Positions 1 to 33,815 of a DNA stretch of 33,815 nt are shown here, piece after piece. Made by a program: the position numbers and the translations under genes. Source of the DNA: a virus; IMG/VR virus record IMGVR_UViG_3300027996_002928, positions 1-33,815 of that record. One strand, 5' to 3'. The notes beneath the pieces were generated by a model. It was not told the DNA's origin. It was given only the letters and a program-made list of their open reading frames with translations, and searched no databases. Position 1 is the first letter of the stretch; every line of letters begins with the position of its first letter.

Positions 1-1
1 C

Positions 2-106
2 ACTGGCGGCGGAGGTTCAGGTACTCACGGCGCAGGTTCTTCTCTCGGCGGCGGAGGCGGCGGAGGCGGAGGCGCTGATGGCTACTCTTATATTGGTGTA
101 TATTAA
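2..106 (+). CDS. Glycine-rich C-terminal end of a tail fibre/adhesin-like protein (5' partial)
   Basis: Only the last 34 codons are visible, running into a TAA at 104-106; the start lies left of the window. The residues are mostly glycine (a run of nine Gly near the end) with Ser, Thr and His, closing with the residues ADGYSYIGVY. Poly-glycine ends of this kind are common in phage tail fibres and adhesins, where they form polyglycine-helix sandwiches or flexible tips. Tail genes sit at the opposite edge of the window and a tail accessory gene follows directly, so this is probably the end of a host-recognition gene. DNA here is much richer in G and C than its surroundings, simply because Gly codons dominate. 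The exact family cannot be named from 34 residues. Confidence 0.6.
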   Translation, partial: TGGGGSGTHGAGSSLGGGGGGGGGADGYSYIGVY

Positions 107-122
107 AAATAATAAAAAATAT

Positions 123-587
123 ATGAAAATCAAAGAAAATTTAAGTATGTCAGGAAAATTAAAAACAGTGATCAGAGATGCTGAGACTGGTTTTGTCAAA
201 CGAACAACTTATTATAATAATGTTATTTGTACAGTTGGCAAATCTATGATAGCTGATAATCTGACAAATGCTTCTCCAGACAATGTAATGAGGATCAATT
301 ATGTTGCTTTAGGTAGCGATGCTACGGCTCCTGTGGCTTCTGATGCAACTTTAGGCACTGAGACTTATCGTAATACTGTGGCGAGTGAAACTAACTCAGA
401 TAATATTGCCTATATTAGTGCCTTCTTCGGTCAAACCGAAGTGACTGGTACTTTTGCTGAAGCTGGTTTATTTTCTGATGGCGGTGCTGGTGCTGATAGT
501 GGTATTCTGGTGTCTCACGTTGCTATATCTGAAACAAAATCTGCTGTTGAAACTCTGACGATTGATTGGCAAATAACTATTAACTGA
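123..587 (+). CDS. Tail/baseplate accessory structural protein
   Basis: Protein of 154 residues from the ATG at 123; an ATG at 78 in the same frame would overlap the previous gene and one at 147 is also possible. I chose 123 because it follows an A/T-rich tract ending in atATG, the usual start context here. The protein resembles a widespread family of small phage structural proteins: a short N-terminal strand (VIRDAETG, about 16-23), a T-x-VG-K-x-MIADNL stretch (about 37-47), then INYVALGSDATAP (about 58-70), a conserved RNT (YRNTV), and a C-terminal EAGLFSD...ETLTIDW section. These are usually encoded beside tail fibres and baseplates. It most likely contributes a beta-sandwich to the tail tip. 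Role inferred from family resemblance and position. Confidence 0.65.
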   Translation: MKIKENLSMSGKLKTVIRDAETGFVKRTTYYNNVICTVGKSMIADNLTNASPDNVMRINYVALGSDATAPVASDATLGTETYRNTVASETNSDNIAYISAFFGQTEVTGTFAEAGLFSDGGAGADSGILVSHVAISETKSAVETLTIDWQITIN

Positions 588-593
588 TAATAT

Positions 594-839
594 ATGATTG
601 ATACAAACTGCGATCAACAAGCCTATGATCTTAACTGGGAATTAGAAAGAGAAAATGCTTGTCATATTGGCGTGCTAAATTCTGAAATGGGTGAAGTTCG
701 TGATACTCAAATTGCTATGAATTTAAGGCTATCTAATATTGAAACATTTATGGGTATTCAGTCTGCTATCTGGGGTGTTATTCTGTCAGTTGTTATTGGT
801 TTAGTTATTAAAAAAATGTGGGGTAATGGAAAAAAATGA
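594..839 (+). CDS. XhlA-like small membrane protein (lysis cassette)
   Basis: 81 residues. The first ~50 are soluble, acidic and helical, and residues 56-72 form one hydrophobic transmembrane segment followed by a basic tail (KKMWGNGKK). This is the architecture of haemolysin XhlA and related holin-associated proteins. It lies just downstream of tail genes and upstream of a peptidase and a two-helix holin, which is where XhlA-like proteins are found. Probable role: partner of the holin in disrupting the cytoplasmic membrane at lysis. It could also be an antiholin or a spanin-like component. No SD; the ATG follows taatat. Confidence 0.55.
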   Translation: MIDTNCDQQAYDLNWELERENACHIGVLNSEMGEVRDTQIAMNLRLSNIETFMGIQSAIWGVILSVVIGLVIKKMWGNGKK

Positions 840-873
840 CATTATAAATTAGTTCATTATAAGGAGGTATGTT

Positions 874-1101
874 TTGGAAGGGCATTGTCAGAAATGCGGT
901 GTAAAATTCAATCACAAAAAAGGTCAGCGTGGGACCACGCATCACATCTTGCCTCAGAGATTTTTTGAGGGGAAAGGAGCGACTATGTTGCTATGTGATA
1001 CTTGCCATACTGCACTGGAAAAACTGATACCTCAACAGCCCAAGTTGAAAAGGAGTAAATATTGGAAAATCGCTTGGGACTTCATACAAGGCGGCGTTTG
1101 A
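874..1101 (+). CDS. Small HNH-type nuclease-like zinc protein with TTG start
   Basis: 75 residues with the HNH/treble-clef pattern: C5-x2-C8, H23-H24 (in THHILPQ), then C41-x2-C44-H45. The paired Cys bind the structural zinc, and the HH pair would be the metal/catalytic centre of an HNH nuclease. The start is unusual: a perfect SD AAGGAGG at 861-867 lies 6 nt before TTG at 874, whereas most genes here lack an SD; an ATG at 869 is out of frame. The gene interrupts the lysis cassette, which fits a small homing-type or free-standing HNH gene acquired as a moron. The spacing between HH and the second zinc pair is short (17 residues), so catalytic activity is likely but not certain. Confidence 0.6.
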   Translation: MEGHCQKCGVKFNHKKGQRGTTHHILPQRFFEGKGATMLLCDTCHTALEKLIPQQPKLKRSKYWKIAWDFIQGGV

Positions 1102-1107
1102 CCGCTT

Positions 1108-1142
1108 AGGGGAGGAGGGCTTATGTCCGTTCATACTCCCCT
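1108..1142 (+). promoter_or_regulatory. Stem-loop enclosing an SD and the first ATG of the peptidase gene
   Basis: AGGGGAG (1108-1114) pairs with CTCCCCT (1136-1142), a perfect 7-bp GC-rich stem. The loop holds the rest of a strong SD (GGAGGAGG, 1111-1118, partly in the stem) and the ATG at 1123. The structure could mask initiation at 1123 and favour the unstructured ATG at 1168, or act as a weak terminator for the preceding gene; no T-run follows, so termination is less likely. Confidence 0.4.
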
Positions 1143-1167
1143 TTATATAAAAATTAAAAATAAATAT

Positions 1168-2121
1168 ATGCCTACAAACAAAGGTTTTTTAGAAAAGCCA
1201 GTAGATGAATTGGATTATCCTTATGGTGCAATAACTCACGAGGATAGAATTTTTGATAGTAATTGGAGTGATTATACTACTGACTTTGAACTACAAAAAC
1301 AAAATGGTTTTGAGCCAATGGATTGTGTGACACAGGCAATTATAAATTCTGTTCAAGCACAAATTCAATGGTTTTTAGATACTGGTCAATTGCCAGAAAG
1401 AATTAAAACATTTTTGATCAAGCATAAGTGTATAGTAGATGGCAAAGTTAAGTTCTCTAAAAAGTTTATTGCTATATTATCTGAGACAACACCTTTAGGA
1501 AATTATCTGACAAAGGTAGCGCAAACAGTTAGAGAGGTCGGAGTTATACCAGAAGATATGTTGCCTATTAGTGGCAGCACTTGGGACGAGTTCTATGATA
1601 CCGGACAGATCACAGCAGAGATGCGAGATTTTGGAAAGAAATTATTTGATAAAGATAATCCAAATGCGTTTTTTACTTTACGATATGAATGGGTAGTCAC
1701 GCCAAACGATGGCGGATTATTGGAAGATCAAAGAGCAAAAATGCTTTTTGAACTTCGGCACGCTCCTTTGGTGATAGCAAAGAGTGGACATTGTACGCTT
1801 AAAATGTTGGGAGTAAATAAAGTCAAGTGGCAAGTAGTTGATAGTTATGAGCCATTTATAAAAGATAGGGCGTGGGATTATAATGCTTTATGGGTATTAA
1901 AAGTAGTAGTTAATTTAAAAGTAAATAACGATAATATGAAATTAGTCAAAACAGAGAGCAATCCTAATATTTATTTGATTGCTGATAAGAAAAAAATACT
2001 AATAATTGATATGCCGACATTGACTGCCTTGGCAGAAAATCATACTGTAATTACTCAAGAAGAAATGGATAGATATAATGACGGCGGTACTTTAATTTGG
2101 ACAAAAAGATTTGTTAATTAA
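1168..2121 (+). CDS. Papain-like (C1-type) cysteine peptidase, candidate lysis enzyme
   Basis: 317 residues from ATG 1168; an in-frame ATG at 1123 with a strong SD would add 15 residues. I prefer 1168 because the residues that follow (MPTNKGFLEKP) look like a natural start, although the SD at 1111-1118 argues for the longer form. Catalytic residues in papain order: Cys53 in MDCVTQA with a Gln 8 residues before it (oxyanion-hole candidate), His208 in SGHCTLKML, and Asp225 in VVDSYEPF taking the place of the papain Asn. No signal peptide. Residues beyond ~235 form a separate small domain. It is encoded between the XhlA-like protein and the holin, so it may cleave peptide crosslinks in the cell wall as an endolysin. 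A virion-processing role is the alternative. Confidence 0.6.
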   Translation: MPTNKGFLEKPVDELDYPYGAITHEDRIFDSNWSDYTTDFELQKQNGFEPMDCVTQAIINSVQAQIQWFLDTGQLPERIKTFLIKHKCIVDGKVKFSKKFIAILSETTPLGNYLTKVAQTVREVGVIPEDMLPISGSTWDEFYDTGQITAEMRDFGKKLFDKDNPNAFFTLRYEWVVTPNDGGLLEDQRAKMLFELRHAPLVIAKSGHCTLKMLGVNKVKWQVVDSYEPFIKDRAWDYNALWVLKVVVNLKVNNDNMKLVKTESNPNIYLIADKKKILIIDMPTLTALAENHTVITQEEMDRYNDGGTLIWTKRFVN

Positions 2122-2136
2122 ATAATCATAAAATTT

Positions 2137-2334
2137 ATGGCAAACAGATTTAAATTAGACACCCAAGACGGTAAAAATGCTTGGAAGGTATTACTTTATT
2201 CAGTAGCCTCAAGTATTATTGCCTCTTTGATCTTATGGGTATCGGATGTAGAATTTCCAAGAGAGTTAGTCGCATTTATTCCAATCATAAATGTAATTTT
2301 GGTAGCTGCTAAAGATTTCTTTGAAAAAAGATAA
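2137..2334 (+). CDS. Putative two-helix holin
   Basis: 65 residues with two hydrophobic segments (about 17-35 and 44-59) joined by a short acidic turn (SDVEFPRE) and ending in a charged tail (KDFFEKR). Size, topology and place at the end of the lysis cassette match small phage holins, which open the inner membrane so that the endolysin can reach the wall. A strong intrinsic terminator follows 17 nt downstream, so this is the last gene of the late transcript. No SD. The family cannot be named from sequence alone, and small holins are mostly recognised by context. Confidence 0.6.
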   Translation: MANRFKLDTQDGKNAWKVLLYSVASSIIASLILWVSDVEFPRELVAFIPIINVILVAAKDFFEKR

Positions 2335-2350
2335 TCTATATTACAATTCA

Positions 2351-2378
2351 AAAAGCCTCTGTTATAGGGGCTTTTTTT
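2351..2378 (+). terminator. Intrinsic terminator of the late/lysis operon
   Basis: AAAAGCCTC (2351-2359) pairs with GGGGCTTTT (2367-2375) including one G-T pair, with a 7-nt loop, and is followed by a T-run to 2378. It lies between the holin gene and the first early promoter. Confidence 0.85.
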
Positions 2379-2389
2379 GTTGCTTGACT

Positions 2390-2435
2390 TGTGGATAACT
2401 TAGGTATAGACAAGGGATTAAGAACGTGCTAATAT
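2390..2435 (+). promoter_or_regulatory. DnaA-box element plus leaderless early promoter
   Basis: TGTGGATAACTTAGGTAT (2390-2407) begins with a perfect DnaA box (TGTGGATAA, reverse of TTATCCACA). Its last T is the first base of a -35 TAGACA (2407-2412), followed by a 17-bp spacer and -10 TAATAT (2430-2435). The ATG at 2442 is 6 nt after the -10, so the transcript would start at or next to the start codon. The same element in the same position precedes the DnaA domain IV gene at 5078. Confidence 0.6.
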
Positions 2436-2441
2436 TTAAGT

Positions 2442-2654
2442 ATGGAAAACGCAAACAAGCCAAGTTTAAATCAAGCGAGCTATTTGCTAACAATGCTCCA
2501 AAATAAAAAAGATGTCGTGGACACCTTTAAATTAGGCTTCTCAGAGCTGAGCAACCTCGACCTAAAGGACTATAAATATATATTAGTCTTGATTTTTGGT
2601 AATCAAGATAAAAGACTGATGGAAGTGTTAAGCACTTTACTAATTAAAAAATAA
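2442..2654 (+). CDS. Small early protein, unknown function
   Basis: 70 residues, predicted mostly helical, with no Cys pairs or membrane segment. I do not recognise the family. It is the first gene behind the DnaA-box promoter and its ATG lies 6 nt after the -10, so it is probably translated from a leaderless mRNA. The next gene, a putative annealing protein, begins 18 nt after its stop and is likely co-transcribed. First genes of phage early operons are often host-takeover or regulatory proteins, but nothing in the sequence shows this. Confidence 0.6.
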   Translation: MENANKPSLNQASYLLTMLQNKKDVVDTFKLGFSELSNLDLKDYKYILVLIFGNQDKRLMEVLSTLLIKK

Positions 2655-2672
2655 CAATTAACCAACAAAATT

Positions 2673-3443
2673 ATGGGTGGTGAAAAAGATTTAGCAACAA
2701 CTGGCTCAAAAGATTTGAGCCTGAAAAATCCTCAAGCCGAGGTAGCATTTGCTCAAGAATGTGCCAATGCTTTGATGACAGTCATTGAGAGCAAACCTAA
2801 AAAGGTTATTATCAATGGCAAACAGTTTTTAGAATTTGAGGACTGGCAGACTATTGCCCGCTTCTATGGTGCTACTGTATCTGTGGAGTGGACCAAGGCT
2901 TTGGTCAGTGATGGTAAAAATGGGAAAATCTTTGCTGGCTATGAAGCAAGGGCTATCGTTTTAAATAACGAAGGTAGAGAACTTTCTGCCGCAGAAGCAT
3001 CTTGTACAGTAAAAGAAACTAAGTGGGCTAATAGAGATCGCTTTCAATTACGATCTATGGCTCAAACCAGAGCTTGTGCTAAGGCTTTCCGTAATGTCTT
3101 TTCTTGGGTAGTTGCCCTAAAAGGATTGGCTGCTACACCGGCTGAGGAAATGTCAGAGTATGATAATAATCCTTATCCAAATCCAACTCCGGAGCCTGCA
3201 CCTGTAAAGGCTGAGGTAGTTGCTCAGCAACCGGCACCTACTCCAGCACCAGCCGCACAGCCCGCTACTCAAGCAAGTGATCAAAATCCGATGAGTGAAA
3301 AACAAGCCAGTTTTATTGGGAGGCTACTCGAAGAAAAGGGTATGACTGAACTTGAAATGTTGAGCGAGCTTGGTAAAAACTCAATGGAAGAATTGAGCAG
3401 CAAAGATGCCAGTTCAGCTATTGAACTATTACAAGGTAAATAA
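2673..3443 (+). CDS. Putative single-strand DNA annealing/recombination protein
   Basis: 256 residues. The N-terminal ~160 residues carry the pattern seen in several phage recombination proteins: a beta-rich region, the stretch LSAAEASCTVKET, then RDRFQLRSMAQTRACAKAFR and a hydrophobic FSWVVALKG. A Pro/Ala-rich flexible linker follows (about 168-205). The C-terminal domain starts MSEKQASFIGRLLEEKG, the kind of short helical tail found on phage single-strand annealing proteins and thought to contact partner proteins. Probable role: binding and annealing phage ssDNA. It lies in the early operon with a small unknown protein upstream. The family assignment rests on motif memory, so treat the function as likely rather than shown. 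Confidence 0.5.
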   Translation: MGGEKDLATTGSKDLSLKNPQAEVAFAQECANALMTVIESKPKKVIINGKQFLEFEDWQTIARFYGATVSVEWTKALVSDGKNGKIFAGYEARAIVLNNEGRELSAAEASCTVKETKWANRDRFQLRSMAQTRACAKAFRNVFSWVVALKGLAATPAEEMSEYDNNPYPNPTPEPAPVKAEVVAQQPAPTPAPAAQPATQASDQNPMSEKQASFIGRLLEEKGMTELEMLSELGKNSMEELSSKDASSAIELLQGK

Positions 3444-3449
3444 AAATAT

Positions 3450-3956
3450 ATGACTAAAACAAAAACAAATACAATACTAATTATCTTGATTATTTTCTTA
3501 TTTGGTACTTGGGCATTTATGCGTATAGACAACCAGATAAAGCAAAAAGAGCTATCAAACTTACGATTGAGGCTTCAAATAGCACAGGAGGGGCAAATTT
3601 TGCCAAATTCAGCTATATTAGCCCCTCTGGTCGGTACTCCTATGGAGGATAGTATCCCGTATATCATAAAGGCGGCAGATTATTACGATCTGCCCCTTGA
3701 AATTTATTTGGGGATTGCTTCTGCTGAAAGCTCTTTTAAGAATTACAACTGCTATAATCCTTGGGGCATTGGCTATCCAGAGCCTCGTTGTTATAATGAC
3801 TGGGAGCATAGTGCTGATGGTTTTTCTCAGCTTATGAGACATCACTATTTCAATCTGGGCTATATTACTCCTGAGGAACTTTTGCCTCGCTATGTAGGCT
3901 GGGATAATCAAGATTGGCTAATCAATGTAAAACAATATTATTATGAGAACAATTAA
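3450..3956 (+). CDS. Membrane-anchored lysozyme/transglycosylase-like protein
   Basis: 168 residues. Residues 7-26 form a hydrophobic signal anchor, followed by a charged helical stalk (27-48) and an extracytoplasmic domain. The domain contains IYLGIASAESSFKNYN (about 85-100), with Glu93 in the place of the catalytic Glu of lysozyme-fold transglycosylases, then CYNPWGIGYPEPRCY and NDWEHSADGFSQLMRHHY, and ends with a GWDNQDWLINVKQYYYEN segment. This resembles glucosaminidase/transglycosylase-type domains that cut peptidoglycan glycan strands. It is encoded in the early module, away from the lysis cassette, so it may act during infection or as a superinfection barrier rather than at lysis. C101 and C114 could form a disulfide. 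Its last 14 nt overlap the next gene. Confidence 0.55.
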   Translation: MTKTKTNTILIILIIFLFGTWAFMRIDNQIKQKELSNLRLRLQIAQEGQILPNSAILAPLVGTPMEDSIPYIIKAADYYDLPLEIYLGIASAESSFKNYNCYNPWGIGYPEPRCYNDWEHSADGFSQLMRHHYFNLGYITPEELLPRYVGWDNQDWLINVKQYYYENN

Positions 3957-4164
3957 ATGTAAATGTAAGGCAGTAGTTAAAATTGATCCTAAACAAGTTA
4001 TTGAAGGATATAGAATTTGGGAATTAGATGGTGAATTAGAAGATAGTCCAGTTTTAATATGGATATGTACTAATTGTGGTAAAGAATATTTTTTACCTAA
4101 GCAGATACCAGTATATGATTTGGCTGCTGATAAAGATGTTGGTGAAATATTAAAGCTAAAATAA
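3943..4164 (+). CDS. Small zinc-ribbon-like protein
   Basis: 73 residues with Cys at 6 and 8 (KCKCK) and a CTNC knuckle at 42-45, consistent with one bound zinc. The rest alternates short strands and acidic stretches. No family recognised; such phage zinc ribbons are often DNA-binding or protein-contact modules. It starts inside the end of the transglycosylase-like gene and ends 3 nt before the winged-helix gene, so these genes are translated from one message. Confidence 0.5.
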   Translation: MRTIKCKCKAVVKIDPKQVIEGYRIWELDGELEDSPVLIWICTNCGKEYFLPKQIPVYDLAADKDVGEILKLK

Positions 4165-4167
4165 ATT

Positions 4168-4575
4168 ATGTTAAATCAAAATCCAATAACTGAATTACAA
4201 GCTATGGTCTTTGAGCTTATCAGATACCGCTTCAAACAAAATCCTATTACCGGCAAAGAAATATTAAGGCATATCAGGGTCAAGGGGACCGGTCGTGAAA
4301 AGAAAGGCGCTAATCTGCGTAGTGTTATAAATACTCTACGAGATAAAGGTTTTGCTATTTGCGCTGGCTCTAAAGGCTATTACTATCCGATGAATACTGG
4401 GGAGCTTGATGAATATGTAGATGACTTTCAAAGCCGGATAGATCAGCAACAGCAAGCCTGCGATGCTTTGAAAACTATCTCACAGCGTGGTAAAGATTTG
4501 GCTGCGGCTAAGAAGGAAAATACTGAGAAACTAAAAATTGATCGGGAAAAACCTGACCAGCAAAAGATGCTATAA
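4168..4575 (+). CDS. Winged-helix DNA-binding protein
   Basis: 135 residues. Residues ~8-75 read as a winged helix: a first helix (TELQAMVFELIRYRF), ITGKEILRHI, a recognition-type helix (GANLRSVINTLRDKG) and a wing (FAICAGSKGYYYP). The second half is a charged, glutamine-rich helix (DDFQSRIDQQQQACDALKTI) and a lysine-rich tail, probably for oligomerisation. Similar proteins in phages of Gram-positive bacteria act near replication genes as regulators or accessory initiator factors. It is the last gene of the early operon; a strong hairpin follows 5 nt after its stop. Confidence 0.55.
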   Translation: MLNQNPITELQAMVFELIRYRFKQNPITGKEILRHIRVKGTGREKKGANLRSVINTLRDKGFAICAGSKGYYYPMNTGELDEYVDDFQSRIDQQQQACDALKTISQRGKDLAAAKKENTEKLKIDREKPDQQKML

Positions 4576-4579
4576 AAAA

Positions 4580-4614
4580 GCCCCTGTCCACTAATTCATT
4601 GGATATACAGGGGC
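4580..4614 (+). terminator. Terminator-type hairpin after the winged-helix gene
   Basis: GCCCCTGT (4580-4587) pairs with ACAGGGGC (4607-4614), an 8-bp stem with an inner TCCA/TGGA pairing. On the + strand the T-run comes late (TTTTT at 4625-4629, after GAAAAACGTC); on the - strand TTTTTT follows immediately. It may work in both directions. Confidence 0.65.
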
Positions 4615-4632
4615 GAAAAACGTCTTTTTACT

Positions 4633-4660
4633 TTGATTTACATATATATAGACGTATAAT
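4633..4660 (+). promoter_or_regulatory. Candidate sigma70-type promoter
   Basis: TTGATT (4633-4638), 16-bp spacer, then a perfect TATAAT (4655-4660) between the preceding hairpin and the ATG at 4680. It would restart transcription for the 4680-5016 gene pair with a leader of about 12 nt. Confidence 0.5.
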
Positions 4661-4679
4661 ACACTAAAATATTACACTT

Positions 4680-4871
4680 ATGTCAATAGATAAGACTGAG
4701 AAATATGAAATTATTTTGGCAGAAGTCATTGATGATTTGTATATAAAATACAAACCTGATTTCTGTGATTATAAAAATAGAACTCACAAATTAGGCTGGT
4801 TCAAAGAACAAATCAAAGCTGAATTTCATAATAGATTAAAAGATGCCACTAATACCACAAACAAAAGCTAA
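4680..4871 (+). CDS. Small protein, unknown function
   Basis: 63 residues, mixed charged and aromatic, likely helical, with no recognisable motif. It is the first gene after the TATAAT promoter at 4655. Its last 29 nt overlap the next small gene in another frame, suggesting translational coupling. No function can be assigned. Confidence 0.5.
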   Translation: MSIDKTEKYEIILAEVIDDLYIKYKPDFCDYKNRTHKLGWFKEQIKAEFHNRLKDATNTTNKS

Positions 4872-5016
4872 ACAAAATCCGGCGGTCCAATGGATCGAGG
4901 ATTGCAATAACGGCAAGATCACTCCTAAGGAATTACAAGAGAAGTGTAATACTTGGTTGACAACTCGTGGCAAGATGGTTGTCACGAATGATGATCTTGA
5001 AAAAATATTTGATTAA
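4843..5016 (+). CDS. Small protein, unknown function (57 aa)
   Basis: 57 residues, beginning MPLIPQTKAKQNPAVQWIED and ending DDLEKIFD. The amphipathic helices around ITPKELQEKCNTWL and the coding-like composition support a real gene. It overlaps the end of the 4680 gene and stops 7 nt before the DnaA-box promoter element of the next operon. No Cys pairs beyond two isolated Cys. Function unknown. Confidence 0.5.
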   Translation: MPLIPQTKAKQNPAVQWIEDCNNGKITPKELQEKCNTWLTTRGKMVVTNDDLEKIFD

Positions 5017-5023
5017 GAGTGCC

Positions 5024-5069
5024 TGTGTATAACTTAGGTATTGTTATTACACTAAAAAAAGATTATAAT
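5024..5069 (+). promoter_or_regulatory. DnaA-box element plus leaderless promoter of the DnaA domain IV gene
   Basis: TGTGTATAACTTAGGTAT (5024-5041) begins with a consensus DnaA box (TGTGTATAA, reverse of TTATACACA). Its last T is the first base of a -35 TTGTTA (5041-5046), then a 17-bp spacer and a perfect TATAAT (5064-5069). The ATG at 5078 is 8 nt after the -10. It matches the element at 2390-2407 in 17 of 18 bases, the only difference being the variable base of the DnaA box. The downstream gene encodes the domain that binds DnaA boxes, so autoregulation is the natural reading. Confidence 0.65.
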
Positions 5070-5077
5070 ATAAGTAT

Positions 5078-5374
5078 ATGTTAGGGACAGAAAAAACAAA
5101 AATATTATTTAAAGAATTAGAAAGACTAACTGGTATTTGTAAAGCTGATGTTATGTCTAATAGTAGAAGCAGTCAAATAGTCAAGGCTCGTTTTGTTTTA
5201 ATGTATTATTTGCGGAAAAAAGAAAAGATGAGCTATCCAGACATCGGATTTTTCTTTAGCAAAGATCATACTACTATTCAAAATGCTATACGCAGGGTTG
5301 ATAAATCTACCTTTTTGTATGGCAAATATAAAATATTTAAAAGTAAAGTAAAAAAAGTCTATGAAATTATCTAA
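5078..5374 (+). CDS. Stand-alone DnaA domain IV (origin-box-binding) protein
   Basis: 98 residues that align over nearly their whole length with domain IV of bacterial DnaA, the helix-turn-helix domain that reads DnaA boxes. Seen: RSSQIVKARFVLMYYLRK (about 31-48, equivalent to the RxxxIVxARQIAMYLxRE region), the segment MSYPDIGFFFS (51-61) and the signature KDHTT (62-66) followed by IQNAIRRVDK. The AAA+ ATPase and the N-terminal DnaB-contact domains of full DnaA are absent, so it cannot open an origin alone. It could bind DnaA boxes as a repressor, compete with host DnaA, or mark a phage origin. Its own promoter carries a DnaA box. Its last 14 nt overlap the next gene. Domain call is strong; role is inferred. 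Confidence 0.85.
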   Translation: MLGTEKTKILFKELERLTGICKADVMSNSRSSQIVKARFVLMYYLRKKEKMSYPDIGFFFSKDHTTIQNAIRRVDKSTFLYGKYKIFKSKVKKVYEII

Positions 5375-5762
5375 AAGATTTTATTTGATTTTTCTATTTA
5401 TTAGAAAAACAAAAGCTAAGTGGCATATCGAACAAGATATTGCCTTTTTGACTAATGAGAACAATACTATTTTCGATAAGACCGAGGAACAACTGCGTGA
5501 AGAATTAGAGCAGTTGCGCTTAAAGATTACTAAGCACAAAGATAGCGCTGACAAAGTCAAAGATGAAATTGTCCAAGCCGGTGAATTGGAAAGACAGATC
5601 AATAAGTATGACAGTATCAAAGCTACTTATGGCAAATCTGGTGATGAATTAAAATTGATTACTAAATATCTTGCGTTTTTAAAAGGCTGTATCACGGGTA
5701 AAATTACCTATGAGATGGAAATGGAAAAACCCAAGGAGGAGGAAAATGTTAAAGAGGAATAG
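5361..5762 (+). CDS. Coiled-coil protein, unknown function
   Basis: 133 residues. After a basic, aromatic N-terminus (MKLSKRFYLIFLFIRKTK) there is a long heptad-like coiled coil (about 38-85, rich in EELEQLRLKITKHKD-type repeats), a hydrophilic middle and a Glu/Lys-rich tail. It starts 14 nt inside the DnaA domain IV gene, so the two are co-translated and may work together. The first ~27 residues may not be translated if a later start is used; no later in-frame ATG or SD is convincing. The last 17 nt overlap the HNH gene. Function unknown. Confidence 0.5.
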   Translation: MKLSKRFYLIFLFIRKTKAKWHIEQDIAFLTNENNTIFDKTEEQLREELEQLRLKITKHKDSADKVKDEIVQAGELERQINKYDSIKATYGKSGDELKLITKYLAFLKGCITGKITYEMEMEKPKEEENVKEE

Positions 5763-6222
5763 CAAAGGTCAATTTATTAAGGGCAGTTCTGGGTATTGGA
5801 AAAATAAAAAACTTTCCAAAAAACATAAAGAAAAAATGTCAGCTACTCATAAAGAATTGTGTGCTAATAATAAAAATATTCCTCCATCAAGATTAGGAAA
5901 ATCGCCTAATAATAAAGGCAAATCAAGACTTGATATGCTTGCTGAAAAAAATCATAATTGGAAAGGTGGCATATCTAAATCTAAAAGACCAGTTCATAGT
6001 ATAAAATATAAGAATTGGCGAAAGAAAGTTTTTGAAAAAGATAATTATACTTGTCAAGATTGTGGCATTAAAAGCGGTTTAGGGAAAGCGATTTATTTAG
6101 AAGCACATCATATTAAAGGTTGGGCTGATTATCCCAAACTAAGATATAAGGTCGAAAATGGATTGACTTTATGCAAAAGTTGCCATAATAAAACAAAAAA
6201 AAGGAAGGAAAAAATATGTTAA
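5746..6222 (+). CDS. NUMOD3-type HNH homing endonuclease
   Basis: 158 residues from ATG 5746, chosen because a strong SD AAGGAGG (5733-5739) sits 6 nt upstream; an ATG at 5710 in frame lacks one. The N-terminus (about 9-50) has the NUMOD3-like DNA-binding pattern GYWKNKKLSKKHKEKMS, followed by a second SPNNKGKS repeat. The nuclease domain shows C103-x2-C106, EAHHIKGW (H121, H122), the Asn in VENGL (N138) and C143-x2-C146-H147. Free-standing HNH genes of this type are mobile in phages, cutting a related genome at the insertion site. It overlaps genes on both sides by a few nt, so it does not break any reading frame. Strong SD in an SD-poor genome fits acquisition from elsewhere. Confidence 0.85.
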   Translation: MLKRNSKGQFIKGSSGYWKNKKLSKKHKEKMSATHKELCANNKNIPPSRLGKSPNNKGKSRLDMLAEKNHNWKGGISKSKRPVHSIKYKNWRKKVFEKDNYTCQDCGIKSGLGKAIYLEAHHIKGWADYPKLRYKVENGLTLCKSCHNKTKKRKEKIC

Positions 6223-6833
6223 GCGTAATTACATCTTGGGACGACGGCAGCCAATATGATCTAAGAATAGCTGAATTATTAGAGAAATATGATATATCGG
6301 GAATATTTTTTATACCTACCTGTGGCTATTTATCTGGTGATGATATTAAGTCATTATCAAAAGATTTCGAGATAGGCGGGCATACTACTACACATCCTGA
6401 GGATTTGAAAAGGCTCTCGCCGAAAGATCAGTATAACGAGATCAAAGATAATAAAGATTATTTAGAGGAAATTATTGGCAAAAATATTCATTGGTTTGCC
6501 TACCCAAGCGGTAGATACAAACCAGAAGTCACCTGCGACTTGATTGAAAAAGCTGGGTTCCTCTACGCTCGAACTACTGTCATCGGCTACAACCCTATAA
6601 TTCGTCCTTTAGATTATAGACTAAAGACTACTATGTCTATCTACCCTCGACCAGAATACAAGGGTAGGTATTTTCTGCAATATTTCAATAACTATATTGA
6701 AAGATTTTTGGATGAGGATGGCGTGCTACATATCTGGGGTCACGGACAAGACCTTGAAAAATATGATTACTGGCACGACCTCGAGGAATTATTTAAATAT
6801 ATTAAACATTTAGGATTACAAAATTATGATTAA
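6216..6833 (+). CDS. Polysaccharide deacetylase (NodB/CE4 family)
   Basis: 205 residues covering a compact NodB domain. Motif 1 is SWDDG (D9, D10: catalytic base and metal Asp). Motif 2 is GGHTTTHP with the metal ligands H56 and H60. Motif 3 is FAYPSGRY. A late HIWGHG supplies the final His. CE4 enzymes remove N-acetyl (or O-acetyl) groups from amino sugars in peptidoglycan, chitin-like or capsular polymers. No signal peptide, so it would act in the cytoplasm on precursors or sugar intermediates. It opens the glycan cassette and overlaps the HNH gene upstream and the small gene downstream. Function of the fold is certain; the substrate is not. Confidence 0.85.
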   Translation: MLSVITSWDDGSQYDLRIAELLEKYDISGIFFIPTCGYLSGDDIKSLSKDFEIGGHTTTHPEDLKRLSPKDQYNEIKDNKDYLEEIIGKNIHWFAYPSGRYKPEVTCDLIEKAGFLYARTTVIGYNPIIRPLDYRLKTTMSIYPRPEYKGRYFLQYFNNYIERFLDEDGVLHIWGHGQDLEKYDYWHDLEELFKYIKHLGLQNYD

Positions 6834-7050
6834 AAAAATGACAATTGATGAGGCTTCAGACAGAATGAAACAAGCCACATTAGAAGCATCAGAACTTTAT
6901 TGCAAACATAATAATCTTGAAAAAATTGATAGACAACATTGGATATTTTTGCATCTTGGGTTTATGTCGGCATTAAAATTATGTGGATATACTGAAGAAG
7001 AAGTAAGCCAAATTCAAGATGAAACTTGTAAAAAATTAGATTTAAAATAA
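6826..7050 (+). CDS. Small helical protein, unknown function
   Basis: 74 residues, predicted all-helical, with scattered Cys (Cys26, Cys53, Cys69) but no zinc-knuckle spacing. It overlaps the deacetylase stop by 8 nt and sits 11 nt before the epimerase, so it is part of the same transcript. I do not recognise the family. It is one of many small proteins filling the gaps between the glycan enzymes. Confidence 0.5.
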   Translation: MIKKMTIDEASDRMKQATLEASELYCKHNNLEKIDRQHWIFLHLGFMSALKLCGYTEEEVSQIQDETCKKLDLK

Positions 7051-7061
7051 AAATCAGTTTT

Positions 7062-7922
7062 ATGATATTGATTACAGGACATCAGGGTTTTATCGGCACT
7101 AAGCTCTGCCAAGAATTAAGAAAAAGAAAAATTAGTTATTTTGGTTATGACTTAAAAACTGGTGATGATATTCGTGATAAGTACCAATTAGCAGAGGTAT
7201 TTAATCGTAATCAGATCACAAAGGTTATTCATTTGGCAGCGCTTGCCGGTGTCCGGATGAGTAAAAACTATCCTAAAGATTATATTGATACCAATATTTT
7301 AGGGACCCAAAACATTGCTGATCTATGCAAAGAGTACAAAGTTGAAAACCTGATATTCTATTCCAGTTCATCTGTCTTTGGAAACTCAGTCAAACTACCG
7401 GCAGAAGATGATGCACCTAAAAATCCTATCTCTTTGTACGGGATTACTAAATTGGCTGGGGAGTATATAGTTCAAAACTCTGGCATCAAAAATATCATAG
7501 TCAGACCATTTACTGTTTATGGCGAAAATGGTCGCAAAGACGAGGTTGTCTATAAATGGATTGAACAAATAAAAGCCGGTAAGCCTATTACTATTTATGG
7601 TGATGACAGGTCTTGCAGGGGCTATGTTTATTTAGATGATCTGGTAGAAGCTACTATCAAATTGCTGGATTATAAGGAAAGTACAGCCTTGAATTTGGGA
7701 GGTAGTGAAATTGTTTATCTAAAAGATTTGCTGGATATTTTCAAAGCTAATATGCCATCAAATCGTAAGTTTGAGATTGATTACCTTGATAGACCGGAGG
7801 AGGATGTTTATCAGCAATTTGCTAACACTGCAAAGGCTAAAGAAGAAATTGGATTTGATCCGGAACCAAAATTTAAAAAAAATGTCAAGAGAATAATATA
7901 TAAAGAGTTTTTGGATTTTTAA
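7062..7922 (+). CDS. NAD-dependent sugar-nucleotide epimerase/dehydratase (extended SDR)
   Basis: 286 residues with the full extended-SDR layout. The NAD-binding TGHQGFIG is at 5-12 (GxxGxxG), ALAGVR follows the fourth strand, FYSSSSVFG gives the Ser of the triad, and YGITK (Y126, K130) is the catalytic YxxxK. A substrate-binding C-terminal part follows (RPFTVYGENGRKDEV, YVYLDDLV). This matches UDP-glucose 4-epimerase / UDP-glucuronate 4-epimerase type enzymes that supply sugar donors to glycosyltransferases; which sugar cannot be told. Slightly shorter than the usual 300-340. It lies among glycosyltransferases and a deacetylase and should act in the same pathway. Confidence 0.85.
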   Translation: MILITGHQGFIGTKLCQELRKRKISYFGYDLKTGDDIRDKYQLAEVFNRNQITKVIHLAALAGVRMSKNYPKDYIDTNILGTQNIADLCKEYKVENLIFYSSSSVFGNSVKLPAEDDAPKNPISLYGITKLAGEYIVQNSGIKNIIVRPFTVYGENGRKDEVVYKWIEQIKAGKPITIYGDDRSCRGYVYLDDLVEATIKLLDYKESTALNLGGSEIVYLKDLLDIFKANMPSNRKFEIDYLDRPEEDVYQQFANTAKAKEEIGFDPEPKFKKNVKRIIYKEFLDF

Positions 7923-7946
7923 GATCATTTTACATAGGAGGGCGTA

Positions 7947-8141
7947 ATGATAAACAATTATGTCCTTGACAGAGTAGGACAATCACATTGCCCAGCTTGC
8001 GGCAAGAAAACTCGTCATAAATTTGGCGAGATGGTCGGAAGCGGCGCTAAGATCAAGTTGTGTCTATATTGCGGCAGTCTCGATGTGCCTGAGGAAAGGG
8101 GGTGTGGTAGTTCAAGCTGTGGGGTAGTCAAATCTGATTAG
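7947..8141 (+). CDS. Small double zinc-knuckle protein with strong SD
   Basis: 64 residues with CPAC (C15, C18) and CLYC (C39, C42), a classic four-Cys zinc ribbon, plus Cys53 and Cys58 in a serine/glycine tail. The SD AGGAGG (7936-7941) lies 5 nt before the ATG, unlike neighbouring enzymes. A terminator hairpin overlaps its stop. It could bind nucleic acid or protein, but nothing specifies which. Its strong SD and own terminator suggest an independently acquired small gene. Confidence 0.6.
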   Translation: MINNYVLDRVGQSHCPACGKKTRHKFGEMVGSGAKIKLCLYCGSLDVPEERGCGSSSCGVVKSD

Positions 8142-8161
8142 GCTGTCCCCACAGCCTTTTA
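8141..8161 (+). terminator. Intrinsic terminator
   Basis: GGCTGT (8141-8146), loop CCCC, ACAGCC (8151-8156), then TTTTA. It overlaps the stop codon of the zinc-knuckle gene. An upstream GCTGTGGGG (8116-8124) could pair with CCCCACAGC (8147-8155) and compete with the hairpin. Confidence 0.7.
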
Positions 8162-8178
8162 TTCACTAAAACAAAATT

Positions 8179-8358
8179 ATGCTTCAAAACGTAAGCGCAT
8201 ATAAAAATACTTCTGTTCACTGGAGTAAATCTCAGGCAGAAATTCAAAAACTTTTGGATAAGTATGATATTCAGGAAACCAGATTTAGTAATCTATCTGT
8301 AATGGCTCGTGGTGAACATACTAAATTACATAATAAAATAAAGCATAAAAAAATATGA
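8179..8358 (+). CDS. Small protein with possible HNH-derived tail
   Basis: 59 residues. The first ~40 (VSAYKNTSVHWSKSQAEIQ, then KLLDKYDIQETRFSNL) resemble the start of a small phage protein family in which an S-x-x-K-T/S...EIxxLL pattern is followed by a beta domain. Here that domain is missing. The last ~18 residues (MARGEHTKLHNKIKHKKI) instead look like the C-terminal tail of an HNH endonuclease, where EHTxLH is common. It may be a recombination product or truncated gene. Stop and the next start overlap as ATGA at 8355-8358. Function unknown. Confidence 0.5.
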   Translation: MLQNVSAYKNTSVHWSKSQAEIQKLLDKYDIQETRFSNLSVMARGEHTKLHNKIKHKKI

Positions 8359-9206
8359 GGGTTTATATTACAATGTCAGATCGAAAAAGTATTGGTGGTG
8401 GTTTTTCTTTTAATCAAAATTTAAAACAAGCTCTACAAGGAAAGGTAGAATTTGTCAATACCCTAAGCGAAGCTGATATTTTCTTGATCTCTGGGATCAC
8501 TCAGACAGAGAAAGGACAGCTCGATTATGCTAAGCAGCACAGCATCCCTGTTGTGTTCAGGGTGGACAATATACCAAAGCCAAGTAGAAATCGTGGTATG
8601 GACGTTGTCAGTCGCTTTAAACAGTATTCTGAGGCTGCTGAGGTGGTAGTTTATCAGTCAGATTTTGCGAAGAAATTGTGCGAAAGGTGGTGCGGTGATG
8701 GAATTGTAATTTATAATGGCGTTGATACTGCACTGTTTAATAGTCTTGGAAAATCAATAGAAGCTAAGGTTAGCCAAAAAGAAGTTTATCTATTTGTAAA
8801 TCATAGCTCAAATGTCAATAAAAGATTTGAGGAAGCCCTTTACAAATTCTCAGAGAAATGGCGTGATAACCAAAATATAGAGCTTTGGCTGGTTGGTCGC
8901 TGTGATGGTGAAGAACATAATTATGATTTTATTGCCGGTGAAAAGGTCCGTAATTTCGGTGTTATAGAGGATCGAAAAGAGCTGGCTCGCATCTATCGTA
9001 GCGCTGACTATTTGCTTTATCCGGCGTTTGCCGATGCTTGCCCTAATGTTGTTTTGGAAGCTCGAGCATCTGGCTTGATAGTTGCTGGGACTAATCCCGT
9101 AGGCGGCACTCAAGAGCTGCTAAAAGATGATCTCGATATTAGCCTCAAGAGAATGGGCGATGAATATTTAGGATTATTTAATTTGGTAATGGATACTCCA
9201 AGATGA
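8355..9206 (+). CDS. Glycosyltransferase, GT-B fold (GT4-like)
   Basis: 283 residues with a GT4-like core. The linker between the two Rossmann domains contains YNGVDTALF (about 120-128), and the C-terminal domain opens with LFVNHSSNVNKRFEEAL. Then come WLVGRCDG, YRSADYLLYPAFADACPNVVLEARASG (the E-x7-E donor-binding region is partly kept, with Glu in VVLEA) and GTQELL. It ends soon after that, so the final helix of the usual ~350-residue enzyme is short. It should transfer a sugar from a nucleotide donor to a glycan or lipid carrier in the cytoplasm. It overlaps the genes on both sides by 4 nt and belongs to the glycan operon. Donor and acceptor unknown. Confidence 0.75.
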   Translation: MRVYITMSDRKSIGGGFSFNQNLKQALQGKVEFVNTLSEADIFLISGITQTEKGQLDYAKQHSIPVVFRVDNIPKPSRNRGMDVVSRFKQYSEAAEVVVYQSDFAKKLCERWCGDGIVIYNGVDTALFNSLGKSIEAKVSQKEVYLFVNHSSNVNKRFEEALYKFSEKWRDNQNIELWLVGRCDGEEHNYDFIAGEKVRNFGVIEDRKELARIYRSADYLLYPAFADACPNVVLEARASGLIVAGTNPVGGTQELLKDDLDISLKRMGDEYLGLFNLVMDTPR

Positions 9207-9457
9207 CAGTCAAAGATATAATAGACAAATTAAACTCCGGTGCTTCAAGAATATCACTTGGGCTTTGTGCCAATGGCGGCTGTTTTCATCAGCGCCGGCG
9301 TGGTAGAATAAAATCACAGTTTTGTCAGGAGTGTAGTGATAAGCATAATCGTAAAGATGAATATTCGGAAGGCGCTGCCTATACTGCTACACCTAATATT
9401 GAGTTTAAAGATGGTTGGTTTAGAAAATTATTAAAGTTTTTTAGAATAATAAAATAA
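9203..9457 (+). CDS. Small four-Cys zinc-binding protein
   Basis: 84 residues. Cys22, Cys27 and the pair C41-x2-C44 can bind one zinc; an arginine-rich stretch RRRGRIK (31-37) between them suggests nucleic-acid contact. The C-terminus is basic and aromatic (WFRKLLKFFRIIK). It begins with the ATGA overlap of the glycosyltransferase stop and is followed directly by the structured leader region. Function unknown; a DNA- or RNA-binding regulator is possible. Confidence 0.5.
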   Translation: MTVKDIIDKLNSGASRISLGLCANGGCFHQRRRGRIKSQFCQECSDKHNRKDEYSEGAAYTATPNIEFKDGWFRKLLKFFRIIK

Positions 9458-9746
9458 AATTGCGACGGCAGTACGGGGTTTTGATTGTCGTTAGCGGGTG
9501 GACAAAATTAGTTTCTCGGTTTCCTGCGGAAAGCGCCTAACTAAAGACCACTGATAGACATCCTTGAGGATGTACTGCATCAGTTGATAGTAGGGTAAGG
9601 CTATACAAAACCATCTACCCCGATAATATCTGTTTAGCCCTCAGTCTAACTGGGGTGCGTATTGTTGCTCACAATCGAACCTAAACTATTTATTTCGCCA
9701 TTTATAGTTTTGTTTCAAGGGTTTGATTGGGGGCTAAGGAGGTATT
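9455..9746 (+). ncRNA. Highly structured RNA leader or ncRNA (candidate cis-regulator)
   Basis: About 290 nt without an open frame and richer in GC than the flanks. Perfect or near-perfect stems: TTAGTT/AACTAA (9508-9513/9539-9544) enclosing TTTCC/GGAAA (9520-9524/9528-9532); ACTGAT/ATCAGT (9550-9555/9579-9584) enclosing ACATCC/GGATGT (9558-9563/9568-9573); GGGTA/TACCC (9593-9597/9616-9620); GGCTA/TAGCC (9599-9603/9635-9639), which crosses the previous stem as a pseudoknot; CCTCAGT/ACTGGGG (9639-9645/9649-9655); ATTGT/ACAAT (9661-9665/9671-9675); AAACTAT/ATAGTTT (9683-9689/9704-9710). TTAGCCC (9634-9640) can instead pair with GGGCTAA (9731-9737), which runs into the SD AAGGAGG (9736-9742) of the next gene. 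A weak promoter (TTTAGA 9419-9424, 17 bp, TAGAAT 9442-9447) lies upstream. No tRNA, tmRNA, RNase P or group I core motif was found. Confidence 0.6.
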
Positions 9747-9848
9747 ATGTGTCAAGAATTAGTTTATATTTTAAGCGGTTATTTTATAGGGCTATTTTGT
9801 GGTATTGTATTTGCTGGTTTAATTTGTTTAATTGAAAAAAGAAAATGA
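9747..9848 (+). CDS. 33-residue single-pass membrane protein
   Basis: 33 residues, mostly one hydrophobic helix (LVYILSGYFIGLFCGIVFAG) ending in EKRK. The SD AAGGAGG (9736-9742) is perfect, 4 nt before the ATG, and it is the first gene after the structured leader, so its translation is the likely target of any RNA switch there. Its stop overlaps the next start as ATGA. Small membrane peptides of this kind can modulate transporters or membrane enzymes; no function can be given. Confidence 0.55.
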   Translation: MCQELVYILSGYFIGLFCGIVFAGLICLIEKRK

Positions 9849-10012
9849 ATTTTGGACCTCAAATAGAAAAAGTCTGGGAAATACTTGATGAGTTTGATGT
9901 CTATGGTAGAAATAGAGAAAAAGCTGAAAAGAAAATTATCAAAACAATAGAATATTTTAGTGATCGTTCTTATAGACGAGGTTTAAAAGATGGTAAAAAA
10001 ATTAAGAAATAA
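9845..10012 (+). CDS. Small charged protein, unknown function (55 aa)
   Basis: 55 residues, beginning MNFGPQIEKVWEILDEF, rich in Lys, Arg and Glu, predicted two helices. It is coupled to the membrane peptide by a 4-nt ATGA overlap and ends 4 nt before the preferred start of the methyltransferase. No motif recognised. The ending KDGKKIKK is basic. Confidence 0.5.
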   Translation: MNFGPQIEKVWEILDEFDVYGRNREKAEKKIIKTIEYFSDRSYRRGLKDGKKIKK

Positions 10013-10016
10013 ATTT

Positions 10017-10610
10017 ATGAGTAGATCAAGAACACAATTAGAAAATTGGATCAAGGGTTTGGACATCAAAGCCAAAAAAATATTAGATGTTGGCGGTAGC
10101 CAGTTGCCTTTGATAGACAGGATAAAAATTATCAAAGGTTTAGAAAAATATAAAATCTTGGATTTGCCGCAGCCTCACGAGACAAGACAAGACCCGCATA
10201 TTGCTATGGACCTCAATGATAAATATGCTATGGAGCAATTTGCAGAATACAAAAACTATTTTAGCGCTGCGTTTTGTTTAGAAGTGATGGAGTATATTTA
10301 TAATCCGGTACAGGCATTGGAAAATATGTCTTATTTTATTAAAAAAGGTGGAAAGCTATATATTAGCTTCCATTTTTATTATCCTGTTCATAAGCCGCAC
10401 GGCAAAGATTATCTACGCTATACTGAATTTGGCGCTGTGAAATTGCTTGAGAACGCTGGCTTTGATGTACATCGTGTTGATATGCGCCTGCCGTCAGTTG
10501 AAAGTGCTGCTCTAATCGAACAGTACGATGGCAATGAGGGTAATAAGCGTGATCCTAATTATGGGCATCACTACGTCAATGGATTTTTAATAACTGCAAT
10601 TAAACAATAA
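10017..10610 (+). CDS. Class I SAM-dependent methyltransferase
   Basis: 197 residues from ATG 10017, which follows the usual taaatttATG context; an in-frame ATG at 9990 would add 9 residues and overlap the previous gene. Motif I is KKILDVGGS (about 21-28), the acidic residue after strand 2 lies in MDLNDKYAM, motif IV is FSAAFCLEVMEYIYNPVQAL, and post-motif IV is KKGGKLYISFHF, all as in Methyltransf_11-type enzymes. These methylate small molecules or sugars. It sits in the glycan cassette, so O-methylation of a sugar or lipid-linked glycan is a reasonable guess. Confidence 0.75.
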   Translation: MSRSRTQLENWIKGLDIKAKKILDVGGSQLPLIDRIKIIKGLEKYKILDLPQPHETRQDPHIAMDLNDKYAMEQFAEYKNYFSAAFCLEVMEYIYNPVQALENMSYFIKKGGKLYISFHFYYPVHKPHGKDYLRYTEFGAVKLLENAGFDVHRVDMRLPSVESAALIEQYDGNEGNKRDPNYGHHYVNGFLITAIKQ

Positions 10611-10614
10611 TATT

Positions 10615-10851
10615 ATGGAATTACTATTATTAGCAATTTGGGTTGTATTAGGCGCTTGGTGTGCTGATATTGCTCGTAAGCGAGGTAGATCACCTGTTTG
10701 GGGAGCTATCTGGGGTGTGCTATTCGGTTTTATTGCTATTATCATTTATTTGATAATGGGCTATACCGCCGAGCAAAAAGAAAAGGATTTAAACGATATG
10801 CTTGATCGCCGTGAAAAACGGGCTAACAAAGCCTATCAAGTAAAAAAATAA
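10615..10851 (+). CDS. Two-helix membrane protein, unknown function
   Basis: 78 residues with hydrophobic segments at about 2-16 and 27-49, separated by a basic loop (ARKRGRSP), and a charged cytoplasmic tail rich in Glu, Lys and Arg (about 52-78). This topology resembles small phage and bacterial membrane proteins of the PLDc_N type, but the fit is loose. It is 4 nt after the methyltransferase and 6 nt before another membrane peptide. It could be an anchor for the glycan enzymes or a superinfection protein. Confidence 0.5.
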   Translation: MELLLLAIWVVLGAWCADIARKRGRSPVWGAIWGVLFGFIAIIIYLIMGYTAEQKEKDLNDMLDRREKRANKAYQVKK

Positions 10852-10857
10852 TACTAT

Positions 10858-10977
10858 ATGGAAATAATAAATAGTACAATTGAATTTATATTTAGCGGTA
10901 AGCTATTTGTTATTCTGGGTATATTAGTATTTATTTATATGATATTAAAGCTAATAAACATAACAATAATTTTATGA
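10858..10977 (+). CDS. 39-residue membrane peptide
   Basis: 39 residues, highly hydrophobic: KLFVILGILVFIYMILKLIN forms one membrane helix, with few charges. The start follows atactatATG with no SD, and the stop overlaps the next start as ATGA, which supports that it is really translated. Function unknown. Confidence 0.45.
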   Translation: MEIINSTIEFIFSGKLFVILGILVFIYMILKLINITIIL

Positions 10978-11156
10978 GTGATGTATTTTCGATCGAATTA
11001 AAAAAAGGTATTAGAGTTATGGCTCGTTTTAATTCTGAGGATGACGAGCTTGAAATTTTAGATCAGAATAAAAATTGGGTTAAAGTCTATTCTTTAAATA
11101 AAACTCAATATAATGCCTTAAAATATTCAATACACGATCAAGGACAAGGAAAATAA
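10974..11156 (+). CDS. Small protein, unknown function (60 aa)
   Basis: 60 residues with alternating strands (IRVMARFNSEDDELEILDQN) and a short helix near the end, likely a small beta fold. It starts with the ATGA overlap after the membrane peptide and ends 17 nt before the fused glycosyltransferase. No motif recognised. Confidence 0.45.
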   Translation: MSDVFSIELKKGIRVMARFNSEDDELEILDQNKNWVKVYSLNKTQYNALKYSIHDQGQGK

Positions 11157-11173
11157 TTAAATAAATAGAAATT

Positions 11174-12760
11174 ATGAAAGTTTTAATTATCTCGGATACG
11201 CCGAGAGATGGCTGGGCAATAGGCAAATTGTCTGATGTTATCATTCGGCATAATCCGCAAATCAATTTTACTTTTTTAGCAGTCCATCCTAAAGAAGTTG
11301 AAAAGCATATCGACAAAGTCAAAGAGGCTATTAAGGGAGTTGATCTAATTCATTTTCAATATTGGAATACAGCAAGACAGTTGTTTGAGTTTTTGCCAGA
11401 ATTGAAAAGTTATAAAAGTATCTTGACCCATCATAATCAGAAAAATACTTTGTCTTATGACTGGAATAAAATGGGCATTGATTATCATATTACCCATACT
11501 GAAAAAAATCGCCAGCAGTTATTAGCTGATGGCTATAACGATAATAGTATTATTCAACACGGCATAGATTTGGATTATTTCAGCTATTTTGATGATTATA
11601 CGGGTGATACAGGTTATGTTGGCTATGTTGGTCGGGTAGTGCCTTGGAAAGGCTTAAAAGAAATAGCTTGGGCTGCCAGACAGAACGATATGAAGGTTGT
11701 TGCTATGGGTAAGATGGATAAACCTGCCTATTGGGCTGAGATACCCTTAGAGGATCAAAACAATATTGATTTTACTTATAATAATGTCCCTGATAACGAA
11801 AGGATAAATTGTTATCGAGAGATGATGTGTTTTGTCCAAAATAGTTCTGCTGGGCGTGAAGAAGGTACTTTACCACTGCTTGAGGCTATGGCTTGTGGTG
11901 TACCAGTTATTTCTACTCCATCCGGTGAAGCTGCCGATATTATAAACGACGGCGAGAATGGCTTTATTGTTCCATTTGAAAATAAAGAAGCTCTAAAAGT
12001 CAAAATTAAAATGCTCAAGGATGATCCTGAGCTTCGTAAAAAACTTAGAGAAAATGCTTGGCAGACTATCAAGAATTTCACTGAGGAAAAAATGGCTCGA
12101 GAGTATTCTAAAATTTATTATCAAATTTATCACGGGCATAAAGAATTAGTGACAGTTATTACTCCAGCTTTTAATTCTATCAATGAAGTCATTGAAACCT
12201 ACAAGGCTTTAGAAATTCAAACACTACCTATTGCTGAGTGGATTATTGTTGATGATAATTCCGATGATAATAAAATAAAAGAATTTGTTGAGAGCATTAA
12301 AGATGATAGTAGTTTTGCTATTCGATATATGAATACTGGCAAGGAAGGCTATAATCTTGCTATGGCTCGTAATATGGGCATTATCGAAAGTGCTACAAAA
12401 TTTTTGATGTTTTTAGATAGCCGCTTGTCCCCTGATCCTGATGCTGTGATGTCTTTTACCAAAAACTATAAAGACAATCATTGGTTGTTTGGTGATAAAG
12501 GTAGTCATAAAAAATCATTTGTCGAAAACTTTAGCTTTATCAAACGAGGCGACCTGATCAAGATTGGTATGTTTTGTGAACGCATCGATCGCTATGGTGG
12601 TATGAGCCAAGAGATCAGGGCAAGGTGGGGAGCTGCCGGTAATGAGTTTAAATATATTGAGGGAGCTAAAGCTATACAATTATCTGGCTCTAAGACTACT
12701 AATAAAAGACGGCGAGATATTATCGCTATGAAATTAAGACTTTACAAGATGGGGCTATGA
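11174..12760 (+). CDS. Bifunctional glycosyltransferase: GT4-like plus GT2-like
   Basis: 528 residues with two enzymes in one chain. Residues 1-~315 form a GT-B enzyme: VLIISDTPRDGWAIGKLS at the start, THTEKNRQQLL and QHGIDLDYF in the interdomain region, VGYVGRVVPWKGL, then REEGTLPLLEAMACGVPVIS (about 228-247), the E-x7-E donor-binding signature. Residues ~325-528 form a GT-A enzyme of family 2: TVITPAFNS, WIIVDDNSDD, NLAMARNMGI and MFLDSR at the DxD place, where the second Asp is Arg. That change may weaken metal binding. Fusions of this kind make two successive sugar linkages. Its stop overlaps the next start. The donor sugars are unknown. Confidence 0.8.
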   Translation: MKVLIISDTPRDGWAIGKLSDVIIRHNPQINFTFLAVHPKEVEKHIDKVKEAIKGVDLIHFQYWNTARQLFEFLPELKSYKSILTHHNQKNTLSYDWNKMGIDYHITHTEKNRQQLLADGYNDNSIIQHGIDLDYFSYFDDYTGDTGYVGYVGRVVPWKGLKEIAWAARQNDMKVVAMGKMDKPAYWAEIPLEDQNNIDFTYNNVPDNERINCYREMMCFVQNSSAGREEGTLPLLEAMACGVPVISTPSGEAADIINDGENGFIVPFENKEALKVKIKMLKDDPELRKKLRENAWQTIKNFTEEKMAREYSKIYYQIYHGHKELVTVITPAFNSINEVIETYKALEIQTLPIAEWIIVDDNSDDNKIKEFVESIKDDSSFAIRYMNTGKEGYNLAMARNMGIIESATKFLMFLDSRLSPDPDAVMSFTKNYKDNHWLFGDKGSHKKSFVENFSFIKRGDLIKIGMFCERIDRYGGMSQEIRARWGAAGNEFKYIEGAKAIQLSGSKTTNKRRRDIIAMKLRLYKMGL

Positions 12761-13248
12761 TGGATAGAGAACAAATAAAAATCAATCTTGGTTGCGGTCG
12801 GCAACGGAAATACGGCTATATCGGTATTGATCAAATTCAATACGTAGATAAAAAAAGTAATGAAATGGTCGATAGAATTGTCGATATTGAAAAAAGCAAA
12901 CTACCATTTGAAGATGATAGAATTGATGAAATATTAGCTGATAATATTTTTGAGCATTTAGGCGATGGCTTTATTCACGCTTTAAATGAATGTCATAGAG
13001 TTTTACGTCCTACTGGTAAATTAGTTGGTACTGTGCCTCTGGCTGGGACCAAAGAGGATTTTCAAGATATTACTCACAAGCGACATTTTATAGAAGAAAG
13101 TTTTGGTTATCTAACTGGCAAAAATAAAGCTATGGATAATAGACCAAGCCATCCTCGCTATGCTGATTATGGAGTATTACCTTGGAAAAAGAACGAATTA
13201 TTTGTCAAAAATAATTTAATATATTTTAATTTATCACCTAAGAAGTAA
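12757..13248 (+). CDS. SAM-dependent methyltransferase (first of a tandem pair)
   Basis: 163 residues. Motif I is INLGCGRQRKYGYIGID, followed by VDIEKSKLPFEDDRIDEI, NIFEHLG, the helix ALNECHRVLRPTGKLVGTVP and THKRHFIEESF. This is the type-11-like methyltransferase seen in polysaccharide clusters. The start overlaps the stop of the fused glycosyltransferase; ATG at 12757 and 12760 are equivalent. It shares the layout and several motifs with the next gene (NLGCG, KLPFEDD, LNECHR), so the two are paralogues. Substrate unknown; a glycan or lipid intermediate is likely from context. Confidence 0.75.
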   Translation: MMDREQIKINLGCGRQRKYGYIGIDQIQYVDKKSNEMVDRIVDIEKSKLPFEDDRIDEILADNIFEHLGDGFIHALNECHRVLRPTGKLVGTVPLAGTKEDFQDITHKRHFIEESFGYLTGKNKAMDNRPSHPRYADYGVLPWKKNELFVKNNLIYFNLSPKK

Positions 13249-13252
13249 TTTT

Positions 13253-13690
13253 ATGAAAGTTAATTTAGGATGTGGCGAGGATTTTGGCGAGGATTTAATT
13301 GGCATTGATGTCCACGATTACGGACAGCAACATATTCTTGATCTTGAAAAAGATAAATTGCCTTTCGAGGATGATAGTATAGATCAGGTTTTCGCTAAGC
13401 ATTTTATTGAGCATCTAAAAGATGTCAAAAATTGTTTGAACGAGTGTCATCGGACTTTACGTAAAGGCGGTGAGCTTGATATTAAAGTACCAAATGCTAT
13501 GTGGCAAGGAGCATTTATGCCACCTCACTTTCAGCATATTACTTTGTCTTGGTTTGATTTTTTGAGTAAAGATAAAACCAAATTGTATGGTTATTGTCAA
13601 TGGGAAATAAGGCTATTAGAAGCTACTAATAAAACTTCTGATGTACCTGATGGCAAAGAAATTCATTGTATATTAACTCCAATAAAATAA
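13253..13690 (+). CDS. SAM-dependent methyltransferase (second of a tandem pair)
   Basis: 145 residues with VNLGCGEDFGEDLIGIDVH (motif I to strand 2), DLEKDKLPFEDDSIDQVFAKHF, IEHLKD, LNECHRTLRKGGELDIKVPN and HFQHITLSWFDFL. It is clearly related to the gene just upstream and starts 4 nt after it. Both are shorter than typical 200-250 residue methyltransferases, so each may be a minimal catalytic domain, perhaps acting as a pair. Substrate unknown. Confidence 0.75.
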   Translation: MKVNLGCGEDFGEDLIGIDVHDYGQQHILDLEKDKLPFEDDSIDQVFAKHFIEHLKDVKNCLNECHRTLRKGGELDIKVPNAMWQGAFMPPHFQHITLSWFDFLSKDKTKLYGYCQWEIRLLEATNKTSDVPDGKEIHCILTPIK

Positions 13691-13694
13691 AATT

Positions 13695-13898
13695 ATGACA
13701 CAACATAAAATAGTCTGCATTTGTGGTAAGTGTAATCCAGAGGCTATAAAACAAGAATTACTACACGAATACACAGCTTGGCTTATCAAAAACGGATATA
13801 CTGATACTGATCCAGCTTGTGAAGAATCATTAGCAGTAGATGAGTTTTTAAAAGAGCAATTAAATAAAAAAAACAATGAAAAAACTAAAAGTATTTAA
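13695..13898 (+). CDS. Small protein, unknown function
   Basis: 67 residues. Three Cys near the N-terminus (ICGKCNPE region) could bind metal but a fourth ligand is not obvious. The rest is helical and acidic, ending in a run of Lys and Asn. Its last 23 nt overlap the next glycosyltransferase. No family recognised. Confidence 0.45.
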   Translation: MTQHKIVCICGKCNPEAIKQELLHEYTAWLIKNGYTDTDPACEESLAVDEFLKEQLNKKNNEKTKSI

Positions 13899-14844
13899 TC
13901 ATCCTTGGCATCTTGCCCATCAATACGAGCTGATGAAATTTGATTGGCTTGAGTGGTCTTGGCTTGTCCAGTATCACCGGCAATATGGTGACACTTCAAG
14001 AGGTGACTTTTTCACCGGCAATATGGTCCCTCACTATGAAGCAGGCAAATATGATTTTGCTCTATTGCATTTAGATCAGCAATGTTTAGCTGATAATTTA
14101 TTAGAGCGAGGCAAAGGAAGTTTATATCGTGAGCTAAATGAGACTATCCAAGATATTCCAAAGATAGTTCTTATGCACGGCACTCCTTTTTATCCAGAGC
14201 ATTTTGCTACTCAGCAAGAAATGATTGATAAAGCCAAAGAGCTTATTGGTGACAACTTTGTTATCACTAATTCTAAGGCTGCTGCTGAGCAGTGGGGCTT
14301 TGGCTATCCTATTTGGCACGGGATGGACCCTAAGGAGTGGTATGACCTACCAAAAGAGCCTCGTGTCGTGACTATGATTGGTCCGGCAGGTCTTGATTGG
14401 TATTATGATCGCAATTTCTTAAAAGCTGTTAAAGACTATTTAGAGGAGGAGGGTATTATGCACTGTCATATTACTGCTGACTGGGCTGCTAATAATTGGG
14501 AGGAATATCGCCAATTCTTAGGTCGCAGTTTATTATATTTTAATCCTACACGAGAAAGTCCTATGCCTCGAGCAAGAACTGAGGCTATGCTATCCGGCTC
14601 TTGTGTTTTGACTACACCTAATCAAGATGCTGATCAGTTTATTAAAGATGGCGATAACGGATTTATCATACCCCGTAATCCTAAAAAGGTTGTTGAGCTA
14701 ATCAAATCCTTGATGAAAGATTATGATTTGGCTTTAAAGATTGGTCAGGCAGGTAAAAAAACAGCTATCGAAACTTTTAGTCATAAACGCTTCGAGGATG
14801 ATTGGAAAAAAATGATACAATTAGCTTTAAAAATAAAACTATGA
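13876..14844 (+). CDS. Glycosyltransferase, GT-B fold (GT4-like)
   Basis: 322 residues. The N-terminal domain has KVFNHPWHLAHQYELMKF and IVLMHGTPFYPEHF. The C-terminal domain has VTMIGPAGLDWYYDRNFL, LLYFNPTRESPMPRARTEAMLSGSCVLTT with the donor-binding acidic region (ESPMPRARTEAML), and NQDADQFIKDGDNGFII. These fit GT4-like enzymes of capsule and lipopolysaccharide clusters, although the usual E-x7-E is altered (Glu...Glu with Pro and Arg between). Its stop overlaps the next gene as ATGA, so the two glycosyltransferases are translated together. Donor and acceptor are unknown. Confidence 0.75.
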   Translation: MKKLKVFNHPWHLAHQYELMKFDWLEWSWLVQYHRQYGDTSRGDFFTGNMVPHYEAGKYDFALLHLDQQCLADNLLERGKGSLYRELNETIQDIPKIVLMHGTPFYPEHFATQQEMIDKAKELIGDNFVITNSKAAAEQWGFGYPIWHGMDPKEWYDLPKEPRVVTMIGPAGLDWYYDRNFLKAVKDYLEEEGIMHCHITADWAANNWEEYRQFLGRSLLYFNPTRESPMPRARTEAMLSGSCVLTTPNQDADQFIKDGDNGFIIPRNPKKVVELIKSLMKDYDLALKIGQAGKKTAIETFSHKRFEDDWKKMIQLALKIKL

Positions 14845-15728
14845 AAATTGGAATTTTAACTTTTGAGAAATTTCATCGTAAGCCTTTCAACTCTATTGGT
14901 AGTTCTCGGATCAGGGTCAATGATATGGTCAAATATTGGGATGATGCCGAGATTTATAAATACGGGCAGAAATATGATGTGATGATCTATCAAAAAGTCT
15001 ATTGGACTGAACACGCCAAAACATTTAGAGGACTAAAGATTTTGGATATTTGCGATGCTGATTTTATGCACTGGGGCTATAAGACTATCGAGATGTTGCA
15101 GTATTGCGATGCTTTAGTCACGCCTACTCAAAAATTAGCAGTCGCTCTGGCTCGCTATACTGATAAACCTGTCTGGGTTATCCCTGATAGGATGGATTTA
15201 AACAACTATCCTCACAAGAAAACACATACTGGTAAAGCCAAAAAGATAGGCTGGTATGGTTATGCACAGAACTTTCATATCGTCAATGAAAGTGGCATTA
15301 TGAAAGCTCTATATGATCTAAATAAAAAAGCCGCGGACCTTGAGTTTATTGCTATTTCAAATGGTATGTATGTGCCACCGGCTTTTGCTAAGGATGCAGT
15401 CAAGATCACTAATTATCGTTGGAGCCTAAAGACTGTCAATCAGGATATTCAGAAATGCGATATTATTATCAATCCTAAATTAGATAGCGGACCTTATCAG
15501 TACAAATCAAATAATAAAACTCTACACGCTCTTGCTTTAGGCGTACCGGTTGCTCACGATCTCAATGAGCTATTAGCTTTGATGGATGGTGATGCCCGTA
15601 ATACTGAGATAGAGGAAAAGACTAAATTACTCAAAGACAAATATCATATTACGCAGTCAGTAGAGGAATATAAAAATTTAATTAAAGACATCTATGTATC
15701 AGCAAAAAAAGAAGTGGACAACAGCTAA
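14841..15728 (+). CDS. Glycosyltransferase-like protein (GT-B fold)
   Basis: 295 residues from ATG 14841, chosen for the 4-nt overlap with the previous stop; an in-frame ATG at 14802 would overlap much further. Seen: MKIGILTFEKFHRKPFNSIGSSRIRV, a nucleotide-fold start, DVMIYQKVYW, ILDICDADFMHW, LVTPTQKLAVALAR, VWVIPDRMDL, IGWYGYAQN, then DIIINPKLDSGPYQYKSNNKTLHALALGVPV. The last segment is the donor-binding region typical of such enzymes, with Lys/Ser residues contacting phosphate. It closes the glycan cassette. The last 35 nt overlap the nuclease gene. Confidence 0.65.
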   Translation: MKIGILTFEKFHRKPFNSIGSSRIRVNDMVKYWDDAEIYKYGQKYDVMIYQKVYWTEHAKTFRGLKILDICDADFMHWGYKTIEMLQYCDALVTPTQKLAVALARYTDKPVWVIPDRMDLNNYPHKKTHTGKAKKIGWYGYAQNFHIVNESGIMKALYDLNKKAADLEFIAISNGMYVPPAFAKDAVKITNYRWSLKTVNQDIQKCDIIINPKLDSGPYQYKSNNKTLHALALGVPVAHDLNELLALMDGDARNTEIEEKTKLLKDKYHITQSVEEYKNLIKDIYVSAKKEVDNS

Positions 15729-16071
15729 ATCTACTGAGTATAAAGGTCATAGATACGATAGCAAATTCGAGGCAAGCTATGCTGCTGATCTTGATCTACT
15801 TGTTAGAGCTGGCAAAGTAAAAAGCTGGGAGCGGCAAGTCAAAATACCTTTAGAGGTCAATGGCTATCATATCTGTAATTACTTTATTGATTTTATTGTC
15901 TATCACGCTGACGGAATAATTGAATATGTCGAGTGCAAAGGTGTGGCTTTTCCTGTATGGGCAATTAAGTGGAAAATATTTGAAGCACTGTACTCTGAGA
16001 AGCCAGATGTTAAATTAACTGTTGTACAGCAGGGCAATTTCAGACTACCAAAAGCAAGGAAAATTAAGTAG
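15694..16071 (+). CDS. DUF1064 family nuclease-like protein
   Basis: 125 residues matching the phage DUF1064 family, which has a PD-(D/E)xK nuclease-like core: KYKGHRYDSKFEA-type start (here STEYKGHRYDSKFEA, Glu26), a strand with the acidic Asp66 in YFIDFIVY, then EYVECKG (Glu80, Lys82) as the D/E-x-K signature. Members lie next to terminase genes and are thought to resolve DNA branches before packaging. The start overlaps the previous gene by 35 nt in another frame. The nuclease role is inferred from fold motifs. Confidence 0.75.
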   Translation: MYQQKKKWTTAKSTEYKGHRYDSKFEASYAADLDLLVRAGKVKSWERQVKIPLEVNGYHICNYFIDFIVYHADGIIEYVECKGVAFPVWAIKWKIFEALYSEKPDVKLTVVQQGNFRLPKARKIK

Positions 16072-16173
16072 TTATCCACTGTCCCCTCCCCTCCCCTGAT
16101 TTTTGAAAAATTTTGACCCAATGAAAATGGGGCAAAACTCAATAAAACAGGTAGAGATAGCGGAGGAGGGGAG
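16072..16173 (+). promoter_or_regulatory. Regulatory interval: DnaA-box-like site and nested stems
   Basis: TTATCCACT (16072-16080) is one base from a DnaA box. Three CCCCT repeats follow (16083-16097). CTCCCCTCC (16086-16094) can pair with GGAGGGGAG (16165-16173), 9 bp, enclosing a second hairpin TTTTGACCCA / TGGGGCAAAA (16111-16120/16128-16137, one mismatch). The interval separates the glycan/DUF1064 genes from the HNH-AP2 and packaging genes. It may stop or attenuate transcription; no clear T-run follows. Confidence 0.4.
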
Positions 16174-16198
16174 TGCGCTAAAAATTAAATAAAATAGT

Positions 16199-16735
16199 AT
16201 GTCGATTAAAAAAATTAAGGTTGGAATACAAGGTAAATATTCAATTATAGATAGCGAATTTTTTGATTTAGTGAAAGATATGACTTGGGGGGAAGGCGGT
16301 GCAGCAAAAGGGAAGCCTCAGTATGTCAGACATCAAAAATATAATCGTGATACAAAAGAAAGAAGTTATATATCATTACATAGATATATTTATGAAAGTA
16401 AATTTGGTAAATTAAAAAAAGGGCAAGAAATAGACCATATAAACGGAAATAGATTTGATAATAGACTTTGTAATTTAAGAGCCTGCACTCATCAACAAAA
16501 TTCTTTTAATTATGGCAAAAAACCAACGAGAGCTAAGATATACTCAAAATATAAAGGTGTCTGGTATAGAAACGAAGAAGGCAGGATAAAGCGTTGGACG
16601 GCAGAAATTAAAATAAACTATAAGAAAAAGTATATAGGAACATTTTTGACTGAAAAAGAAGCTGCAATTGCTTATAATGAAAAAGCAACAGAGCTTCACG
16701 GAAAATTCGCTTTTTTAAATAATATAAATAATTGA
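16199..16735 (+). CDS. HNH homing endonuclease with AP2 domain
   Basis: 178 residues. The HNH_3-type nuclease domain (about 60-97) shows LHRYIYES (His61), EIDHINGNRFDNRLCNLR (Asp79, His80, Asn88), the usual order of catalytic residues. A C-terminal AP2 DNA-binding domain follows (about 117-175): SKYKGVWYRNEEG, WTAEIKIN, KKYIGTFLTEKEAAIAYNEKA. HNH-AP2 proteins are mobile homing endonucleases frequent in phages. It sits just before the ParB-like and terminase genes, a common insertion place, and does not interrupt a gene. No SD precedes it, unlike the other two HNH genes. Confidence 0.85.
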   Translation: MSIKKIKVGIQGKYSIIDSEFFDLVKDMTWGEGGAAKGKPQYVRHQKYNRDTKERSYISLHRYIYESKFGKLKKGQEIDHINGNRFDNRLCNLRACTHQQNSFNYGKKPTRAKIYSKYKGVWYRNEEGRIKRWTAEIKINYKKKYIGTFLTEKEAAIAYNEKATELHGKFAFLNNINN

Positions 16736-16744
16736 AACAAATAT

Positions 16745-17305
16745 ATGGAAAATGAAAAATTAGTTTGGCATAATGAAAAGAGAAAAGTTAAAGATTTAGT
16801 GCCTTGGGAGCAAAACCCAAGACAGATGAGCGAGAAACAAGTTAAAGATTTAGAATTTTCACTAAAAAAATTCAATTTAATGAGTATCCCCGTTATAAAT
16901 ACTGATAATTTGATTATATCCGGACATCAGAGACTTAAGGTTTTATCACTATTGGGCAGGGGCGAAGAAGAAATAGATGTAAGAGTGCCTAATCGTAAAT
17001 TGACTGCTGATGAATTTAAAGAAGCTAATTTGCGTGAAAATAAAAATGTTGGTGATTGGAACTGGGAGGCATTAGCTGATTTCGATAGTGATGAGCTTAT
17101 TGATTTTGGTTTTGAGCCAGAGGTCCTTGAAAAACAATTTAATCTTAGTGAAGGTGATCAAGGCGATCCAAGTGATAGTGAGGATTTGGTAAAATTAGTT
17201 TTCAAAGTCCCCGCTTCTAAAGCTGAGGAAATAATGACACAATTAAAAGAACACGATAAAGATAAAAATATTGCTCTGTATAAAGCAGTCACTCTAAAAG
17301 GATAG
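16745..17305 (+). CDS. ParB-like nuclease-domain protein
   Basis: 186 residues. The N-terminal ParB/Srx-like domain (about 12-110) has VPWEQNPRQMSE, IPVINTDNLIISGHQRLKVLSLLG with the phosphate-binding GHQR at 60-63, and EANLRENKNVGDWNWEALADF. A less conserved acidic part and a C-terminal strand-rich part follow. Proteins like this are commonly encoded just upstream of phage terminases, sometimes fused with a DNA methylase. Possible roles are CTP-dependent DNA binding or nicking connected with packaging. No separate methylase domain is visible here. Confidence 0.75.
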   Translation: MENEKLVWHNEKRKVKDLVPWEQNPRQMSEKQVKDLEFSLKKFNLMSIPVINTDNLIISGHQRLKVLSLLGRGEEEIDVRVPNRKLTADEFKEANLRENKNVGDWNWEALADFDSDELIDFGFEPEVLEKQFNLSEGDQGDPSDSEDLVKLVFKVPASKAEEIMTQLKEHDKDKNIALYKAVTLKG

Positions 17306-17307
17306 TT

Positions 17308-17808
17308 ATGTCAAAGTATGGTAATGACAAAAAAAAGGAGCATTTAGCTATGATCCGGCGTGCTATGGTTGTCAATCCGCAAGCATCCGGTCAACAAATA
17401 ACTGATCTTTTAAAGAAAAGGGGACATAATTTTGGCAAAAACTATGTCTATGCAATGATCAAAAGGGTCAGGGGCGAACGTGCTACACGCTACGATAGAA
17501 AGACCAAAGCTATTGTTGTTGCTGAATTTCACGATTTTATAGAGCAGTTAGAGCCACGCTTACGAGAGATTGCCCTTAGTATAGATGATGAACGTGCGGC
17601 AGTTCAGGCTATAAAAACTCTGGTAGAGAATAAAAAACTACTTATTGATATGGCTATGGACTTGGGACTAATCGAAAGACAATTAGGTACTGTCAATGTC
17701 AATAATTTTGATATGGCAGCTTTAAGTAAAATAGCTGAGGATGCAAGTAGAAAACGAAAAAAAGATAATAACGGAGGAAACGATATTGAAATCGTTGATG
17801 AACAATAG
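17308..17808 (+). CDS. Terminase small subunit
   Basis: 166 residues, starting 2 nt after the ParB-like stop with a weak AAAGGA upstream. The N-terminus has a helix-turn-helix arrangement (NPQASGQQITDLLKKRGHNF, then NYVYAMIKRVRGER) for recognising the packaging site. Central helices would form the oligomer ring (FIEQLEPRLREIALSIDDER), and the tail is basic then acidic. Immediate position ahead of the large subunit and the reading-frame overlap (68 nt at the annotated start) support this call, since small subunits diverge strongly in sequence. Confidence 0.65.
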   Translation: MSKYGNDKKKEHLAMIRRAMVVNPQASGQQITDLLKKRGHNFGKNYVYAMIKRVRGERATRYDRKTKAIVVAEFHDFIEQLEPRLREIALSIDDERAAVQAIKTLVENKKLLIDMAMDLGLIERQLGTVNVNNFDMAALSKIAEDASRKRKKDNNGGNDIEIVDEQ

Positions 17809-19120
17809 CATTTTTGTCAATGAGATATTTTCATTATGTTTTCCAGAGGATAGTTTTGTAGGCGGAAGTTTTGTTGATCGTATCGCCTACTTTATGGAAA
17901 ATAAATATACTATGAGGGTATCTGCTCGTGATCACTTTAAATCTACCAGTTTTTATGCTCACTTCCTAAGAATGTCAATGCAAAATGCCCATCGTAATTT
18001 AGAGGGGCATTATTTTAGCTTTAAAGAAAAGATGGCTGGCTATCATATTGCTAAGATCAAGCAGATGAAAAATCTCAATCCTCTATTCGATAAATGTATT
18101 GATAAAAAGAAAAACGCTGAGGCTGTTATAAAATATACTTGGGATGGCAAGCATTATCATACGTTGGTCCCGCACGGCTTATTGGCTTTTAAACGTGGTA
18201 TTCACTGTGACCTTTTATATGTTGATGATCCTTTTCAAGACCCAGCAAATAAATTAGTCACTACTATTATTGATAAAATAAATAAAATAGTTAAGACAGA
18301 AATATTGGATATGGTCAAGAAGGGTGGTCAGTTGCATATTGCTGGTACTCCGCAGACTGAAAATGACTTTTTCTTTGATCAAGCGTTTCAAGATAGTTTT
18401 GCTACACTGATTTTACCAGCTATTGTCAATGATAAAACCAGAGAGGTACTTTGGAAAGAGTGGATGAACTGGGATGACCTGATGAAAAAGAAAGAATTGC
18501 GTGGTGATAAGATTTTTAATCAGGAATATCTATGCTCCCCTGTCTATACTGAGGAAGCATTTTTTACCAAAGACCAGATCGATGACATTATCTCTAATAG
18601 GCAACCACTCAATGCCAGAGTACGCTACGAGACACAAAATGAGGTCATAGCAGGCTTTGATATAGGTAAAAAGGCACATCCATCACATCTGGCTGTTTTC
18701 GAGCTTGTAGATGGCAAACTAAAAGAAATCTATCAGCGCTGGTGGGACCGAATTGATTACACTGTACAGATAGATGATCTCACTGCTATTGTGGATAACT
18801 TGAAGATAGATCGATTATTTTACGATGCTACTCGTGGCGAATTGGAAAGTTTATCTGAACAGGGACTATTGCCGGAGTGTATGATACCGGTAAATTTTAG
18901 TTCTAAGACTAAAAACTCTATGGCTACTGAGTTTGAAAAAGCTGTTATACAAAAGAAAATGGAATTATTGCCTGACCAGCGACAGCGTGATCAAATCTTA
19001 CTTGTTGATAACGAACTCAATGCTATCACTACCCCGCAAGGTCACGGAGATAGTTTTTGGTCAATAGCTTTGGCGCTTGCTGACTGTTTAGAAGCCCAGC
19101 CAAACCTTGAAATTCTGTAA
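17741..19120 (+). CDS. Terminase large subunit (ATPase and nuclease)
   Basis: 459 residues from ATG 17741. A TTG at 17786 with a GGAGG about 8 nt upstream, or ATG 17798, may be the true start, because the first 15-20 residues just mirror the overlapping gene. The ATPase domain has a Walker A at 61-70 (SARDHFKSTS, in place of the more usual RGHGKST), Walker B LLYVDDP (about 158-165) and motif III HIAGTPQ. The RNase H-like nuclease domain has AGFDIGKK (about 304), FYDATRGE and GHGDSFWSIALALADC with the late acidic residue. It translocates DNA into the procapsid and cuts the concatemer. Packaging mode cannot be told. Confidence 0.85.
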   Translation: MQVENEKKIITEETILKSLMNNSIFVNEIFSLCFPEDSFVGGSFVDRIAYFMENKYTMRVSARDHFKSTSFYAHFLRMSMQNAHRNLEGHYFSFKEKMAGYHIAKIKQMKNLNPLFDKCIDKKKNAEAVIKYTWDGKHYHTLVPHGLLAFKRGIHCDLLYVDDPFQDPANKLVTTIIDKINKIVKTEILDMVKKGGQLHIAGTPQTENDFFFDQAFQDSFATLILPAIVNDKTREVLWKEWMNWDDLMKKKELRGDKIFNQEYLCSPVYTEEAFFTKDQIDDIISNRQPLNARVRYETQNEVIAGFDIGKKAHPSHLAVFELVDGKLKEIYQRWWDRIDYTVQIDDLTAIVDNLKIDRLFYDATRGELESLSEQGLLPECMIPVNFSSKTKNSMATEFEKAVIQKKMELLPDQRQRDQILLVDNELNAITTPQGHGDSFWSIALALADCLEAQPNLEIL

Positions 19121-19122
19121 GG

Positions 19123-19142
19123 TGTGGATATATTGTGAATAA
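19123..19142 (+). promoter_or_regulatory. Pair of DnaA-box-like sites
   Basis: TGTGGATAT (19123-19131, 8 of 9) and TGTGAATAA (19134-19142, full match to the consensus TTATNCACA on the other strand) lie 11 bp apart, one helical turn, just after the terminase stop. The following bases GTTAAATAA loosely continue the CTTAGGTAT tail of the two early elements. No -35 sits in the equivalent place. Confidence 0.4.
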
Positions 19143-19163
19143 GTTAAATAATAAGAAAAACAA

Positions 19164-19188
19164 AAAACCCTTATAAAATAAGAGTTTT
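19164..19188 (+). terminator. Terminator after the terminase gene
   Basis: AAAAC-C-CTTAT (19164-19174) pairs with ATAAG-A-GTTTT (19178-19188), a 10-bp stem with one mismatch and a loop of AAA; GTTTTCT forms a short U-tract. It probably ends the packaging operon. Confidence 0.55.
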
Positions 19189-19225
19189 CTGTACAATTGC
19201 CCAACAAAGAATTTATTTTTATATC

Positions 19226-19254
19226 TTTACAAAAAATCCAAAATAGATTATTAT
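19226..19254 (+). promoter_or_regulatory. Candidate sigma70-type promoter in the terminase-portal interval
   Basis: TTTACA (19226-19231), 17-bp spacer, TATTAT (19249-19254), with five of six consensus bases in each box. It lies between the terminase terminator and another hairpin at 19316, so it would drive either a short RNA (about 19262-19349) or, by read-through, the head genes. Confidence 0.55.
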
Positions 19255-19315
19255 AAAAGATACTGGGAAAAAACAAAATCTTATGTACAAATATTATATC
19301 AAAAAACATAAAATA

Positions 19316-19348
19316 ACACAAGTGGGAATTGAACTGCGTGTGTTTTTT
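19316..19348 (+). terminator. Short terminator-like hairpin
   Basis: ACACA (19316-19320) pairs with TGTGT (19339-19343), extendable inside by AGT/ACT, and is followed by TTTTT. With the promoter at 19226 it would define an RNA of about 88 nt. That RNA contains a 23-codon frame starting at 19283, for which there is no further support. Confidence 0.5.
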
Positions 19349-19419
19349 GTTTAATTACAATATAGACTGGTTTTATCAGGGTGTTTTGCCAAAATAAAAT
19401 AAAAAAACTTCTGAAAATC

Positions 19420-19594
19420 TTGTAGGCATCCCCGTCCTCCAATTAAATTGGGGGCTGTCCTATGCTTATAAGACAAGGTGAGGCGATAGCTTCTGGGATG
19501 CGATCTCAAATCACCATAGTCTATTACATATTGCCAAAACCGCCTTGCCTTGAAATATATAGGACAGGGGGGTAATAAATTTGGCAATTTTTTT
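19420..19594 (+). ncRNA. Candidate structured noncoding RNA ending in a terminator
   Basis: A GC-richer stretch with several perfect stems: GCATCCC/GGGATGC (19426-19432/19495-19501); CCTCCAAT/ATTGGGGG (19436-19443/19447-19454, with a G-T pair); CTGTCCTAT/ATAGGACAG (19455-19463/19559-19567), which competes with a local hairpin TGTC...GACA (19456-19459/19472-19475); and ATTGCCAAA/TTTGGCAAT (19530-19538/19580-19588), followed by a run of T to 19594. The last stem and T-run look like the terminator of this RNA. The strand is set by that T-run. A 78-codon frame on the other strand is treated as a by-product. It matches no RNA family I recognise. The remaining parts of the 19121-19615 interval (19189-19225, 19255-19315, 19349-19419) show nothing I can identify. 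Confidence 0.5.
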
Positions 19595-19609
19595 ATTTTA
19601 TGTTATTAT
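19581..19609 (+). promoter_or_regulatory. Leaderless promoter of the Com-like gene
   Basis: TTGGCA (19581-19586), 17-bp spacer, TATTAT (19604-19609), with the ATG at 19616 only 6 nt later. The -35 is part of the terminator stem of the upstream RNA, so the end of one transcript and the promoter of the next share bases. Confidence 0.6.
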
Positions 19610-19615
19610 TTGAAT

Positions 19616-19822
19616 ATGGAAGGTATAGTGCTTCATTGTCGAAATCGTAGTTGTCAAAAGTTGTTAGCTAAAAATGTACGGCTGCCCCTCGGCGCTTCAA
19701 TGGATGTAAAATGCTTTAGTTGCGGTGATCTAAACTGCATCTGCTCTGAAAGGGAGGGAGTAAAGGTAAAGAGTTTATCTGAAACTCGGAAACCTGATAT
19801 AATTTCATTATCAATAGAATAA
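19616..19822 (+). CDS. Com-like zinc-ribbon protein
   Basis: 68 residues from ATG 19616, chosen because a good promoter ends 6 nt upstream; an in-frame ATG at 19550 lies within the structured RNA. The pattern C8-x4-C13, QKLLAKN, MDVKC33-x2-C36-GDLN matches the Mu Com family (RC..C.KLLAK...LEIKCPRCGTLN). Com in phage Mu binds the mom mRNA and activates its translation. Many phages carry Com-like genes near the head genes without mom. The gene sits between the terminase and portal. An RNA-binding regulatory role is plausible but untested here; the C-terminal 25 residues are unlike Com. Confidence 0.7.
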   Translation: MEGIVLHCRNRSCQKLLAKNVRLPLGASMDVKCFSCGDLNCICSEREGVKVKSLSETRKPDIISLSIE

Positions 19823-19831
19823 CTTTTTGCT

Positions 19832-19892
19832 AAACTACGTGTGTTAGCGCAAAGGCTTGAACTATGTGCGTCTTGTGTGCGTAGTTTTTTTT
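19832..19892 (+). terminator. Terminator-like hairpin between the Com-like and portal genes
   Basis: AAACTACG (19832-19839) pairs with CGTAGTTT (19880-19887) and eight T follow (19885-19892). The loop is long (about 40 nt) and GU-rich. It may reduce transcription into the portal gene. Confidence 0.6.
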
Positions 19893-19909
19893 ATATAACT
19901 AAAAATATT

Positions 19910-22300
19910 ATGGATATTTTAGATGATCTAAATAAAATTGAGCAAGAACAAAAGGGCGCTGATGCCGGTGACTTTTCAGCGGTCTATTATAATAAAATTG
20001 CTCCAAGTACAAAAGAAGCAGATTATTTAAACACAAATACAGGTTGGGTTTATGCTTGTACTACTGTTATTTCTGATGAAGTAGCTAATATCGACATAGA
20101 GCTATTTAAGAAAAAATCAGATGACGAAGTAGAACAAGTCTTTAATCATCCTGTTTTAGATTTGTTAAATAAGGCTAATAATTTTACTACTAAATTTGAT
20201 TTATTTTCTTTGACACAGCAATATCTTGATCTGGCTGGTGAAGCCCCTTGGTTTGTTTTAAAAGACGGAGCGTTGCCATCTGAAATATTTTTATTGAGAC
20301 CAGATAAATTAGTTGTCAAAGCCGGCTCTAAAGATTTTGTTGATGGCTATGCTTATCGTAATGATAAAGGTAAAGAAATTCCTATTGAGGCTGATGAGCT
20401 TATATTTATCAAATACCCTAATCCTACAAATATGTTTAGAGGACAGGGTACTCTACAAGCTGCCGCTACTGTTGTTGATATTGAGAAATTTAGCGAGACC
20501 TATAATAAAAACTTTTTCTTTAATGGTGCCTCTGCCGGCATTATATTTAAAACTGATAAAGTTTTACAAAAAGATGTCCGTGAAAGATTTAAAAAACAAA
20601 TTGATCAAAGTTATAAGGGTGTATCAAATGCCCATAAATATCTTATTTTAGAAGCTGGATTGGATGCAAAACCTCTACAACTTTCTCAAAAAGATATGGA
20701 GTTCTTTAATCAATTGAACTGGACCAGAGATAAAATTTTGGGAATTTTCAGGGTACCAAGAACTGCCTTGGGTATTACTGATGATGTCAATCGTGCCAAT
20801 GCAGAAGCTACTGATTATGTCTTTGCGAAGCGTACTATCAAGCCAAAGATGAAAAGATTGATTGAACAGTTAAATGAATTTTTATTGCCAATGTATCCGG
20901 ATGGTGAGCAACTATATTTAAGCTTTAAAGACCCAGTACCTCAGGATGTTGAAAAACAAACCAAGGTCTATGAGAGTGGTATTAAAAATGGATATTTAAC
21001 AATCAATGAAGTTAGAGCTATGCAAGGTTTGGAAGGCATTGGTCCAGCCGGTGATATTGTTTATTTCAATGGTCAACCTGTTGATGGTACACAAAACAAT
21101 AATGATAGTGGTGAGAAAATATTTGGAAAGGAAAAACAAAAGATTTTGGTTGCTATTAAGGCTCGTAATAAATCTGCTACCTATAAAGAAAAAGTTAAAT
21201 TCATCAATGAAAAAATTACAAAGGCTGTCAATGCTGTTCGTGGTGATATAAAAAATATGATTATCGCTGAGGAAAAACATCAAGATAAAACTGTGATGAA
21301 ATGGAGCGAACAAAAAAAAGAAGATAATTGGCACGCTATTATTAAGCGAGCTGATCGTAATGAAATGCGTATCAGACGTGCTGTTGAAAAACAATTTGAT
21401 GCTCAATTAGAAAGAATATTGACAAGTAATAATCAGAAAAATATCAAAGTTGGCGATTGGAAATTAAACATAGATAATGAAAAACAAATCTGGTTTAGAA
21501 TTTTATTGCCTATTATTTCAGATATAGTCATAGAGGAAGGTCAAAGTGTAATGTCTGCTATTTCTGCCGGTTTAACTTTTGATGCTTTTGATGAAGTAGT
21601 CCAGAATTTTATTGATAATCATACTTCTCTAATATCTAAGGGAATAAATGAAACTACTAATAGAAAAATCAGAAGGTTAGTAAAAGATAACTTTAAAGAA
21701 AGCGAAGAAGTTATTGCCCGCAAGATGCGTAAAATGTTTGATGGCTTTACTCGTGATAGAGCTAAACTAATTGCTCGTACCGAGACATTTAAAGCTATCA
21801 ATTTCGCCACTGAGGAGGGTTATAAACAATCTGGAGTAGTTGAAGGTAAAGAGTGGTTTACAGCCTTAGATGAGCGTGTCTGTCCTTTTTGTATGCCTCT
21901 GCACGGCAAGATATTTGCAGTCGGTGAAACTATTTATAGTAAAGGCGATACTGTCCACGGCAGCGATGGATCAAGTTTTGTAGCTGATTATGAGACTATT
22001 AAATATCCACCTCTACACGCTAATTGCCGGTGTGGTTTAATTCCGGTTTTAATCGGTCAGAAAGAATTTGAAAAAGTTATCAAAGCCAAGATTACTCTGT
22101 CTAAATATAAAAAGGAAAATCGTGGTCAGGAAGAAATTGATAAGATCAATGAAAAGATTGATAAATTAAAAACTGAACAAAATAAAACTTCTGAGGATGT
22201 CAAAAAAGTAGATAACAAAATTGGTGATATTGATAAAAAGACTGATAAAAAAATTGATAAAATCGCTGAGGGAGTTAAGGGAATTTTAGAAGATGAATAA
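19910..22300 (+). CDS. Portal protein fused to a MuF-like head morphogenesis domain
   Basis: 796 residues from ATG 19910 (aatattATGG); an in-frame ATG at 19841 lies inside a terminator hairpin and is unlikely. Residues ~1-400 are an HK97-type portal: VYACTTVISDEVANIDIELFKK, VFNHPVLDLLNKAN, LDLAGEAPWFVLK, FIKYPNPTNMFRGQGTLQAA and FRVPRTALGI. The portal forms the 12-fold ring through which DNA enters. Residues ~600-720 form a MuF-type domain: ARTETFKAINFATEEGY, WFTALDERVCPFC (about 661), PPLHANCRCGLIPVL (about 706). A charged coiled tail ends the protein. Portal and MuF are usually separate genes. It overlaps the next gene by 8 nt. Confidence 0.85.
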   Translation: MDILDDLNKIEQEQKGADAGDFSAVYYNKIAPSTKEADYLNTNTGWVYACTTVISDEVANIDIELFKKKSDDEVEQVFNHPVLDLLNKANNFTTKFDLFSLTQQYLDLAGEAPWFVLKDGALPSEIFLLRPDKLVVKAGSKDFVDGYAYRNDKGKEIPIEADELIFIKYPNPTNMFRGQGTLQAAATVVDIEKFSETYNKNFFFNGASAGIIFKTDKVLQKDVRERFKKQIDQSYKGVSNAHKYLILEAGLDAKPLQLSQKDMEFFNQLNWTRDKILGIFRVPRTALGITDDVNRANAEATDYVFAKRTIKPKMKRLIEQLNEFLLPMYPDGEQLYLSFKDPVPQDVEKQTKVYESGIKNGYLTINEVRAMQGLEGIGPAGDIVYFNGQPVDGTQNNNDSGEKIFGKEKQKILVAIKARNKSATYKEKVKFINEKITKAVNAVRGDIKNMIIAEEKHQDKTVMKWSEQKKEDNWHAIIKRADRNEMRIRRAVEKQFDAQLERILTSNNQKNIKVGDWKLNIDNEKQIWFRILLPIISDIVIEEGQSVMSAISAGLTFDAFDEVVQNFIDNHTSLISKGINETTNRKIRRLVKDNFKESEEVIARKMRKMFDGFTRDRAKLIARTETFKAINFATEEGYKQSGVVEGKEWFTALDERVCPFCMPLHGKIFAVGETIYSKGDTVHGSDGSSFVADYETIKYPPLHANCRCGLIPVLIGQKEFEKVIKAKITLSKYKKENRGQEEIDKINEKIDKLKTEQNKTSEDVKKVDNKIGDIDKKTDKKIDKIAEGVKGILEDE

Positions 22301-24374
22301 AAAACAAGAAAAACTGATAAAATTGTTGAAGGCTTTAGAGGGTAAAAAAATTACTCCTCAAGATTTTACTAAGTTGATTTTGACTGAAGCTATTGGTGAA
22401 ATAGATAAATTGACTGAAATTCTTAAAGGTTTGGATACTAAGTTAAATAATATTGATTTTGATAAACAAGAAAAAATCATTGGTTCTTTGAAAAATATTA
22501 AAGATGAAATAACAAAGGTAAATTCTAAAAAAATTGATTTATCTGGTATTGAAAAGCAACTTGCTGAGATCAATAAAAAAATGCCTAAAGGTATCGATGT
22601 AAACAAACTGGGTGAGATTGTATCTATTCTAAAAAAGATAGATACAAAGTCCGAGTTTAGTATTAAAGAGCCTACTTGGTTGGAAAAAATAAATCCTTCC
22701 AAGCATATTAAGGCTTTAGGTGATCGTATCATTAAGCAACTTGCTAACGAAATTGTCAAGGTTAATGTTCAAAATGATTGGGTACCTGTCAAGATTTTAG
22801 ATGCTAAAGGTAATGTTATTGAGCGCTTTGTTCCACCTAATCCGGCTGGTGCCGGAGGAGGTAAAGCTGGTCCTGATCCTGTTGGTTTAAAAAATATTGC
22901 TGATGTTAAAATAAATCCTGCTACTGAAGATAAACAAGACGATATAATCACAAGATTAAGTGATGTTCAAGCACCTATTCCAGTAGATGGCGATTCAGTT
23001 TATGCTAAAGATGTTGATACAGTTAATTCAGATATTGGTGATTTTAGCGGTGCAATATCTGATTTATTTGATGACAGGACAAGCACAGTGACAACCAGTG
23101 TAGATAATCCAAGTTTGACTGTCGCTTTAGAGAGACCAATAAGCAATAAAGCTATCACAATAATCACATCGAGTGGCGACTTTAGTAATGTGACAATAGT
23201 AGCCAAAAATGCGGCTGGCACAGTCCTTGAGACCATAGATGATAGTGCAAATAACACAAAATATACATCTCATACTTATTATTTTACTGATATAGATAAA
23301 TGGTGTGTATTAGATATTTCATTTACAACTACCGATGATGTCACATTATCTTTTCTGGATATATATAAATCTGTTCACGTTGACGCTCATTTACACGCTT
23401 TGAAACCAGACGGCACAGTGACAGCTATTGATGCTACTGCCGGAGGTAATTTGAAAGTATCTATCGAGGAAAGTGACCCTGCTGCTACACTCGTGACTAC
23501 ACCAGCAAGCTCCATCATAGATAGTGGTAATTCAACTACTACTCCTTTGGGTATAGATGGGGTTTATACTGGAACAGCTTTTGATTGTGAAGGATATTCA
23601 AGTATTACAAATACTATTTATGCAGATGAAGATTCTGCTACTGATGGTATGCAATATCAATTTTGTTCTGATGATAGTTTTGGAGCTAATACTGATACTC
23701 ATTCATTTACTTTAGATTTTTCTGATAGTCCTGTTAGAAGATTCCAATTTTCAGTAACAGCCAGATATTTTAGAATTAAATATACCAATGGAGGTACAGC
23801 ACAGGGAGCATTTGATGTACAAAATATAGCCCATAGAACTAATGTACTTACTTCAATTCATAGATTAGGAAACGATACTACATTAGACAGGTCAGCGCAG
23901 TTAGTAAAAGCTCTTATTATGGGTGAAACTACTGCTGGCGGTGGCGGTACAGTAAATGTAAAGGTTAATCCTTCTGGTACTTTAGAAGTCAATGAGGAAA
24001 ATAGTGCTGCTATTCTTACTGCTTTACAAATAATGGATGATTGGGATGATGCTGATAGAGCTAAAATATCCAATCGGTTAATCAAAAGCGCTATTGATGA
24101 TACGACAGTTGATAGTACAGCCGATCTTATCTTTGATGCTTCTGGTGATACTGATGCTGTAGAATTGACAATAACAAATTGTCATACAACAGAAGTTTAT
24201 GTTGGTGAGGATAGTTCAGTCTCGACTACGGACTTTATGTATTACATTCCACCAAAACAAACCATAGTTATAAATCACGCTGGGAATTCTGGTACAACAG
24301 AAGACCTTTATGGTATTAGAGATACTGGTGATAGTGGTTTAATAAAAGTTTATTCAAGAAAATATAAAACTTAA
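22293..24374 (+). CDS. Large coiled-coil/beta-rich virion protein, probable head surface or fibre protein
   Basis: 693 residues with three parts: an N-terminal helical coiled region (about 1-125), a hinge with RFVPPNPAGAGGGKAGPDP, and a long Thr/Ser/Asp-rich beta region. The hinge is followed by NIADVKINPATEDKQDDI, a phrase often found in phage fibre and head-decoration proteins. The middle has an F5/8-like stretch (ARYFRIKYTNGGTAQGAFDV), and the end has ELTITNCHTTEVYVGEDSS and KQTIVINHAGNSG, which read as a small beta sandwich. It is encoded between portal and protease, where decoration or head-fibre genes can occur. I cannot name the family; a structural role is inferred. Confidence 0.55.
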   Translation: MNKKQEKLIKLLKALEGKKITPQDFTKLILTEAIGEIDKLTEILKGLDTKLNNIDFDKQEKIIGSLKNIKDEITKVNSKKIDLSGIEKQLAEINKKMPKGIDVNKLGEIVSILKKIDTKSEFSIKEPTWLEKINPSKHIKALGDRIIKQLANEIVKVNVQNDWVPVKILDAKGNVIERFVPPNPAGAGGGKAGPDPVGLKNIADVKINPATEDKQDDIITRLSDVQAPIPVDGDSVYAKDVDTVNSDIGDFSGAISDLFDDRTSTVTTSVDNPSLTVALERPISNKAITIITSSGDFSNVTIVAKNAAGTVLETIDDSANNTKYTSHTYYFTDIDKWCVLDISFTTTDDVTLSFLDIYKSVHVDAHLHALKPDGTVTAIDATAGGNLKVSIEESDPAATLVTTPASSIIDSGNSTTTPLGIDGVYTGTAFDCEGYSSITNTIYADEDSATDGMQYQFCSDDSFGANTDTHSFTLDFSDSPVRRFQFSVTARYFRIKYTNGGTAQGAFDVQNIAHRTNVLTSIHRLGNDTTLDRSAQLVKALIMGETTAGGGGTVNVKVNPSGTLEVNEENSAAILTALQIMDDWDDADRAKISNRLIKSAIDDTTVDSTADLIFDASGDTDAVELTITNCHTTEVYVGEDSSVSTTDFMYYIPPKQTIVINHAGNSGTTEDLYGIRDTGDSGLIKVYSRKYKT

Positions 24375-24384
24375 TTAAAAATAT

Positions 24385-24666
24385 ATGGCTTTAGAAAGAG
24401 AAGAACAATATAAAAAATACACAGTAGCAATAGGAGCTTTAAAGACTTTTATTGGTGCTGGAGGAGCTGAAACAGTCACTGATGTAATATTAGATGACAG
24501 ACTTCAGGTAAAAACTTCACAAGGTGATAATCCGCTTACTGTTAGAACCTATTATATCAATCTACCAGAAGCAAGGGATGCCTTAAGTATAAGTGATGGT
24601 GAGTCTTTTAGCGGTGTGGACTTTAGTGATGATTTAGTAATTACAACAATTAAAGTAATAGTCTAA
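24385..24666 (+). CDS. Small virion-associated protein, unknown
   Basis: 93 residues, acidic and beta-leaning, with a repeated D-D pattern in the second half (SFSGVDFSDDLVITT). It follows the 693-aa protein and its TAA shares a base with the next ATG (TAATG). No family recognised; position suggests part of the head surface set. Confidence 0.5.
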   Translation: MALEREEQYKKYTVAIGALKTFIGAGGAETVTDVILDDRLQVKTSQGDNPLTVRTYYINLPEARDALSISDGESFSGVDFSDDLVITTIKVIV

Positions 24667-25325
24667 TGGCAAGAGTAAAGGGCTGGTTTAGAAGCGGAAC
24701 TGCTGCTGAACCAAGACCAAATGATATAGTCACCACTTCACAGAGTTGGGACCCAAAGAGTAGTTTTACTGGTAAACAATTAGAATATCGTATTGGTTCC
24801 AGTTCTTTAACTAAATTTGTTGGTACCTTTGATGGTTCTTACGGGGTGGGTACATATTATTCAAAAGGAATTGTATTTATAGACGAGGTTCATCAAAAGG
24901 GAATTATCCCAGCCAATTCAAGGTTCGATATAGATATTTATGCAAAAACCACCATTTCAACAGTCGGTAATTTTCAATTAGTTTTTGCAGGGATATTTAT
25001 ATGGGAGGGTGCTACTGATACCTTAAAACATCAAATAGTGACACCTGCTTGGGGAATGACTAATTCTTGGGCAAATTATAATACTTATGCTGTTTCTGAT
25101 ACCGTAATGAGTTCACAAACTGATATTGTTTTAAATGCCGGTGATAGAATATGTGTAGAATTTTATGGATATTGGCGAGTATTTTTTGGAACTGTGGTTG
25201 TAAGAAAGACAGGGCAAGCTATTAGATATGGTGGTACTGGCGGTTATGAAAGTTTCCTTGCTTATCCACAAATACAAGAAATACAATATTATAATAAAGG
25301 TAATAAAAAAGTAGGTTTAATATAA
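24666..25325 (+). CDS. Beta-rich structural protein, unknown
   Basis: 219 residues, rich in aromatic residues and Gly/Thr/Ser, no Cys pairs and no helix-forming stretches, which reads as an all-beta jelly-roll type protein. Notable stretches are GKQLEYRIGSSSLTKFVGTF, KGIVFIDEVHQKGIIPANSRF and VEFYGYWRVFFGTVVV. It is coupled to the preceding small gene by a TAATG overlap and lies before the protease. It could be a decoration trimer or part of a head fibre. Confidence 0.5.
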   Translation: MARVKGWFRSGTAAEPRPNDIVTTSQSWDPKSSFTGKQLEYRIGSSSLTKFVGTFDGSYGVGTYYSKGIVFIDEVHQKGIIPANSRFDIDIYAKTTISTVGNFQLVFAGIFIWEGATDTLKHQIVTPAWGMTNSWANYNTYAVSDTVMSSQTDIVLNAGDRICVEFYGYWRVFFGTVVVRKTGQAIRYGGTGGYESFLAYPQIQEIQYYNKGNKKVGLI

Positions 25326-25352
25326 TAATTTATAAAATAATTAAATAATACT

Positions 25353-26009
25353 ATGAAAAAACAAAACATTAAGGCTTATATTGAAAATGTGGATGGCAAG
25401 ATGGTTGCTGTGGCTTCTGACGATAGTTTAGATAGACACGGCGATAGTATCAAACAAGATGTTTGGGATTTGCGTAATTTTCGTAAAAACCCAGTTTTGC
25501 TTATGTCACATCAATATCAGCTACCGCCAGTTGGGATTGCGAAAAATTTTAAGGTCGTAGATAACAAACTTATCTTTGAGCCTGTTTTTCACGAAATTAC
25601 TCAATCGGCGAGGGAAGTTAAGCAAATGTTTTTAGACGGCATTATGCGGGCTTTCTCAGTTGGATTTTTACCGAACGAAAAGAAAAATGAGTTATTGGAA
25701 ATTTCTGTCGTATCAGTACCAGCAAATCCTAATGCTATTGTATTTGAAAAAAGTGTTAGTGATGATGATAAAGCTAAAATAAAATCTTGGATTAAAGGTG
25801 AAACTGATCGTAATAAAAAAGTCAAAGACCAAGGTAAAGCTATTGATGAAGTTATGGAACACGTAAAATCAATCAATATTCGTTTAAATAATATTGAAAA
25901 GGTCGGCACCAAGCAGAAACTTGATGTAAATATCATCGGGAAATCTCTTGAGAGGCTTGATAAATCATTGAGCTATTTAAATCGTAAAGTTGTTAAGAAA
26001 GGGAAATAA
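25353..26009 (+). CDS. HK97-type prohead protease (S78 family)
   Basis: 218 residues. The protease domain (about 1-130) has DDSLDRHGD, the catalytic His53 in MSHQY, PPVGIAKNF, Ser102 in MRAFSVGFLP and LLEISVVSVPANPNA, the usual order in HK97 proteases. Residues ~135-218 are a separate charged helical tail (KSINIRLNNIEKV, NRKVVKKGK). This tail may act as scaffold, since no separate scaffold gene exists. The enzyme removes the delta domain of the capsid protein during maturation. It starts 27 nt after the beta protein and 3 nt before the capsid gene. Confidence 0.85.
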   Translation: MKKQNIKAYIENVDGKMVAVASDDSLDRHGDSIKQDVWDLRNFRKNPVLLMSHQYQLPPVGIAKNFKVVDNKLIFEPVFHEITQSAREVKQMFLDGIMRAFSVGFLPNEKKNELLEISVVSVPANPNAIVFEKSVSDDDKAKIKSWIKGETDRNKKVKDQGKAIDEVMEHVKSINIRLNNIEKVGTKQKLDVNIIGKSLERLDKSLSYLNRKVVKKGK

Positions 26010-26012
26010 TAT

Positions 26013-27278
26013 ATGGGTAAAAAATATATTATGGTCAATGGAAAAAAGATTTTCCTAAAAGACGGCGAAGCCCCAGAAGTTAAGGATGAGGATGAGGACA
26101 AAGATGCTCCTGATACTACCGAAGCTCCTGACGGCGAAGGTGATGCAGATGCGGAAGCAGATGCTGATGCTGATGCCCCAGAAGGTGACGACCTTGAGGA
26201 TAAGGTTGATAAAGTTGCTGATAACTTAGCTAATTCTGTTCGTGAAAAACTTGGCTTAGAAGGACTTGAGAAAAAAGTCGATGGTCTATTGTCTGCTCAA
26301 GACAAAGGCAATTCTAAGATTATGAGTATTTTACAGGGCAAGGATTTGACTAAGGGCAAAAATCAACTTACCAAAGAGGAAAAAATCGTTGGTTTCTACC
26401 ACGCATTGGTCTCTGGTGATCGTGAGGTTGCCAAAGCGTTGTCTGAGGGTACTGCCGCTGATGGTGGTTATCTTTTCCCAGATGAGTTCAGAGCCGAGTT
26501 AGTTAGATGGCTCACCGATCAGAACAGAATGCGTAGTTTGGTCCGTGTTGTACCAATGAGACGTGACGTGTTAAAAGCGCCAAGTCTTGTTGAAAGTGTC
26601 CAAGTTTATTGGACTGCTGAAAATGCAGCTAAGACTACTACCACTGCTCACTTCGGCGAGATCACTCTTACTGCTCGCAAAGTTGCCGCTATTCTTTATG
26701 CTTCTGATGAATTGATTGAGGACAGCACAGAAATTGATGTTGTCAATTTAATCATTCAATTATTTGGCGAAAAAATCGCTGAAGAAGAAGATAGAGTTAT
26801 TTGTGCTGGTAATGGTACAACTGAGCCGACTGGTTTGATAACAGCTGGCACTATCAGAACTGTTAGTGTTGCTGGTAATCTTAACTTTGATGATATTATT
26901 GACTTGGTTTATGCCGTGCCTCAAAAATATCATAAAGCAGCATCCTTTCTTGTTCACAGAACTAATATCAAAGAACTTCGCAAATTGAAGGATAATGATG
27001 GTCGTTATATCTGGTCTGAGCCTATCTCAGCCGGTGGTGCGCCTACCATCTTAGGTTATCCTGTTTATGAAGTTAATTGGGTTGGTGAAGCTAACATTTT
27101 CTTCGGAAATTGGAAACTCGCTTATTGGTTAGGTGACAGGAAAAAGATGACAGTTAAGATCAGCAATGATACAACTCAAGCATTTACTCAAGATATGACT
27201 GCAATCCGTGTGGTTGCTCGTATCGGCGGTAATGTTGTGTTACCTGATGCAGCTGCTCACTTGGATAGCATACCTTAA
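26013..27278 (+). CDS. Major capsid protein (HK97 fold) with acidic delta domain
   Basis: 421 residues. Residues 20-65 are extremely acidic (many Asp/Glu and Ala), followed by a coiled section (62-120): together the delta/scaffold part. The mature domain begins about 145 (EGTAADGGYLFPDEF). It then runs through RSLVRVVPMRRDV, the E-loop region VYWTAENAAKTTTTA, ARKVAAILYASDELIEDS, IICAGNG-like VICAGNGTTEPTGL, and ends with TAIRVVARIGGNVVLPDA. Cleavage by the adjacent protease would remove about the first 130-145 residues. A strong hairpin follows the stop. Confidence 0.9.
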   Translation: MGKKYIMVNGKKIFLKDGEAPEVKDEDEDKDAPDTTEAPDGEGDADAEADADADAPEGDDLEDKVDKVADNLANSVREKLGLEGLEKKVDGLLSAQDKGNSKIMSILQGKDLTKGKNQLTKEEKIVGFYHALVSGDREVAKALSEGTAADGGYLFPDEFRAELVRWLTDQNRMRSLVRVVPMRRDVLKAPSLVESVQVYWTAENAAKTTTTAHFGEITLTARKVAAILYASDELIEDSTEIDVVNLIIQLFGEKIAEEEDRVICAGNGTTEPTGLITAGTIRTVSVAGNLNFDDIIDLVYAVPQKYHKAASFLVHRTNIKELRKLKDNDGRYIWSEPISAGGAPTILGYPVYEVNWVGEANIFFGNWKLAYWLGDRKKMTVKISNDTTQAFTQDMTAIRVVARIGGNVVLPDAAAHLDSIP

Positions 27279-27292
27279 ATTGTTGATATATA

Positions 27293-27325
27293 GGGTGGCT
27301 AATGCGCTAAAGGTATTAGCTATCC
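27293..27325 (+). promoter_or_regulatory. Strong mRNA hairpin after the capsid gene
   Basis: GGGTGGCTAAT (27293-27303) pairs with ATTAGCTATCC (27315-27325), 11 bp including two G-T pairs, loop of 11 nt. No T-run follows, so it is more likely a stability or processing element, or a brake on downstream expression, than a terminator. Confidence 0.6.
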
Positions 27326-27329
27326 GCTT

Positions 27330-27431
27330 ATGTCAAAAATTAAAAAGACATCAAAAAGACTAAAGAAAAAGGGCAAATTTTGGAAAGATAAAATGCTCAA
27401 ATTTAGCAATCCTAAAATTAAAGTAAAATAA
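27330..27431 (+). CDS. Very basic 33-residue peptide
   Basis: 33 residues with Lys/Arg in nearly half the positions (MSKIKKTSKRLKKKGKFWKD at the start) and no acidic cluster. It lies right after the capsid hairpin and 4 nt before the connector gene. It could bind nucleic acid or the acidic delta domain of the capsid protein. Short frames of this size in AT-rich DNA can arise by chance, but tight spacing on both sides argues for a real gene. Confidence 0.5.
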   Translation: MSKIKKTSKRLKKKGKFWKDKMLKFSNPKIKVK

Positions 27432-27435
27432 TTAT

Positions 27436-28032
27436 ATGGCTTATACAAGTAAAGAAAAAGTAGAGGATTATTTAGGTATCACTTTACCAGCTGATCTGAC
27501 TGATCGTTTGAATGACGATTGGATACCGGCTGTCCAATTATGGGTAGATAATTATTCAGAGATGTCTTGGGAAAATGATGCTGATGCCGCAGCAGATAGA
27601 TATTTCGATGGCTCGGGAGCCAGAGAATTGCTAATCGATACTTATTATGCTTTGGTGAGTGTCACTACTTTGGATGTAGATGGTGATGATGATGTCACAA
27701 TTGATACTGATGGTATTATAGAATATCCACTAAATAGGACTGCCAAGGATAGGATTTATTTGGAGACAAGTGCCAGTATTGCTAAATTTCCTGCCCATCG
27801 AAACGCAGTAAAAATAAATGCTAAATGGGGTTTTGCTTCTGTTGTACCTGAGGATATTTCTTTGGCAGCTACAAGATTATTAGGTCATTTATTAAATAAA
27901 AGAATAAAAGGCGGTGATACAAAGTCTGAAAGTTTAGGTGATTATAGTATTAGTTTTTTCGAGATTGATGAAGCAGCTAATTTACTTGGTGTCACTAATA
28001 TTTTAGATCAATATCGTCCATTAGATTTATAA
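27436..28032 (+). CDS. Head-tail connector (gp6-like)
   Basis: 198 residues with features of the HK97 gp6 family: an N-terminal helical segment (MAYTSKEKVEDYLGI), WIPAVQLWVDNYS, a beta part (YFDGSGARELLIDTYYALVSV), and AATRLLGHLLNKRIKGGDTKSESLGDYSISF, which is diagnostic of adaptor proteins. It forms a ring beneath the portal. It begins 4 nt after the basic peptide and ends 1 nt before the head-closure gene. Confidence 0.75.
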   Translation: MAYTSKEKVEDYLGITLPADLTDRLNDDWIPAVQLWVDNYSEMSWENDADAAADRYFDGSGARELLIDTYYALVSVTTLDVDGDDDVTIDTDGIIEYPLNRTAKDRIYLETSASIAKFPAHRNAVKINAKWGFASVVPEDISLAATRLLGHLLNKRIKGGDTKSESLGDYSISFFEIDEAANLLGVTNILDQYRPLDL

Positions 28033-28033
28033 T

Positions 28034-28351
28034 ATGAGTTTTGCTAATTTGAGAACAGAGAGAATAATCATCAGCCGGATGCAAACTACTTCTGGCAATA
28101 AGATTGCTATGGCTACTTTGACCGCAGCTTATGTTAATTTACAAGGACTGGACGATGAAAAAACTGCTTTGGTTGGTGGTGTGTACGGAAAAACATTTGT
28201 GATCTACGCTGATATAAATGAGGATATTCGAGAGGGTGATAAAATAAAAGATACTATTCGAGGTAATTTTTATAAAGTAATTAAAGGCGGAGTGACCAAG
28301 CATAGTCAGGGTAGTATCGAATATTTAAAAGTTGTTATTAGGGAAACTTAG
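28034..28351 (+). CDS. Head-closure/stopper protein
   Basis: 105 residues, mostly strands: RTERIIISRMQT, AYVNLQGLDDE, KTFVIYADINEDIREGDKI and IKGGVTKHSQGSIEYLKVVIRE. This is the pattern of small beta-barrel stoppers such as SPP1 gp16 / HK97 gp7 class, which seal the connector after packaging. Its end lies 1 nt before the next preferred start. Assigned mostly by position and size. Confidence 0.65.
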   Translation: MSFANLRTERIIISRMQTTSGNKIAMATLTAAYVNLQGLDDEKTALVGGVYGKTFVIYADINEDIREGDKIKDTIRGNFYKVIKGGVTKHSQGSIEYLKVVIRET

Positions 28352-28352
28352 T

Positions 28353-28721
28353 ATGGATATAAATATAAAAGTTCAAGGTTTAAATCAATTCCGTGCTAAA
28401 ATGAAAAAGTACCCGATTAAAATTGGTCGGGGTTTACAAGAGGCTATTGAGAGGATCACTTTCATAGGCGAAGCTGGGATCAAGCGTGCGGTAGTGTCTG
28501 GCTCTACACGGGCTTTTGACACCGGCAACCTATTTCGACTGGTAAGGAGTAAAATAAAACTGCTGGAGGGCGAAATTAGGGCAGATGCGCCATATTCTAT
28601 CTACGTTCACGAAGGTACTCGCTATATGCGAAAAAGACCTTTTATGACACAAGGAATACAAAATGTCAAGAACGCTATGGAAAGTGAGTTAAATTCATTT
28701 ATAAAAAAAGCATTGAGATAA
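28353..28721 (+). CDS. HK97 gp10-like tail completion protein
   Basis: 122 residues from ATG 28353, preferred over an in-frame ATG at 28332 that overlaps the previous gene. Seen: MDINIKVQGLNQFRAKMKKY at the start, AIERITFIGEAGIKRAVVSG, RAFDTGNLFRLVRSK, APYSIYVHEGTRYMRKRPFM and an amphipathic C-terminal helix, all typical of the HK97_gp10_like family at the neck of siphovirus tails. Confidence 0.8.
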   Translation: MDINIKVQGLNQFRAKMKKYPIKIGRGLQEAIERITFIGEAGIKRAVVSGSTRAFDTGNLFRLVRSKIKLLEGEIRADAPYSIYVHEGTRYMRKRPFMTQGIQNVKNAMESELNSFIKKALR

Positions 28722-28725
28722 TATT

Positions 28726-29175
28726 ATGTGGGAAAATTTGATAGTAAAATTAAAATCAATTTTGGAAGCAAACAATGAGATTGCAGTTGTCTTTGATTAT
28801 GAGGAGGGCGAATTTGATAGCCAACCGGCAGCAGTTATTGTACCGAGTGATAGTGAAGCAGAATACTCTACCTCTTTAGATAATTCAAGAGTTTATGCTT
28901 TTTCTGTATTCTTATTTGTCCAGAGAAATGATAAAAATGTCCCCTATGATGATAAAAAAGCTGATGCAATAATGAGAGATTTAGTAGATAGTGTAGTTGA
29001 TGATTTTGATAAAAATTGGAATTTGTCTGGGCTAACTTTGAAAACTGGATACCAGATGCTAATGATGGAAGCCGCACCAAGTCAATGGGGCTATGCAAAT
29101 CGAGAAAATCTTTATCGTATGTCTGAAATAATTGTAAGGGTCCATCTAAACGTAGATACAAATTTAATAAGTTAA
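28726..29175 (+). CDS. Tail terminator protein
   Basis: 149 residues. An N-terminal helix (WENLIVKLKSILEAN) precedes EIAVVFDYEEGEFDSQPAAVIVP, YAFSVFLFVQRN and a helix DAIMRDLVDSVVDDFDK, then strands (GYQMLMMEAAPSQWGY, SEIIVRVHLNVDT). This matches the alpha/beta fold of tail terminators (lambda gpU class), which cap the tail tube. Position between gp10-like and tail tube supports it. Confidence 0.7.
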   Translation: MWENLIVKLKSILEANNEIAVVFDYEEGEFDSQPAAVIVPSDSEAEYSTSLDNSRVYAFSVFLFVQRNDKNVPYDDKKADAIMRDLVDSVVDDFDKNWNLSGLTLKTGYQMLMMEAAPSQWGYANRENLYRMSEIIVRVHLNVDTNLIS

Positions 29176-29201
29176 TAAATAATTAAGTAAAAAAAAATTA
29201 T

Positions 29202-30182
29202 ATGGCTAAGAAAATCGGAAGGCTAATCAATTTGGGAATAGCAAACGAAGCTACAAGAGGCACTGCTGTCGCTGCTACAAACTGGTTGCCAAAAGCAAAT
29301 ATTACCTACTCTGATAGAGTTCAAAAAGCCCCTACACAGGTCGGCTATGGGACTATTGGTGATGGTAATCAAGAATTAGTAGCCTTGAAATGGTCTGAGG
29401 GTGATGTAGAATTTGACCTTGTAAGTGAAAGTATGGGTGTTATTCTAAAATCTACTTTTGGAACTGTTGGAAGTGCTGCCTATTCAACAAGTGCCTATGA
29501 GCATACTTTCTCAATTCAAAATGATAATCAGCACGATAGTATGACATTTTGGGTAGAGGATAGTGCTGAAAGTAATGACATTTTCTTTGAGATGGTTATG
29601 GTCAACCAGTTGATTATGAACATCGTCCCTGAGGATGTTGTCAAATGTACAGTTAATTTTGTTGGTAAAAGTTCTGAGGATACCTTAGGATTATCAGCAG
29701 CTTATGTAGCTGAAACTAAATTTGCTGGTCGGCACGCTTCTATAAAGATAGCTGATTTGACTGGTAATTTAAATGCTGCCACAAGATTAGATGTCAGAAG
29801 TCTTGAATTTACTATCAATAAAAATGTTATGAGAGATCATAGTCTTGGTACTGTTCAAGCAGTTGACATTGTCAATCAAAAAATAGAGATCACTGGTACT
29901 ATTGTCCTTGATTTAGAGGATGATACTTATAAAGACTATATGTTGAATGGTACATATAGAGCTTTGCGTATCTTGATTGAAAATACTGATGTCACTATTG
30001 GCTCAGCTGGTAATCCATCATTTTTACTTGAGTTATCTCGAGTAGCTTTTGATGCTTGGGAGCCGGATAGACCAAATGATGAAATCACTACTCAAACAAT
30101 TACTTTCAGGGCTTTGTATGACACTGTCAATAGTAATATCGTTAATGACTGTCATTTGAGAAACACTACTGCAAGTTATTAA
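29202..30182 (+). CDS. Tail tube (major tail) protein
   Basis: 326 residues. The N-terminus GRLINLGIANEATRGTAVAATNWLPKA is typical of siphovirus tail tube proteins, which have a GxxxExTRGTxV-type start. The rest alternates strands, with LKWSEGDVEFDLVSESMGVILK, EHTFSIQND and a late VAFDAWEPDRPNDEIT. Hexameric rings stack to form the tube. The length of 326 is slightly more than the usual 250-300, so an added surface domain is possible. Strong sequence and position support. Confidence 0.8.
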   Translation: MAKKIGRLINLGIANEATRGTAVAATNWLPKANITYSDRVQKAPTQVGYGTIGDGNQELVALKWSEGDVEFDLVSESMGVILKSTFGTVGSAAYSTSAYEHTFSIQNDNQHDSMTFWVEDSAESNDIFFEMVMVNQLIMNIVPEDVVKCTVNFVGKSSEDTLGLSAAYVAETKFAGRHASIKIADLTGNLNAATRLDVRSLEFTINKNVMRDHSLGTVQAVDIVNQKIEITGTIVLDLEDDTYKDYMLNGTYRALRILIENTDVTIGSAGNPSFLLELSRVAFDAWEPDRPNDEITTQTITFRALYDTVNSNIVNDCHLRNTTASY

Positions 30183-30208
30183 AATTAAAAATTAAATAAT
30201 ATAATTTT

Positions 30209-30514
30209 ATGCCTGTATTAAAAGATTTTAGACGGACTAAAAAGATTAGTTTGTCAAAACACGAGGGTTCTGAAATTGAAATTTATGATGGTATCATCGT
30301 CAAAGATGCTATGGGATTTAATTTGGAAAATCCTCAAAATGCAAATAGCTTAGAACTGATACCAAAGATGATCAAAGATTGGAATTTTACTAATGAAAAA
30401 GAAGAAAAATTGCCAATCAATATGGAAAGTTTAGAGCTATTAGATATGGAAAGTTTAACTGAATTGACAAATACTATAAACGAATTTGCTAATCTCGTAA
30501 AAAAAAAGGACTAA
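30209..30514 (+). CDS. Tail assembly chaperone, short form (lambda G-like)
   Basis: 101 residues, starting MPVLKDFRRTKKISLSKHEG. The N-terminal part is a small beta-rich domain, followed by LENPQNANSLELIPKMIKDW and helices (ESLELLDMESLTELTNTIN) near the end. It is the gene directly before the tape measure, where siphophages encode a chaperone with two products. The stop is at 30512-30514. A slippery run of nine A lies six bases upstream, so a fraction of ribosomes should continue into the frame at 30508-30636. Confidence 0.75.
   Translation: MPVLKDFRRTKKISLSKHEGSEIEIYDGIIVKDAMGFNLENPQNANSLELIPKMIKDWNFTNEKEEKLPINMESLELLDMESLTELTNTINEFANLVKKKD
30502..30508 (+). promoter_or_regulatory. Programmed -1 ribosomal frameshift site A_AAA_AAG
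   Basis: The heptamer sits in the correct phase with the reading frame of the chaperone gene (codons AAA at 30503 and AAG at 30506), within a run of nine A followed by GGA. A_AAA_AAG is a highly efficient -1 slippery sequence in bacteria. The stop follows 3 nt later in the zero frame, while the -1 frame is open to 30636. No strong downstream stem-loop was seen. Confidence 0.8.
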
Positions 30515-30636
30515 CTAATATAGCGGCTGTTTGTCTTGAAATGGGCTGGACAGAACGTCAATATTTTGAAGAAAACTCTACAAACTTTTTAGACGAATTA
30601 GCCTTTGTTATAAGACAAAAATATAAAAAGAATTAA
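30508..30636 (+). CDS. Frameshift extension of the tail assembly chaperone (T part of GT)
   Basis: About 42 codons in the -1 frame after the slippery site, ending 3 nt before the tape measure ATG. The residues LTNIAAVCLEMGWTERQYFE followed by ENSTNFLDELAFVI match the helical domain typical of the second part of siphovirus GT chaperones (phage tail chaperone domains contain a WT-x-x-x-F/Y pattern). A separate start is not evident: the only ATG (30541) is late and lacks an SD. The G-T fusion would be about 142 residues and binds the tape measure during tail assembly. Confidence 0.75.
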   Translation, partial: GLTNIAAVCLEMGWTERQYFEENSTNFLDELAFVIRQKYKKN

Positions 30637-30639
30637 ATT

Positions 30640-32124
30640 ATGCCTACTACTGAGAAAGTCAATGTAATAATTACCGGTCAAGATAGATCAAAAGCAGCTT
30701 TTTCCAGCGCTGGAAAATCTGCATCTGGTTTAGGATCAAAGATCGGTACCTTGGCGGCTGTTGCTTTGCCTGCTTTGGCTATTGGTCTTGGTAAAAAAGC
30801 CGTTGATGCAGCTGTTGAATTTGATACTGCAATGAGAAATGTTGGTACTTTGATTGATGATAATGGTGATAGTGTAAAACAGCTTGAAGAAGGTATAAAA
30901 TCTATGGTCCGGCGAGTACCTAAATCACCAAAAGAATTAGGTGCCGCTGCCTATCAAGTTGTATCTGCTGGAATTTCAGATATGTCACAAGCTCTAATTG
31001 TTTTAGAGGCTTCTGCTCGATTGGCTACTGCTGGTCTGGGTACTACTGAGGAAGCTACTGATATTTTGACTTCTGCTATAAATGCCTTTGGCATAGATGC
31101 GGGGGATGCCGAAAGTGTTGCTAATTCATTTTTCTTAGCCGTAAAAAGTGGTAAGACCACTGTTGCTGAGTTAGCACAAGGTTTTGGTCAAGTAGCCCCT
31201 CTTGCTAATGAGATGGGAGTTGAATTTAATGAGCTAATTGCTTTGACTTCTGCTATGACTACTACTGGTTTAAAAGCCAGTGTTGCCTATACTCAAATTA
31301 AAGGAGCTATTTCAAATTTATTGAAACCTACTAAAGAAATGCAGGATGCTTTGGATTTGATGGGAGTATCAAATGTCAAAGCTAAAATTGAAGCTGATGG
31401 TTTAGTAAGTACCTTTCAACAATTAAAAGATGTCGCTGGGGAAAATGATATTAGCTTAGCTAAAATGTTTGGTTCTGTTGAAGGTCTAAATGCTGTTCTG
31501 ATGGCTACTGGTGAAGTGGGCGAAAATGCTAATCTAATCCTCGAGGATATGGCTGGTAAAACAGAGGCTTTAGATGAAGCTGTAAAAAAACAAAATGAAA
31601 GTTATGCTGCTCAAATCGAGATGATAAAAAGTGAGTGGAACGTGTTATTGCAAGAAGCCGGTAAGGTTATTCTACCTATCTTGATTGCAGCTGTAATGGC
31701 TTTGACAGATTTATTTAGAAGTATGAGTTTAGCTATGGATGCAATTATTGGTGGATTTAAAATTTGGATTGATTGGATGCAAAAAGCATTTGATTGGATT
31801 GATAAAATTCTTAATAAAATTGAGGCGGCTATTTCTGCTATAAAGAGATGGCGAGAAGCGATGTCGCTTAGTGCTACGATTGGCAGGATGGGTGATCGAT
31901 TAGGTTTTCAATCTGGTGGTTTAGTAAATGCGCCATTAGGTCAAGCAGTACCGGCTATTGTCCACGGAGGCGAGCGTATTATCCCTACTGGTCGCTCCGG
32001 TTCAGGTGGTGGAGGTGGGGGTACTATTGTCAATATCAATGGTGGTATGTATCTGAGTGAAGATGCCGCTGAGGAAATGGGCAATATTATTATTGATAGA
32101 TTAAAACTTCAAATGAGAGTTTAG
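30640..32124 (+). CDS. Tape measure protein (TP901-type)
   Basis: 494 residues. It starts with NVIITGQDRSKAAFSSAGKS and a hydrophobic ALAIGLGKKAVDAAVEFDTA, the TP901 core start, and continues with MRNVGTLIDDNGDSVKQLEE, LGAAAYQVVSAGISD and VAPLANEMGVEFNELIALTS, the conserved TP901 core. A hydrophobic segment (about 345-370) follows, and the C-terminus has GGLVNAPLGQAVPAIVHGGE, then a glycine-rich link. With ~1.5 angstrom per residue the tail would be about 74 nm or a little less. That is short for a siphovirus. Confidence 0.85.
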   Translation: MPTTEKVNVIITGQDRSKAAFSSAGKSASGLGSKIGTLAAVALPALAIGLGKKAVDAAVEFDTAMRNVGTLIDDNGDSVKQLEEGIKSMVRRVPKSPKELGAAAYQVVSAGISDMSQALIVLEASARLATAGLGTTEEATDILTSAINAFGIDAGDAESVANSFFLAVKSGKTTVAELAQGFGQVAPLANEMGVEFNELIALTSAMTTTGLKASVAYTQIKGAISNLLKPTKEMQDALDLMGVSNVKAKIEADGLVSTFQQLKDVAGENDISLAKMFGSVEGLNAVLMATGEVGENANLILEDMAGKTEALDEAVKKQNESYAAQIEMIKSEWNVLLQEAGKVILPILIAAVMALTDLFRSMSLAMDAIIGGFKIWIDWMQKAFDWIDKILNKIEAAISAIKRWREAMSLSATIGRMGDRLGFQSGGLVNAPLGQAVPAIVHGGERIIPTGRSGSGGGGGGTIVNINGGMYLSEDAAEEMGNIIIDRLKLQMRV

Positions 32125-32137
32125 TAAAATATATGTT

Positions 32138-33815
32138 ATGGCAATACAAGTTCAAATTGATGGAAATGATAAGACTAAATTTGTTTTTTGGAAAAGTCTT
32201 AGAATAGAAAATATATTAACTACTCAAGTTGATAAATGTACCTTTATAATAAATCAAAATTATCGTGATCAGGAGTATATACCTCAAGTTGGTAATGAGA
32301 TTATTATTACTGATAATGGTACTCGTGTCTTTGCTGGCTATATTGTCAGACGTGATCAGATGTCAAGGGAGTACAAAAAAATCACTTATAAAATAGAGTG
32401 TACTGATTATACTCGGCTTTTACAAAAAAGATTGGTTGCTGAGACTTACGAAAATATGACTGTCGAAGATATTATTAAAGCTATTATTGATACTTATATT
32501 CCGACACTCGGAATTGACTATACAAATGTCAATTGTACTAAATTAACTACCAAAGTCACCTTCAATTATGAAAGTATCCAACAATGTATTGAAAGATTAT
32601 CAAATATAGTTGGCTATGATTGGTGGGTAGATTATAATAAAAATCTATATTTCAAAGGTGTTGGTACTGTAATTGCTCCGTTTGCTTTATCTGATACTTC
32701 TGGCAGTTATATATTTAACTCGCTTCGTATTCGTAAGGATAATTCGCAGATTAAAAATAGTATTATTGTCAGGGGTGGTAATTATTTTGGTGATAAACGT
32801 AGAGAACTTATTGAGGCTAACGGCGAGGACTTTATATTTCCTGTTGGTTATAAATATCGGGATTTTTCTGCTTCTTTGACAGGACAGCCATTAGATATTG
32901 GAATTGATTTTAGTTCTGACCCAGATGCTTACGATGCGCTACATAACTATAATGAAAAACGTTTAGTTTTTAAAGAGGCTGATAAGCCTTCTATTGGTGC
33001 GACTTTATCAGTATCCGGTGATCCATATATCCCTGTAATTGTAAAAGTCAAAGACCCAGCAGCTATTGAAAGTATGTTATCTGCTGAGGGCGTTGCTGGT
33101 GATTACGAAGAAATTATTGTTGACAAAAATCTGACCTCTAAAGAAGAAGCCAGAGATCGAGCAAATGCCGAACTGATAGCTTATAAACAGACTTTAGAGG
33201 AAGGTGAATTTATTACCGAGACATCTGGTTTAGAAGCTGGTCAACAAATCTCTATTATATCTGATGCCTATGATATTGATGAAACATTTTTGGTAAAACA
33301 AGTCACCAGAAAAATGCTTACTCCGGAAGTTATGCGTTATCATATTAGGCTTATTTCTACTCGGACTATTGATATGATTGGTCTTTTACAACAATTATTG
33401 ATGGGTCAAGTCAGACAAATAGAAGTAGATGCTGATGAAGTCCTTGATCTGGTCAATAGTTTTTATGAGACTATTACTTTGGAGGAGGCAGATGTAGTTG
33501 TTAGTAAAGTCCATAATCCGCAATTAGAAACTTTGACAGCCGAAGATGACGTTGATCAAAAGCCATTGGATTATCCTGTCAAATTTGTAGCGGCACCTTT
33601 TATACCTACTGGCTTTGATGTCTTGCTTACTGGTTTGACTGGTCGTTGGAAAATTGATGAAGGTAGCGGCACTACTATCAATGATAGCGTTGGTACTAAT
33701 CACGGCACTATGTCAGGAGCTTCTTGGGAGGAAAAAGGTATTGATGGATATTGTTTAGATTTTACTAATATCACAGATAAAATAGATTTAGGTAGTTCTT
33801 ATACTTTATCTGGTG
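32138..33815 (+). CDS. Tail hub/receptor-binding protein with LamG-like lectin domain (3' partial)
   Basis: At least 559 residues from ATG 32138; the frame is open to the window edge. An ATG at 32133 is in another frame. The N-terminal part (MAIQVQIDGN..., FVFWKSLRIENI, QDQEYIPQVG-like RDQEYIPQVGNEIIITDN) and ECTDYTRLLQKRLVAETYEN fit siphovirus tail hub proteins of the Tal/gp27-like type. ESIQQCIERLSNIVGYDWWV continues that fold. From about residue 500 there is a concanavalin/LamG-like start (LTGRWKIDEGSGTTINDSVG...NHGTMSG), a sugar-binding domain that probably recognises the host surface. It is truncated by the edge. Confidence 0.75.
   Translation, partial: MAIQVQIDGNDKTKFVFWKSLRIENILTTQVDKCTFIINQNYRDQEYIPQVGNEIIITDNGTRVFAGYIVRRDQMSREYKKITYKIECTDYTRLLQKRLVAETYENMTVEDIIKAIIDTYIPTLGIDYTNVNCTKLTTKVTFNYESIQQCIERLSNIVGYDWWVDYNKNLYFKGVGTVIAPFALSDTSGSYIFNSLRIRKDNSQIKNSIIVRGGNYFGDKRRELIEANGEDFIFPVGYKYRDFSASLTGQPLDIGIDFSSDPDAYDALHNYNEKRLVFKEADKPSIGATLSVSGDPYIPVIVKVKDPAAIESMLSAEGVAGDYEEIIVDKNLTSKEEARDRANAELIAYKQTLEEGEFITETSGLEAGQQISIISDAYDIDETFLVKQVTRKMLTPEVMRYHIRLISTRTIDMIGLLQQLLMGQVRQIEVDADEVLDLVNSFYETITLEEADVVVSKVHNPQLETLTAEDDVDQKPLDYPVKFVAAPFIPTGFDVLLTGLTGRWKIDEGSGTTINDSVGTNHGTMSGASWEEKGIDGYCLDFTNITDKIDLGSSYTLSG

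Follow-up and report, generated by a model that had tools for sequence, protein, structure and literature searches.

Several described leaders are close to the one reported here. In the maturation-gene leader of phage MS2, a transient fold permits translation to start before an inhibitory long-distance fold is made (as cited in PMC6733600). The primary transcript of aapA3 is untranslatable, which is a hallmark of type I loci, and metastable hairpins have been described in it (PMC6733600). In erm-type translational attenuators, a hidden SD is freed when competing hairpins refold. The manA and wcaG RNAs of phages sit near sugar and exopolysaccharide genes (PMC2864571) and are suspected riboswitches.

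We analyzed a 33.8-kb IMG/VR virus record (the whole stretch is called the window here) from a tailed phage whose major genes are all on one strand. A preliminary description had placed a structured leader of 292 nt (9455 to 9746) inside a glycan cassette, ahead of a gene for a 33-aa membrane peptide, and this gene layout was as described. The features are listed in Table 1.

Table 1. Features of the leader and its surroundings, in window positions
Feature	Positions	Strand	Remarks
84-aa ORF, two cysteine pairs	9203-9457	+	First ORF of the lineage-specific cargo block; its end meets the start of the structured RNA
Promoter-like sites	9419-9450	+	Overlapping sigma-70-like hexamers, TTTAGA-17-TAGAAT and TAGAAA-18-AATAAT; suggestive
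5' domain	9460-9622	+	Hairpin, then multibranch fold with GGGUGGA/UCUACCC as its closing helix; a sensor or scaffold candidate on modest evidence
ON hairpin 1	9622-9666	+	Occupies the 5' OFF arm; z -2.9
OFF helix, 5' arm	9623-9651	+	Contains TTAGCCC (9634-9640)
ON hairpin 2	9667-9734	+	Adjoins hairpin 1; occupies the 3' OFF arm as far as the last base ahead of UAAGGAGG; z -5.0
OFF helix, 3' arm	9720-9748	+	Contains GGGCTAA (9731-9737), SD AAGGAGG (9736-9742) and AU of the start codon
SD and start codon, UAAGGAGGUAUUAUG	9735-9749	+	Free in ON, buried in OFF
33-aa single-span membrane peptide, MCQELVYILSGYFIGLFCGIVFAGLICLIEKRK	9747-9848	+	ORF reading; no homolog
55-aa ORF	9845-10012	+	Start overlaps the stop of the peptide ORF (ATGA); lacks an SD
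Methyltransferase of the glycan cassette	10017-10610	+	Often directly behind the glycosyltransferase in relatives

On balance, the folds modeled below suggest that translation of the 33-aa membrane peptide is under a bistable switch, a reading that we hold to be somewhat more probable than its opposite. Like the MS2 maturation-gene leader, such a switch would belong to a phage, expose the SD in a transient fold, hide it in the final fold and be controlled by folding time. The MS2 leader is a cloverleaf in an RNA phage, whereas here we have a dsDNA phage and about 290 nt in which two abutting hairpins stand against one helix with 29-nt arms; no sequence relation to MS2 is claimed. The aapA3/IsoA3 and hok/Sok systems share with this locus a small hydrophobic peptide, an SD in a very stable helix and metastable intermediates. 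In aapA3 and hok, however, the final anti-SD lies downstream, and the metastable hairpins of aapA3 hide the SD, while here the anti-SD lies about 100 nt upstream, the metastable fold exposes the SD and no antisense RNA was seen. The erm-type attenuators are alike in the freeing of a hidden SD by the refolding of competing hairpins. No SD-led peptide frame of the erm type overlaps the arms here; the leader has only SD-less TTG or GTG frames.

Two mutually exclusive folds at the SD

All fold energies come from nearest-neighbor models of one single sequence. The 292-nt stretch folded at -93.2 kcal/mol (z -3.4), and none of 200 shuffles did as well; the fold of its minus strand reached -72.0 only. 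The 3' half of the leader is clearly non-random and the 5' half probably so.

In the preliminary description, TTAGCCC paired with GGGCTAA, which adjoins AAGGAGG. Both segments were found at those places and their pairing is real, but it does not stand alone as seven bases: it is the middle of a helix with arms of 28 to 29 nt, the OFF helix of Table 1. Among stems spanning less than 200 nt, this helix is the top one of the whole window with a score of 51, compared to 33 to 46 for the best stems of 20 whole-window shuffles. It is strand specific, with a minus-strand score of 34 at this site. The 28-nt arms are 79% Watson-Crick, and four of the six remaining positions are G-U on the plus strand, which argues for selection on the plus-strand RNA. 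The domain from 9622 to 9749 folds with a z of -6.3. In the ensemble, TTAGCCC pairs within the OFF helix with a probability of 0.99, and the unpaired probability of the SD bases 9740 to 9746 is at most 0.6%.

The upstream GGCTA, earlier proposed as the competitor for TTAGCCC, did not hold up: this pairing has 5 bp, lies 11.6 kcal/mol above the minimum and shows no excess structure. In the models, the stronger mutually exclusive alternative is the hairpin pair 9622-9666/9667-9734, which was absent from the pseudoknot that had been described. It is the best fold with SD and AUG free and leaves exactly UAAGGAGGUAUUAUG single-stranded, at a cost of 9.9 to 10.6 kcal/mol; the OFF fold is modeled to be about 10 kcal/mol more stable. 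A prefix ending at 9734, with the last 15 nt removed, adopts the two hairpins (-35.5, z -4.0). When prefixes of growing length were folded, the ON fold was present by 9735 and the OFF fold by 9746, the long helix winning once the SD is made. Of 1,000 controls that kept the OFF arms but had the loop between them shuffled, none changed fold in the 113-nt prefix and 9 were as stable as the real prefix. The competing helix by itself stood out less, at p 0.005 when the whole sequence was shuffled and p 0.045 when the arms were kept. Each ON hairpin is significant by itself (z -2.9 and -5.0), and the minus-strand counterparts were much weaker. A path search gave barriers of 8.5 kcal/mol from ON to OFF and 18.5 kcal/mol from OFF to ON, both heuristic upper bounds. 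By computation, then, the leader has two mutually exclusive folds that hide or expose the SD, each beyond chance, and the switch layout first proposed from the letters gains support from the OFF domain, the ON prefix and the loop-shuffled controls alike. Since both folds end exactly at the SD and AUG, this would be a clean and easily tested two-state switch.

If folding order matters in vivo, as we infer, the two ON hairpins would form first as RNA polymerase passes. The SD and AUG would then emerge single-stranded and be usable for a short time, until the RNA rearranged to the more stable helix 9623-9651/9720-9748, in which both are buried. By default, each transcript would give a short burst of expression or next to none, unless the ON fold were held by the 5' domain with a ligand or protein, by a bound ribosome or by an RNase that removes the 5' arm. 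Against the switch, the great stability of the OFF fold might leave the gene silent unless a helper acts, and the peptide, an orphan, may not be expressed. The leader may thus act as a co-transcriptional timer, or its ON fold may be held by a ligand, protein or processing event. Control may possibly extend via the ATGA overlap to the 55-aa ORF. The methyltransferase that follows has an AU-rich start typical of this phage and so need not depend on the switch.

What the peptide would do is where the main rival for the biological role comes in, a type I toxin-like arrangement. Here, the 33-aa hydrophobic peptide would be a small membrane toxin, or else a peptide for growth, lysis or exclusion. 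The full-length transcript would pass through a metastable fold while being transcribed and then be untranslatable by long SD sequestration until RNA processing or loss of an antisense RNA released it, as has been described for aapA3 and hok. A single-span hydrophobic peptide of 33 aa agrees with this, as does the burial of the SD in a long helix that has a metastable competitor; a small hydrophobic peptide is here combined with a sequestered SD. However, a scan for sigma-70-like sites, the one promoter type covered, found none on the minus strand of 9455 to 9990 for an antisense RNA. Type I toxins usually stand alone, and the ORF of this peptide overlaps the next gene. In the type I systems compared above the metastable hairpins hide the SD, whereas here they expose it. 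A search for homologs of the peptide found none, which also counts against a toxin. We consider the type I arrangement quite unlikely, and the bistable switch is preferred.

The 5' domain and phage RNAs near glycan genes

Transcription from the sigma-70-like hexamers upstream of the leader would begin at the very start of the structured region. These sites are only suggestive, and their count in the region is only slightly above that in shuffles. The switch reading supposes that the stretch is transcribed as one leader. No intrinsic terminator (a GC-rich hairpin with a U run) was found in 9455 to 9850.

The 5' domain has a modest fold excess (z -2.0), and within it the hairpin 9549-9584 stands out (z -3.4). 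The excess of the domain is weakly above chance and does not establish a sensor role. Downstream of this hairpin, GGGTA (9593), GGCTA (9599) and TACCC (9616) are all at the positions named before, but the pseudoknot that they were thought to form by GGGTA/TACCC and GGCTA/TAGCC is without support. The piece 9584-9640 has a z of -0.06, which is not above chance, and simple counting gives about 40 perfect 5-bp matches expected in 290 nt.

As the preliminary description had supposed, the leader resembles no known RNA, here as far as Rfam 15 goes: none of 4,227 families matched at the gathering score and nothing matched at an E of 10. A tRNA and tmRNA search of the window found none. An apparent AATCGAACC T-loop was rejected, being on the wrong strand and lacking a stem.

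The RNAs closest in setting are manA (RF01745) and wcaG (RF01761), which are likewise phage-borne, structured and near glycan genes. The manA RNA has been described mainly from marine samples and cyanophages. Its model gave no match in the whole window at the gathering score or in 9380 to 9860 at E up to 10, while the same kind of covariance scan recovers manA-like copies in the CPR-type phage L102 at E 1e-6 to 1e-3. Of the manA core (GUGaCUGAAUAA, hairpin, UAAgG), the window has only GGGUAAGG at 9593 to 9600, with no CUGAAUAA upstream. Thus, we rejected manA membership of the leader, which lacks both the CUGAAUAA core and a covariance-model match. Weak manA matches in three Patescibacteria genomes were chance-like, and none was in a structured intergenic RNA.

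Two tandem RNAs before the portal gene of L102, which has a near copy in L163, score as manA at 31.3 and 21.5 bits, below the gathering score. Each sits inside a long closing helix (L102:5099-5483, also L163:3281-3446; fold z -6.7). An intergenic manA core, GTGACTGAATAA-hairpin-TAAGG, was also seen at L209:1498-1550 in an 81-kb phage contig with a related methyltransferase.

These findings bear on the reading of the leader as a ligand-binding riboswitch, in which the 5' domain would be an aptamer holding the ON or OFF fold, in a distant or new class like manA/wcaG. The place of the leader inside a glycan cassette, as with the manA/wcaG RNAs (PMC2864571), speaks for it. Related phages do have manA-like RNAs, a bistable expression platform is present, and GGTAAGGCnnTACAAAACC is common to the window and L102 copy a (17 of 19 nt identical; pairwise p 0.002 before search correction). 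Set against these are the lack of any manA/wcaG match at E 10, the absent CUGAAUAA core, the z of only -2.0 for the 5' domain and the place of the shared motif in a stretch without excess structure. Moreover, a scan of 2.9 million viral contigs for this motif gave 17 matches judged to be chance, mostly in genes, and one L102 near copy. We give the riboswitch a low probability.

A broader proposal would place the leader in a new class of phage RNAs. A sensor at 9460 to 9622 would set a tuned platform with two states, and this platform would gate a membrane peptide in a glycan-modification cassette, with a strong SD as a special signal where most phage genes start without one. We regard this as unlikely, if a little less so than the riboswitch or the toxin.

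The phage, its SD usage and the cargo block

A few other viral contigs encode capsid proteins that share about 59 to 65% identity with that of the phage, and a capsid protein from a Candidatus Magasanikbacteria contig shares 63%. This likeness to binned contigs makes a host among the Patescibacteria (CPR) most likely. Almost nothing is known about gene regulation in Patescibacteria; if the switch is right, it would be RNA-level translational gating in phages of this group, in a genome that rarely uses an SD. Nearly all genes of this phage start behind AU-rich stretches without an SD, which is also the rule in most of its relatives, so the AAGGAGG of the peptide is a strong outlier in this group. 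CCUCC is kept at the 16S 3' end in two Patescibacteria genomes, including one from Magasanikbacteria, implying that an SD can work in Patescibacteria. Another of the few strong SDs, also AAGGAGG, belongs to a 75-aa HNH-type ORF with a TTG start (window 861-1101). ORF starts called behind a strong SD at 78 and 1123 were put down to start-call artifacts.

The glycan cassette (genes 6216 to 15728) encodes a deacetylase, an epimerase, glycosyltransferases and methyltransferases. Flanking proteins and terminase as queries gave no close relatives. Alignments of the capsid and methyltransferase did give relatives, but none carrying the structured RNA. In the syntenic relative G005, the methyltransferase begins 11 nt behind the glycosyltransferase. 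The two genes adjoin in about 10 of the 30 cassettes measured and the rest have differing cargo; from this gene order, the block 9203-10013, including the RNA, is lineage-specific cargo between two glycan genes. Since the block is absent from close relatives, the switch would not be needed by this phage type in general. The 84-aa ORF that opens the block had no match in Pfam, PHROGs, phages or viral contigs. The glycosyltransferase-methyltransferase junction appears as a cargo hot spot (window 9207-10016 compared to L092 and L164-L208), with up to 2 kb of differing genes.

BLAST, patterns and covariance models were run, with no positive control, on phage collections, on records of CPR-type phages and on 380 genomes of Patescibacteria, and no second copy of the RNA was found. 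This counts against the switch reading. DNA similarity searches in phages returned short chance pieces only. The pattern TAGCCC..GGGCTAAGGAGG had four matches in viral contigs and the ON-hairpin pattern had two, all of them chance and coding. Single-sequence covariance models of both domains matched the window alone, and the 3'-domain model found nothing in the 380 Patescibacteria genomes and 47 phage records.

A lineage-specific block raises the prospect of a decayed or captured structured RNA, from mobile cargo or a processing site, whose long inverted repeat ends at the start codon by chance and has no regulatory role here. The 0.8-kb block is missing from relatives in which the glycosyltransferase and methyltransferase adjoin, it has no homolog, its GC is above most of its intergenic neighbors and its strong SD is foreign to the usage of this phage. 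Yet neither fold is damaged, each is tuned to stop right at the SD, and decay would not build a competitor fold. This origin seems improbable to us, about as much so as the toxin and the riboswitch.

Other structured stretches were noted in the window and in related phages. A short intergenic gap at window 16072-16198 has a long C-rich/G-rich inverted repeat (CCCCTCCCCTCCCC ... GGAGGAGGGGAG). The terminase-portal gap (window 19420-19600) is structured and non-coding, with z -3.5 and -3.3 on the two strands in a 150-nt window and no convincing Rfam match. A hairpin (AACTATGTGCGTC...) followed by a T run lies just before the portal gene at window 19826-19885, L014:6595-6665 and L101:3065-3130; it is similar across several relatives and is possibly a terminator, an antiterminator or a late-operon control element. 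Directly behind the apparent end of the terminase gene, the non-coding stretch L182:442-666 (the same gap is in L183 and L184) has very strong structure (z -6.5) and no Rfam match. The CPR-type phage contigs L170 (170-1068) and L172 (11-648) carry tRNA gene arrays near a glycan cassette.
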